Assembly: GCA_947305505.1 (NCBI GenBank)
Contig: CAMZDX010000005.1
Coordinates: forward strand, 1 to 41,312
Source: an uncultured bacterium
GTDB lineage: Bacteria; UBP6; UBA1177
Length of the DNA stretch: 41,312 nt
Direction of reading: 5' to 3'
A model generated the notes under the pieces. It saw only the letters and a program-made list of their open reading frames with translations, was not told where the DNA came from and searched no databases. The translations under genes and the position numbers were made by a program. Positions within the stretch are counted from its first letter, which is position 1. The number at the start of each line of letters is the position of its first letter. Positions 1-41,312 of this stretch are shown here, one piece after another.

Positions 1-635
1 CGCAGTATTTAAGTGACAAATACGAAGTCAAATGTTTCGCCGGAGTTCTTGATGTAAGAGATCAGAAAGCTGTCGAAAAATTTTTCGCGGAACTGCCTGA
101 AGAGTTCAAAAACATTGAAATCCTTGTCAACAATGCAGGTCTTGCCAAAGACATGACGCCTCTCAATGAAAACAAAATCTCGGATTGGGAACAGATGATC
201 GACACGAATATCAAAGGTCTGCTTTACGTAACAAAAGCGGTGCTTCCCGTCATGATAGAGCGCGACAAAGGCCACATCGTCAATCTCGGCTCTACTGCAG
301 GACGCGGAACTTACCCCGGCGGCACTGTTTACTGCGCTACAAAACACGCAGTCAATGCGATCACGAGCGGTTTAAGAAAGGATCTGCTCAAAACTTCGAT
401 ACGCGTGACGACGATCGATCCCGGTGCGGTCGAAACAGAGTTCAGCATGGTCAGATTTGAAGGCGACAAGGCGCGCGCCGACAAAGTTTACGAAGGTTAC
501 GAGCCGCTTCATCCCGAAGATATCGCCGATGCGATACTTTACGCCGTGACAAGACCTGCGCATGTCAATGTAACGGACATGATAATTTGTCCGACAGCTC
601 AGAGAGACTATCATTTGGTTAACAGAAAATCGTAA
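1..635 (+). CDS. SDR family NAD(P)-dependent oxidoreductase, YdfG-like (5' end missing)
   Basis: The reading frame is open from base 3, so the start and the Rossmann GxxxGxG segment lie left of the window. The visible part has the classical short-chain dehydrogenase signature: NNAG after the central strand, a catalytic Ser in the GSTAG segment, and YCATK matching the YxxxK active site. The following IDPGAVETEF segment matches the PG loop that closes over the cofactor. The arrangement resembles the YdfG group (NADP-dependent 3-hydroxy acid / L-allo-threonine dehydrogenases), soluble enzymes oxidising small hydroxy acids; the exact substrate cannot be read from sequence. The end is a TAA about 30 bases before the next gene. 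The family call is firm, the substrate is inferred. Confidence 0.88.
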   Translation, partial: QYLSDKYEVKCFAGVLDVRDQKAVEKFFAELPEEFKNIEILVNNAGLAKDMTPLNENKISDWEQMIDTNIKGLLYVTKAVLPVMIERDKGHIVNLGSTAGRGTYPGGTVYCATKHAVNAITSGLRKDLLKTSIRVTTIDPGAVETEFSMVRFEGDKARADKVYEGYEPLHPEDIADAILYAVTRPAHVNVTDMIICPTAQRDYHLVNRKS

Positions 636-664
636 TGTTTTTGCTTAGTTAGTTGGAGAATAAA

Positions 665-1384
665 ATGCTTCCCATTACCGGTCACGTCCAGACTTCGCTT
701 GTTGATTTTCCTGAAAAAATAGCGACTCTTTTTTTCTTTTCGGGCTGCAATCTGCGCTGCCCCTACTGCCACAACTCTTCCCTTTTCGAGGTTCCGCCGC
801 GTGAAAAATGGCTTTCAAGGGAATATATAATTTCCGATATTCAGAAAAGGCTTAAATTCATCGACGGCGTTTCGTTTTCGGGCGGAGAAACTTCGCTTTA
901 CGACGAACTTATCGACCTGGTGCGCGAGATAAAAGAGCGTTTCGGTCTCGCGGTAAAAATTGATTCAAACGGACTTAAGCCTGAATTTATCGAAAAAATA
1001 CTGCCCGATCTTTCGTATATCGCAATCGACATAAAGACTACTCCCGACCTCTACTGCGAACTCGGCTGCAAACTGCCGAAAAAGGAAGTCGAAGAGAAGC
1101 TGCTTGCGACGAAAAAACTTCTGGAAAATCAGAGCAATGCGAAAGTGGAATACAGAACCACGATGTATCCGAAACTTGTCGAAAGTTACGAGCGCCTTTG
1201 CAAAATGGCTGATTTTATTCCTGAAAACGCCGTTTATTACCTTCAGAAATTTATCAAGGACAACGCTTATACCGACGAGGCGAAAACGTCGGAAAGCTAT
1301 TCAACCGAACAGCTTGAGCGGATGGCGGTCGAAATGAGGCGCATCACGAAACGCGACAAAATATTCGTCAGGACTTACCTGTAA
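665..1384 (+). CDS. Anaerobic ribonucleotide reductase activating protein, NrdG2-like radical SAM
   Basis: A 239-residue radical SAM enzyme. The CNLRCPYC segment supplies the CxxxCxxC cysteines for the 4Fe-4S cluster, and FSGGE is the SAM-binding GGE motif. The N-terminus (ITGHVQTSLVDFPEKIA) is typical of TIGR02495-type proteins, which are predicted to install a glycyl radical on class III ribonucleotide reductase under anaerobic conditions. An upstream in-frame TTG at 653 is possible, but its GGAG is the ribosome-binding site for the ATG at 665, which I chose. No nrdD partner is in the window, so activation of another glycyl radical enzyme is possible. It is followed 11 bases later by a UbiB-like kinase on the same strand. 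Confidence 0.85.
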   Translation: MLPITGHVQTSLVDFPEKIATLFFFSGCNLRCPYCHNSSLFEVPPREKWLSREYIISDIQKRLKFIDGVSFSGGETSLYDELIDLVREIKERFGLAVKIDSNGLKPEFIEKILPDLSYIAIDIKTTPDLYCELGCKLPKKEVEEKLLATKKLLENQSNAKVEYRTTMYPKLVESYERLCKMADFIPENAVYYLQKFIKDNAYTDEAKTSESYSTEQLERMAVEMRRITKRDKIFVRTYL

Positions 1385-1395
1385 CGGAGGCGAAA

Positions 1396-3012
1396 ATGGA
1401 TCTCAACAGGCTCAAAAGAATCAGAGAGATAATGTCTGTTCTCGGAAAACACGGGCTCGCGAAGTATTTTCCGCAGACGCTCTTCAAAAAACTGGGGATC
1501 CGGAAACCAGCGGAAGAAAACGAAGCAACCGCACTTGAAAAAAATATACGCGAGGCTTTTGAAGAACTCGGCACAACTTTCATAAAACTAGGCCAGATGA
1601 TGTCGCTTCGAAGCGATATAATCCCCGCTTCGATGGCTGAAGAGTTCAAAAAACTGACAGACAACGTCAAACCGATCGGATTCGATCAGATAAAACCGAT
1701 AATCGAGGGCGAACTCTGCGCCGAAATAGGCGATATTTTTTCGGAATTTGACGAAAATCCGCTCGCAGCGGCCTCAATTTCCCAGGTTTACGGCGCAACT
1801 TTGAAGGAAACAGGCGAAAAAGTTGTCGTCAAAGTGAGAAAACCGGGAATCACCGAGACAATCCGCGACGACATGGCGCTTATTTTCACGATCGCGCACT
1901 ACATCAACAAAACTTCATATTCGAAGAACATAGATTTTGAGGCTATTGCGGAAGAGTTTTTTCATACGATGAACATGGAACTCGACTTAATGCTCGAGAA
2001 GTCGAACAACGAAAAATTCATCAGAAATTTCAGCTCGCCGAAGTGGAGCTGGCTCCATTTCCCGAAAATGTTCGGAGTTTACTGCACGAACAAAATCCTT
2101 GTCATGGAACGTATCTTCGCGCTTAAACTCGATGACGTCATCAAACCTGAAAACAAAGAAAATTTCGACAGAAAAGTTATCGCCGGCAGAGGTGCCGAAG
2201 TTCTGATGAAAATGATCCTCAACGACGGATTTTTCCATGCAGACCTGCACGAAGGAAACATTTTCTTTAAAGAAAACAACGAGATAGCCGTAATAGACAC
2301 AGGAATGTGCGGATATATCGACAAGTTTATGCGCGGAAAACTGGCAGACCTTTTCATTGCTTTCGTTGCAAAAGACTGGGAAAAAACGGCGCGCATCTGT
2401 CTTGAGATGAGCGAGAACGGCGAAATCAGCGACAAAGAACTTTTCGTTCGCGATTTGCGCAATATTTTTGAGAACTTACCCGATAATCTGGCTGAGATAA
2501 ACACGGCTGAAGTCGTAGGAAAAATTTCAGGCGTCATTTTCAAATACAAGCTGAAAGTGCCGAGAGAACTCACCCAGCTTATAAGAAGTTTTTCAATGAT
2601 TGAAGGACTTTGCAGGAAATTAGACCCCGATTTCGAACTTATGACTGTCGCAGGAAAACTCTCGAAAGAAATCATAATGCAGAAGTTCACTCCTGAAAAT
2701 ATTGCGGCTGAGGCGACGGGCGCACTCGAAAAAATCGTAGACACTGTCCACACTCTGCCGAACACCGTGACGAACATCACAGAAAAACTCGAAAACGGTA
2801 CGATCCAGCACCGAATCATGGTGATTCTGAACGATCCGGAACGCCGCTTCGTCTCGAAAATGGTAACGAGGATTACTTCCGGAATTCTGCTGGCTGGAAC
2901 TTTAATTGCAGGCAGTTTTATGACCGGAGAGCTCTTCAAAGCCGATTTAACGCTGTTTTTTCTCTCGCTCGCACTATTTTTCTCAACTTTTTTTAAAGGA
3001 AAAAATGGCTGA
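1396..3012 (+). CDS. ABC1/AarF/UbiB-family atypical kinase
   Basis: A 538-residue protein of the UbiB (ABC1/ADCK) family, membrane-linked atypical kinases or ATPases associated with isoprenoid quinone or lipid metabolism. Visible marks are the N-terminal KxGQ-like segment (FIKLGQMMS), the alanine-rich nucleotide loop (AAASISQVYG), the lysine in VVVKVRKPG, the catalytic-loop-like FHADLHEGN and the metal-binding DTG in VIDTGMCG, where most kinases have DFG. The last about 50 residues form two hydrophobic helices, as in UbiB. The start has a good site (GGAGG) 7 bases upstream. Length is normal for the family. No ubiquinone or menaquinone genes are nearby, so the role here is open. Confidence 0.9.
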   Translation: MDLNRLKRIREIMSVLGKHGLAKYFPQTLFKKLGIRKPAEENEATALEKNIREAFEELGTTFIKLGQMMSLRSDIIPASMAEEFKKLTDNVKPIGFDQIKPIIEGELCAEIGDIFSEFDENPLAAASISQVYGATLKETGEKVVVKVRKPGITETIRDDMALIFTIAHYINKTSYSKNIDFEAIAEEFFHTMNMELDLMLEKSNNEKFIRNFSSPKWSWLHFPKMFGVYCTNKILVMERIFALKLDDVIKPENKENFDRKVIAGRGAEVLMKMILNDGFFHADLHEGNIFFKENNEIAVIDTGMCGYIDKFMRGKLADLFIAFVAKDWEKTARICLEMSENGEISDKELFVRDLRNIFENLPDNLAEINTAEVVGKISGVIFKYKLKVPRELTQLIRSFSMIEGLCRKLDPDFELMTVAGKLSKEIIMQKFTPENIAAEATGALEKIVDTVHTLPNTVTNITEKLENGTIQHRIMVILNDPERRFVSKMVTRITSGILLAGTLIAGSFMTGELFKADLTLFFLSLALFFSTFFKGKNG

Positions 3013-3114
3013 TTTTATTATAGTTTTTAAAAAAATCTCATATTTTTTGAATTTTTTTCATTTTTTTTCAATAAAAAACGGGCTTAAGTGTAACTAAATA
3101 CGAGGATTTTTGCA

Positions 3115-3693
3115 GTGGTGAAGGAAAACCGGAATTTTGCAAATCTTGACGACAATGTTCTTGTCGACCTTGCACTGCTTGAAAAAAATCAGAAGGCGTG
3201 GACTGAGCTCGTGACGCGCTACTACGGAAAAGTGGCGGCCACGGTTTACAGAATCATCGGCAAAAGTGCCGAAGCGGAGGATGTTGTGCAGGAAGTTTTC
3301 ACCGAAATAGCGAAAGCGATAAAAATTTACAAGCGCGATTCGCTTTTTTCGACTTTCCTCTACCGTATAGCGGTAAACACCGCCTACAAATACATCCAGA
3401 AGAATCTCGACCGCAATGAAACGACTGAAGAGCCGGAGTTTTTCCTTCAGATAGGCGACTCTTCTTCCGGAAGCGAATCTTCTCTGATAAAGCAGGAGAG
3501 AGCACAGATGCTGAACAGCGCAATGAAAAAAATATCGCCTGAAAAACGTCTCGTCCTCACTCTTTATGAAGTTGAAGGAGTTTCGCTGAAAGAGATCGCC
3601 GACATTCTCAAACAGCCGCTCCAGACTGTGTGGTCGAGGATAAATCAGGCTAAAAAGGAACTTTATGTAATGCTTTCAGAAAATATAAATTAG
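3115..3693 (+). CDS. RNA polymerase sigma factor, ECF subfamily
   Basis: A 192-residue sigma-70 family protein with only regions 2 and 4. Region 2 lies near residues 25-95 (AEDVVQEVFTEIAKAI is the core-binding 2.2 helix). Region 4 lies near 130-185 (SLKEIADILKQPLQTVWSRI is the helix-turn-helix). The linker is acidic and Ser-rich. The start is a GTG; a second GTG follows directly and either could be used, with GAGG 9 bases upstream. The preceding 100 bases are strongly A+T-rich, with TTGAAT at 3047 as a weak -35 candidate. The next gene is a FecR-like anti-sigma protein 7 bases away, so this is a sigma/anti-sigma operon responding to an envelope signal. Confidence 0.93.
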   Translation: MVKENRNFANLDDNVLVDLALLEKNQKAWTELVTRYYGKVAATVYRIIGKSAEAEDVVQEVFTEIAKAIKIYKRDSLFSTFLYRIAVNTAYKYIQKNLDRNETTEEPEFFLQIGDSSSGSESSLIKQERAQMLNSAMKKISPEKRLVLTLYEVEGVSLKEIADILKQPLQTVWSRINQAKKELYVMLSENIN

Positions 3694-3700
3694 AGGTTTT

Positions 3701-4924
3701 ATGGTATCCGTTAATCACATAACAATCGAAGAAGCGATTGCCCTCGCAGACGGCAGATACGTGCTGCTTCCCGAGACGGAAAAACACGTTGCCGGATGTA
3801 AGGAGTGCTCTTCAATGATAAACTGCTTCTGCGGCGCGAAAGAGATTTTTGCAGAAGCAAAAGAATTTGTTCCCGAAGCCGACAGCGCAAAAGCTGCCGA
3901 AATCGCGGCAAAATCGTTTGCGATGCTGCCTTTTGAAGAAGAAAAAGAACCTGAAAAAAAGAAAAGTCTCAGTTTTTCCGCACTTTTTGCTTCATGGTTC
4001 AAACCTGCACTTGCACTTTCGCTTGCAGTTGCAATAGTAATCGCAGCTGTACTTTTCAATAAAGCAAAACCGACTGAAAACACTGAACAAGCTGTAGAAG
4101 TCGCAACATCAGGCGCAGTAGAACCAGTCGCCGAAACAAAAGAAGACTACGCAACAGGTGAAAGGGAAAGCGGTACTGAAATCCAGCTTGCAAAAGCGAC
4201 TATTTCAGTAATTTCAAACACTTATCTTGAAAGTATAACAGACACCGACGTTTCTATGAAAAAAGGAAAAGCGAAGTTCGATGTCGTAACGGGCAACGAT
4301 TTCAGGATCAACATCGACGACAAATTCTTAGTCAGAGTTCTGGGAACTTCGTTTACGCTCGACTATTCGGACGGCAGACTTACGGCTGAAGTTTTCAGCG
4401 GCCTTGTTGAAATCGTCGAAAAGGCAAACGGCACTGCAACACAGCTTTCAAAAGACATGAACAGGACTTTTGAATATAAAGACCATCAGAAAGAGCAGAT
4501 AAATGCCATAACGACCCCTGGAAAAAAGACAAAAAACAATCCTAAAAAACAAAAATTTGTGCCGACTCCGGGCAAATCATTCCTGTTCCAGGGAAGAGAA
4601 GCCCTTTCTGCGGGGCAGCCCGGAGCAGCACAGAAACTCTTCATGATGGAGATCGAAAAAGGCAATGAACCGGACAAAGCGCTTTACGAGCTGGTATCGA
4701 TATACGAATCAAAACAGAACCATGCAAAAATCATGGATCTCGTTCAGAAATACAATTCTGTAATGCGCGAAAGCAGAGTTTACAAAGAAGAACTTATGAT
4801 AAAAGGCTGTATTTCACAGAAAAAATCGGGCAGCAGGGATCTTCCGCTCTGCCACGATTACCTCAAAGAATTTCCGAGAAGTTTCCGCAGCAGGGAAATT
4901 AAGGGTTTGATCAATGAAAAGTAG
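3701..4924 (+). CDS. Transmembrane anti-sigma factor with zinc-finger, FecR and TPR-like parts
   Basis: A 407-residue protein in the order expected for a regulator spanning the inner membrane. Residues about 27-40 contain HVAGCKEC, an HxxxCxxC ZAS zinc motif typical of anti-sigma domains. One transmembrane helix sits near residues 105-125. The periplasmic part has a FecR-like fold near 165-250 (FLVRVLGTSFTLDY, then AEVFSGLVEI). The C-terminal 130 residues carry alternating helices that look like tetratricopeptide repeats (GREALSAGQPGAAQKLF and following). It presumably holds the upstream ECF sigma factor at the membrane. Its 3' end overlaps the following lipoprotein start by 11 bases, so all three genes are probably cotranslated. 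The function is inferred from domain order and context. Confidence 0.85.
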   Translation: MVSVNHITIEEAIALADGRYVLLPETEKHVAGCKECSSMINCFCGAKEIFAEAKEFVPEADSAKAAEIAAKSFAMLPFEEEKEPEKKKSLSFSALFASWFKPALALSLAVAIVIAAVLFNKAKPTENTEQAVEVATSGAVEPVAETKEDYATGERESGTEIQLAKATISVISNTYLESITDTDVSMKKGKAKFDVVTGNDFRINIDDKFLVRVLGTSFTLDYSDGRLTAEVFSGLVEIVEKANGTATQLSKDMNRTFEYKDHQKEQINAITTPGKKTKNNPKKQKFVPTPGKSFLFQGREALSAGQPGAAQKLFMMEIEKGNEPDKALYELVSIYESKQNHAKIMDLVQKYNSVMRESRVYKEELMIKGCISQKKSGSRDLPLCHDYLKEFPRSFRSREIKGLINEK

Positions 4925-5714
4925 ATTTTTCTTAGTTATTTCAATTGTTTTATTTATTTTTTCGTGTAATCAGTTCGTAAATTTGGGCGACAAATCCGCA
5001 GGCAGTGCAGACAACACGGAAGGACTTCCTGACGAGATTTACGAAAACGACAACCCGGGCTCTGAAGAAAATACCGGCAATTACGACGATTGGAACGAAG
5101 ACAGCAGGAACTCTGAAGAAGGTATGAACGATCCTGAATATCCAGATGATCAGAATGCACCTTATGAAGATTATCCCGATGAAGACTGCTCTGATAACAA
5201 CAATGACGCTCAGGCGACAAATCCCGATACGGGAAACCCGAACGAGACATCCGATACCGATAATGAAGATGAAGTTTACATTTTCCCTGAAAGTGATCCG
5301 TTTTCTGAAGGATTTTCGAATGTCGAATGCGGCTGCGGCGAAGAACCGCAGTATGATCCGATCTGCTGCAACGGCGTAATTTCAGTGTTCAATTTGTGCT
5401 TTGCCCACTGTTACGCCTTTTATTCCGGCAACAAAATATGCTACGTTTACCAGACCGGGATCTGTGCGGGAGAAAACAGCGGTGACGATGCAGAAGAAAC
5501 TCCCGAAAACGATACGGAACAAGACGATCAGGATACTGAAATTACTGATGATAACGACACAGAACTTCCCGATTCCGACGAAATCGTCATAGAAAACGAA
5601 TGCGGATGCTACCCCGAAGAAGAGGCAGCGATATTCAGTTGCGGCGAAGATTCATTCTTCGTAACTTCATGTCTTGCAAACTGCTTCTGCGAAAATCCTG
5701 AAAAAATCTTTTAA
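4914..5714 (+). CDS. Acidic lipoprotein with Kazal-like Cys segments
   Basis: A 266-residue exported lipoprotein: a short hydrophobic signal ends in the lipobox FSC, with Cys at about residue 18. It is followed by roughly 110 residues dominated by Asp, Glu, Asn, Gly and Pro, which are probably disordered. Then comes a Cys-rich segment (CGCGEEPQYDPICC ... NLCFAHC) whose spacing resembles a Kazal-type protease-inhibitor domain. A second acidic linker and a shorter, apparently incomplete repeat of the Cys segment (ECGCYPEEE ... CLANCFC) end the protein. It overlaps the anti-sigma gene by 11 bases and may be the surface partner or target of that signalling pair. Kazal is suggested by pattern only; function is unknown. 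Confidence 0.75.
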   Translation: MKSRFFLVISIVLFIFSCNQFVNLGDKSAGSADNTEGLPDEIYENDNPGSEENTGNYDDWNEDSRNSEEGMNDPEYPDDQNAPYEDYPDEDCSDNNNDAQATNPDTGNPNETSDTDNEDEVYIFPESDPFSEGFSNVECGCGEEPQYDPICCNGVISVFNLCFAHCYAFYSGNKICYVYQTGICAGENSGDDAEETPENDTEQDDQDTEITDDNDTELPDSDEIVIENECGCYPEEEAAIFSCGEDSFFVTSCLANCFCENPEKIF

Positions 5715-5719
5715 AAGGC

Positions 5720-5732
5720 TGCCGCTACGGCA
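5720..5732. terminator. Weak hairpin between convergent genes
   Basis: TGCCG-CTA-CGGCA, a 5-bp stem between the converging lipoprotein and cyclase genes. Short T runs lie on the minus-strand side (GCCTTTT), so it may help end the cyclase transcript. The hairpin is short and the call is tentative. Confidence 0.35.
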
Positions 5733-5741
5733 AAAAAATCT

Positions 5742-7820
5742 TTAAGAATAAAGTTTGATTTTTCTCTCTTTTCCGCGGATTTCCGATTCCGCGATGAATG
5801 TAAGCGCTACGTTATCAGGAAGAAGTTCCTTTGTCTGCTCGGAGATGAGCAGGTCTGTCTTGTAAGTTTTGCAGAGGCTCTCGATGCGGCTTGCCGTGTT
5901 TACGGTATCGCCGATAACGGTGTATTCAAGCCTGTTTGCAGTTCCGATGTTTCCGGCAAGAACTTTACCGGAGCAAAGACCTATTCCGAAGCGGATCTCC
6001 TGACGGCCTTCGTTTTTAAGTTCCTCGTTAAGAGCAGCCAGCTGCGCTCTCATTCCCTGAGCTGCTTTCCATGCATCGTAAGCGTGGGTTTCCGACTGAA
6101 GCGGAACTCCGAAAACAGCCATTATAGCGTCACCGATATACTTGTTTATGATTCCGCCGTTTTCGACGATCGGCTTTTCAAGACGGGTGAAATAGCGGTT
6201 CAGCATCGAAACTATCTCTTTGGGTTCGAGCCTTTCTGATATGGTGGTGAATCCGCGGATATCGCAGAACATGACGGTGACATCGAGATCCTCTCCGCCG
6301 AGATCGGGGTTGTCGGAAAGCAGGAAATCTCTGACCTGAGGCGAAACGACCTTTCCGAAAGTGCTGTTTATCTGCGCTATATGTTCTGCCGAACTGACGA
6401 TCTTCTCGACATAACCCATTGTGTCTTCGGTCATCTTTGTGAAGGCTTTGTAGAGATTTTCGACCTCGTCTCCGGTGTGGATGTCAAGCTTCCTGATCTT
6501 TTCAATGTTCTCTTCCAGAGCGTTGTTGCCGCTGTAAGCGAACTCGCTTGTCCTCATCGTCATGGAGTTGATCGGGAAAACGACGTTATAATCGACGAAC
6601 CAGACAACGATCGCGATAATCAGGATAACAAAGCCTAAAAAGAGGAATACCATCTGAGTCAGGAAGTTCAGTTCCTTCCCGACGATTATGGACATCGGAA
6701 TGTCCGCACCGATATAGCTGACAGTCTTTCCGGCGGAATTTTTTACGGGAGTGTAGACCGAAAGGAGCTCTCCGAAAGCGCTGCCGGAAATGACCGGTTC
6801 GATCTCGCCTCCCTCCCTGAGCGTCTGGAGATACGGCTCAAAAGCGGAGTCGAGTTTTACCAGTTTGCCGGGAATCGAGTCGGATTCATTGTTGGAATGA
6901 AGGTCGAAGACCACATGCCCTCCGTCCTCTTCGATCTTGTAAATGTAGATGAATTTTACGGTCGGGGAAGTGGTTTTTATATCTTCAAGTTTGTGCATGA
7001 CTTCAAGGTATGGCTGATCCGTACTTTTGCTTGAGATGTATTCGTCGATTTTTTCGTGATCAAGGACCTCGGAGACCGCAATAGTGACCTCTCGTGCAAA
7101 TTCGGAATATTCATCGAGAAGTGCGTTGCGATAGAGTACAAAACTGATCGTCGATGCCGTTACGGCCAGGGTGACAAGCGCTGCTGCCAGAATAAAAATT
7201 ATTTTTGATCTTAGAAAAACGGAACGGCACCGAATCGTCTTCCTGATTTCCTCCAGATCGTTTTTTGTCAGCGGCGCCTGCTTCCAGCCGTTGAAACGGA
7301 GCGTCTCTCTGGTTCCTTCAGGAATAGCCCTGATGATCGCGACGACTATGATTACCGAAATGGTTTTATCCGCCAGATCCCACAGCAGATCATGCAGAAA
7401 GCCGGCAGAGGGAATGGAGTTGACGATACTCGGAAGTATACCTCCGATAACGCCGCCGATAAAGGCCATGACAAGTATGAAAAACGGAATTTTCCACTTT
7501 TTTGTCAAAAAACCGTGGTTTGCCAGAAGGGCTGAAGTTGCGGCGATAAGGACATTCATCGCGGAGTAGTATATCGATGCAAAATCCATGAAACCTTTCA
7601 TGAAATTTGTGACGAGGCCGACAAAAATGCCGGGAAGGTAGCCGCCAAGAGCTGCAGCGAGAACGGTTCCGATAGTGTCGAACCAGAGCTGCATGCCGAA
7701 ATTCTGTGATAAAAACTGCGCCAGACGCGCAAAAACGACGTTTATCAGAATAGAAGCAATACAGAGAATAATAACATTCCGATGATTCTTACGTATCCCG
7801 ATCATGTAGTCATCAACCAT
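5742..7820 (-). CDS. Membrane class III adenylate/guanylate cyclase with S-component-like N-terminus
   Basis: A 692-residue membrane signalling enzyme predicted to make cAMP (less likely cGMP). Residues about 15-175 hold five or six hydrophobic helices with Gly-rich loops resembling ECF-transporter S components. A further helix (about 205-230) leads to an extracytoplasmic sensor of about 150 residues (SVYTPVKNSAGKTVSYIGADIP is Cache-like), another helix (about 385-410) and a linker. The C-terminal catalytic domain has FCDIRGFTTISE and the metal Asp of IGDAIMAVFG, and YTVIGDTVNTASR completes the nucleotide site. The ATG has GGAGAGG upstream. It stands alone, convergent with the sigma operon and divergent from trkA. 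cAMP specificity is inferred from the family. Confidence 0.85.
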   Translation of the reverse strand: MVDDYMIGIRKNHRNVIILCIASILINVVFARLAQFLSQNFGMQLWFDTIGTVLAAALGGYLPGIFVGLVTNFMKGFMDFASIYYSAMNVLIAATSALLANHGFLTKKWKIPFFILVMAFIGGVIGGILPSIVNSIPSAGFLHDLLWDLADKTISVIIVVAIIRAIPEGTRETLRFNGWKQAPLTKNDLEEIRKTIRCRSVFLRSKIIFILAAALVTLAVTASTISFVLYRNALLDEYSEFAREVTIAVSEVLDHEKIDEYISSKSTDQPYLEVMHKLEDIKTTSPTVKFIYIYKIEEDGGHVVFDLHSNNESDSIPGKLVKLDSAFEPYLQTLREGGEIEPVISGSAFGELLSVYTPVKNSAGKTVSYIGADIPMSIIVGKELNFLTQMVFLFLGFVILIIAIVVWFVDYNVVFPINSMTMRTSEFAYSGNNALEENIEKIRKLDIHTGDEVENLYKAFTKMTEDTMGYVEKIVSSAEHIAQINSTFGKVVSPQVRDFLLSDNPDLGGEDLDVTVMFCDIRGFTTISERLEPKEIVSMLNRYFTRLEKPIVENGGIINKYIGDAIMAVFGVPLQSETHAYDAWKAAQGMRAQLAALNEELKNEGRQEIRFGIGLCSGKVLAGNIGTANRLEYTVIGDTVNTASRIESLCKTYKTDLLISEQTKELLPDNVALTFIAESEIRGKERKIKLYS

Positions 7821-7977
7821 ATCACCTCTCCCGCAAATATGCTAAAAAACTCAAACAAGCTCCATATATTATCACTAATTAGTCATATTAAAAGGAAAAT
7901 ATTTGCAAAATCCAAAAATTGACATTTTGCCTTTCAATCGTAACATTGGCAGTTTTTTCAATGTTCTTGGAGTTTTA

Positions 7978-9339
7978 ATGAAATTCGTAATTGCAGGCGC
8001 GGGTGCCGTCGGCTACGATATTGCCAGACACCTCATAAAAGAAGGTAAAGACGTTGTCTTAATCGAACGTGATCCGATCCGTGCCAAATTCCTCGAAAGC
8101 AATCTTGACTGCATGGTTATAAACAAAGAGATAAACCGCAGCCAGACGATGCAGGAAATCGATCTTGCAGACGGCGACTACTTCATCGCGGCAACGAACA
8201 AGGACGAAACAAACCTCATCGCGTGCTCGATCGCAGCTTCATCTTCTCCCGACGGCTCGATGCTTAAACTCAGAAAAATAGCGCGCGTCAGCAATCTCGA
8301 CTACTCCCACGCAGAATTTCAGGGAAGTCCGTTTCTGGGTGCCGACTATATCATTTCGCCCGAAATGGCGGCGGCAAACCACATCACCGAAATCGTAAAA
8401 CAGGGCGCTCTGAGCGATGTTCTCGCGTTTGAAGGAAGCAATATCACCGTCAGAAACGAGATAGTCGACAAAAATTCGTCATTCAGGAACAAAAATCTGA
8501 TAAAAATCAGAAAAGAGATAAATAAATCTTTCCTCATAGCTTTGATAAAACGCGGCGAATCGGTGCTTATCCCGTCCGGAAACACGGTTGTCCGCGAAGG
8601 TGACGAAATTTATATAGTCGCAGACGAAAAAACGATGGACTACATCTTTGCCAGAACGGGCAAAAAGATAAAAAAAATCGAGACAGCCCTCATCGTCGGC
8701 ACGACTAAAATTGCAAAAAGCCTTCTCAGAACCCTTTCGATGATGCCGATAAATCTGAAACTTCTTTCGGAAGACTACGAAGAGGCGAAGGAAATGTCGA
8801 GAAGATATCCGAATGTTCTCGTGATCAACGGCGATGTCAGGAACGAATCGATTTTCGAGGAAGAGCGTCTGAACGAAGTTGATCTCATCATCACAGTCAC
8901 TGAAAATCAGGAACTCAACGTCCTTTCGGCGCTTTACGCAAAAAGCATCGGAGTTGAAAGGGCTATCGCTTCAGTCAGCAAGGAAAGTTACATCTCTATT
9001 GCACAGAAACTGGGCGTTGACGCAACGGTCAGCCCGAAACGAAGCACTGTCGACGCGATTCTGAAATACATCAGACGCGGCAGGATAATCACGCTCCACA
9101 CTCTTTTCGACGGAGAAGCTGAAGCGGTCGAGATCCTCGTTTCGCCTGAATGCAACGCATGCGGCAAAAAGATAAAGGAGCTCAATATGCCGGAAAATTC
9201 GATTATTGCCGCGATTACCCGAAACAAAGAGATTTCGATTCCCAACGGCGATTTCGAGCTTAGGGCGGGCGACAGCGTCATCATAATTATGAAAAAACAG
9301 AATGTTCCCAAAGTTGAAGCTATATTTTCCGACCTATGA
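7978..9339 (+). CDS. trkA: Trk potassium uptake regulatory subunit TrkA
   Basis: A 453-residue cytoplasmic protein with two tandem RCK_N/RCK_C units, as in full-length TrkA. The first NAD-binding motif is GAGAVGYDIA near residue 7, and the second begins near the middle (ETALIVGTTKIAKSLL). Each is followed by a TrkA_C segment (GDEIYIVADEKTM and AGDSVIIIMKK). It gates the TrkH channel in response to nucleotides. An open frame extends upstream to a TTG at 7903, but the ATG at 7978 has TTGGAG in front and starts directly at the Rossmann strand, so I use it. The end overlaps the trkH start in ATGA. Confidence 0.95.
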   Translation: MKFVIAGAGAVGYDIARHLIKEGKDVVLIERDPIRAKFLESNLDCMVINKEINRSQTMQEIDLADGDYFIAATNKDETNLIACSIAASSSPDGSMLKLRKIARVSNLDYSHAEFQGSPFLGADYIISPEMAAANHITEIVKQGALSDVLAFEGSNITVRNEIVDKNSSFRNKNLIKIRKEINKSFLIALIKRGESVLIPSGNTVVREGDEIYIVADEKTMDYIFARTGKKIKKIETALIVGTTKIAKSLLRTLSMMPINLKLLSEDYEEAKEMSRRYPNVLVINGDVRNESIFEEERLNEVDLIITVTENQELNVLSALYAKSIGVERAIASVSKESYISIAQKLGVDATVSPKRSTVDAILKYIRRGRIITLHTLFDGEAEAVEILVSPECNACGKKIKELNMPENSIIAAITRNKEISIPNGDFELRAGDSVIIIMKKQNVPKVEAIFSDL

Positions 9340-10787
9340 ACTTTAGCACAATACTCAAACCACTGATTATAATACTCTTTTTCGTTGCTCTCTGCATGGC
9401 GGCTCCTCTTTTGATAGCTGTGTACTACGACGAACCGGCTGCTTTGAAATCGTTCTTCAGCGTCATGATTTCCGTGGCGGGTGTCAGTGCTTTGATTTTT
9501 TATTTTTTGAGAAATCTGCCGATCCACAGAATTGCAGTCAGGGAAAGTTTTGTTCTGGTTGTTCTCTGCTGGGTGTCGATTTCGTTCATTTCGGCGCTCC
9601 CTTTCTATATTTCAGGGGCGATTCCGGACTTTTCGGAGGCTTTTTTCGAAACTGTTTCGGGTTTTTCGACAACCGGTGCTACGATTCTGACCGACATCGA
9701 AGCTCTGCCGAAATCAATGCTCTTCTGGCGCAGTCTCACTCACTGGCTGGGCGGTATGGGAATCATCGTTCTCGCGGTAGCTGTCCTTCCGCTTCTGGGT
9801 GTCGGAGGTCTGCAGCTGCTCAAAGCCGAAGCTCCCGGACCAACAGTCGACAAGATTTCTCCCAGAATCAGCGAAACGGCAAAAACACTCTGGGGGATAT
9901 ACATCGGAATGACCGTAGTAGAAGCGATGCTTCTCAATTTTGCCGGAATGCCTTACTTCGACGCTTTCAACCACGCTCTGGCAACGATCGCAACAGGCGG
10001 ATTTTCCCCGAAAAACGCATCTGTCGGTGCATATCATTCCGCTTTCATCGAGTGGATCGTCATAGTTTTCATGATTCTGGCCGGTATGAGTTTCACTCTG
10101 CACTACAAAATTATAACGGGAAGGGCGCACCAGATTCTCAAAAACACCGAGCTTAAGGTTTATCTCGCGATTATTGCGGTCGGTTCGCTGTTTGTCGCGG
10201 GAGATCTTTACTACCACCATGTCTATTCAGTTCACGATTCGATCCGTCAGGCGTTTTTTCAGGTTTCTTCGATTATCACCACGACCGGATTTGCTACCGC
10301 AGACTACAAACAGTGGCCTTCTTTTGCCCAATATATCATTTTTCTTTTAATGTTTTCAGGTGCTTGCAGCGGTTCGACGAGCGGCGGCGTAAAAATTATC
10401 CGAATAGTAACGCTCATGAAACTCGCAATAAACGAGTTGAAATATCTTGTTCATCCCAAAGCCATTATGACGATTTTCATAGACGGCAATGTTATCAAAA
10501 AAGACATGATATATTCGATTTCGGCGTTTGTTTTCCTTTACGCGGTCTGTGTTCTCACCACAGCCTGCATCTGCGCTCTCTCGGGTGTCGGAGTTCTGAC
10601 ATCTTTCACTGCCGCACTTTCGACTGTAGGAAATATCGGTCCCGGATTCGGCAGGATCGGTCCGGTTGAAAACTATCACTTTTTCAAAGACTGGGTAAAG
10701 TGGTTTTTGTCTGCCGCAATGATTATGGGAAGACTTGAGGTCTTCACCGTCATGGTCATTTTCACGAGAGCTTTCTGGAAAAGGTAA
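9336..10787 (+). CDS. trkH: Trk/Ktr potassium channel subunit TrkH
   Basis: A 483-residue integral membrane protein with the repeated M1-P-M2 architecture of Trk/Ktr K+ transporters. The four filter-like loops are recognisable by Gly-containing motifs such as SGFSTTGAT, ATGGFSPKN, TTTGFAT and TVGNIGPGFG. ThrTrpLeuGlyGlyMet-type sequence (HWLGGMGIIVLAVAVLPLLG) follows the first loop, as in TrkH. It overlaps trkA by 4 bases, giving a two-gene translationally coupled K+ uptake operon. The assembled channel sits in the inner membrane with the TrkA ring on the cytoplasmic face. Confidence 0.95.
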   Translation: MNFSTILKPLIIILFFVALCMAAPLLIAVYYDEPAALKSFFSVMISVAGVSALIFYFLRNLPIHRIAVRESFVLVVLCWVSISFISALPFYISGAIPDFSEAFFETVSGFSTTGATILTDIEALPKSMLFWRSLTHWLGGMGIIVLAVAVLPLLGVGGLQLLKAEAPGPTVDKISPRISETAKTLWGIYIGMTVVEAMLLNFAGMPYFDAFNHALATIATGGFSPKNASVGAYHSAFIEWIVIVFMILAGMSFTLHYKIITGRAHQILKNTELKVYLAIIAVGSLFVAGDLYYHHVYSVHDSIRQAFFQVSSIITTTGFATADYKQWPSFAQYIIFLLMFSGACSGSTSGGVKIIRIVTLMKLAINELKYLVHPKAIMTIFIDGNVIKKDMIYSISAFVFLYAVCVLTTACICALSGVGVLTSFTAALSTVGNIGPGFGRIGPVENYHFFKDWVKWFLSAAMIMGRLEVFTVMVIFTRAFWKR

Positions 10788-10794
10788 ATTCTTT

Positions 10795-10827
10795 TAGGGA
10801 ATTTAAGGAATCTAGGGAATTTAAGGA
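10795..10827. repeat. Two 15-bp direct repeats after trkH
   Basis: TAGGGAATTTAAGGA occurs exactly at 10795-10809 and 10813-10827, 18 bases apart, in the gap between the convergent trkH and the thioredoxin-fold lipoprotein. There is no hairpin; the role is unknown. Confidence 0.7.
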
Positions 10828-10856
10828 TTTTAAATCGGAAAATTTAAAGATTTTGC

Positions 10857-12428
10857 TTATTCGCCGCAGCCGCCCTGAGGAGCAGGTTTGTCACCGGCTT
10901 TGATCGCTTTGTCTGCTGCACAGCCTTTAAGATCCTTGTTGTGAGCGCAGATCTGTCTCTGGATGTCGTTTGCAGCAACGCCGCCGCCCTGGAATTTGTT
11001 GTTGAAAATCCATGTCGGGCTGCCACCGATATTCATAGCGTTTCCGATTTTGATGTTTTCGCTGTGAAGTTTTACACCTTCGCCGCCGTTGAAGCATTTT
11101 TCGATGACGTCAGCTTTGATTTTGCCGGTTGCGCATTTCTGCCAGTCGGTTCCTCTGATGTTCTCGTTGCGGCACCAGATGTAGTCCATGTAATCTTTCG
11201 GGTAATGTTTGATCGCGCAGAGTTCACGAATGTTCTCGTCAACTTCGCCCTGACCGTGAAGTGCCTGGAATTTGCCGGGCTCGGTCTCGTTTGCGATGTA
11301 GTTTACGTGGAAATCAAGTTTGTCGTCTTTGAAAGCGGCAAAAACATCTTTCATTGCGTTGAGCGCCATAACGCCGTAGGGGCACTGGCTCATAACGAAA
11401 AGGTCAACTCTTCCCGGGATCTCTTTTCTGCAGAGCATTTCTTCTTTGCAGTCGTCATCGGCACAGTCAACTTTGCCGTTCTGGGTGTCGTCGATTCCGT
11501 TGTCGCAGATTTCTTTGGTCGGGTCGAATTTTGCGCCGACTCTCAAAAGAACGGAGTCGCCTGCTTTTACAGCCCAGCGGGCGATCTTCTGATATTCTTC
11601 CTCTTTTTCAACAGCAGCTTCGAAAGCTAAGATAGGAAGGGTTTTGAAACCTGCAGCTGCAAATGTTTTGTACATTTCCTGAGCTTTTGCATCGGAGTAG
11701 TCAAGGATCTCCGGGATAAGTCCGGGGAACATGTTTTTAAGCTGACCGACCAAAGCTTCGGGTCTGCAGTCTTTGCATCTTTTGTCGGAAATAACCGTAA
11801 CTTTTACTTTTGCAGGTTCAGGAATCGAGCTGCAAACTTCGGGTTTCGCGGTTTTGTATTCGTTGCAGATAGCTCTCAGGAAATCGTTGGAAGTTCTTCC
11901 GCCTCTGTAGGGCTGATCCTGAAGGAAAATGGTGGGCGAACCGTTTGCGCCTTTCGATTTCGAGAATTTGTAGCTTTCAAGAAGAATGTTCTCACCTTCG
12001 TCGCCGTCTTTGCACGCGTTGACTTTAGCTACATTGAGGTTGAGTTCTTTTGCGCAGCTTTCAAAGTTTTCGGGAATCTTTCTCGATTCTTTGTTCATGC
12101 AGACGACAAGATTCATGTAATCCTTCGGCATGTGTTTTTTAGCGCAAAGGAATATTTTGTCGCCTTGACGCTCGGTTTCTCCGTGCATCGGCATCCAGCC
12201 GCCGTCCTTTTCGTAACCGATGTAGTTGAGTTCGAAATCAACAGCGTTGCCGAGTTTGTCGAGTGTCGGTTTGATTGCGTTCATAACCTGAACACCGTAA
12301 GGACATTTACTCATAACGTGGAAAGAAAGTTTAACTTTCTCTTTTGCTTCGGGTTCTTTGTTGCCGCATGCGGGCAGAACTGCCAGTAAAAGGGCAAGGA
12401 CTGAAGCGATAACTAATGATTTTTTCAA
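10857..12428 (-). CDS. Lipoprotein with three thioredoxin-fold (GILT/DsbA-like) domains
   Basis: A 523-residue exported lipoprotein starting at TTG, with a strong AGGAGG 4 bases before it. The signal ends in a lipobox with Cys21. Domain 1 has KCPYG (Cys42) and a cis-Pro loop NGSPTIF. A middle domain has CKDC and LPIL. Domain 3 has QCPYG (Cys349) and GGSPTWIF. The two CPYG domains have the spacing of GILT/DsbA-type thiol reductases, with extra conserved-looking Cys. Between domains 2 and 3 is a short Cys/Asp linker (CDNGIDD ... CADDDC), a motif common in secreted proteins of Myxococcota-like bacteria. It probably handles disulfides or Cys-rich exported substrates in the periplasm; several Cys-rich lipoproteins are encoded nearby. 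The substrate is unknown. Confidence 0.8.
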   Translation of the reverse strand: MKKSLVIASVLALLLAVLPACGNKEPEAKEKVKLSFHVMSKCPYGVQVMNAIKPTLDKLGNAVDFELNYIGYEKDGGWMPMHGETERQGDKIFLCAKKHMPKDYMNLVVCMNKESRKIPENFESCAKELNLNVAKVNACKDGDEGENILLESYKFSKSKGANGSPTIFLQDQPYRGGRTSNDFLRAICNEYKTAKPEVCSSIPEPAKVKVTVISDKRCKDCRPEALVGQLKNMFPGLIPEILDYSDAKAQEMYKTFAAAGFKTLPILAFEAAVEKEEEYQKIARWAVKAGDSVLLRVGAKFDPTKEICDNGIDDTQNGKVDCADDDCKEEMLCRKEIPGRVDLFVMSQCPYGVMALNAMKDVFAAFKDDKLDFHVNYIANETEPGKFQALHGQGEVDENIRELCAIKHYPKDYMDYIWCRNENIRGTDWQKCATGKIKADVIEKCFNGGEGVKLHSENIKIGNAMNIGGSPTWIFNNKFQGGGVAANDIQRQICAHNKDLKGCAADKAIKAGDKPAPQGGCGE

Positions 12429-12483
12429 AGATTCCTCCTTTAATTAGGTTATCAAAAAAACATAAACAAAAAAAACGACGGAT

Positions 12484-12511
12484 ATTATATGTTTTTTTAC
12501 TGAAAAAGCAA
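12484..12511 (-). promoter_or_regulatory. Sigma-70-type promoter for the thioredoxin-fold lipoprotein
   Basis: On the minus strand TTGCTT (12506-12511) and a perfect TATAAT (12484-12489) are 16 bases apart, about 50 bases before the TTG start. Confidence 0.6.
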
Positions 12512-12576
12512 ATATTCACAACGCTGTCGTTTTTCAGCCGGAACCGCATCTTCCAACAGCCGGAGTTCAAAAATTA

Positions 12577-12604
12577 TTCCAATTTTTCAGAATCCTGCTA
12601 AAAT
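12577..12604 (+). promoter_or_regulatory. Possible promoter for the acetyltransferase-thioredoxin pair
   Basis: TTCCAA (12577-12582) and TAAAAT (12599-12604) with a 16-base spacer, 40 bases before the ATG. The -35 is weak. Confidence 0.35.
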
Positions 12605-12644
12605 ACCGCGTTTTTTGTGGTGCTGTACCTGGTGATACGAAAAG

Positions 12645-13247
12645 ATGACAGCTGAAAAAGAATATTTCGTTCATGAAACCGCTATCGTTGATGACGGTGT
12701 AACTATCGGAAAAAACACAAAAATCTGGTGTTTTTCCCACATTCTCAAAAACACGAGGATCGGCGAAAGGTGCAATATCGGACAGAACTGCGTCATCGGC
12801 GCAAACGTAAATATCGGCAACGGCGTTAAAATCCAGAACAATATTTCAGTTTATGACGGTGTTGAAATCGAAGACGACGTTTTTCTCGGACCTTCGATGG
12901 TTTTCACAAATGTCATCAATCCGCGTGCATTCATTGAAAGAAAGCATGAATTCAAAAAAACGCTGATGAAAAAAGGTTGTTCGGTGGGCGCGAACGCAAC
13001 GATAGTCTGCGGTGTAACTGTCGGAAAATATTCGTTTATCGGCGCAGGAAGCGTCGTAACGCAGGATGTTCCCGACTTTGCGCTCGTCTACGGAGTTCCG
13101 GCGAAAATGCACGGCTGGGTCTCGAAAAACGGCTACAAACTTGAATTTAACGGAAACGGCGAAGCCATAGACTGCTCGGACGGAAGCAGATACCTTCTGA
13201 GCAGCGGCAAAGTCTCCATGATTTCCGAAAATACGGAGGAAAAATGA
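12645..13247 (+). CDS. Left-handed beta-helix N-acetyltransferase, WbpD/WlbB-like
   Basis: A 200-residue hexapeptide-repeat acyltransferase. Repeats of the [LIV]GxxxxI type run from about residue 10 to 155 ([27 protein letters not shown] and so on). The loop with [14 protein letters not shown] is characteristic of the WbpD/WlbB group, which acetylates the 3-amino group of UDP-2-acetamido-3-amino-glucuronate for O-antigen or related glycans. The C-terminal Gly-Val-Pro-Ala-Lys ([10 protein letters not shown]) is the usual cofactor-site ending. No other members of that sugar pathway are next to it, so the exact substrate is inferred. The ribosome-binding site is poor. The stop overlaps the next gene in ATGA. 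Confidence 0.85.
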
Positions 13248-13648
13248 GTTTTTTTGATGTTTTAAAAAGTATGCTTCCGCATGAAAAGGTTTATCCGGTG
13301 GAACTTTCAAACGAGACATTCTTTCCATCTCTCAAAAATTCGCCGGTCCCGGTAATTGTCGATTTTTATGTCGAAAAATCGCAGCCGTGCAGCATGGTCT
13401 ACTCGACTTTGACAAAGTTCGCGACCGATTTTAAAGGCCGTGCGAGGGTCGGTGCATTCAATCTGGCGCAGGATACCGACGGAAAAATCATAGTTCCCTG
13501 CAAAATAAAAGCTGTTCCGACGATCGGTATTTTCATTAAAGACGAGCCTGTCGAGCTGCTTGAAGGGGTTTCGGGATACCTGAAAATCCAGGAAGCTTTT
13601 GAAAAGGCTGAAGAAAAAATAAACAGTAAAAAAAGTGCTAAAAAGTAA
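13244..13648 (+). CDS. Thioredoxin-fold protein lacking the first active-site Cys
   Basis: A 134-residue thioredoxin-like protein. The strand VPVIVDFYV precedes the active-site position, and the cis-Pro loop is AVPTIGIF, both in the expected places. Where thioredoxin has WCGPC, this reads KSQPC: the second Cys is kept, but the nucleophilic first Cys is Ser. It therefore cannot perform the usual dithiol exchange; a monothiol, binding or chaperone role is more likely. It has an N-terminal extension of about 30 residues and a Lys-rich tail, no signal peptide, and a GGAGGA site inside the end of the upstream gene, so the two are cotranslated. Confidence 0.75.
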
Positions 13649-13689
13649 TATTGTACGGTCATTTTAACAAAAATTTTTGGAGGTTGATT

Positions 13690-15087
13690 ATGAAAAAGTT
13701 CTTGGCATTGACTGTTTTCGCAGCACTCTTGTTTGCAGTAAGCTGCGGCGGATCAGGCGAAAGCAAAAAGGTCGTTGAAGAAAAATCACAGACTGTTACC
13801 GCTGCGGAAGGCGGAGAAATCGAAGTTGCAGGCGGCGAAGCAAAAATAAAAATTCCTGCCGGCGCACTCGAAAAAGATACCGAAATTTCGGTAACACTTT
13901 ACACAACAGACGGATTCAAAAACAAAAAAGCACTTGCTTCAAATGTTGTTGAATTCGGTCCTTCAGGTACGAAATTCAAAAAACCGGTTGTAATCACGAT
14001 CAATGCGGAAAGATCCGTAAACGGCAAAACTGTTGCGGCTGCCGTTATGAAAAGCGACGGAACATGGAGCTACAGCGAAAAAGGAGCTTATGCGATGTTC
14101 GGCGGATACGACGAGGCGGGAGATCCTATCATGACAACTGCTGCCGGCGATCCTATTATGATCAGCAACGGCAATCTGACGACCGCTGCCGGCGATCCGA
14201 TCATGAATGCTGCTGCAGGCGATCCCATCATGCTTGCTGCTGCAGGAGATCCGATTATGACGAATGCAGCCGGTGATCCGATCATGAATGCTGCTGCAGG
14301 AGACCCGATCATGATGACGACCGGTCACTTCTCAAGCTACACTTTCGTTGTCGTTGACGACGTTGAAGAAGAGAATAATACAACGAATCCAGGAAACCAG
14401 CATTCAGGCGAAGTTACATGCAAGACCGTAAAAGAGTGGGATACTCTCTACGGTGACGGAGAGGATGCTGACTACAGTGACAAAGAAGACAGCTCAATCT
14501 ACTGCCAGAAAACAGGCGAGATGCTCGTTTACTGCATTTACGGTGATTTCTACGGCGCATATTCCGACATCTACTCGATAAAAGTCGGTGACAAAGAATT
14601 CAAATGCGAATCGGAAAACAACGAAGACTGTGTTTTCGGAATGGAACAGTACTGCGAAGCGCTTGACGGCGAATATGAAGACGGTTACTACTGTGAAGAA
14701 CAGGGAACGTGCGAGAAAACCGGAGAAATTGCGAAAGTCTGCGCTTCAACAAAAGGCGACGGAAACTTCTACTATCAGGCAGGCGACAAAAAATTCGACG
14801 GATGCACGAACGAGAATGTCGAGGATTGCTATAATGAGTTTATCGAATACTGCGGAGATACGATTTCCGAAGAAGAAGAGGAAGAAGAAGAAATTCCTGA
14901 AGAGTGCAGTTATTACATGTATTGCGAAAGCGGAGATTTCGACATTTACCGCTGCACTCCGGAAGACGATGACATATACATTTTCTACAGCGGATATTCA
15001 CAGGAATGCGATGAACCTGAAGAAGATATGGAAAGATGCGACAAAGAGCTGGCTCTTTTCTCAGACTCTTGTTCCAGTAATGAATAA
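13690..15087 (+). CDS. Lipoprotein with ZU5-like domain and AGDPIM tandem repeats
   Basis: A 465-residue lipoprotein. The ATG at 13690 has GGAGG upstream and starts a clear signal ending in VSC (lipobox). Residues about 35-140 resemble a ZU5-type beta domain (IKIPAGAL, then FKKPVVITI), found in surface and autoproteolytic proteins. Seven copies of AGDPIM follow near residues 141-208. The remaining half is rich in Cys, Asp, Glu and Tyr with paired Cys spacing, plus a poly-Glu stretch near 395-405. The protein is probably displayed on the outer membrane. No homologous function is recognised. The neighbours are not clearly related. Confidence 0.75.
   Translation: MKKFLALTVFAALLFAVSCGGSGESKKVVEEKSQTVTAAEGGEIEVAGGEAKIKIPAGALEKDTEISVTLYTTDGFKNKKALASNVVEFGPSGTKFKKPVVITINAERSVNGKTVAAAVMKSDGTWSYSEKGAYAMFGGYDEAGDPIMTTAAGDPIMISNGNLTTAAGDPIMNAAAGDPIMLAAAGDPIMTNAAGDPIMNAAAGDPIMMTTGHFSSYTFVVVDDVEEENNTTNPGNQHSGEVTCKTVKEWDTLYGDGEDADYSDKEDSSIYCQKTGEMLVYCIYGDFYGAYSDIYSIKVGDKEFKCESENNEDCVFGMEQYCEALDGEYEDGYYCEEQGTCEKTGEIAKVCASTKGDGNFYYQAGDKKFDGCTNENVEDCYNEFIEYCGDTISEEEEEEEEIPEECSYYMYCESGDFDIYRCTPEDDDIYIFYSGYSQECDEPEEDMERCDKELALFSDSCSSNE
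14110..14314 (+). repeat. Seven in-frame AGDPIM repeats
   Basis: The hexapeptide AGDPIM recurs seven times, mostly every 9 residues (27 bases), with one longer spacer (ISNGNLTTA). The codons differ between copies (GGA/GGC/GGT, CCT/CCG/CCC, ATC/ATT) while the peptide is constant. Confidence 0.92.
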
Positions 15088-15108
15088 TTTTTTATTTGGG
15101 AGGATGTT

Positions 15109-15801
15109 ATGAAATCTTACATTGCTGAATTTATCGGCACATTAGCACTTGTAACTTTGGGTTGCGGCACGGCAATGCTTGTCGGCTGCGACGCTGCAAA
15201 CGGCGGCGGCTACATTCTCACTGCTTTTGCTTTTGGTCTCACGATCGTCGGAATGGCTTACTGCGTAGGCAACATTTCCGGCTGCCACATCAATCCGGCT
15301 GTTTCTCTCGGCGTTCTTATGACAGGCGGAATGACAGTTAAAGACTTCATCGGCTATGTGATTTCCCAGTGCCTCGGCGCACTTGCAGGTTCGGGACTTC
15401 TCGCGCTTATCTTCAGCCTCGGCGGAATCGCTGACAAAACCGGCGGATTCGGCACGAACGGCCTTGCAGGCGTAAACGGAAGCGTTGCTGCAGGTCTTAT
15501 AGTCGAGATCGTTCTCACCTTCTTCTTCGTTTTCACGATTTTGGGCGTTACTTCGAAGAAAGGCAACCACGGCTCGTTTGCAGGCGTAGTAATCGGCTTC
15601 ACGCTTGTTCTTGTTCACATTCTCGGCATCGGTCTTACCGGAACATCGGTAAACCCGGCTAGAAGCTTCGGCCCGGCAGTTGTAGCTGCGATCTCCGGAA
15701 ACACCGCTCCGATCGCTGCTCTCTGGGTCTTCATAGTTGCTCCGCTTATCGGTGCTGCGATCGCTGCATGTCTCTGGAATTTCCTTTCAAAAGAGAACTA
15801 A
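15109..15801 (+). CDS. aqpZ: MIP-family water channel, aquaporin Z-like
   Basis: A 230-residue channel with six membrane helices and both half-helix signatures: HINPAVS near residue 63 and SVNPARS near residue 182. The short loops and the Arg after the second NPA match water-selective aquaporins rather than glycerol facilitators. It acts in the inner membrane in osmotic adaptation. A strong GGGAGG precedes the ATG. It stands alone: the following gene has its own promoter. Confidence 0.93.
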   Translation: MKSYIAEFIGTLALVTLGCGTAMLVGCDAANGGGYILTAFAFGLTIVGMAYCVGNISGCHINPAVSLGVLMTGGMTVKDFIGYVISQCLGALAGSGLLALIFSLGGIADKTGGFGTNGLAGVNGSVAAGLIVEIVLTFFFVFTILGVTSKKGNHGSFAGVVIGFTLVLVHILGIGLTGTSVNPARSFGPAVVAAISGNTAPIAALWVFIVAPLIGAAIAACLWNFLSKEN

Positions 15802-15843
15802 ATTCTTATAAGCAGAATCACTATTAAATTTTTTCTTTTCGGC

Positions 15844-15871
15844 TTGACATAGAATTTTAGTATGATATTTT
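15844..15871 (+). promoter_or_regulatory. Promoter upstream of the cDPG-synthetase-like gene
   Basis: A perfect -35 TTGACA (15844-15849) and TATTTT (15866-15871) with a 16-base spacer. Transcription should begin near 15878, at the start of a tandem repeat. Confidence 0.6.
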
Positions 15872-15877
15872 TCCGCG

Positions 15878-15917
15878 CCGTTGACTGTGTCCGGCCGCCG
15901 TTGACCTTGTCCGGCCG
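15878..15917 (+). repeat. Two tandem 20-bp G+C-rich units just downstream of a promoter
   Basis: CCGTTGACTGTGTCCGGCCG (15878-15897) is followed directly by a copy with two changed bases (15898-15917). They occupy the predicted start of transcription and the 5' untranslated region of the gene at 15947. Each holds a CCGGCCG core, suggesting an operator or an RNA element. Confidence 0.8.
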
Positions 15918-15946
15918 TTTTAATAACTTAACATTTGGAGGATCAA

Positions 15947-17302
15947 ATGACCAGAAAGAAAGTTCTCATCATGGGTGCTGCCGGTAGAGATTTCCACAAC
16001 TTCAACACCTATTTCAGACACAATCCAGAGTACGAAGTAGTTGCTTTCACCGCTACTCAGATTCCTGACATCGACGGAAGAAAGTATCCGAAGGAACTCG
16101 CAGGCGAAGACCTTTACCCGAACGGTATTCCTATTTATGACGAAACCGAACTTCCGAGACTTGTAAAAGAACTCGGCGTTGAAGTATGCGTATTCGCTTA
16201 CAGCGATATTTACTATCCGATAGTTATGAGCAAAGGCGCTCTCGTCAACTCGCTCGGCGCAGACTTCGTTCTTATGGGCTATGACAAGACGAAAATCAAA
16301 TCCTGCAAACCGATCATTTCGATCTGCGCGGTAAGAACCGGCTGCGGCAAAAGCCAGACAACAAGATTCATCTATGATATTTTCAAGAAAATGGGCAAAA
16401 AGGTCGTTGCTGTACGTCACCCGATGCCTTACGATCCTGACCTCAACAAACAGGCTGTTCAGCGCTTCGCTAAGATCGAAGACCTCAAAGCTAACAACTG
16501 CACAATCGAGGAAATGGAAGAGTATGAGCCGCACATTGCTGCAGGCAACGTAATTTATGCAGGCGTTGACTACGAAGCTATCCTTCGTCAGGCTGAAAAA
16601 GATGTCGACGGCGAACCCGATGTCATCCTCTGGGACGGCGGAAACAACGATTTCCCGTTCTATGATTCAGACCTCAAGATCGTTGTCGTAGATCCTCTCA
16701 GACCGGGTCACGAATGCCTCTACTATCCGGGCGAAGTCAATGTTCTTATGGCTGACGTTATCGTCATCAACAAGATGGACAGCGCAACTCCGGAAGACAT
16801 CGCAACGGTTAAAGCAAACTGCAAGAGACTTGCTCCGAACGCAGTCGTTATCGAAGCTGACTCCGAACTTACCGTTGACGGCGACATCAAAGGAAAGAGA
16901 GTCCTCATCGTTGAAGACGGCCCGACACTTACCCACGGCGGCATGAAGACCGGTGCTGCAAAAGTTGCTGCACAGAGAAACGGCGTTAAAGAGATGGTTG
17001 ACCCGAAACCGGCAGCTGTCGGCAAAATCGCTTTCACCTACAGAAAGTACCCGAACATCGGCGAAGGCATCCTTCCGGCTATGGGATACGGCGAAGAGCA
17101 GACCAGAGACCTTGAGAAGACGATCAACGCAATCGATGCAGACATCGTTCTCAGCGGCACCCCGATCGACCTCGGCAGAGTTGTAAACGTCAACAAGAAG
17201 ATCGTACGCGTCGGCTACGAACTTGCTCCGAGAGGAAACGGCGCAGAAATGCTTAAAGAAGCTGTTGAAAAACTTTTCAAATGCAAAGGTTGCTGCAAAT
17301 AG
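15947..17302 (+). CDS. Cyclic 2,3-diphosphoglycerate synthetase-like P-loop protein
   Basis: A 451-residue protein of the family annotated as cyclic 2,3-diphosphoglycerate synthetase/GTPase. The N-terminal about 120 residues form a Rossmann-like part beginning KKVLIMGAAGRDFHNFN. The P-loop follows as GCGKSQTTR, and a GTPase-like NKMD sits in the second half. In methanogens the homologue makes cyclic 2,3-DPG; in bacteria the activity is unproven. Homologues often sit beside carbamate kinase, as here. The ATG at 15947 has TTGGAGGA in front; an in-frame TTG at 15935 is part of that site. It has its own promoter and tandem-repeat leader. Confidence 0.82.
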   Translation: MTRKKVLIMGAAGRDFHNFNTYFRHNPEYEVVAFTATQIPDIDGRKYPKELAGEDLYPNGIPIYDETELPRLVKELGVEVCVFAYSDIYYPIVMSKGALVNSLGADFVLMGYDKTKIKSCKPIISICAVRTGCGKSQTTRFIYDIFKKMGKKVVAVRHPMPYDPDLNKQAVQRFAKIEDLKANNCTIEEMEEYEPHIAAGNVIYAGVDYEAILRQAEKDVDGEPDVILWDGGNNDFPFYDSDLKIVVVDPLRPGHECLYYPGEVNVLMADVIVINKMDSATPEDIATVKANCKRLAPNAVVIEADSELTVDGDIKGKRVLIVEDGPTLTHGGMKTGAAKVAAQRNGVKEMVDPKPAAVGKIAFTYRKYPNIGEGILPAMGYGEEQTRDLEKTINAIDADIVLSGTPIDLGRVVNVNKKIVRVGYELAPRGNGAEMLKEAVEKLFKCKGCCK

Positions 17303-17326
17303 TTTTTTGTAACTGATTTTTCAGGA

Positions 17327-17358
17327 AGAGGGGGCACTTGTCCCCTCTTTCTTTTTTT
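17327..17358 (+). terminator. Intrinsic terminator between the cDPG-synthetase-like gene and arcC
   Basis: Stem AGAGGGG (17327-17333) with CCCCTCT (17342-17348) and an 8-base loop, then TTCTTTTTTT. It ends only 13 bases before the arcC ATG, so arcC depends on read-through or a promoter hidden here. Confidence 0.8.
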
Positions 17359-17370
17359 GATGGAGTTTTT

Positions 17371-18312
17371 ATGAAAATAGTGATCGCACTCGGCGGCAAT
17401 GCCTTGATAAAACCGGGAGACAAAGGAACCGTAGAAGATCAGGAAAGAAATATCCGCGCTTCGATGGACGGTATAGTTAAACTCATTAAAGACGGGCATC
17501 AGGTTGTAATCACTCACGGAAATGGCCCTCAGGCGGGTGCAAGGCTCATCCGCAACGAAATGGCCGAGACTGAAGTTTATCCCGATCCGCTCGTCGTATG
17601 CGTCGCAGACACGCAGGGCAGCATGGGATACATGATCGAGCAGGGGCTTATGAACTGCCTCAGCAAAGCTGGTGAAAAGAAGATCAAAGTCGCGACTTTA
17701 GTGACCCAGATCGAAGTCAATCCGCTCGATCCGGCTTTCAAAAAGCCGACTAAGCCGGTAGGCCCTTTCTACAATCAGCAGAAAGCTCTGATGAAGATGA
17801 AAAACGGCTGGAAAATGGTGGAAGACAGCGGTCGGGGTTACCGCAGAGTCGTTCCGTCTCCGATGCCTCTCAGAGTTCTCAACCCTGAAGCCATGAATAC
17901 CCTCATTGACGCTGGTTTTACCGTCATTACAGGCGGCGGCGGCGGTATTCCTGTCTATAAAAGCAAAGATAAATCGGGTTATCAGGGGATCGACGCGGTT
18001 ATCGACAAAGACTTGGCAAGCGTAATGATCGCACAGACTATCGATGCCGATATGGTCATAATCCTCACCGGTGTTGAAAAAGTCGCGGTCAACTTCAAGT
18101 CCGACAAACCGACATGGCTCGACCAGATGACTTCTGCCGAAGCCGAAAAATATCTGACTCAGGGCGAATTTCCGGCAGGAAGTATGGGGCCAAAGATCAG
18201 ATCGGCGATAGATTTTGTCAAAAACGATCCGAAAAAAGTCGTCATCATCACTTCCGAAGACAAACTTGCCGACGCAATGGAAGGCAAGACCGGCACGAGA
18301 ATAGTTCACTAA
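17371..18312 (+). CDS. arcC: Carbamate kinase
   Basis: A 313-residue amino-acid-kinase-fold enzyme that interconverts carbamoyl phosphate plus ADP and carbamate plus ATP. It begins VIALGGNALI, has the nucleotide/phosphate loop THGNGPQ, ITGGGGGIPV, and the end VIITSEDKLADAMEGKTGT, all typical of ArcC; length is standard. I use the ATG at 17371 (TGGAG in front) rather than an in-frame ATG at 17338 inside the terminator stem. No arginine deiminase genes are near, so the carbamoyl phosphate source is not evident. It follows the cDPG-synthetase-like gene. Confidence 0.95.
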   Translation: MKIVIALGGNALIKPGDKGTVEDQERNIRASMDGIVKLIKDGHQVVITHGNGPQAGARLIRNEMAETEVYPDPLVVCVADTQGSMGYMIEQGLMNCLSKAGEKKIKVATLVTQIEVNPLDPAFKKPTKPVGPFYNQQKALMKMKNGWKMVEDSGRGYRRVVPSPMPLRVLNPEAMNTLIDAGFTVITGGGGGIPVYKSKDKSGYQGIDAVIDKDLASVMIAQTIDADMVIILTGVEKVAVNFKSDKPTWLDQMTSAEAEKYLTQGEFPAGSMGPKIRSAIDFVKNDPKKVVIITSEDKLADAMEGKTGTRIVH

Positions 18313-18379
18313 ATTAAAAAAGATTTTTTTCAATATTCTTACCGAAGTCACCGTCTGTAAAAAAATTTCCACTTTTTTC

Positions 18380-18408
18380 TTGCAAGCACCTGATTTTTAT
18401 TGTATATT
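18380..18408 (+). promoter_or_regulatory. Promoter of the ATPase/DUF234 gene
   Basis: TTGCAA (18380-18385), a 17-base spacer and TATATT (18403-18408), 41 bases before the ATG. Confidence 0.6.
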
Positions 18409-18448
18409 TTCACTCGATAGAAATTGAGTCGGAGGCAACCGAGTAAAA

Positions 18449-19849
18449 ATGAGAGCTTCAGAAAACTTTTTAGGACGCAGAAACGAGCTTGAAAAATTAG
18501 CAGCTTTTTATTCAAAAAACAGTTTGCAGACAGCTTTGGTTTATGGAAGACGCAGGATCGGAAAAACAGAATTGATAAAGCATTCTTTGAGCAAAACAGG
18601 AATTCAATCAGTCTATTTTGAAAGCAAAGAAACTTTTGAAGAGAACAATGTAGCATCACTTTCCGAAATAATTTCAGATGTTTTGGGTTTTCCGCCGCTG
18701 GCCTTCAAAAGCATTGAAGAAGTTCTCGATTTTGTTTTCAAACAGGCTGTTCAGAAGGAATTAGTGCTTGTCATCGACGAATATCCCTATTTGCAGAAAG
18801 TGGTCAAAGGGCTCGACAGTGTCATCCAATACATGATTGACAAATACAAAAACGAGTCAAAACTGAAACTGATCCTCTGCGGCTCATACATCGATACTAT
18901 GAAAAACCTTCTCGAAAAACAAAATCCGCTTTTCGGCAGGTTTGACCTGATCATTGACCTAAAAGCAATGGACTATGCTGATGCCGCCTTGTTTTATCAG
19001 GATTTCAGCGACGAGGACAAAGTCCGCCTCTATTCGGTTTTCGGCGGAGTTCCTTACTACACAAGGCTGATTGATTCCGAAAAAAGTGTCCGGCAGAACG
19101 TCATCGACCTTATCGCCAGCCCGGGAAGCCGTCTGGAAACCGAAGTCGTGATGTTTCTGAAATCGGAAATCCAGAAAATGGGCAACGCCTACGAAGTTTT
19201 TGAAACCCTCGCGAAAGGAAAAGTGAAATTCAGCGATATTCTTTCGGAATCGGCAGTTTCAAGTTCTCCGACGCTTTCCGACATTCTTGAAAAACTCCAG
19301 CGGATGGAACTCGTCAGAAAATATGCCCCGATAAACGACGAGAACAACAAGAAAAAATGCGGCTACTACATCTGCGACAACCTTTCGCTTTTTTATTTCA
19401 AATACATCTACCGCAATCTTTCACGCCTGAATGTCATGAATCCCGATGTTTTCTTCGACAGATTCATTCAGCAGGATTTCGAAGAGCAGTATGTTCCGAA
19501 ATGTTTCGAGGAGATCTGCCGACAGTATCTTGTAAGAAAGAATAAATCGTGCGAGCTCGAAAATCCGTTCGAAAAAATAGGCAGATACTATTACGACGAC
19601 CCCGCAAACCGCAGAAACGGCGAATTCGACATCGTGACGCAGAACGGTAAAGATTTCACATTCTACGAAGCGAAGTTCCGCTCGACTCCGCTCACAAAAG
19701 CCATGATCGATGAAGAAATCAGACAGGTGAACGCCGCAGGACTTACCTGCAGAAAATATGGTTTCTTCAGCCGCTCAGGCTTTGACGGAATCGAAAATAC
19801 CGACAAAAACGACCTGCTTTTGTTTGAACTCAGGGATTTGTATAAATAA
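18449..19849 (+). CDS. ATPase_2 family AAA-like ATPase with DUF234 C-terminus
   Basis: A 466-residue protein of the archaeal-type ATPase family (PF01637) followed by a DUF234 domain. Walker A is GRRRIGKTEL near residue 33. Walker B is LVLVIDEYPYL near residue 110. A winged-helix-like segment lies near 255-300 (SDILEKLQRMELVRKYAP). The C-terminal part contains GEFDIVTQNG ... YEAKF, which fits a PD-(D/E)XK nuclease core (D, then E-x-K). These proteins are common in accessory regions and their biology is unclear; a mobile-element or defence-linked role is possible. It has its own promoter; the GGAGG is 13 bases from the ATG, rather long. Confidence 0.82.
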   Translation: MRASENFLGRRNELEKLAAFYSKNSLQTALVYGRRRIGKTELIKHSLSKTGIQSVYFESKETFEENNVASLSEIISDVLGFPPLAFKSIEEVLDFVFKQAVQKELVLVIDEYPYLQKVVKGLDSVIQYMIDKYKNESKLKLILCGSYIDTMKNLLEKQNPLFGRFDLIIDLKAMDYADAALFYQDFSDEDKVRLYSVFGGVPYYTRLIDSEKSVRQNVIDLIASPGSRLETEVVMFLKSEIQKMGNAYEVFETLAKGKVKFSDILSESAVSSSPTLSDILEKLQRMELVRKYAPINDENNKKKCGYYICDNLSLFYFKYIYRNLSRLNVMNPDVFFDRFIQQDFEEQYVPKCFEEICRQYLVRKNKSCELENPFEKIGRYYYDDPANRRNGEFDIVTQNGKDFTFYEAKFRSTPLTKAMIDEEIRQVNAAGLTCRKYGFFSRSGFDGIENTDKNDLLLFELRDLYK

Positions 19850-20012
19850 AATTCACTTTTTTTCAAAACCGGGCCGGATTTTATTGACTAACGCCCTCGG
19901 ATTGATTTCACCCCGTTTAAACACAAATCTTTGAATAAAATATAAAAGGACAATGTTTTCATAAATATCTTTTATAAAGATTTTAGAATAAATATCAACT
20001 AAAAATTTAATA

Positions 20013-20092
20013 TTAAATTAAAAATTGTCGTCTTCGCTCAGCGTCACAACGCAATCACCACTCGCATTTCCTCATTCTCCGAGTCAAGATTT
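20013..20092. repeat. Left copy of an 80-bp direct repeat flanking the DUF1016 gene
   Basis: The copy is aligned with 21484-21562. The first 22 bases (20013-20034) are identical, a 16-base middle differs, then 20051-20085 match at nearly every base. It ends at the stop codon of the nuclease gene. Confidence 0.82.
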
Positions 20093-21409
20093 TTATTTTC
20101 TGGCTTCTTTTTCGATTTCTTTTCGAAGCCATTCCGTCAATTTCTCTTCAGAAGGAAGATTGAGTTTATATTTTTGGATGAAAAGGTTTGCATCAATACC
20201 GTCGGTGGCATATTTAACCAGTTCTTTTCCGGCTTCAGTGCACATCAGGATTCCGATCGGCGGATTGTCGTCACTCTGCATTATATTGTGCCGGTAGTAT
20301 GAGAGATAAAGGTTCATCTGCGCAATATCGTCATATTTGATTTTTTTCGCTTTCAGGTCAATCAGGACGTGACACTTCAAAATGCGGTGATAAAAAACCA
20401 AGTCGCAGAAAAAATAGTCATCGTCAATAAGAAACCGCTTTTGCCGTGTTTCAAAACAAAAACCGTTTCCGAGTTCGAGAATGAATTTCTCAAGATGATT
20501 TACAAGTGCTTCTTCCAAGTCAGATTCTTCAATTATCTCGCTGTCTTTCATTCCTAAGAATTCATAGACAAACGGACTCTTCACTATTTTTTCGGCAAGC
20601 TCCATTTTTTCGGAACCTGACTGGATATATCTGCTCATTTTTTCAGGATTCCTGCTGATCGCACTCCGCTCGAAATAATTTGTCTGAATCTGTCGCTTCA
20701 ATTCACGCACAGACCATGTGCTTTTGATTGTTTCAAGTTCGTAAAAAACTCTTGCAAGAGGATTTTCTACGCTCAAAATCAACGAAAAGTGGGTAAACGA
20801 AAGATGTGAAAACAGTTTTTCCGGAGGAATTTGAAGCTTGTCATCAAATTGGGCAATCACTGATTGCCCGATTGGTGCTTGAATCTGGCAGGCACTGTTT
20901 GCCAAATTAGTTTCAGCGAGATCATGTTTTAATTGTGCAGACGCTGTCTGCCCAATTTGGCAATCACCGATTGCCAAATTACTTTCAAGGAGTTCCTGTT
21001 TTGATTGGGCAGACGCTGTCTGCCCAATTGTGCAATCAGTGATTGCAGTATTTAGAAGGCTACATTCTATTGTTGGAATCAGCCTTTCATCAGCTTTGAA
21101 CTCATTCAACACATAGGCAAAAATTGCCTGCTTAAGAAATTTAAATTCCATAAAAAATTGTCTGTATAACTTTAAATTTCTGTATGAAAGAGATTTTTTG
21201 TTCAAATTTTCCGCGAGTTTTTGAAGAGTTCTTTCTCCATATTTAGCCCGGTCTTTACCATTCTGCTCGTAGTTTACGATATAAAAGCCGATGAGCCAGT
21301 TCCTTGCCGTAACATTTCTGTTTATCGCTTTTGCCGTGTTCTCTTCAAAAACAAGGTTGAGAGAATTTATCGAACTTTCAAGTTGATTAAAATCAATATT
21401 GTTTTCCAT
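20093..21409 (-). CDS. DUF1016 (YhcG-like) PD-(D/E)XK nuclease domain protein
   Basis: A 438-residue protein. The N-terminal about 115 residues match the DUF1016 helical domain (NWLIGFYIVNYEQNGKDRAKYGERTL). Residues about 120-190 are a variable spacer of repeated IGQ/SAQ units. The C-terminal half is the PD-(D/E)XK part (FLIDDDYFFCDLVFYH, then LIDLKAKKI with the acidic and Lys residues, then AQMNLYLSYY). YhcG-type proteins are widespread in accessory DNA and linked to DNA breakage or repair. ATG at 21409 and an in-frame TTG two codons earlier are both possible; neither has a clear Shine-Dalgarno. A good promoter lies upstream. Direct repeats bracket the gene, suggesting insertion as a unit. 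Confidence 0.82.
   Translation of the reverse strand: MENNIDFNQLESSINSLNLVFEENTAKAINRNVTARNWLIGFYIVNYEQNGKDRAKYGERTLQKLAENLNKKSLSYRNLKLYRQFFMEFKFLKQAIFAYVLNEFKADERLIPTIECSLLNTAITDCTIGQTASAQSKQELLESNLAIGDCQIGQTASAQLKHDLAETNLANSACQIQAPIGQSVIAQFDDKLQIPPEKLFSHLSFTHFSLILSVENPLARVFYELETIKSTWSVRELKRQIQTNYFERSAISRNPEKMSRYIQSGSEKMELAEKIVKSPFVYEFLGMKDSEIIEESDLEEALVNHLEKFILELGNGFCFETRQKRFLIDDDYFFCDLVFYHRILKCHVLIDLKAKKIKYDDIAQMNLYLSYYRHNIMQSDDNPPIGILMCTEAGKELVKYATDGIDANLFIQKYKLNLPSEEKLTEWLRKEIEKEARK
20851..21047. repeat. Six palindromes inside the DUF1016 coding region
   Basis: Inverted repeats centred near 20860, 20895, 20944, 20967, 21016 and 21039. Examples are GGGCAATCACTGATTGCCC (20851-20869) and GCAGACGCTGTCTGC (20937-20951). 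Together they encode the repeated TASAQ/IGDCQIGQ segment in frame. Confidence 0.8.
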
Positions 21410-21442
21410 ATTCAAACACTAGAAACAAATTTTTACATCAAC

Positions 21443-21470
21443 ATTATGATTAAATTTGAAAAATTATCAA
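21443..21470 (-). promoter_or_regulatory. Promoter of the DUF1016 nuclease gene
   Basis: On the minus strand TTGATA (21465-21470) and CATAAT (21443-21448), each one base from consensus, with a 16-base spacer. The right-hand 80-bp repeat lies just upstream. Confidence 0.65.
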
Positions 21471-21483
21471 ATATATTTTGATT

Positions 21484-21562
21484 TTAAATTAAAAATTGTC
21501 GTCTTTTCGTGGCGACACGATGCAATCACCACTCGCATTTTCTCATTCTCCGACTCAACATT
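21484..21562. repeat. Right copy of the 80-bp direct repeat
   Basis: Same orientation as 20013-20092, about 1.47 kb away. The variable 16-base middle here forms TCGTG-GCGA-CACGA, a perfect 5-bp hairpin; the left copy has CGCTCAGCG instead. Confidence 0.82.
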
Positions 21563-21646
21563 GTCTAATATTTAAATTTCAAAATTATTCAATAAAATTA
21601 GATATTTACGCTATTGAAATAAGAAAGGGGATTTTTGGCAACGGTA

Positions 21647-22738
21647 TAAATAGACCCCTAAGAAATAACACTGCTCTCAAACATCCTCTTTGTAATTGCA
21701 AAGCTCAAGAAGGATTGAGACCCCTAAGAAATAACACTGCTCTCAAACTCAACTTCACGCCCGAAATTAAGGTCAACAAATTGAGACCCCTAAGAAATAA
21801 CACTGCTCTCAAACGGCTGTTCCGCCGAATGTTTTAATATCATGAATTGAGACCCCTAAGAAATAACACTGCTCTCAAACTTTGAGTTGATGACGCATAT
21901 TGAAAGATGTAATTGAGACCCCTAAGAAATAACACTGCTCTCAAACAAGTCCTCAAACATCGGAAGAGTTATAGAGAATTGAGACCCCTAAGAAATAACA
22001 CTGCTCTCAAACTAGTAGGTTGGCGAAAAAGAGGATCAAGGGAATTGAGACCCCTAAGAAATAACACTGCTCTCAAACCAGCATAACAATGCCGTGATCG
22101 TCGTAGGTAATTGAGACCCCTAAGAAATAACACTGCTCTCAAACGTTTACCATTGAGCGAATGAGCGACAGAATAATTGAGACCCCTAAGAAATAACACT
22201 GCTCTCAAACACTATAAGCAGAATAATAGTAACTATCCCGAATTGAGACCCCTAAGAAATAACACTGCTCTCAAACGCAAACAGCGGAGCTTATAAGGAT
22301 TTTGGAAATTGAGACCCCTAAGAAATAACACTGCTCTCAAACAAATACAAACATCTTGGGGCTTTTGCTGCAAATTGAGACCCCTAAGAAATAACACTGC
22401 TCTCAAACGGTTACAGTGTGATCCGCTGTGAAGCCCATAATTGAGACCCCTAAGAAATAACACTGCTCTCAAACGCATTGGCGGCTATTATCTGGCTGAA
22501 TTGGAATTGAGACCCCTAAGAAATAACACTGCTCTCAAACAGAAATTCAGTATAAATCGAGCAGTCCTTAAATTGAGACCCCTAAGAAATAACACTGCTC
22601 TCAAACCTTTCCGACAACAAGCCCTTTTTCATCGTAAATTGAGACCCCTAAGAAATAACACTGCTCTCAAACGTTCCGATCAGAGCCTCGCCCCTGTAAA
22701 GGAATTGAGACCCCTAAGAAATAACACTGCTCTCAAAC
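21647..22738 (-). CRISPR. CRISPR array, 17 repeats of 36 bp and 16 spacers of 30 bp
   Basis: On the plus strand the repeat begins AATTGAGACC, has a TAAGAAATAACACTG core and ends CTCTCAAAC. Repeat starts run every 66 bases from 21647 to 22703, and every spacer is exactly 30 bases. The tracrRNA anti-repeat is on the plus strand, so crRNAs are read on the minus strand, each repeat starting GTTTGAGAGC. The first repeat at the left (21647-21682) is degenerate over its first bases and the second has G at position 1, marking the old, leader-distal end; the young end abuts the csn2 side. No spacer was seen to match this window. Uniform repeats in the body suggest the locus was recently active. Confidence 0.97.
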
Positions 22739-22810
22739 CTCAAATTCTGATCAAAATCAGAAAAAACGGCCTGCAACCGCTGAGGTAAGAGAGCAAAAGT
22801 CTCAATCATT
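22739..22810 (-). promoter_or_regulatory. Short CRISPR leader with an inverted partial repeat
   Basis: The 72 bases between the youngest repeat and the csn2 stop. Next to the repeat is an A+T-rich hairpin (TTCTGAT-CAAA-ATCAGAA). At 22785-22806 the plus strand reads GTAAGAGAGC, four A and GTCTCAAT, which are the two ends of the repeat in opposite orientation with the middle missing. TAAAAT overlapping the csn2 stop (22808-22813) is a weak -10 candidate; transcription may also come through from csn2. Confidence 0.7.
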
Positions 22811-23479
22811 TTAACAAATTTCACAAAGAGCAGAATCTATAATATACCGTTGCTCACTTGTCAGAAGCGGATGTTCTCCACTTTCGATCATCAGCAGATT
22901 ATAGCCATGTTGAAGCACTGTTTCAATAAATAATTCTATTTCTTTGTCGTTGACATAACTTCTTAAATTTACTGTAAAAAACAGTTTTTTCCTATCAAAT
23001 TCCGTAACAAGTTCGAAGTAATCGATGATTTTTTCGCATAGAGTGTCGTAATCGTTTTTAAATTCAAACCCTGACGCTTTGATTATTGAAGCCGCAGAGA
23101 TTTTGCTGAAACTTATGTCGCATGAGAAGTTCGCCGAAATTTCAAACAAATATGCTTCAAGCTGGCTCAGAATTTCAGCTGTTTTTTGAAAATATTCTCC
23201 TGAAACCGCTACTTGTTCCACGGCAGAAACTGCTTTATTTACCAACGTTTTCCGGTTTAGATCAAATGGGATAAATTGGGTCAAAAGATCGGCATTTTTG
23301 GAAAAAGTCAGGATTTTATTTTCTTCTGACAAAACACTTTTGCCGTCAAAACCTTCGATTTGACTGCTGATGTCGGTAATTACTTCAAAAAACAGCTTTT
23401 GGTTTTCAATTATGAGCGAGTTCACTTTACCGATTTCAGTGTCAAAAACATGATTTATGTCAGGACAAACAAATTTCAT
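22811..23479 (-). CDS. csn2: CRISPR-associated protein Csn2 (type II-A adaptation)
   Basis: A 222-residue protein in the fourth place of a cas9-cas1-cas2 operon, beside the array, as expected for Csn2. Csn2 forms a DNA-encircling tetramer needed to capture new spacers together with Cas1, Cas2 and Cas9. Sequence conservation in this family is low. What I see is the right size, an N-terminal segment FVCPDINHVFDTEIGKVNSL, and a helix-rich middle. The C-terminal part (KLFFTVNLRSYVNDKEIELF, then LLMIESGEHP) fits the Csn2 P-loop-like core with its final Glu segment. The start overlaps the cas2 stop in ATGA. Its presence makes the system type II-A rather than II-C. Confidence 0.87.
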   Translation of the reverse strand: MKFVCPDINHVFDTEIGKVNSLIIENQKLFFEVITDISSQIEGFDGKSVLSEENKILTFSKNADLLTQFIPFDLNRKTLVNKAVSAVEQVAVSGEYFQKTAEILSQLEAYLFEISANFSCDISFSKISAASIIKASGFEFKNDYDTLCEKIIDYFELVTEFDRKKLFFTVNLRSYVNDKEIELFIETVLQHGYNLLMIESGEHPLLTSEQRYIIDSALCEIC

Positions 23480-23796
23480 AGTATCACCACATGTTCATTG
23501 CTGCTGATAATGTCGCTGCTGTACTCACCGACAACATATTCCATCCTTGAAAACTGCTTTTCTGTTATTGAGAGATATTGTACAAGTCCTTTTGGCGGCT
23601 TATGTTTGTTTATCAGGTTTTTGATTGAGCTTTCAACTGTCGGAGTTGTTATCAGTTTGCAATAGACAGATTCCTGCAGCATGATAAAGCCGTTTCTTAT
23701 AAGAAACTTGTGAAAATGCCTGTAGCTTTTTCTATCTTCAGGTGTCAAAGTAGGCAGGTCAAAGAATATAAAAGCTCTCATAAATCTGTAACTCAT
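23476..23796 (-). CDS. cas2: CRISPR-associated endonuclease Cas2
   Basis: A 106-residue protein with the Cas2 ferredoxin-like fold. The first strand AFIFFDLP carries the conserved Asp, YRHFHKFLIRNGFIMLQESVY is the usual helix-strand region, and a basic loop (NKHKPPKGLVQYLSIT) follows. It forms the central dimer of the Cas1-Cas2 integrase and is not expected to cut during spacer insertion. ATG-stop overlaps join it to cas1 upstream and csn2 downstream. Confidence 0.93.
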   Translation of the reverse strand: MSYRFMRAFIFFDLPTLTPEDRKSYRHFHKFLIRNGFIMLQESVYCKLITTPTVESSIKNLINKHKPPKGLVQYLSITEKQFSRMEYVVGEYSSDIISSNEHVVIL

Positions 23797-24671
23797 AAAT
23801 TGTAACTATAGAATTTTATTTTGGAAATGTCGTTTTGTTCAATGGCATCAAAAACGCTTTTTGTGTAGATTTTTATAGCGTTCAGAAGCGTTTGTTGTGC
23901 CGAATCAATATAAACGGTTTTTTCGAGGATGTGCCAAAGTGAATGTTTTATCTCAGTTGTGAATTCCGTCATTTTTCCAAGGGAACATACGACTCTGTCT
24001 GCCGCGATTCTGAAAGGTTCCATGAGATCGCAACCCAAATTGAAGTGATTAAACATATTGTCGTGGCATATTCCAAGTTGAGTCAGGTATCCGTTTGCTG
24101 AGATTTCTCTGTTGAAAGCCGAAAGAATCAGGCTATATCCATAATTTAAAGCCGAATTTACCGGATCGTCACTGCCGCGGATAAAATCCATTCCGAAAAT
24201 TGCGTTGAAATAAACTTTTGCCGCATGGCCTTCACGGTTTGAGACATCCATAGGTTCAACCTGTGTTATATATGATGCAAGCATTGAGGCTTCGCTTTCT
24301 TTGCCTCTGACAAGAAGAAATTCTGCTTGTTTTCGTATCTTTTCTTTGACTATTTCGCGCCACACTTCAGCCTTGCTTTCAGTATTCCATGCAATTTGAG
24401 TCCTTATTTTTGACGAGCTGTCATGGCTGCCGTGGTGCGGAATTAGTTCAGCAGCCGGGTTCCTTTTGGAATCGCAGAAAATGAGTTTTATTTTTCTTTC
24501 GGTTAGGGCTTCAATCAGGCAGCCTGTTATTGCAACAGCCGGATTTTCGATAACAACGGTTGCTATTTCATCAAGGAATATCCGCTTTGTTTCGTCACTT
24601 CGGATGACGAGATAACCCATTTTGGAATCAAGTTTTGCCTGACTTGAAATTATTACGGTTCGCCAGCTCAT
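23793..24671 (-). CDS. cas1: CRISPR-associated integrase Cas1 (type II)
   Basis: A 292-residue Cas1. The N-terminal beta domain starts WRTVIISSQAKLD. The helical catalytic domain holds the Glu of NREGHAAKVYF (near residue 146), the His of LGICHDN and the acidic DLMEPFRIAADR segment, which together form the metal site. It joins with Cas2 to insert spacers at the leader-side repeat. The start overlaps the cas9 stop by four bases. Sequence style is that of type II-A Cas1. Confidence 0.96.
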   Translation of the reverse strand: MSWRTVIISSQAKLDSKMGYLVIRSDETKRIFLDEIATVVIENPAVAITGCLIEALTERKIKLIFCDSKRNPAAELIPHHGSHDSSSKIRTQIAWNTESKAEVWREIVKEKIRKQAEFLLVRGKESEASMLASYITQVEPMDVSNREGHAAKVYFNAIFGMDFIRGSDDPVNSALNYGYSLILSAFNREISANGYLTQLGICHDNMFNHFNLGCDLMEPFRIAADRVVCSLGKMTEFTTEIKHSLWHILEKTVYIDSAQQTLLNAIKIYTKSVFDAIEQNDISKIKFYSYNL

Positions 24672-27600
24672 AACAGGTCAAGAAGGTTTTCTGATTTCTT
24701 TTCCCAAAGCCCTGAAGCGGAAGAATCGATTATACGGACATCGGAATAGTTCTTTTTCCAATTTGATATATTTGAACTTATCATTGTTCCGGCGGTTCTT
24801 CCGAGTCCTCCTATTGATGTCAGGTCACAACCTCGATCCATTCTGCAAAATACCTGATGAATGTTGAGAAGAGTTTTGACCTGTTCCTTGACATCGAGTG
24901 AGATAAATTTTTCTCTTCCTTTCTCTAAAGTTTCAGTCGGAGCATTTAAGCGTTTTGAATAGATGGAATTTTTAAGTTTTTTGATGTACAGGTCGTAAAG
25001 TTCGATATTTTTTTCTACGGAAATTTTGTCGTATTCTTCGCTGTAAATATAGTTGGAATTTTTTGCACATTTTTCGTCAAACATTTCAAGTTTTTTAAGG
25101 TAGAAATGCCAAAACTTGTCAGTAGAGAATTGCACTATTGGCTGAGCTATTAATTTGCTGCCTCCACTGGCACTTCCTGTGATGCAGATTTTAAAGCCGT
25201 CAAGTGACAAAACGGTATTTATTTTCCAAGGTCTCATGCCGAGCGGGAATGAAATTTCATCCACTTCTTTGCCGAGTATTTGTTTAAGCCTCGAAAGAGA
25301 GTATTGATGCGCGAAATCTTTATCTGCAAGGAAATGTTTTCCGTGAAGAAGCTCGACCGACATAATCATAATATCCTGCTTTTTTCCGATTTTATACTTT
25401 ACTGGAATAAAGAACATGCTTCCGGCTTTGTTGTAACCACCGTATTTTTCTGTCGGAAGATCTTTCTTTCTCGGAATAAGTCCTTCAGCCGCAGGAACAG
25501 GCATTTGATCAAATAATCCGCCTTTTTTGAAAAATGCGAATTTTGTAAAGTGAGCATTGTTCTTTACAGCCGTTTCTTTGACTTTAGCGAGCATTTTTAA
25601 TCCGTCCCAGACAACCTTTCCGTCGCATATAAGAGGGTGAGTGAAGATAGTTTCTATTTTGATTGAGTAATCTGAGTTTATGTTAAAGAATTTTTTCGTA
25701 AATTTCATGTTGTAAACATTACCAGTTACGATATTCAGATAAGCATCGACGGCATGATGAAGATCATTGAAAAGCCTTGATTTCCAAATTTTGAATTTAT
25801 TGCGGAATTCTGAAGCAAGGCTCGCTTTGCAACAAACGATTTCAGTTCCACTAAACTTTTTCTCAAGAAGTGTCTTGATTGCTTTTACTGCTTGGGATGT
25901 TTCTACGAGCTGCCTGTTTATGAATCCGAGCTTTTCATCTTCAGTAAATGGAGTCGATCTTGTCAGGCGTTTGAATTTTTCTTCGCTTATAAGTTCTTTT
26001 TCTTTAAGAATTTCCCAAAATCCTAACATTTTATTTCTTATGTCTGAGGGTATAGGATATTCGTTTTTCTTTACATTCTTGTTGATTGGTCCATAGACAA
26101 GGACTTTATTGTCTAAACTATCGTCTTTTACATAACTTTGCGGGTAAATATGATCTATGTCATAATTTACACCAAGAGCATCAATATCATCTATTGCATT
26201 CCATGTGTACATACATCTTCCAAGTTGCATGAAATAAAGGAATAGTTTTTCGCTTTGAAGTTCGTTATCGCTCTTTTTTTCAAGCTGTTGTCGCAGAATT
26301 TGAACATCATCGTCGCTGCATTTTTTGTAAAGCTCAAGTATTTGTTCCCGCCTGCTGTTTGTCCGATTTCCTTTTTTATCTTTTTTGCCGCCGCGGGTCG
26401 TTTCAATGAATATTTTTGCCGGTTTTCCGAATGCTTTAGTGATATCTCTGATGATATCCAAAGCTCGGTAAATTGGCCTTTTTACGGCATTCGAGATATA
26501 CATTTCATCGAGCTTCTCTTCCAATGTAGGTTCTTTTTCGGAATAATATTCGTTGCTTAATTTTTCTATTTCTTCTTTAAAAGTGAATTTGTCACTTTCA
26601 ATAATTTCCATCAAGTTGTAGTTCGTGTTCCAAAGTGTGCCGAGTATCGTGCTTTGTTCACCGGTTTCCTTATTTATTCCTTGTAATTCATCGAGAAATT
26701 CTCGGGAAAGTCTGCCGAAATCTTTGATTTTTATTCCGCAGATGTATTTCCTGTCTTTTTCATTAATGTCGGGAAATTCTTTCTCAAGCCATACTGAAAG
26801 ACGCGATTTATCTTCCGCATAAGTCGATCTTTTTATGATTTCTTCGACTTCTTTTTCTGTCAAAGTGTTCGAATCCATTAGCTTTTTGAAAGCGTGGTGC
26901 GGCGCGAGGTCTGATTTTATTGTTATATCGATACCTTCAAGTTCTGATTCGTTTCCTTTTTCCAGAAAATTATTGGTGACAAGGAAGTTTTCAATATTTT
27001 TTCGCGTTACTTTTTTCTTGGACATAAAAAGTTCGTTGAAAATCCTTTGCTTTAATTCAACACTTATCTTTTCTCCGTTGATCTTCAAGTTGTTGATTTC
27101 ATTCAGTACTTCAAATTTATGGTAGATGAGCGAATCTTTCGGGAGGACATCTGCTCCGGGAATATATGAGCATTTGTTTGTTAGTTTTTGAATAAATGCT
27201 TCTTCGCTTGCTTCGAGATTGATTATTTTTTCAAAATTCCAGGGATATATTTTTTCTTTCTCCATGTTTTTATGTCGTTCGAGCCATGCTTTATTTGATC
27301 TTTCATTGAGAGGTCCGACAAAGTAGGGTATTTTAAAAAGGAAAATGTCTTCAATCTTTTCTTTAACACTGATGCCGTCTTCGTCTTTTTCGTTGAGGAA
27401 GGGAAGATATTTTGAAGCATTGCGGAGTATTTCTTTGAGCTCGTGAAAATAAAGCTGGTGAGGGATAACACAATTATCACCGTCTTTCTGTTTCGGCATG
27501 AATTTGCGTATTTCGAGCCGTTTTTTCATATCTTCGAAGCGGATTTTGTCATCTGCGTCAGGTTCTATTTCCTTTATGATTCCAAGGATGAATTTAGAAA

Positions 27601-28744
27601 ATTCCTCTTTGTTTTTTCTCCATTTTCCGGCATGAGGTTCATCGGTGTGATGCGAATATGCAGCATAATTGTCTTTGTCAGTTATGCGGAAAACCTCGTT
27701 GTATTTTTCAGGAACATAAGTTCTGACAACGTGTTTGAGGAAAGCCAGATCTTTTTTGTGAGTTTTATAAGTTTCGATTTTTGCTTTAGAAATAGTCTTT
27801 TCACCTGCAAGAATGTCTATTAACCGCGCCCAGTCGTAGATGGGGCGCATTGCGGCGATAAGATCGTAATCATCGCCGATTTCAGATGCTGTTTGTTCAA
27901 ATTTTTCCTCATCCATGCCGAGAGAAACCGATTTGTTTTCAAGTTCGTCATAGTCATCGTTGCCGAAAAGATCTGAAAGTTTGCATGTTCCGCCGGCAAG
28001 GAGTTTCAAAATTCCTGCCTGACTGAAAGGAAAATCTTCTGAAACATCTTTCGAAGGTTTACCTCTATAAATGAGTTCACAAAGTTCTTTGTATTTTTGA
28101 GTTGCTCCAATGCTTTTCTTTAATGTTTCAGCCAATTTGTCTCGATTGACGGCATCTTCGCTCCATGGTGTTTTGTAGTCGTTGCATTTAAAATATAGGA
28201 AAAAATCATCATAAATTTTGTCGAAATCATTACCTATGTTGTCAACATTCAAATTTGGTGTTAGGAAATGTCCTCTGTGCGCTACAAGCCAAGCACATGC
28301 GAGATAAACAAGCCTGACATCGTGAGGCTCTTTGCTTTTCATCAAGTCATCAATGAGGTGATGAATGGTAGGATATTGTTTATGATATTCCTTGTCGGTA
28401 AAATCGTTATCGTTGAAAAGTGTGAATTTTTCGTTTTTCTCTTCAGGCCAGAGAGTGCTTTCTTCAAGACGGATGAAAAAACGCGGGTCGATTTTTCCGA
28501 TTTCTTTCGCAAAAAGTTGCTGAAGCAGGTCGATTCTCTGCTGTCTGCGGTCGAGCCTTCTTCTTGCTGTTCTGAAGGCACGCCGCTCTGTATTCAAAGA
28601 AGCGGCATCAAAAATTGTTGCGCCCCAGACCGGTTCGCCGTGGAATTTGAGCAGATTGTAGTTTTCATCTGTTGCAGCATAGCCGACTGAATCAGTTCCG
28701 ATGTCGAGAGAAAGAAAATAATTTTTGTTTTGAGCGTTTTTCAT
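24668..28744 (-). CDS. cas9: CRISPR-associated endonuclease Cas9, type II-A
   Basis: A 1358-residue RNA-guided nuclease. RuvC-I lies at residues about 9-25 (FLSLDIGTDSVGYAATD, catalytic Asp). The Arg-rich bridge helix spans about 54-80 (RTARRRLDRRQQRIDLLQQL). A long helical recognition lobe follows. RuvC-II is KPAKIFIETTRG with the catalytic Glu. The HNH core YDIDHIYPQSYVKDDSLDN has the catalytic His, and RuvC-III is HHAVDAYLNIVTGN. The C-terminal about 300 residues form the PAM-interacting part. The N-terminus resembles the large type II-A Cas9s such as that of Treponema denticola. All catalytic residues are present, so it should be active. GAGGAAAA precedes the ATG, and the tracrRNA promoter overlaps this site on the other strand. 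Confidence 0.97.
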   Translation of the reverse strand: MKNAQNKNYFLSLDIGTDSVGYAATDENYNLLKFHGEPVWGATIFDAASLNTERRAFRTARRRLDRRQQRIDLLQQLFAKEIGKIDPRFFIRLEESTLWPEEKNEKFTLFNDNDFTDKEYHKQYPTIHHLIDDLMKSKEPHDVRLVYLACAWLVAHRGHFLTPNLNVDNIGNDFDKIYDDFFLYFKCNDYKTPWSEDAVNRDKLAETLKKSIGATQKYKELCELIYRGKPSKDVSEDFPFSQAGILKLLAGGTCKLSDLFGNDDYDELENKSVSLGMDEEKFEQTASEIGDDYDLIAAMRPIYDWARLIDILAGEKTISKAKIETYKTHKKDLAFLKHVVRTYVPEKYNEVFRITDKDNYAAYSHHTDEPHAGKWRKNKEEFSKFILGIIKEIEPDADDKIRFEDMKKRLEIRKFMPKQKDGDNCVIPHQLYFHELKEILRNASKYLPFLNEKDEDGISVKEKIEDIFLFKIPYFVGPLNERSNKAWLERHKNMEKEKIYPWNFEKIINLEASEEAFIQKLTNKCSYIPGADVLPKDSLIYHKFEVLNEINNLKINGEKISVELKQRIFNELFMSKKKVTRKNIENFLVTNNFLEKGNESELEGIDITIKSDLAPHHAFKKLMDSNTLTEKEVEEIIKRSTYAEDKSRLSVWLEKEFPDINEKDRKYICGIKIKDFGRLSREFLDELQGINKETGEQSTILGTLWNTNYNLMEIIESDKFTFKEEIEKLSNEYYSEKEPTLEEKLDEMYISNAVKRPIYRALDIIRDITKAFGKPAKIFIETTRGGKKDKKGNRTNSRREQILELYKKCSDDDVQILRQQLEKKSDNELQSEKLFLYFMQLGRCMYTWNAIDDIDALGVNYDIDHIYPQSYVKDDSLDNKVLVYGPINKNVKKNEYPIPSDIRNKMLGFWEILKEKELISEEKFKRLTRSTPFTEDEKLGFINRQLVETSQAVKAIKTLLEKKFSGTEIVCCKASLASEFRNKFKIWKSRLFNDLHHAVDAYLNIVTGNVYNMKFTKKFFNINSDYSIKIETIFTHPLICDGKVVWDGLKMLAKVKETAVKNNAHFTKFAFFKKGGLFDQMPVPAAEGLIPRKKDLPTEKYGGYNKAGSMFFIPVKYKIGKKQDIMIMSVELLHGKHFLADKDFAHQYSLSRLKQILGKEVDEISFPLGMRPWKINTVLSLDGFKICITGSASGGSKLIAQPIVQFSTDKFWHFYLKKLEMFDEKCAKNSNYIYSEEYDKISVEKNIELYDLYIKKLKNSIYSKRLNAPTETLEKGREKFISLDVKEQVKTLLNIHQVFCRMDRGCDLTSIGGLGRTAGTMISSNISNWKKNYSDVRIIDSSASGLWEKKSENLLDLL

Positions 28745-28745
28745 C

Positions 28746-28774
28746 TTGATTTTTCCTCATTTGTTAAATATATA
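28746..28774 (+). promoter_or_regulatory. tracrRNA promoter overlapping the cas9 ribosome-binding site
   Basis: TTGATT (28746-28751), a 17-base spacer and TATATA (28769-28774). The start is expected near 28781. The spacer contains the cas9 GAGG (28755-28758, minus strand). Confidence 0.7.
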
Positions 28775-28780
28775 GCCATC

Positions 28781-28902
28781 GTAATTTTGTAGACCCCTAT
28801 GGAATTACACTGCGAGTTCAAATAAAAGTTTGACTCAAATCGTTGGCTTGACCAACCGCACAGAGTGTGCATCTGGGACTTCTTGCAAGTCCCATTTTTT
28901 TT
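28781..28902 (+). ncRNA. tracrRNA
   Basis: About 122 bases from the predicted start to a T run. The anti-repeat is 28790-28823 (GACCCCTATGGAATTACACT within it) and pairs with the crRNA repeat with a central bulge. Then come a nexus-like hairpin GTTGG-CTTGA-CCAAC (28842-28856), GCACA-GAG-TGTGC (28858-28870), and the terminator GGGACTT-CTTGC-AAGTCCC (28875-28893) followed by ATTTTTTTT. The order anti-repeat, nexus, hairpins is that of canonical type II tracrRNAs. GAGTTCAAAT and GTTTGACTC (28814-28835) could alternatively pair with each other, competing with crRNA. Confidence 0.92.
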
Positions 28903-29119
28903 ATTGTCTGATATTTGTTTTTTCACTTTTGCAATCCTTCTTCCCCAGAAAACATCAATAATAAGACAGATGTTTGGTAAATAATCAACAATTTTTCCTC
29001 AGAATTTCTAAAAATTTTTTATACAACTATTTTTTTGAAAAAACTGCTGGAAAAAGCACGAATTTTCTGAACTCAGGCAATATATGCCGGAGTTGGTGAG
29101 TAAAATAAATCTTTTTTGT

Positions 29120-29263
29120 GGTCAAAATTTTGACCTTGATGCGGGCAAGCTGCCCGCGCTCCGACATTGACGACCTATTTTTTTCTGATTTCGCGAGACG
29201 TTTCAGGAAACGCCTCTACCGATTTTAGGCGCCCCTGATTTCAGGGGAGCTGCCGCAAGCGGC
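29120..29263. other. Non-coding region with five hairpins between tracrRNA and the antirepressor remnant
   Basis: No gene is seen from 28903 to 29406. Perfect or near-perfect inverted repeats follow one another: GGTCAAAATTTTGACC (29120-29135), GCGGGCAAGCTGCCCGC (29141-29157), CGTTTCAGGAAACG (29199-29212), CCCCTGATTTCAGGGG (29232-29247) and GCCGCAAGCGGC (29252-29263). The G+C-rich stems sit in otherwise A+T-rich DNA. This may be a structured RNA, a REP-like cluster or mobile-element debris. Confidence 0.7.
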
Positions 29264-29338
29264 TGAGGGGTCTGTAAGGATTGCAAATTCCCAGGCAAAA
29301 ATTCTGAAATTATCTTAAAATAAAAATCTAAAAATAAT

Positions 29339-29367
29339 TTGACTTTTTCTTTAAATAACACTAAATT
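29339..29367 (+). promoter_or_regulatory. Promoter of the antirepressor remnant
   Basis: TTGACT (29339-29344), a 17-base spacer and TAAATT (29362-29367), 39 bases before the ATG. Confidence 0.5.
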
Positions 29368-29406
29368 TATTTGATGATTTTTGGTTTTTAAATTGGAGAG
29401 TTTTTA

Positions 29407-29915
29407 ATGACAAAAACAAATGCAATTAAACTTTTTGAAGACAAACTTGTGCGTTCTGTCTGGGATGACGAGAAAGAAGAGTGGTTTTTTTCAGTTTTTG
29501 ATGTGGTGGAAATCCTTACGGACAGCAAAGATCCGAAGCAATACATAAAAAAGATGCGGATGCGGGACGAAGAACTGAATTTCAACTGGGGTACAATTTG
29601 TACCCCGCTTCAAATGATCGGACGTGACGGAAAACGGCGTGAGATTCAATCGGCCGACACAAAAGGCATTCTGCGCATAATTGTTGCATAACGAAAGCAA
29701 AAAATCCGCAAACTTTGGAAGAAAATGCGAAATGTGCGCACGAAGGCGGCAATGTCGCTGCCGTTGCACGGAAAGAACTCGAATCAAAAACCGGCAAAAA
29801 AGTCGTAACACCGCTGAATGCCAATACTTTTTTAAAAGGTCAGCTGGAAAACAAAGAAAAAATCGCAGAAATTCCAGATAAAGAAAGCAGCACTGACGAT
29901 AACTCCCCAAAATAA
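29407..29915 (+). pseudogene. BRO-N/phage antirepressor-like protein, internally deleted and frameshifted
   Basis: The first 90 codons encode a BRO-N type domain (LVRSVWDDEKEEWFFSVFDV ... GRDGKRREIQSADTKGILRII), then a stop at 29691. From about 29688 a different frame continues with the usual C-terminal end of this family (NPQTLEENAKCAHEGGNVAA, then ARKELESKTGKKVVTPLNA) to a stop at 29915. The middle, normally over 100 residues, is missing and the frame has shifted, so the gene is a deletion remnant. A promoter and GGAG site are intact, so a 94-residue N-terminal fragment could still be made. Such genes come from prophages or mobile islands. Confidence 0.85.
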
Positions 29916-30045
29916 CTACCATTTCCGTTCAAGGTCAAAGAGCCTTCCGACACTTTTTCGGACCTGAAAACTGTGTTTCGTCACACTTTTTCGGGGCTGA
30001 AATAAAAAAATCACTTTTTTTTAAAGCCGGGGACGAAGAGTAATT

Positions 30046-32502
30046 TTATTCCAGGATACCGGTTTCTTTGAGAAGTCCTTCCGTGTCGTATTCCGCAAGT
30101 TCTTTGCGGTAACCGTTTTTGATTATGTGGTATTCGCCGGTGAAGCCTTCGAATTTCTTCATTACGCTTCCGAGTTCAGTGTAATGGCGGATCGTCATTT
30201 CAAGAGTTTTGTCATTAAAATCAGCCACTTCCAGAATTGCTTTTGCTGAATCGTAGTCAGTTTTTTCAAAAAATTTCACGCGGTATGTGCTTGAAGGAAG
30301 AGTGCGCAGGATTTTTTCCGCTTTTTTGATCTTTTCACGGTCGCAGAAGGCAAAAGTAAGGAATTTTATTCCGGAATTTTCGAGGATAGAGTTGAGTTTT
30401 TCAAGAGTTTCCTTTTCGTTGACTTCCTCGGTGAGCCAGACTGTGCCGAATTCCTCGTCAACTTCGACTCCGACCGGTGCCGGAAACGCTAAATTGAAAC
30501 GCGGCATGGGGTGAAAACCGTCGGAATAGAGGATCTTGAGGTCGCTAAGAGTGAGAGCTTTGAAAAGAAATGAAACAAGGTCAAGGTGCCCTACACTTAT
30601 CGAATTTCCGTGTTTCGAAAGCGAGAAAATGTATGGAAAAGAGTTGTTTTTATTGCTTTTTTCGGGAATTTCAAAGGTCTCGTTCTCGTCAAGAGCCTTT
30701 CCGGTGAACTTCAGCGGCCTGATTTCCTTGAAGTCGCAGGCGCCGCACTTGTTGCAGATCCCCGTTTTCGCACAGTCCGGCGTTTCCTGAAAATTGAACG
30801 CTTTTTCGCGCTCTTTCAAAAGAAATCTGCGGTCGATCCTAAGGTCGATATGCTCGTAGGGAAGAGGCTTATCCAGCGGTTTTTCAAGGTAAGTGCTTTC
30901 CGGGTCTATCCCTGCATAAACCATTCCTTCGTCCCAGAGAGCAGGATCGAAACTTTCGTCTTCCGTCTGCAAGCCTTTCATATTTTTTGCAACAAATTCA
31001 ATGACTTTGCCGTATTCGCGCCCTGCACGGCTGAGGTATCCTTCGACTGTGCTGATCTCCTGATCGTGCCATGCGAGTTTCAGATTTCTTATGCCGCGGA
31101 GGTTTTCGATTATGATTTTCTGCTTTGCCTTGATTTCGGCAGGACTCGACATTTTTTCCCACTGGAAAGGGGTGAAAGGCTGCGGCACAAAAGTCGAGAA
31201 GCTTGCGCTTATCATCGCTTTTTTACCGAATCTTTTCACATAGTTGCACATTTTTTTAACAAGTTCTACCGTCTCAAAAAGATCCTCTTCCTCTTCATGC
31301 GGAAGACCGAGCATGAAGTAGAGTTTGACCGCCTGCCAGCCGTTTGAAAATATCGTGTTGAGGGCGTTCAGCAGATCTTCGACGCTGTTGCCCTTGTTTA
31401 TCATTTTGCGCAGCCTGTCGCTTCCCGATTCGACCGCGAGAGTGAAACCGACTTTGCGCCCTTTTCTTATCGCGTGTGTGATTTTCGGAGTGATAGTTTC
31501 AGTTCTGAGGCTCGGAAGCGAAACCGAGATCCGGCGGCTGTAGCGGCTGTATGAGCGGACTAAAATATCTTCGATCTCGCTGTGGTCGGCAGCCGAAAGC
31601 GAGAGGAAACCCGCCTCGTCATAACCTGAAGTCCGGACGACTCTGTCAAGAATTTCGCAAATATTTTCAGCACTTTTCTCTCTGTGAGGGCGGTAGAACA
31701 TTCCCGCCATGCAAAATCTGCAGCCGCGTGTGCAGCCACGCATTATTTCGATCGTGAAGCGGTCGTGGATCGTTCTCATCGCAAAGATCGGAGCGTCAAA
31801 AAGCGAGTCCGGGTCGTAGTTGAGATCCTTGAGGACCGCTCTTCTTGCTTCAAAACCCGAAAGCGAGCCGTCGGGATTGATTTTGACAGAGTTTTCATCG
31901 TGTTTCGACGGAATATAGATTGCCGGAATTTTGGAAAAAGCCTCGATTCTTTTCTGTTTTTCCTTAATATTTTCAAGTATATCCATAAATTCTTCGGCAT
32001 AAGGCTCAAACTCGCCGATCGAGACCGCGTCTATGAAATCAGCCATCGGCTCAGGATTGCACATGACAGGCCCGCCAGACCAGATTATCGGATAATCACT
32101 TGAATTTATTCTCTCTTTTGAATGGATCGGGATACCTGCGATTTCCATGATTTTAAGAAAATCGGGGTATTGCAGCTGATACTGGAACGAAACCGCAATG
32201 ATGTCGAAATCGCGGTAATTCACCCCGTGCATCATCGAAGTGAGCCCGCCGCTCGCCTTTGCCTCTTCAAATACATCCTTCTGCGGCGAAAAACCGAAAT
32301 CTACAAGAAATCCGCGGCGGTTAAAGAGCGAATAGAGGATCTTCACACCGGTGTGGCTCTGCGCCATCTCGAAAAGATCGGGAAAAAGTATCAGAACTTT
32401 CGGCTTATTGGGATCAGTTTTCACCTTTACAGGCTCGATAAACGGAGCAAAATAACGCCCGGGCTTTTCGATCCTGCGCAGAAAAGAAGTTATGAGTTTC
32501 AA
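30046..32502 (-). CDS. Radical SAM protein with C-terminal DUF2344 (TIGR03960/TIGR03936)
   Basis: An 818-residue fusion. Residues about 35-190 resemble a B12-binding-type Rossmann region (VLILFPDLFEMAQSHTG, then IIWSGGPVMCNPEPMADF). The radical SAM core has CTRGCRFC (CxxxCxxC) near residue 258. A Cys cluster CAKTGICNKCGAC follows near 585. The last about 200 residues are DUF2344 (SVGHLDLVSFLFKALTLSDL, then YSDGFHPMPRFNLAFP). The single-chain form is known in anaerobes; its reaction is unproven, though tRNA or ribosome modification has been suggested from neighbours in other genomes. It starts at TTG with AGGAG 6 bases upstream and no nearby ATG. It lies alone among accessory genes, but looks like chromosomal core. 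Confidence 0.88.
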   Translation of the reverse strand: MKLITSFLRRIEKPGRYFAPFIEPVKVKTDPNKPKVLILFPDLFEMAQSHTGVKILYSLFNRRGFLVDFGFSPQKDVFEEAKASGGLTSMMHGVNYRDFDIIAVSFQYQLQYPDFLKIMEIAGIPIHSKERINSSDYPIIWSGGPVMCNPEPMADFIDAVSIGEFEPYAEEFMDILENIKEKQKRIEAFSKIPAIYIPSKHDENSVKINPDGSLSGFEARRAVLKDLNYDPDSLFDAPIFAMRTIHDRFTIEIMRGCTRGCRFCMAGMFYRPHREKSAENICEILDRVVRTSGYDEAGFLSLSAADHSEIEDILVRSYSRYSRRISVSLPSLRTETITPKITHAIRKGRKVGFTLAVESGSDRLRKMINKGNSVEDLLNALNTIFSNGWQAVKLYFMLGLPHEEEEDLFETVELVKKMCNYVKRFGKKAMISASFSTFVPQPFTPFQWEKMSSPAEIKAKQKIIIENLRGIRNLKLAWHDQEISTVEGYLSRAGREYGKVIEFVAKNMKGLQTEDESFDPALWDEGMVYAGIDPESTYLEKPLDKPLPYEHIDLRIDRRFLLKEREKAFNFQETPDCAKTGICNKCGACDFKEIRPLKFTGKALDENETFEIPEKSNKNNSFPYIFSLSKHGNSISVGHLDLVSFLFKALTLSDLKILYSDGFHPMPRFNLAFPAPVGVEVDEEFGTVWLTEEVNEKETLEKLNSILENSGIKFLTFAFCDREKIKKAEKILRTLPSSTYRVKFFEKTDYDSAKAILEVADFNDKTLEMTIRHYTELGSVMKKFEGFTGEYHIIKNGYRKELAEYDTEGLLKETGILE

Positions 32503-32614
32503 AATATTCTCCTAAAATCAAAAGATCTTCATCAAAACGCAGTATTTTAGGAATATATCGGGAAACTTCCAGAAAAATCGTAAGATTATTGCGGTGTCGA
32601 ATTCTATCTTTATT

Positions 32615-32923
32615 TCATAAACCGTTATCACTTCTGATTTCGTCAAATACTTTTTTCGCAGGTTCAGTTCTGCCTTCAAGCATGTCGGAATATCCTTTGT
32701 TGATTTCGGCATCCAGTTCTTCAGCGGAGAGTGCATCAATCATCGGCGGCCTATCTGCCGGCAGTTTTACGGCAAACGGCAGACCTCTTTGAATGATGAT
32801 CTGTTTGTAGAACATATTTATCGCGTTGGATGCCGGAACACCAAGTGCCGAAAGTATTCTTTCAGCCTGCTCCTTCACATCGGGTTCGATTCTTGCGTAT
32901 AAATTCGCCGATTTACCAGACAT
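32615..32923 (-). CDS. dinJ: RelB/DinJ-family antitoxin without a visible toxin
   Basis: A 102-residue ribbon-helix-helix antitoxin. SANLYARIEPDVKEQAERIL forms the DNA-binding strand and first helix, and LGVPASNAINMFYKQIIIQRGLPF is the DinJ signature. The C-terminal part (DAEINKGYSDMLEGRTEPAKK) is the toxin-wrapping tail. DinJ normally precedes a RelE/YafQ toxin in the same operon. Here the 112 bases downstream hold only short frames: the ATG at the overlap is followed at once by TAA. The toxin seems lost. The start has AAGGAG, and a promoter with palindromes lies upstream. Confidence 0.87.
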   Translation of the reverse strand: MSGKSANLYARIEPDVKEQAERILSALGVPASNAINMFYKQIIIQRGLPFAVKLPADRPPMIDALSAEELDAEINKGYSDMLEGRTEPAKKVFDEIRSDNGL

Positions 32924-32962
32924 CGCACACTCCTTTATTTCGTTGCCAAACCAAAACGCAGA

Positions 32963-32991
32963 ATCATAGCACGTTGTGCATACAAACGCAA
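32963..32991 (-). promoter_or_regulatory. Promoter and palindromic operator of the DinJ-like gene
   Basis: On the minus strand TTGCGT (32986-32991), a 17-base spacer and TATGAT (32963-32968). The spacer contains GCACGTTGTGC (32969-32979, plus strand), a palindrome suited to autoregulation by the ribbon-helix-helix antitoxin. Confidence 0.65.
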
Positions 32992-33036
32992 TACATATCT
33001 GGAATTTTTTTCGAAAAAATTTAAAACTGTAAGACT

Positions 33037-33084
33037 GCGTTATTCGCCGTTTAAAGCGGTAAATTTTGTGATTTTGTAAAAAGT
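33037..33084. repeat. Left 48-bp direct repeat bracketing the peptide-maturation island
   Basis: Matches 37180-37227 at 45 of 48 positions in the same orientation. It contains CCGTTTAAAGCGG, part of an inverted repeat, and ends TTGTGATTTTGTAAAAAGT. Confidence 0.9.
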
Positions 33085-33146
33085 TTACGGTTTAACTTGC
33101 AAATTCGCTTTTCATCGCTTCGGGATTTCGTCCAGTTCGAAGTGAC

Positions 33147-33245
33147 TTAAAAGAAAATCAAAAATACAATGAGCGCAACAATTCCCAAAACCGCGAGAAT
33201 TGCCAAACCCATCAAAATACAACCGCAACCACAGCAGGATTCCAT
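33147..33245 (-). CDS. 32-residue Cys-rich membrane peptide
   Basis: A very small gene starting at the base directly after the TAA of the upstream gene (TAA then ATG), so it is almost certainly translated by coupling; GGAAGG also lies upstream. The N-terminus is MESCCGCGC, with four Cys in six residues, and it is followed by one long hydrophobic helix to the end. It could anchor a metal site or thiol cluster at the membrane, act as immunity or export helper for the peptide system, or be a small transmembrane toxin. I do not recognise a family. It is the last gene of the minus-strand operon. Confidence 0.7.
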   Translation of the reverse strand: MESCCGCGCILMGLAILAVLGIVALIVFLIFF

Positions 33246-33449
33246 TTAAAAATCCTTCCTCTCAAATTTAAGGCAATATCCCCAAGAAGGCTGAGGGGTT
33301 TTACGCACAGTGCATGTTCTACGCGCCGAAAACTCAAATTCCCAAAAATCGCCGGTATTTTTAGGTCTCAGAGCGGAACTGCCTGGATCCCACCAATGTT
33401 TGCAGACACAGCAAAGTTTTGTCAGTTTAATGTTTACAATTTTCCACAT
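33246..33449 (-). CDS. Small Cys-containing protein of unknown function
   Basis: A 67-residue protein with AGGAG 6 bases before its ATG. It carries CCVCKHWWDP near residue 13, then RRTCTVRK and WGYCLKFE near the end. The CxxC plus two later Cys would suit a small zinc site. Aromatic residues (WW, FWEFEF, W) are unusually frequent. It begins 9 bases after the preceding gene and its stop abuts the next start, so it belongs to the operon. It could be a second substrate of the radical SAM enzyme, a binding protein or an unrelated zinc-ribbon protein; no function is claimed. Confidence 0.72.
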   Translation of the reverse strand: MWKIVNIKLTKLCCVCKHWWDPGSSALRPKNTGDFWEFEFSARRTCTVRKTPQPSWGYCLKFERKDF

Positions 33450-33458
33450 AACCTGCTC

Positions 33459-33695
33459 CTATCTATGCAAATCTTCCGGCGTTAATACTTCACCGCGTTC
33501 TTTAAGAATTTGAGCTGCAACTATTCTTTTAAGCGAATGAGATGTGTTTCTCACGGTATTTTTTAAAGTAGCCGTAGAACAGCCGCTTAGTTCTTCGTAA
33601 AGCTTATCCTTATCTTGTTGCATTTTTTTCCCTTCATTAATAGCCATTTGCGTTCCTTTCACTGCCAATTTTGCCAAATCACTTAAAAATCCCAT
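33459..33695 (-). CDS. Small helical protein of unknown function
   Basis: A 78-residue protein. I chose the ATG at 33695, which has AGGAG 6 bases upstream; an in-frame upstream extension lacks a site. The N-terminus (MGFLSDLAKLAVKGTQMAI) is an amphipathic helix. A central LSGCSTATLKNT segment and a basic helix (SLKRIVAAQILKERG) follow. It has no signal peptide and one Cys. It lies 29 bases after the amidohydrolase gene and 9 before the Cys-rich protein, so it is probably cotranscribed. I do not recognise a characterised family. Confidence 0.72.
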   Translation of the reverse strand: MGFLSDLAKLAVKGTQMAINEGKKMQQDKDKLYEELSGCSTATLKNTVRNTSHSLKRIVAAQILKERGEVLTPEDLHR

Positions 33696-33724
33696 GTTTT
33701 TCTCCTGCGTTACCCCGCCGGGAA

Positions 33725-34498
33725 TTAAAAAAACAATGAATATTCCAAACAATATTCTGCTGATTCGCTGTTTTTCTCATATTCACGTTCAAAACTGATT
33801 TTTTGTCCGTGCCTTTCTGTTGCATACCAGTGCGTTATCGGAAAATCGGTTCCGAAAAACAATTTCCCGTTTTTGCCGCTTAGTTCAGCCCTTTTTAATT
33901 CCTCCAGAGATTCCATAGGAACAAAAGAGCTGTCGGCATAAACATTCTGATATTTTGAAAGCATTTCGATAGCCTGATCTATCGGCCTGCAATGGGCAAG
34001 AACTACTTTAACATTCTGATATTCTTTAAAAAAACGCTCGAATTTTCCCGCCTCCTCGAACTCGTCGTATCCGCTGTGGATAAGCAGAGGTAGATTGTTC
34101 CGCCCAGCAAAATCAAAAATTTCGTGAACAATATCCGTTGTGCTGCAATCATTCAAATCCCAGTTGTGTGCCCTGGGATGGATTTTTATTCCGCAATAAG
34201 GCAGAGTTGCGAAAGCCTTTTCAACAGGAACTCCCTGTTTGTGATAGTCAGGCACATACCAAAGCAACGGCTTGACAACACTCTGAGAATATTGGGTTTT
34301 CCCGTCTTTTGCCGAATATATTCCTCCGATTTCCGCTTCTATTTCTGAATATTTCACGCCGAAAATACAACTGCTTGTTGAAGAAAAAACCAATCCGTCG
34401 ATTTTTACTTTTGGGGAGGTCAGAACTGTATCAAAAACCTGTTGATAATCGTAATATCTGTCGCTCCACCAGCCGATATGAACATGGTTGTCAATCAT
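33725..34498 (-). CDS. Amidohydrolase-family metal-dependent hydrolase
   Basis: A 257-residue TIM-barrel hydrolase of the amidohydrolase_2 type. The metal ligands appear in order: DNHVHIG at the start, HPRAH near residue 132, LLIHSG near 160, LAHCRP near 185 and GTDFPI near 230. The ATG lies in the ATGA overlap with the radical SAM stop, so the two are translationally coupled. In this operon it may trim or hydrolyse a modified peptide or process a leader, but the family is broad (decarboxylases, lactonases, amidases) and the substrate cannot be read. The length is short but the five ligands are complete. Confidence 0.82.
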   Translation of the reverse strand: MIDNHVHIGWWSDRYYDYQQVFDTVLTSPKVKIDGLVFSSTSSCIFGVKYSEIEAEIGGIYSAKDGKTQYSQSVVKPLLWYVPDYHKQGVPVEKAFATLPYCGIKIHPRAHNWDLNDCSTTDIVHEIFDFAGRNNLPLLIHSGYDEFEEAGKFERFFKEYQNVKVVLAHCRPIDQAIEMLSKYQNVYADSSFVPMESLEELKRAELSGKNGKLFFGTDFPITHWYATERHGQKISFEREYEKNSESAEYCLEYSLFF

Positions 34499-35961
34499 TT
34501 TTTGTGTTTTTCCTGATATTCCTTTGCCCATCTGTCAACGATTTCACGGTTTTTCGCAACAGCGTCGCAGAAATGTCTGTTTAGTTTCAAAGGATCACCA
34601 TCAGGATTTTCATTTGCGTTTCTTACCATGCACATAGCACAGAAAAGCTGATCTTTGCAGTCGGCACACTCTTTGAAATCCTTGTTTCTCAAACTGCGCA
34701 GCCAGTTGATTTTAGGAGAATTTTCCCAAATATTTTTCAAGCTTTCGTCGCAAAGATTTCCGCAGACACAGTTCTGCCAGCCGGCACACGGATAAACATT
34801 TCCGTTCGCGACCATGCAGATCGAAGCAACTCCGACCCCGCAGACGATACCTTCCGGATCTTTTTTGTATTCGGCACATTTTTTGAAATAATCATCACGG
34901 GTTATCAAATACTGATAGTCAATGTCATCCTTCAAAAGCGTCTCGATTACATCGCCGACTTCCTCAACAGAAAGCCTGTTTTCCAGATTTTCTCTGGTGT
35001 TATCGCATTTTGCCATGATGTTGTAGTCTGTGACGACACGCACTCTTAATTTGTCACCGAACTTGAAAACATCGCTCAAACCCTCTTTGTTCTGCTTCAT
35101 AACGGGACATGAAATCTGAAGCGGAATGTCGTTTTTGACAAGTTTCAAAATTCCGTCGTAGGTTTTCTGCCATGATCCCGGAATTGTTGTGATTTTATCG
35201 TGAATCTCAGGGACCATGCTGTAAAGCGAGGTCTGGACCGACGAAATTCTGCTCGTTCTCATCGCCTCGACTATTTCATCTGTCAGAAGCGTAAGATTCG
35301 AGAGAACATTCAAAGAAAAATCGTAGTTTTTAGCCGCTTTGAAAAATTCCAAAAACCGCGGGTGCAGCATCGGCTCGCCGCCGGACAAAGTGAGTCCGAG
35401 AACTCCCATTTCGCTGCACTGTTCCAGCACGGAATAAAAAAGTTCCGGCTTTATGTCTGTATTTTTACATTCATGCGGAATATAGCAGTGAATGCACCTT
35501 TCATTGCAACGGCTCGTCAGCTCTATCTGCAAATTTGTCAGATGCGGATGCTGTTTGAAATGCTCGTCAAGAAAATACTGCGTAGTTTCCTCGGCTCTCG
35601 GCAGTTTCGGAGCGAAATTTCCTTTCACCGTCTTCGGTTCAAGCTGTGAATAAGAAAAACGGACATCTTTTCTATCAAGCTCTTCTGCAGTTTCACCGCT
35701 AACAATAAAGTTGTCTTCCTCCAAGATTCGGTAAAAATCAATCACATCCTGTCTGATATCGTCAATCGTAACATCGTTGAATGCCACGATGATTTTATTC
35801 AGCAATTCTTCCAGAGTCTGCGGTTCCCTTGACAGCGCAAGCAAAAAAACCGCACCGCTTTCGTTGCATACTCTGTCGCTGAAATCGGCTTTGTTCGATA
35901 TATAGCCAATATTTTCATATTTTCTGATAAACGTATCGAATTTCTGTCTGTATAACATCAT
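34495..35961 (-). CDS. Radical SAM/SPASM peptide maturase with PqqD-like N-terminus
   Basis: A 488-residue enzyme. Residues about 30-88 (GAVFLLALSREPQTLEELL, then DVIDFYRILEEDNFIV) look like a PqqD-type RiPP recognition element. The radical SAM cluster is CNERCIHC (Cys152, 156, 159) followed by LSGGEP. The C-terminal SPASM domain has CMVANGNVYPCAGW, NCVCGNL, then CADCKDQLFCAMC and a final Cys, enough ligands for two auxiliary Fe-S clusters. Such enzymes cross-link or epimerise ribosomal peptides. It overlaps both neighbours by four bases. The candidate substrate is the 55-residue peptide encoded at the head of the operon. Peptide modification is strongly suggested; the bond formed is unknown. 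Confidence 0.9.
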   Translation of the reverse strand: MMLYRQKFDTFIRKYENIGYISNKADFSDRVCNESGAVFLLALSREPQTLEELLNKIIVAFNDVTIDDIRQDVIDFYRILEEDNFIVSGETAEELDRKDVRFSYSQLEPKTVKGNFAPKLPRAEETTQYFLDEHFKQHPHLTNLQIELTSRCNERCIHCYIPHECKNTDIKPELFYSVLEQCSEMGVLGLTLSGGEPMLHPRFLEFFKAAKNYDFSLNVLSNLTLLTDEIVEAMRTSRISSVQTSLYSMVPEIHDKITTIPGSWQKTYDGILKLVKNDIPLQISCPVMKQNKEGLSDVFKFGDKLRVRVVTDYNIMAKCDNTRENLENRLSVEEVGDVIETLLKDDIDYQYLITRDDYFKKCAEYKKDPEGIVCGVGVASICMVANGNVYPCAGWQNCVCGNLCDESLKNIWENSPKINWLRSLRNKDFKECADCKDQLFCAMCMVRNANENPDGDPLKLNRHFCDAVAKNREIVDRWAKEYQEKHKK

Positions 35962-36377
35962 TCCATCCCCAGTTTTTTAATCCAATCTTCTTTGCTTATC
36001 ACTTCATAGTCCATCAAATATTCTCTAACTTGCCGCTCACCATTTTTAATTTCTGTAATTGCAAAATCACTTTTATCACTATTTATTTTCTCGACTTCGC
36101 TTTTTGACAAAATAAAGAATTGATTCACATCATAATTTCTTACAACTATTACCAAAAAATCATATTGTTTATTAACTCCCCTCACGACATTGTTTGTAGT
36201 CTTAGCATTCCAAGTTGTTGTTTTTACCTGAATTTTCTTAAATTTACGCCCTCTTGCAACAATGACATCCCAATTTTTCTGATTTTTATTCACAGGACGA
36301 CATACATCATAACCACTTTTCAACAATTCAAGAACAACTAATTGTTCTCCAATTTCTCCAATTATGTTTTTATCCAC
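35958..36377 (-). CDS. PD-(D/E)XK-like nuclease-fold protein in the peptide operon
   Basis: A 139-residue protein starting at GTG with TGAGG 6 bases upstream. The N-terminal IGEIGEQLVVLELLKSGYDV supplies the first Glu. WDVIVARG and then KIQVKTTTW supply the Asp and Q-x-K of a PD-(D/E)XK core. The spacing resembles small restriction-like or PDDEXK_5 domains. The gene is visibly richer in A+T than its neighbours. It ends in an ATGA overlap with the radical SAM gene. A nuclease fold is unexpected in a peptide-maturation operon: it may be an addiction, mobility or regulatory part of the island. Confidence 0.72.
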   Translation of the reverse strand: MDKNIIGEIGEQLVVLELLKSGYDVCRPVNKNQKNWDVIVARGRKFKKIQVKTTTWNAKTTNNVVRGVNKQYDFLVIVVRNYDVNQFFILSKSEVEKINSDKSDFAITEIKNGERQVREYLMDYEVISKEDWIKKLGME

Positions 36378-36391
36378 AAAAACCTCATTTC

Positions 36392-36413
36392 AAAAGGGCG
36401 GCTTTCACCGCCC
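36392..36413 (-). terminator. Terminator-like attenuator after the peptide gene
   Basis: On the minus strand the stem GGGCGG ... CCGCCC (36396-36413) is followed by TTTT. It lies 9 bases after the peptide stop and 15 before the next GTG. Partial termination here would give more peptide than enzyme mRNA, as is usual in RiPP operons. Confidence 0.7.
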
Positions 36414-36421
36414 CGACAAAA

Positions 36422-36589
36422 CTACTTCGTTCTTTCACAATTAAGGCATTTCTGAAGCGTGCTGTTGCAAGCACGTTCCGGATTTACTCTTGCCGAACCT
36501 GCAGGACCACGATCCTTTGGAGAGCAAGTTGCCGCGTAACTTCCCTGCGGAGCTGTTTGTGCATAGAACACAGGTTTCTGATAAGGCAT
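36422..36589 (-). CDS. Candidate RiPP precursor peptide
   Basis: A 55-residue peptide starting at an ATG with GGAGG 6 bases upstream; longer in-frame starts lack a site. The N-terminal leader-like part reads KPVFYAQTAPQGSYAAT. The core contains Cys22, Cys41, Cys48 and Cys51, Gly/Pro/Arg turns (DRGPAGSARVNPERAC) and a CLNC end. It has no signal peptide and no hydrophobic helix. It heads the operon containing a PqqD/radical SAM/SPASM enzyme and is followed by an attenuator hairpin, the usual position of a modified peptide. I do not recognise the family. A small unmodified regulatory or metal-binding protein is the main alternative. Confidence 0.72.
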   Translation of the reverse strand: MPYQKPVFYAQTAPQGSYAATCSPKDRGPAGSARVNPERACNSTLQKCLNCERTK

Positions 36590-36703
36590 TTTTTCCTCCA
36601 TTGAAAAAACAGTAAAATATCTGAAACGGGACTCCCGAAACAGTCTTTTTTGAAAAATCATAATAACTTACCCTCCCCCCGACTACGGGGAACGCAGGAT
36701 TCC

Positions 36704-36786
36704 GACAATATTTTAACGTTTTATTTACTAATAGTCAATATTGTCTTTACCGATAGTCAAAAATTATTTTCTGTATGTGCTATATT
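36704..36786 (+). promoter_or_regulatory. Regulatory region between the peptide operon and its XRE regulator
   Basis: GACAATATT (36704-36712) and AATATTGTC (36737-36745) form an inverted repeat 24 bases apart. ATAGTCAA occurs at 36731 and again at 36753, two helical turns apart. TGCTATATT (36778-36786) is an extended -10 for the regulator. These are good candidate XRE binding sites. The rest of 36590-36807 holds only short G+C hairpins. Confidence 0.6.
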
Positions 36787-36807
36787 AAAAAAAGGAGGTA
36801 TTTGAGT

Positions 36808-37140
36808 ATGGATGGCAAAACACTTGGCAAACGGGTAAAAGCATTAAGGCGTAAAGCCGGAATAACGCAGCTTGACCTAGCGTGCCGGGTAAATATCAGC
36901 GAAAGCTATATTGCGTTGATAGAAGCAGACAAACGAAAACCGGGAATGGATATAATCTCTACTTTGGCAAACGAATTTCATGTCTCTGTTGACTATCTTT
37001 TAAGCGGCAAAATTTCAGAAGAAGACAACCTCATGCTCAAAGAATGGACATCTCTTATAAAGGAAAGACCTCAAAAAGATATCGAAAGCGCACTTAAAAT
37101 CGTCCGCACTTTTTTTGAATGTGTGGACAGCAAAAAATAA
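36808..37140 (+). CDS. XRE-family transcriptional regulator
   Basis: A 110-residue helix-turn-helix protein. Residues about 5-65 are a typical XRE domain (LGKRVKALRRKAGITQLDLA, then SESYIALIEADKRKPGMDII), with a C-terminal extension of helices (LKEWTSLIKERPQKDIESAL), probably for dimerisation. The ATG at 36808 has GGAGG 9 bases upstream. It is divergent from the peptide-maturation operon and shares its control region, so it probably represses or activates that operon and itself. It lies inside the 48-bp direct repeats. Confidence 0.88.
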   Translation: MDGKTLGKRVKALRRKAGITQLDLACRVNISESYIALIEADKRKPGMDIISTLANEFHVSVDYLLSGKISEEDNLMLKEWTSLIKERPQKDIESALKIVRTFFECVDSKK

Positions 37141-37179
37141 TTTTCATTTTTGCGATCGGATTTTCGACCGCAGAAACTC

Positions 37180-37227
37180 GCGTTATTTGCCGTTTAAAAC
37201 GGTAAAATTTGTGATTTTGTAAAAAGT
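37180..37227. repeat. Right 48-bp direct repeat bracketing the peptide-maturation island
   Basis: Same orientation as 33037-33084 with three differences. Here the inverted repeat CCGTTTAAAACGG is perfect around one base. The repeat ends just before the VapC-like stop codon. Confidence 0.9.
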
Positions 37228-37236
37228 CTGGAGATA

Positions 37237-37653
37237 TCAAAGTTTTTTCAGTGCTTCATCAACGCTGATTGCCGGAATTTTAGAGTTTTTGAAATCTTTG
37301 AGATTTTCGGTAACGATGTAATCAAGATCGGCGTTCTCAGCACTTTTCATCTGCAACCCGTCTTCGAGATCGAAAAAATCCGGATCGTTTAACGATTCAA
37401 GAAACAACTCTTTGTTTTCGGTAAGAATAGTGAAATTATTCACCATAATCAGAATGAATTTTCTGCGGATTTCAGGCGAACGGTGATACTTTCGCAAAAT
37501 ATAAAAAACATCTGTAAGCGAATGAGATGTGACATAGCCTTCAGTCATATTATCAAACAGGCATGACTGTACAAGATGCTTTGCTTCCGTATGCTTAGAA
37601 TTTGTTTCGATAAGCCAATTCAAAAGAATATTTGTATCAAGCAGAATCTGCAT
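37237..37653 (-). CDS. vapC: PIN-domain ribonuclease toxin, VapC-like
   Basis: A 138-residue PIN-domain protein. The first strand ILLDTNILLNWL carries the first catalytic Asp, SHSLTDVFYILRK the second acidic segment, and DFFDLEDGLQMKSAENADLD the later Asp/Glu cluster. YIVTENLKDF is the usual final strand. VapC-type toxins cut specific RNAs when released from their antitoxin. The ATG lies one base after the stop of the upstream antitoxin gene, so the two are translationally coupled. An in-frame upstream extension exists but reads into that gene. Confidence 0.87.
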   Translation of the reverse strand: MQILLDTNILLNWLIETNSKHTEAKHLVQSCLFDNMTEGYVTSHSLTDVFYILRKYHRSPEIRRKFILIMVNNFTILTENKELFLESLNDPDFFDLEDGLQMKSAENADLDYIVTENLKDFKNSKIPAISVDEALKKL

Positions 37654-37654
37654 A

Positions 37655-37897
37655 CTACACCCCGTAACGCTCGTCCAAATATTCAAGATATTCTTTACGA
37701 GCATCAATCTGCGTTTCGCTTTTGATACAGCCGGAAAGATCGTTGAACAATCTCATCGTTTCTTCCTTAGACATTCCGCCTTTTTCTTCATGCTTGTTTT
37801 CATTCATGTTTCCGAGCGAAACAACTAAATTGTAAATAATAGTCTGCTGCTCAGTTGTAAGTGCACTCAACGCTTTTTCGAAAACCTCGAAGCTCAT
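37655..37897 (-). CDS. Putative antitoxin partner of the PIN toxin
   Basis: An 80-residue acidic protein directly upstream of the PIN toxin gene. The ATG at 37897 has GGAGG 6 bases in front. The N-terminus (FEVFEKALSALTTEQQTIIY) is helical. The C-terminal tail (ARKEYLEYLDERYG) is the kind of segment that wraps a PIN toxin. It has no recognisable ribbon-helix-helix or AbrB motif, so the antitoxin call rests on position, size and coupling. Confidence 0.72.
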   Translation of the reverse strand: MSFEVFEKALSALTTEQQTIIYNLVVSLGNMNENKHEEKGGMSKEETMRLFNDLSGCIKSETQIDARKEYLEYLDERYGV

Positions 37898-37926
37898 TTT
37901 CACCTCCATTCCGCAAAAACTGTTGT

Positions 37927-37932
37927 ATTATA
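37927..37932 (-). promoter_or_regulatory. -10 element of the antitoxin-toxin operon
   Basis: A perfect TATAAT on the minus strand 30 bases before the antitoxin ATG; no convincing -35 is seen. Confidence 0.5.
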
Positions 37933-37985
37933 CTCAATTTTTTTAGAAATGCGAGAGGAAATTATCGGGAATCAATGATGTGAAT

Positions 37986-38573
37986 CTACCACGGCACTGC
38001 GATGAGTCCGGTGAAACCCATGAACGCAAGTGCAAGAAGACCTGCAGTGACAAGTGCGATAGGTGCGCCTTTCATCGCTTCGGGGATCTCGTAAAGCTCA
38101 AGGCGTTCCCTGATCCCGGCAAAAATTACGAGTGCCAGGAAGAAGCCGAGAGCGGTCGCGATCGTGTAAACTACGCTCTGGAGAAGGTTGTAGTTTTTCT
38201 GCGTTACAAGTATCGCGACACCGAGAACGGCGCAGTTAGTCGTGATGAGCGGGAGGAATACGCCGAGTGCCTGATAAAGCGGCTGCGAAACTTTTTTCAG
38301 AATGATTTCAACCATTTGCACAAGCGCAGCGATAACAAGGATGTATGCGACCGTCTGCATGAAAGCGATATTGAGCGGGATCAGAACGAGGTTGTAAAGC
38401 AGCCAGGTAACTGTCGTAGCCAAGGTCATGACAAAAAGGACCGCCGCACCCATTCCGACCGAAGTCGAAACTTTGTTCGAAACGCCGAGGAAGGGGCAGA
38501 TTCCCAAAAACTGCGCGAAAACGATATTGTTTACAAGGATCGCGCTGATGAAAACAAGAATATATCCAGTCAT
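37986..38573 (-). CDS. rnfA: Rnf electron transport complex subunit RnfA
   Basis: A 195-residue membrane protein with six helices. It shows the signature of RnfA/Nqr[22 protein letters not shown] at the N-terminus with the Cys that helps hold the membrane Fe-S site, and [13 protein letters not shown] in the middle with its partner Cys. It forms the antiparallel partner of RnfE. GGAGG precedes the ATG. It is the last rnf gene visible on this strand; the next gene downstream is the toxin-antitoxin pair. Confidence 0.95.
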
Positions 38574-38582
38574 TTTCCCCTC

Positions 38583-39179
38583 CTATGCCGCTTTTCTGTT
38601 TTTAATGTGGTTTACGAGTGCGATCAGGAAACCAAGTGCTATGAAAGCTCCGGGCGGCATGATGAAAAGAAGGATTTTGTCAATGTTTTCGGGGATAAAC
38701 TGGAATCCGAAAACAGAGCCGTTACCGAGGATCTCTCTGACTGAGCCCAGGATCGTGAGCGACATCGTGAAGCCGAGACCGATTCCGAGACCGTCAGCCG
38801 CCGAAAGAAGAACGCCGTTTTTCGAAGCGAAAGCCTCGGCGCGTCCCAGGATTATGCAGTTTACGACGATAAGCGGGATGAAAAGTCCCAGCGTTTCATA
38901 CAGATCGGGGAGATATGCCTGCATAACGAGATCTACGACCGTAACGAAACTTGCGATTACGACGATGAATCCCGGAATTCTGACTTTATCAGGAATTACG
39001 TTTTTAAGCAGTGAAATTACGCAGTTGGAGCAGATCAGAACGACTGTCGCGGCGAGACCCATGCTGAGTCCGTTGATCGAACTTGTCGTCGTTCCGAGTG
39101 TCGGGCACATACCCAAAAGCAGAACGAAAGTGGGGTTTTCTTTGATGAAACCTTTTGTAAATTCTTTCCAAGCACTCAT
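38583..39179 (-). CDS. rnfE: Rnf electron transport complex subunit RnfE
   Basis: A 198-residue membrane protein of the RnfE/NqrD family. NPTFVLLLGMCPTLGTTTS near the N-terminus and LFIPLIVVNCIILGRAEAFA in the middle hold the paired Cys. Its RBS (GGAGG) is 6 bases before the ATG and it lies 9 bases from both rnfG and rnfA. With RnfA it passes electrons through the membrane core of the ferredoxin:NAD+ oxidoreductase. Confidence 0.95.
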   Translation of the reverse strand: MSAWKEFTKGFIKENPTFVLLLGMCPTLGTTTSSINGLSMGLAATVVLICSNCVISLLKNVIPDKVRIPGFIVVIASFVTVVDLVMQAYLPDLYETLGLFIPLIVVNCIILGRAEAFASKNGVLLSAADGLGIGLGFTMSLTILGSVREILGNGSVFGFQFIPENIDKILLFIMPPGAFIALGFLIALVNHIKNRKAA

Positions 39180-39188
39180 TTCCGCCTC

Positions 39189-39749
39189 CTATTTCTTTCC
39201 GCTTCTGTAGGCTGCGACAGCCTTGTTTAAGGCATCCAGGAACGCTCTCGACGAGATCGTGGCAGCGGTTATCGCATCGACGTCGCCGCCGTCCTTTTTG
39301 ACCGAAAGCTTAAAGTTTTCAGGGTCTTTGCCGTTTACCTGATCTTTGAATTTCGGGTTGGCCATGTTGCTGCCGAGACCTGGAGTCTCCTTGATCGAAA
39401 GGATCGCCGTGTTGTGGATCTTTCCTTCCGCATCGAAGCCGACGAGGATCTGGACGTCACCGCCGAAACCTTTGTTTGAAACAGCTTCGACTGCCGTTCC
39501 GACAAGCTCTTCGCCTTTGTATGCCGGAGTGAGTCTGCAGCCTTCAGCTTCGTATTTGTCGCCGAGCTTTTCAAAAGCCGGAAGGACCGCCTCGAGAGCC
39601 TTTTTCGACTTTTCGAGCTGGACTTTTTCAGCCGCCGGTTTCGTTTTCGTGTAGGTGAAACCTATAGCCAGCGCACTTACGAGCGAGATCGCCGCAAGGA
39701 CGATGAGCATATTTTTGAACGAACTTTCGAGTTTTTTCTTATCCGCCAT
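39189..39749 (-). CDS. rnfG: Rnf electron transport complex subunit RnfG
   Basis: A 186-residue protein with one N-terminal membrane helix (MLIVLAAISLVSALAIGFTY) and an extracytoplasmic FMN-binding domain. GLGSNMANPKFKDQ and AITAATISS are the flavin segments. The Thr that would carry covalent FMN is in the second; the usual (S/T)GAT reads TAAT here. It overlaps rnfD by 11 bases. Confidence 0.93.
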   Translation of the reverse strand: MADKKKLESSFKNMLIVLAAISLVSALAIGFTYTKTKPAAEKVQLEKSKKALEAVLPAFEKLGDKYEAEGCRLTPAYKGEELVGTAVEAVSNKGFGGDVQILVGFDAEGKIHNTAILSIKETPGLGSNMANPKFKDQVNGKDPENFKLSVKKDGGDVDAITAATISSRAFLDALNKAVAAYRSGKK

Positions 39750-40719
39750 AGTTGACCTCGCTACCGAATCTTTTCGGTTTGATATATTTGTCGATAAGAG
39801 GAACGAACGCGTTCATGATGAGGATCGAGAACATGCAGCCTTCGGGATATGCGCCCCAGAGCCTGATGCACGAACAGATGATGCCTGCACCGACCGCGAA
39901 AATTATCTGACCTTTCGGATTCATCGGGCTCGTTACCATGTCGGTAAGCATGAAGAATGCGCCGAGCATTACGCCGCCGCCGAGAATGTGGTAGAGCGGA
40001 TTGACGAACGCTTCAGGATTTACGAGCCATGCGATTCCGGTGAAAACGAAGATCGTGGCAAGGAAAAAGAAGGGGATATGCCACGAAATGATCTTTTTGT
40101 AGATAAGGAAAAGTCCGCCGAGAAGTATCGCGAGCGCACTTGTTTCGCCTAAAGAACCGCCGACAGTACCGATGAAAAGATCCCAGTAAGCCGGAAGCTG
40201 GTTGAAAGCGTGAAGTTTGATGTTCCCGAGCGGAGTAGCAGCCGTCATAGCATCAACAACATTCCAGACGAACCTTGTTTCACCGGGTTTCGGCCAGGTC
40301 GTCATCGAAACGGGGAAGCTGATGAGCAGGAACGCTCTGCCGACAAGTGCCGGGTTGAACGGGTTTTTGCCGAGACCGCCGAAAGCCATTTTCGCGATGC
40401 CGATAGCGACTAAAGCACCGATGAAAAGCTGCCAGAGCGGGATCGAACTCGGCATATTGAAAGCGAGTAACAGTCCGGTAACAGCGGCTGAACCGTCGCA
40501 GACCGTGACTTTGGTTTTAAGCAGGAATTTCTGGATCAGGTATTCGATACCTACGCAGAAAACAAGCGAAGCCGCAACGACGACGAGCGCCCTTATTCCG
40601 AAATTGTAAAGAGCCGAAATAAAGGAAGGGATAAGCGCGGCGCAGACGAGCCACATGATCCTGTTCGTCGTAAAATGACCCTTTTCATGCGGCGAGAGGG
40701 AAACTTTCATATTGTTCAT
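39739..40719 (-). CDS. rnfD: Rnf electron transport complex subunit RnfD
   Basis: A 326-residue membrane protein with about nine helices, family NqrB/RnfD. FNMPSSIPLWQLFIGA, GLGKNPFNPALVGRAFL and the FMN-binding segment DAMTAATPLGN are clear. The ligand Thr is retained although the usual GAT reads AAT. The start overlaps the rnfC stop in ATGA. It forms part of the ion-pumping membrane core (Na+ or H+, not decidable from sequence alone). Confidence 0.94.
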   Translation of the reverse strand: MNNMKVSLSPHEKGHFTTNRIMWLVCAALIPSFISALYNFGIRALVVVAASLVFCVGIEYLIQKFLLKTKVTVCDGSAAVTGLLLAFNMPSSIPLWQLFIGALVAIGIAKMAFGGLGKNPFNPALVGRAFLLISFPVSMTTWPKPGETRFVWNVVDAMTAATPLGNIKLHAFNQLPAYWDLFIGTVGGSLGETSALAILLGGLFLIYKKIISWHIPFFFLATIFVFTGIAWLVNPEAFVNPLYHILGGGVMLGAFFMLTDMVTSPMNPKGQIIFAVGAGIICSCIRLWGAYPEGCMFSILIMNAFVPLIDKYIKPKRFGSEVNYGG

Positions 40720-41312
40720 TTTGCCTCCTGTTTTTTAGCAGCTCTTTCTCTTCTGATCCTTCCGACATTCGCCTTTGCGAGCCTGATGTAGTCGAGCAGC
40801 GGACGCGCACTCGGACAGGTGTAGCTGCAGCAGCCGCATTCGATGCAGTCGGTTACGTTGAGAACATCGAGTTCGTCCCATTTTCCTCTTTCGGAAAGTT
40901 TTTCGTAGAGGAAAGGCTCAAGTCCCATCGGACATGCCGCGACACATTTTGCGCAGCGGATGCAGTTCTGAACTTCGTGCCTTTTAGCCTCGCTTTCGTC
41001 AAGCAGAAGAACGCCGCTCGTTCCTTTCGTGATCGGAAATTCCGCTGAAACGGCAGCTTTTCCCATCATCGGTCCGCCGGATATGATCTTGCCGGTCCCT
41101 TCAGGGATTCCGCCCGATTTTTCGATGAGGACGCTTGCCGGAATGCCGACTCTGACAAGATAGTTCGCCGGTTTCGCCAGCTTTTTGCCGGTGACGGTCA
41201 CGACTCTTTCGAAAAGCGGTTTGTGTTTCTGGACTGCTTCGTAAATCGCGAGAGCACTTCCGACGTTGTCGACTACGCAGCCTACATCAAGCGGAAGTTT
41301 GCCCGACGGCAC
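40716..41312 (-). CDS. rnfC: Rnf electron transport complex subunit RnfC (N-terminus outside the window)
   Basis: The C-terminal 198 residues of RnfC; the frame is open to the right edge. It has the SLBB-like segment (KPANYLVRVGIPASVLI), then ISGGPMMG, and two 4Fe-4S motifs, CIRCAKCVAACP and CIECGCCSYTCP. The missing N-terminal part should contain the NADH/FMN-binding domain. RnfC is the cytoplasmic NAD-side subunit. The gene order here is C-D-G-E-A; rnfB is not seen and may lie upstream beyond the window, as in the rnfBCDGEA order of several anaerobes. Confidence 0.95.
   Translation of the reverse strand: MPSGKLPLDVGCVVDNVGSALAIYEAVQKHKPLFERVVTVTGKKLAKPANYLVRVGIPASVLIEKSGGIPEGTGKIISGGPMMGKAAVSAEFPITKGTSGVLLLDESEAKRHEVQNCIRCAKCVAACPMGLEPFLYEKLSERGKWDELDVLNVTDCIECGCCSYTCPSARPLLDYIRLAKANVGRIRRERAAKKQEAK

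Follow-up and report, generated by a model that had tools for sequence, protein, structure and literature searches.

A predicted radical-SAM RiPP precursor in an uncultured rumen bacterium and its relatives on mobile DNA

Results

A small Cys-containing gene at the head of a radical-SAM operon

The window considered here is the whole stretch of DNA that was analysed, 41,312 nucleotides of contig CAMZDX010000005.1 from an uncultured bacterium. Its minus strand carries an operon, read leftwards, in which the gene for a 55-residue peptide and a hairpin are followed by genes encoding a PD-(D/E)XK_5 protein, a radical-SAM/SPASM enzyme, an amidohydrolase and proteins of about 78, 67 and 32 residues. 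The features are listed below in the order of transcription, preceded by the divergent regulator; L032 is a related locus from the same rumen genus.

36808..37140, plus strand: divergent HTH regulator, 110 aa, 100% identical in L032
36724..36760, minus strand: two exact direct repeats TTGACTATNNGTAAA (36724-36738 and 36746-36760), 22 bp apart, over the promoter; 0.05 expected in the whole window
36710..36738, minus strand: sigma-70-like promoter TTGACT-17-TAAAAT, between the precursor and the divergent HTH gene; one found against 0.7 expected in the shuffled region
36595..36599, minus strand: Shine-Dalgarno GGAGG, from the sequence
36422..36589, minus strand: precursor peptide gene, 55 aa and stop, from the ORF list and relatives
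36527..36589, minus strand: leader, residues 1 to about 20-21, with the RRE-binding motif Y3xxP6xF8 and YAA ahead of the core; from invariance in relatives and synonymous-only changes in codons 1-20, the motif from PMC13381572
36425..36526, minus strand: core, residues 22-55, Cys 22/41/48/51; varies among relatives, border inferred from conservation, cleavage site putative
36396..36414, minus strand: hairpin between the precursor and the downstream genes, probable attenuator, from folding; T run short in the window
35958..36377, minus strand: PD-(D/E)XK_5 protein, 139 aa, homing-endonuclease-like, replaced or absent in relatives
34495..35958, minus strand: radical-SAM/SPASM maturase with N-terminal PqqD-type RRE and CxxxCxxC at 152/156/159, from Pfam/NCBIfam profile matches
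33725..34498, minus strand: amidohydrolase (PF04909, Pfam), likely start MIDNHVH overlapping the radical-SAM stop; start from the open frame in L032
33459..33695, minus strand: small protein of about 78 aa, no family
33246..33449, minus strand: 67-aa Cys-containing protein, no family, 91-100% conserved, in the genus found only with this cluster
33147..33245, minus strand: 32-aa peptide MESCCGCG..., one hydrophobic stretch, no family

An earlier sequence-only reading had picked out the 55-residue ORF with its four Cys and a strong ribosome-binding site; both are present as described, on the minus strand, which that reading did not state. The peptide, MPYQKPVFYAQTAPQGSYAATCSPKDRGPAGSARVNPERACNSTLQKCLNCERTK, has Cys at 22, 41, 48 and 51. 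Its C-terminus is CLNC-ERTK, so the CLNC previously given as the end does lie near the C-terminus but is not terminal, since ERTK comes after it. The sequence agrees with the claimed absence of a signal peptide, and the proposed leader-like stretch AQTAPQGSYAAT also fits, but the true leader is longer, extending from residue 1 to about 20. Relatives of the peptide also keep a second ATG in frame, four codons further upstream (MEEK); because this ATG overlaps the Shine-Dalgarno sequence, the start at MPYQ is the likelier one.

The two copies of TTGACTATNNGTAAA at the promoter are the only ones in the window and are probably operators of the divergent HTH protein. The hairpin did not pass a strict terminator scan in the window, and a hairpin 3' of the precursor was present in all six loci folded. 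The PD-(D/E)XK protein matches a homing-endonuclease model with E 5e-7. The amidohydrolase is confined to the window's genus and absent from the wider family described below; no solved structures were found for it by sequence and, when tried as a family marker, it matched only 2 of 386 genomes, both known already. Elsewhere in the window, the translation of a 1358-aa ORF (24668-28744, minus strand) reads like Cas9, and those of two ORFs in different frames (29407-29915) read like one interrupted phage antirepressor/DinD-like gene; both are candidates.

Leader and core in the window's genus

Relatives of the peptide were found in the same rumen genus at L032 (genome G003), at L033 (G010) and on contig L031, so that, with the window, four loci are available. 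L031 carries two precursors in tandem, of 54 and 38 aa, and has no PD-(D/E)XK gene. The first 20 residues are identical in the window, L031a, L032 and L033, and the sequences diverge after the first Cys (YAAxC); all four peptides that are complete share M1, Y3, K5, P6, F8-P14, G16, Y18-A20 and C22. Compared with the window, codons 1-20 carry 9 synonymous changes in L031a, 7 in L032 and 9 in L033, and 0 nonsynonymous differences in each case. Since the leader changes are only synonymous in the three other loci and a similar ORF occupies the same place beside orthologous enzymes, the ORF is more than a chance reading frame: it is a genuine gene.

Beyond the leader the peptides vary. The number of Cys is 3-5 in the precursors of the window's genus and 2-3 in the plasmid and L095 members of the wider family, and length and spacing vary too, while every precursor with a complete core has at least two Cys and the first Cys after the leader is invariant. 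A leader fixed with silent changes only, a variable core and tandem precursors in one locus together make up the pattern of a RiPP. For a RiPP, the sequence-only reading had asked for conservation of leader and Cys, variability of the core and proximity to radical SAM genes; we found the leader and the first Cys invariant, the rest of the core variable and a radical-SAM/SPASM gene in the operon. Its suggestion that the Pro/Gly-rich middle holds cyclisation sites received no specific support, that segment being among the least conserved in the genus. It had also recognised no named RiPP class, and indeed the window precursor matches none of the NCBIfam or Pfam models.

At the DNA level the window and L032 are 95% alike over the HTH gene, promoter and leader, show no detectable similarity over the core and the PD-(D/E)XK gene, and become similar again, at 88%, just before the enzyme. 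This pattern, seen in two loci only, is suggestive of a joint exchange of the core and the PD-(D/E)XK gene. The setting of the cluster also changes within the genus: rnf genes are close by in the window, glyS/lysS-like genes in L032. Just behind the L032 cluster stands a copy of the rnfA 3' end (L032:11418-11509), away from an rnf operon. This fragment may have been left by a transfer from a site linked to rnf, like that of the window. The different settings and the rnfA copy behind the L032 cluster argue that the cluster has moved within the genus too.

The L033 contig stops after precursor residue 23 (L033:8001-8069), at the leader/core border, a break that would be expected where assembly is disrupted by repeated leaders or by strain variants of the core. 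An alphaproteobacterial origin of L031 was considered and rejected: the peptide is missing from 49 other genomes of that order, the upstream DNA is like L033 and the distal gene order is like the window, which makes misbinning likelier than transfer. Weak matches of the peptide in unrelated genomes (E 0.007-1) were taken as chance, and the checked case, L011 (same genus), sits among unrelated genes.

The radical-SAM enzyme

Pfam places PqqD at residues 33-86 of the window enzyme, Radical_SAM at 146-301 and SPASM at 374-436. The PqqD model (PF05402) scores 23.7 bits in the window enzyme, 38.2 in that of L095 and 22.3 in that of E. coli, which falls just below the cut-off of 23.4 bits. Many NCBIfam radical-SAM models match the window enzyme, none of them near its own cut-off, and the matches to viperin (pVip) were set aside as generic radical-SAM similarity only. 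The enzyme is under purifying selection, with dN/dS of about 0.04-0.12 among the loci of the window's genus. Within the phylum, an enzyme match at E 1e-30 was obtained in only 2 of 28 genomes; in a scan of 386 genomes the remaining matches covered the radical-SAM and SPASM part only, with identities no higher than 36%. With a mean pLDDT of 49, the AlphaFold model of the enzyme was too poor for a fold search.

Relatives on plasmids, on a transposon and in a viral collection

By tblastn against plasmids, full-length enzymes at 43% identity were found on conjugative plasmids of E. coli (five), Salmonella Milwaukee and Photobacterium damselae. Overall, full-length orthologues share 40-44% identity with the window enzyme and are preceded by unannotated precursors of 38-41 aa. 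Directly upstream of each inspected plasmid enzyme lies MSYSKPTVLAKSSTYMAQCRPNSKPSGRPCNPPGPSGR, identical in all seven and in no gene table; examples of the missing 38-aa gene are L090:7812-7928, L091:2782-2898 and L092:7807-7923. Gaps in the PLSDB gene tables are a known problem. Between E. coli and Photobacterium the enzymes share 77% identity, and the precursor genes differ in 17 of 38 codons, 17 changes being synonymous and 0 nonsynonymous, so that the peptides are identical over 38 residues. L095, a contig of a viral collection, encodes an enzyme at 40% identity and the precursor MSMKKYQTPTLVAQSTVKMADCRPNRRPCGRPCNPPGPGGR, with neighbours that read like tyrosine-recombinase genes. Pro, Gly and Arg, besides Cys, are abundant in the core that the plasmid and L095 precursors have in common.

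On the E. coli plasmid NZ_LT985265 (L093, IncF) the precursor-enzyme pair is the only recognised cargo of an intact 6.1-kb Tn3-family transposon (L093:3901-10038), which has a DDE_Tnp_Tn3 transposase, a resolvase, 49-bp inverted repeats at 94% and the 5-bp target duplication TTATA on both sides. In the wider family, the minimal unit is a precursor and an enzyme on mobile DNA.

An upstream ORF with [YW]xxPx[LVIAFY] and at least two Cys was present at 7 of 7 family loci, which are not all independent since those of E. coli, Salmonella and Photobacterium are close kin, against 0 of 21 control radical-SAM loci. In four of the controls (L072, L073, L079 and L082) a small ORF with a YxKPx-type leader and Cys lies downstream of the radical-SAM gene, and two of these ORFs match FlmA or StsA models weakly, which suggests members of the same broad kind; the four are probable precursors of other radical-SAM RiPPs. 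In the enzyme tree the window, plasmid and L095 enzymes are united at 100/99, the Macrococcoides enzyme (L094) coming next at 97/86.

The family was sought in several other collections. No viral contig carried the window enzyme or the genus leaders, L095 being found only by a broader enzyme alignment, and the phage records held no full-length enzyme relative and no relative of the plasmid precursor. There was no family member in 395 Bacteroidia genomes, nor in complete E. coli genomes, although five E. coli plasmid records carry the family; since the genome library is a sample, these absences mean that the family is rare, no more. A scan of 399 Pseudomonadota genomes recovered nothing beyond the RUI108 locus itself and one distant enzyme (G464) that had no recognisable precursor before it. 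A text search of the literature, in which short pieces of the two precursor sequences were also used, turned up no description of the family.

Discussion

Proposed mechanism and alternative explanations

Taken together, these data make it very probable that the ORF encodes a RiPP precursor modified by the adjacent radical-SAM enzyme. The motif [Y/W]xxPx[L/V/I/A/F/Y] binds PqqD-type RREs and occurs in PQQ precursors (PMC13381572), and a [Y/W]xxPx[hydrophobic] motif, as YxxPx[F/V/L], is present in every leader of the window/plasmid/L095 clade. From the published work on RREs, the PqqD-type domain fused to the radical-SAM/SPASM enzyme would hold the leader through Y3xxP6xF8; the radical centre, judging from the enzyme class, would then modify the core beginning at the invariant Cys after YAA, and Cys would be cross-linked to neighbouring residues, most likely as thioether. 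The hairpin after the precursor gene would let the precursor outnumber the enzyme, and repression of the promoter, through the two direct repeats, is probably the task of the divergent HTH protein. In the window's genus the amidohydrolase would probably trim the modified peptide, perhaps by removing the leader, but it may do something else.

An unmodified small folded metal-binding protein of the Cys4 zinc type could also have four Cys with a C-terminal CxxC. Conservation, however, runs the other way: it is the N-terminus, free of Cys, that stays invariant, and the Cys region that varies in length, Cys number and spacing; the precursor, moreover, is always beside an RRE-bearing radical-SAM enzyme, and we consider this explanation highly improbable. 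If the peptide instead gave rise to a redox cofactor, as the PQQ and mycofactocin precursors do, and the product were a small molecule serving enzymes, this would account for the PqqD-type RRE and the YxxP leader motif shared with PQQ, and also for the failure to recognise an exporter. Such a reading is nevertheless very unlikely, since the core varies strongly within one genus, unlike a cofactor precursor, and since L031 has two different precursors in tandem.

Within the preferred reading, that of a RiPP precursor, the chemistry is a separate matter. Whether the modification consists of Cys-centred thioether cross-links seems to us an evenly balanced question; the thioether is a best guess, based only on the SPASM domain and on every core having Cys. 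It is quite conceivable, if less than an even prospect, that the enzyme introduces something else (epimerisation, C-C or C-O links), the Cys then ending up in disulphides or as metal ligands. Ether, C-C and C-S links are all made by related radical-SAM/SPASM enzymes (PMC9062424, PMC13361665), and the core conserved on plasmids and L095 offers Pro, Gly and Arg besides Cys, but the recurrence of two or more Cys and the fixed first Cys after the leader speak against a chemistry that leaves Cys aside.

As to function, no transporter or immunity gene was recognised with the cluster or beside the unit on the plasmids, and the lack of a recognised exporter or immunity gene with the plasmid unit would fit a peptide acting inside the producing cell. 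We therefore raise, as a speculation that we regard as rather doubtful, that the two-gene RiPP unit is carried by mobile elements for their own benefit, the peptide serving inside the producer, for example as a regulator or as a maintenance or exclusion factor, and that the window's genus swaps the core and the homing-endonuclease-like gene jointly, with leader and enzyme unchanged.

Significance

A radical-SAM peptide family with an unannotated precursor spans uncultured bacteria of the rumen as well as conjugative plasmids of Enterobacteriaceae and Vibrionaceae. The precursor shared without change by E. coli and Photobacterium, under purifying selection and once on an intact Tn3-family transposon, offers an unusually small and testable two-gene system; should its product prove to act within the cell, RiPPs would gain a part in the biology of mobile elements.

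Comparison with known systems

By every testable sequence criterion the system is a RiPP, and at curated cut-offs it is outside all named radical-SAM RiPP families; on this evidence, the window/plasmid/L095 precursor-enzyme family is new and mobile. Sactipeptides and ranthipeptides (AlbA, SkfB, StsB, PapB) have a Cys-bearing precursor, a SPASM radical-SAM enzyme and, in several cases, a PqqD-like domain. Their curated NCBIfam models are reached by neither the precursor nor the maturase, and the maturase remains far below the cut-offs (StsB 75/625, AlbA 67/850 and PapB 57.5/340 bits). With PQQ (PqqA, PqqD, PqqE) the system shares the YxxPx[hydrophobic] leader motif, the PqqD fold and a PqqE-like enzyme, but the window enzyme scores 83 bits with the PqqE model, whose cut-off is 381 bits, and the core of the window family is variable and contains Cys.

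The bottromycin amidohydrolase PurAH/BotAH trims a RiPP, PurAH removing the follower peptide (PMC10885120), and by analogy with PurAH we guess that the window amidohydrolase may be a trimming enzyme; the two belong to different RiPP classes, and only the broad superfamily may be common to them.

The SSH motif RaS-RiPP of streptococci (NCBIfam NF050043) is listed as not characterised (PMC13361665). Its model is matched only by L094, and gave no match for the L031 and L095 precursors (E 10) or for those of the window and E. coli (E 1). The L094 precursor, on a Macrococcoides plasmid, matches it with E 7e-25 and resembles the window family in its KP near the start and its MA before the core. The L094 radical-SAM enzyme is the sister branch of the window/plasmid/L095 clade (97/86), a place that is unsure because L094 is on a long branch. 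PqqD is a separate gene in L094, whereas the RRE is fused to the radical-SAM enzyme in the window family. On these sequence comparisons, the SSH RaS-RiPP is the nearest named relative of the window precursor family.
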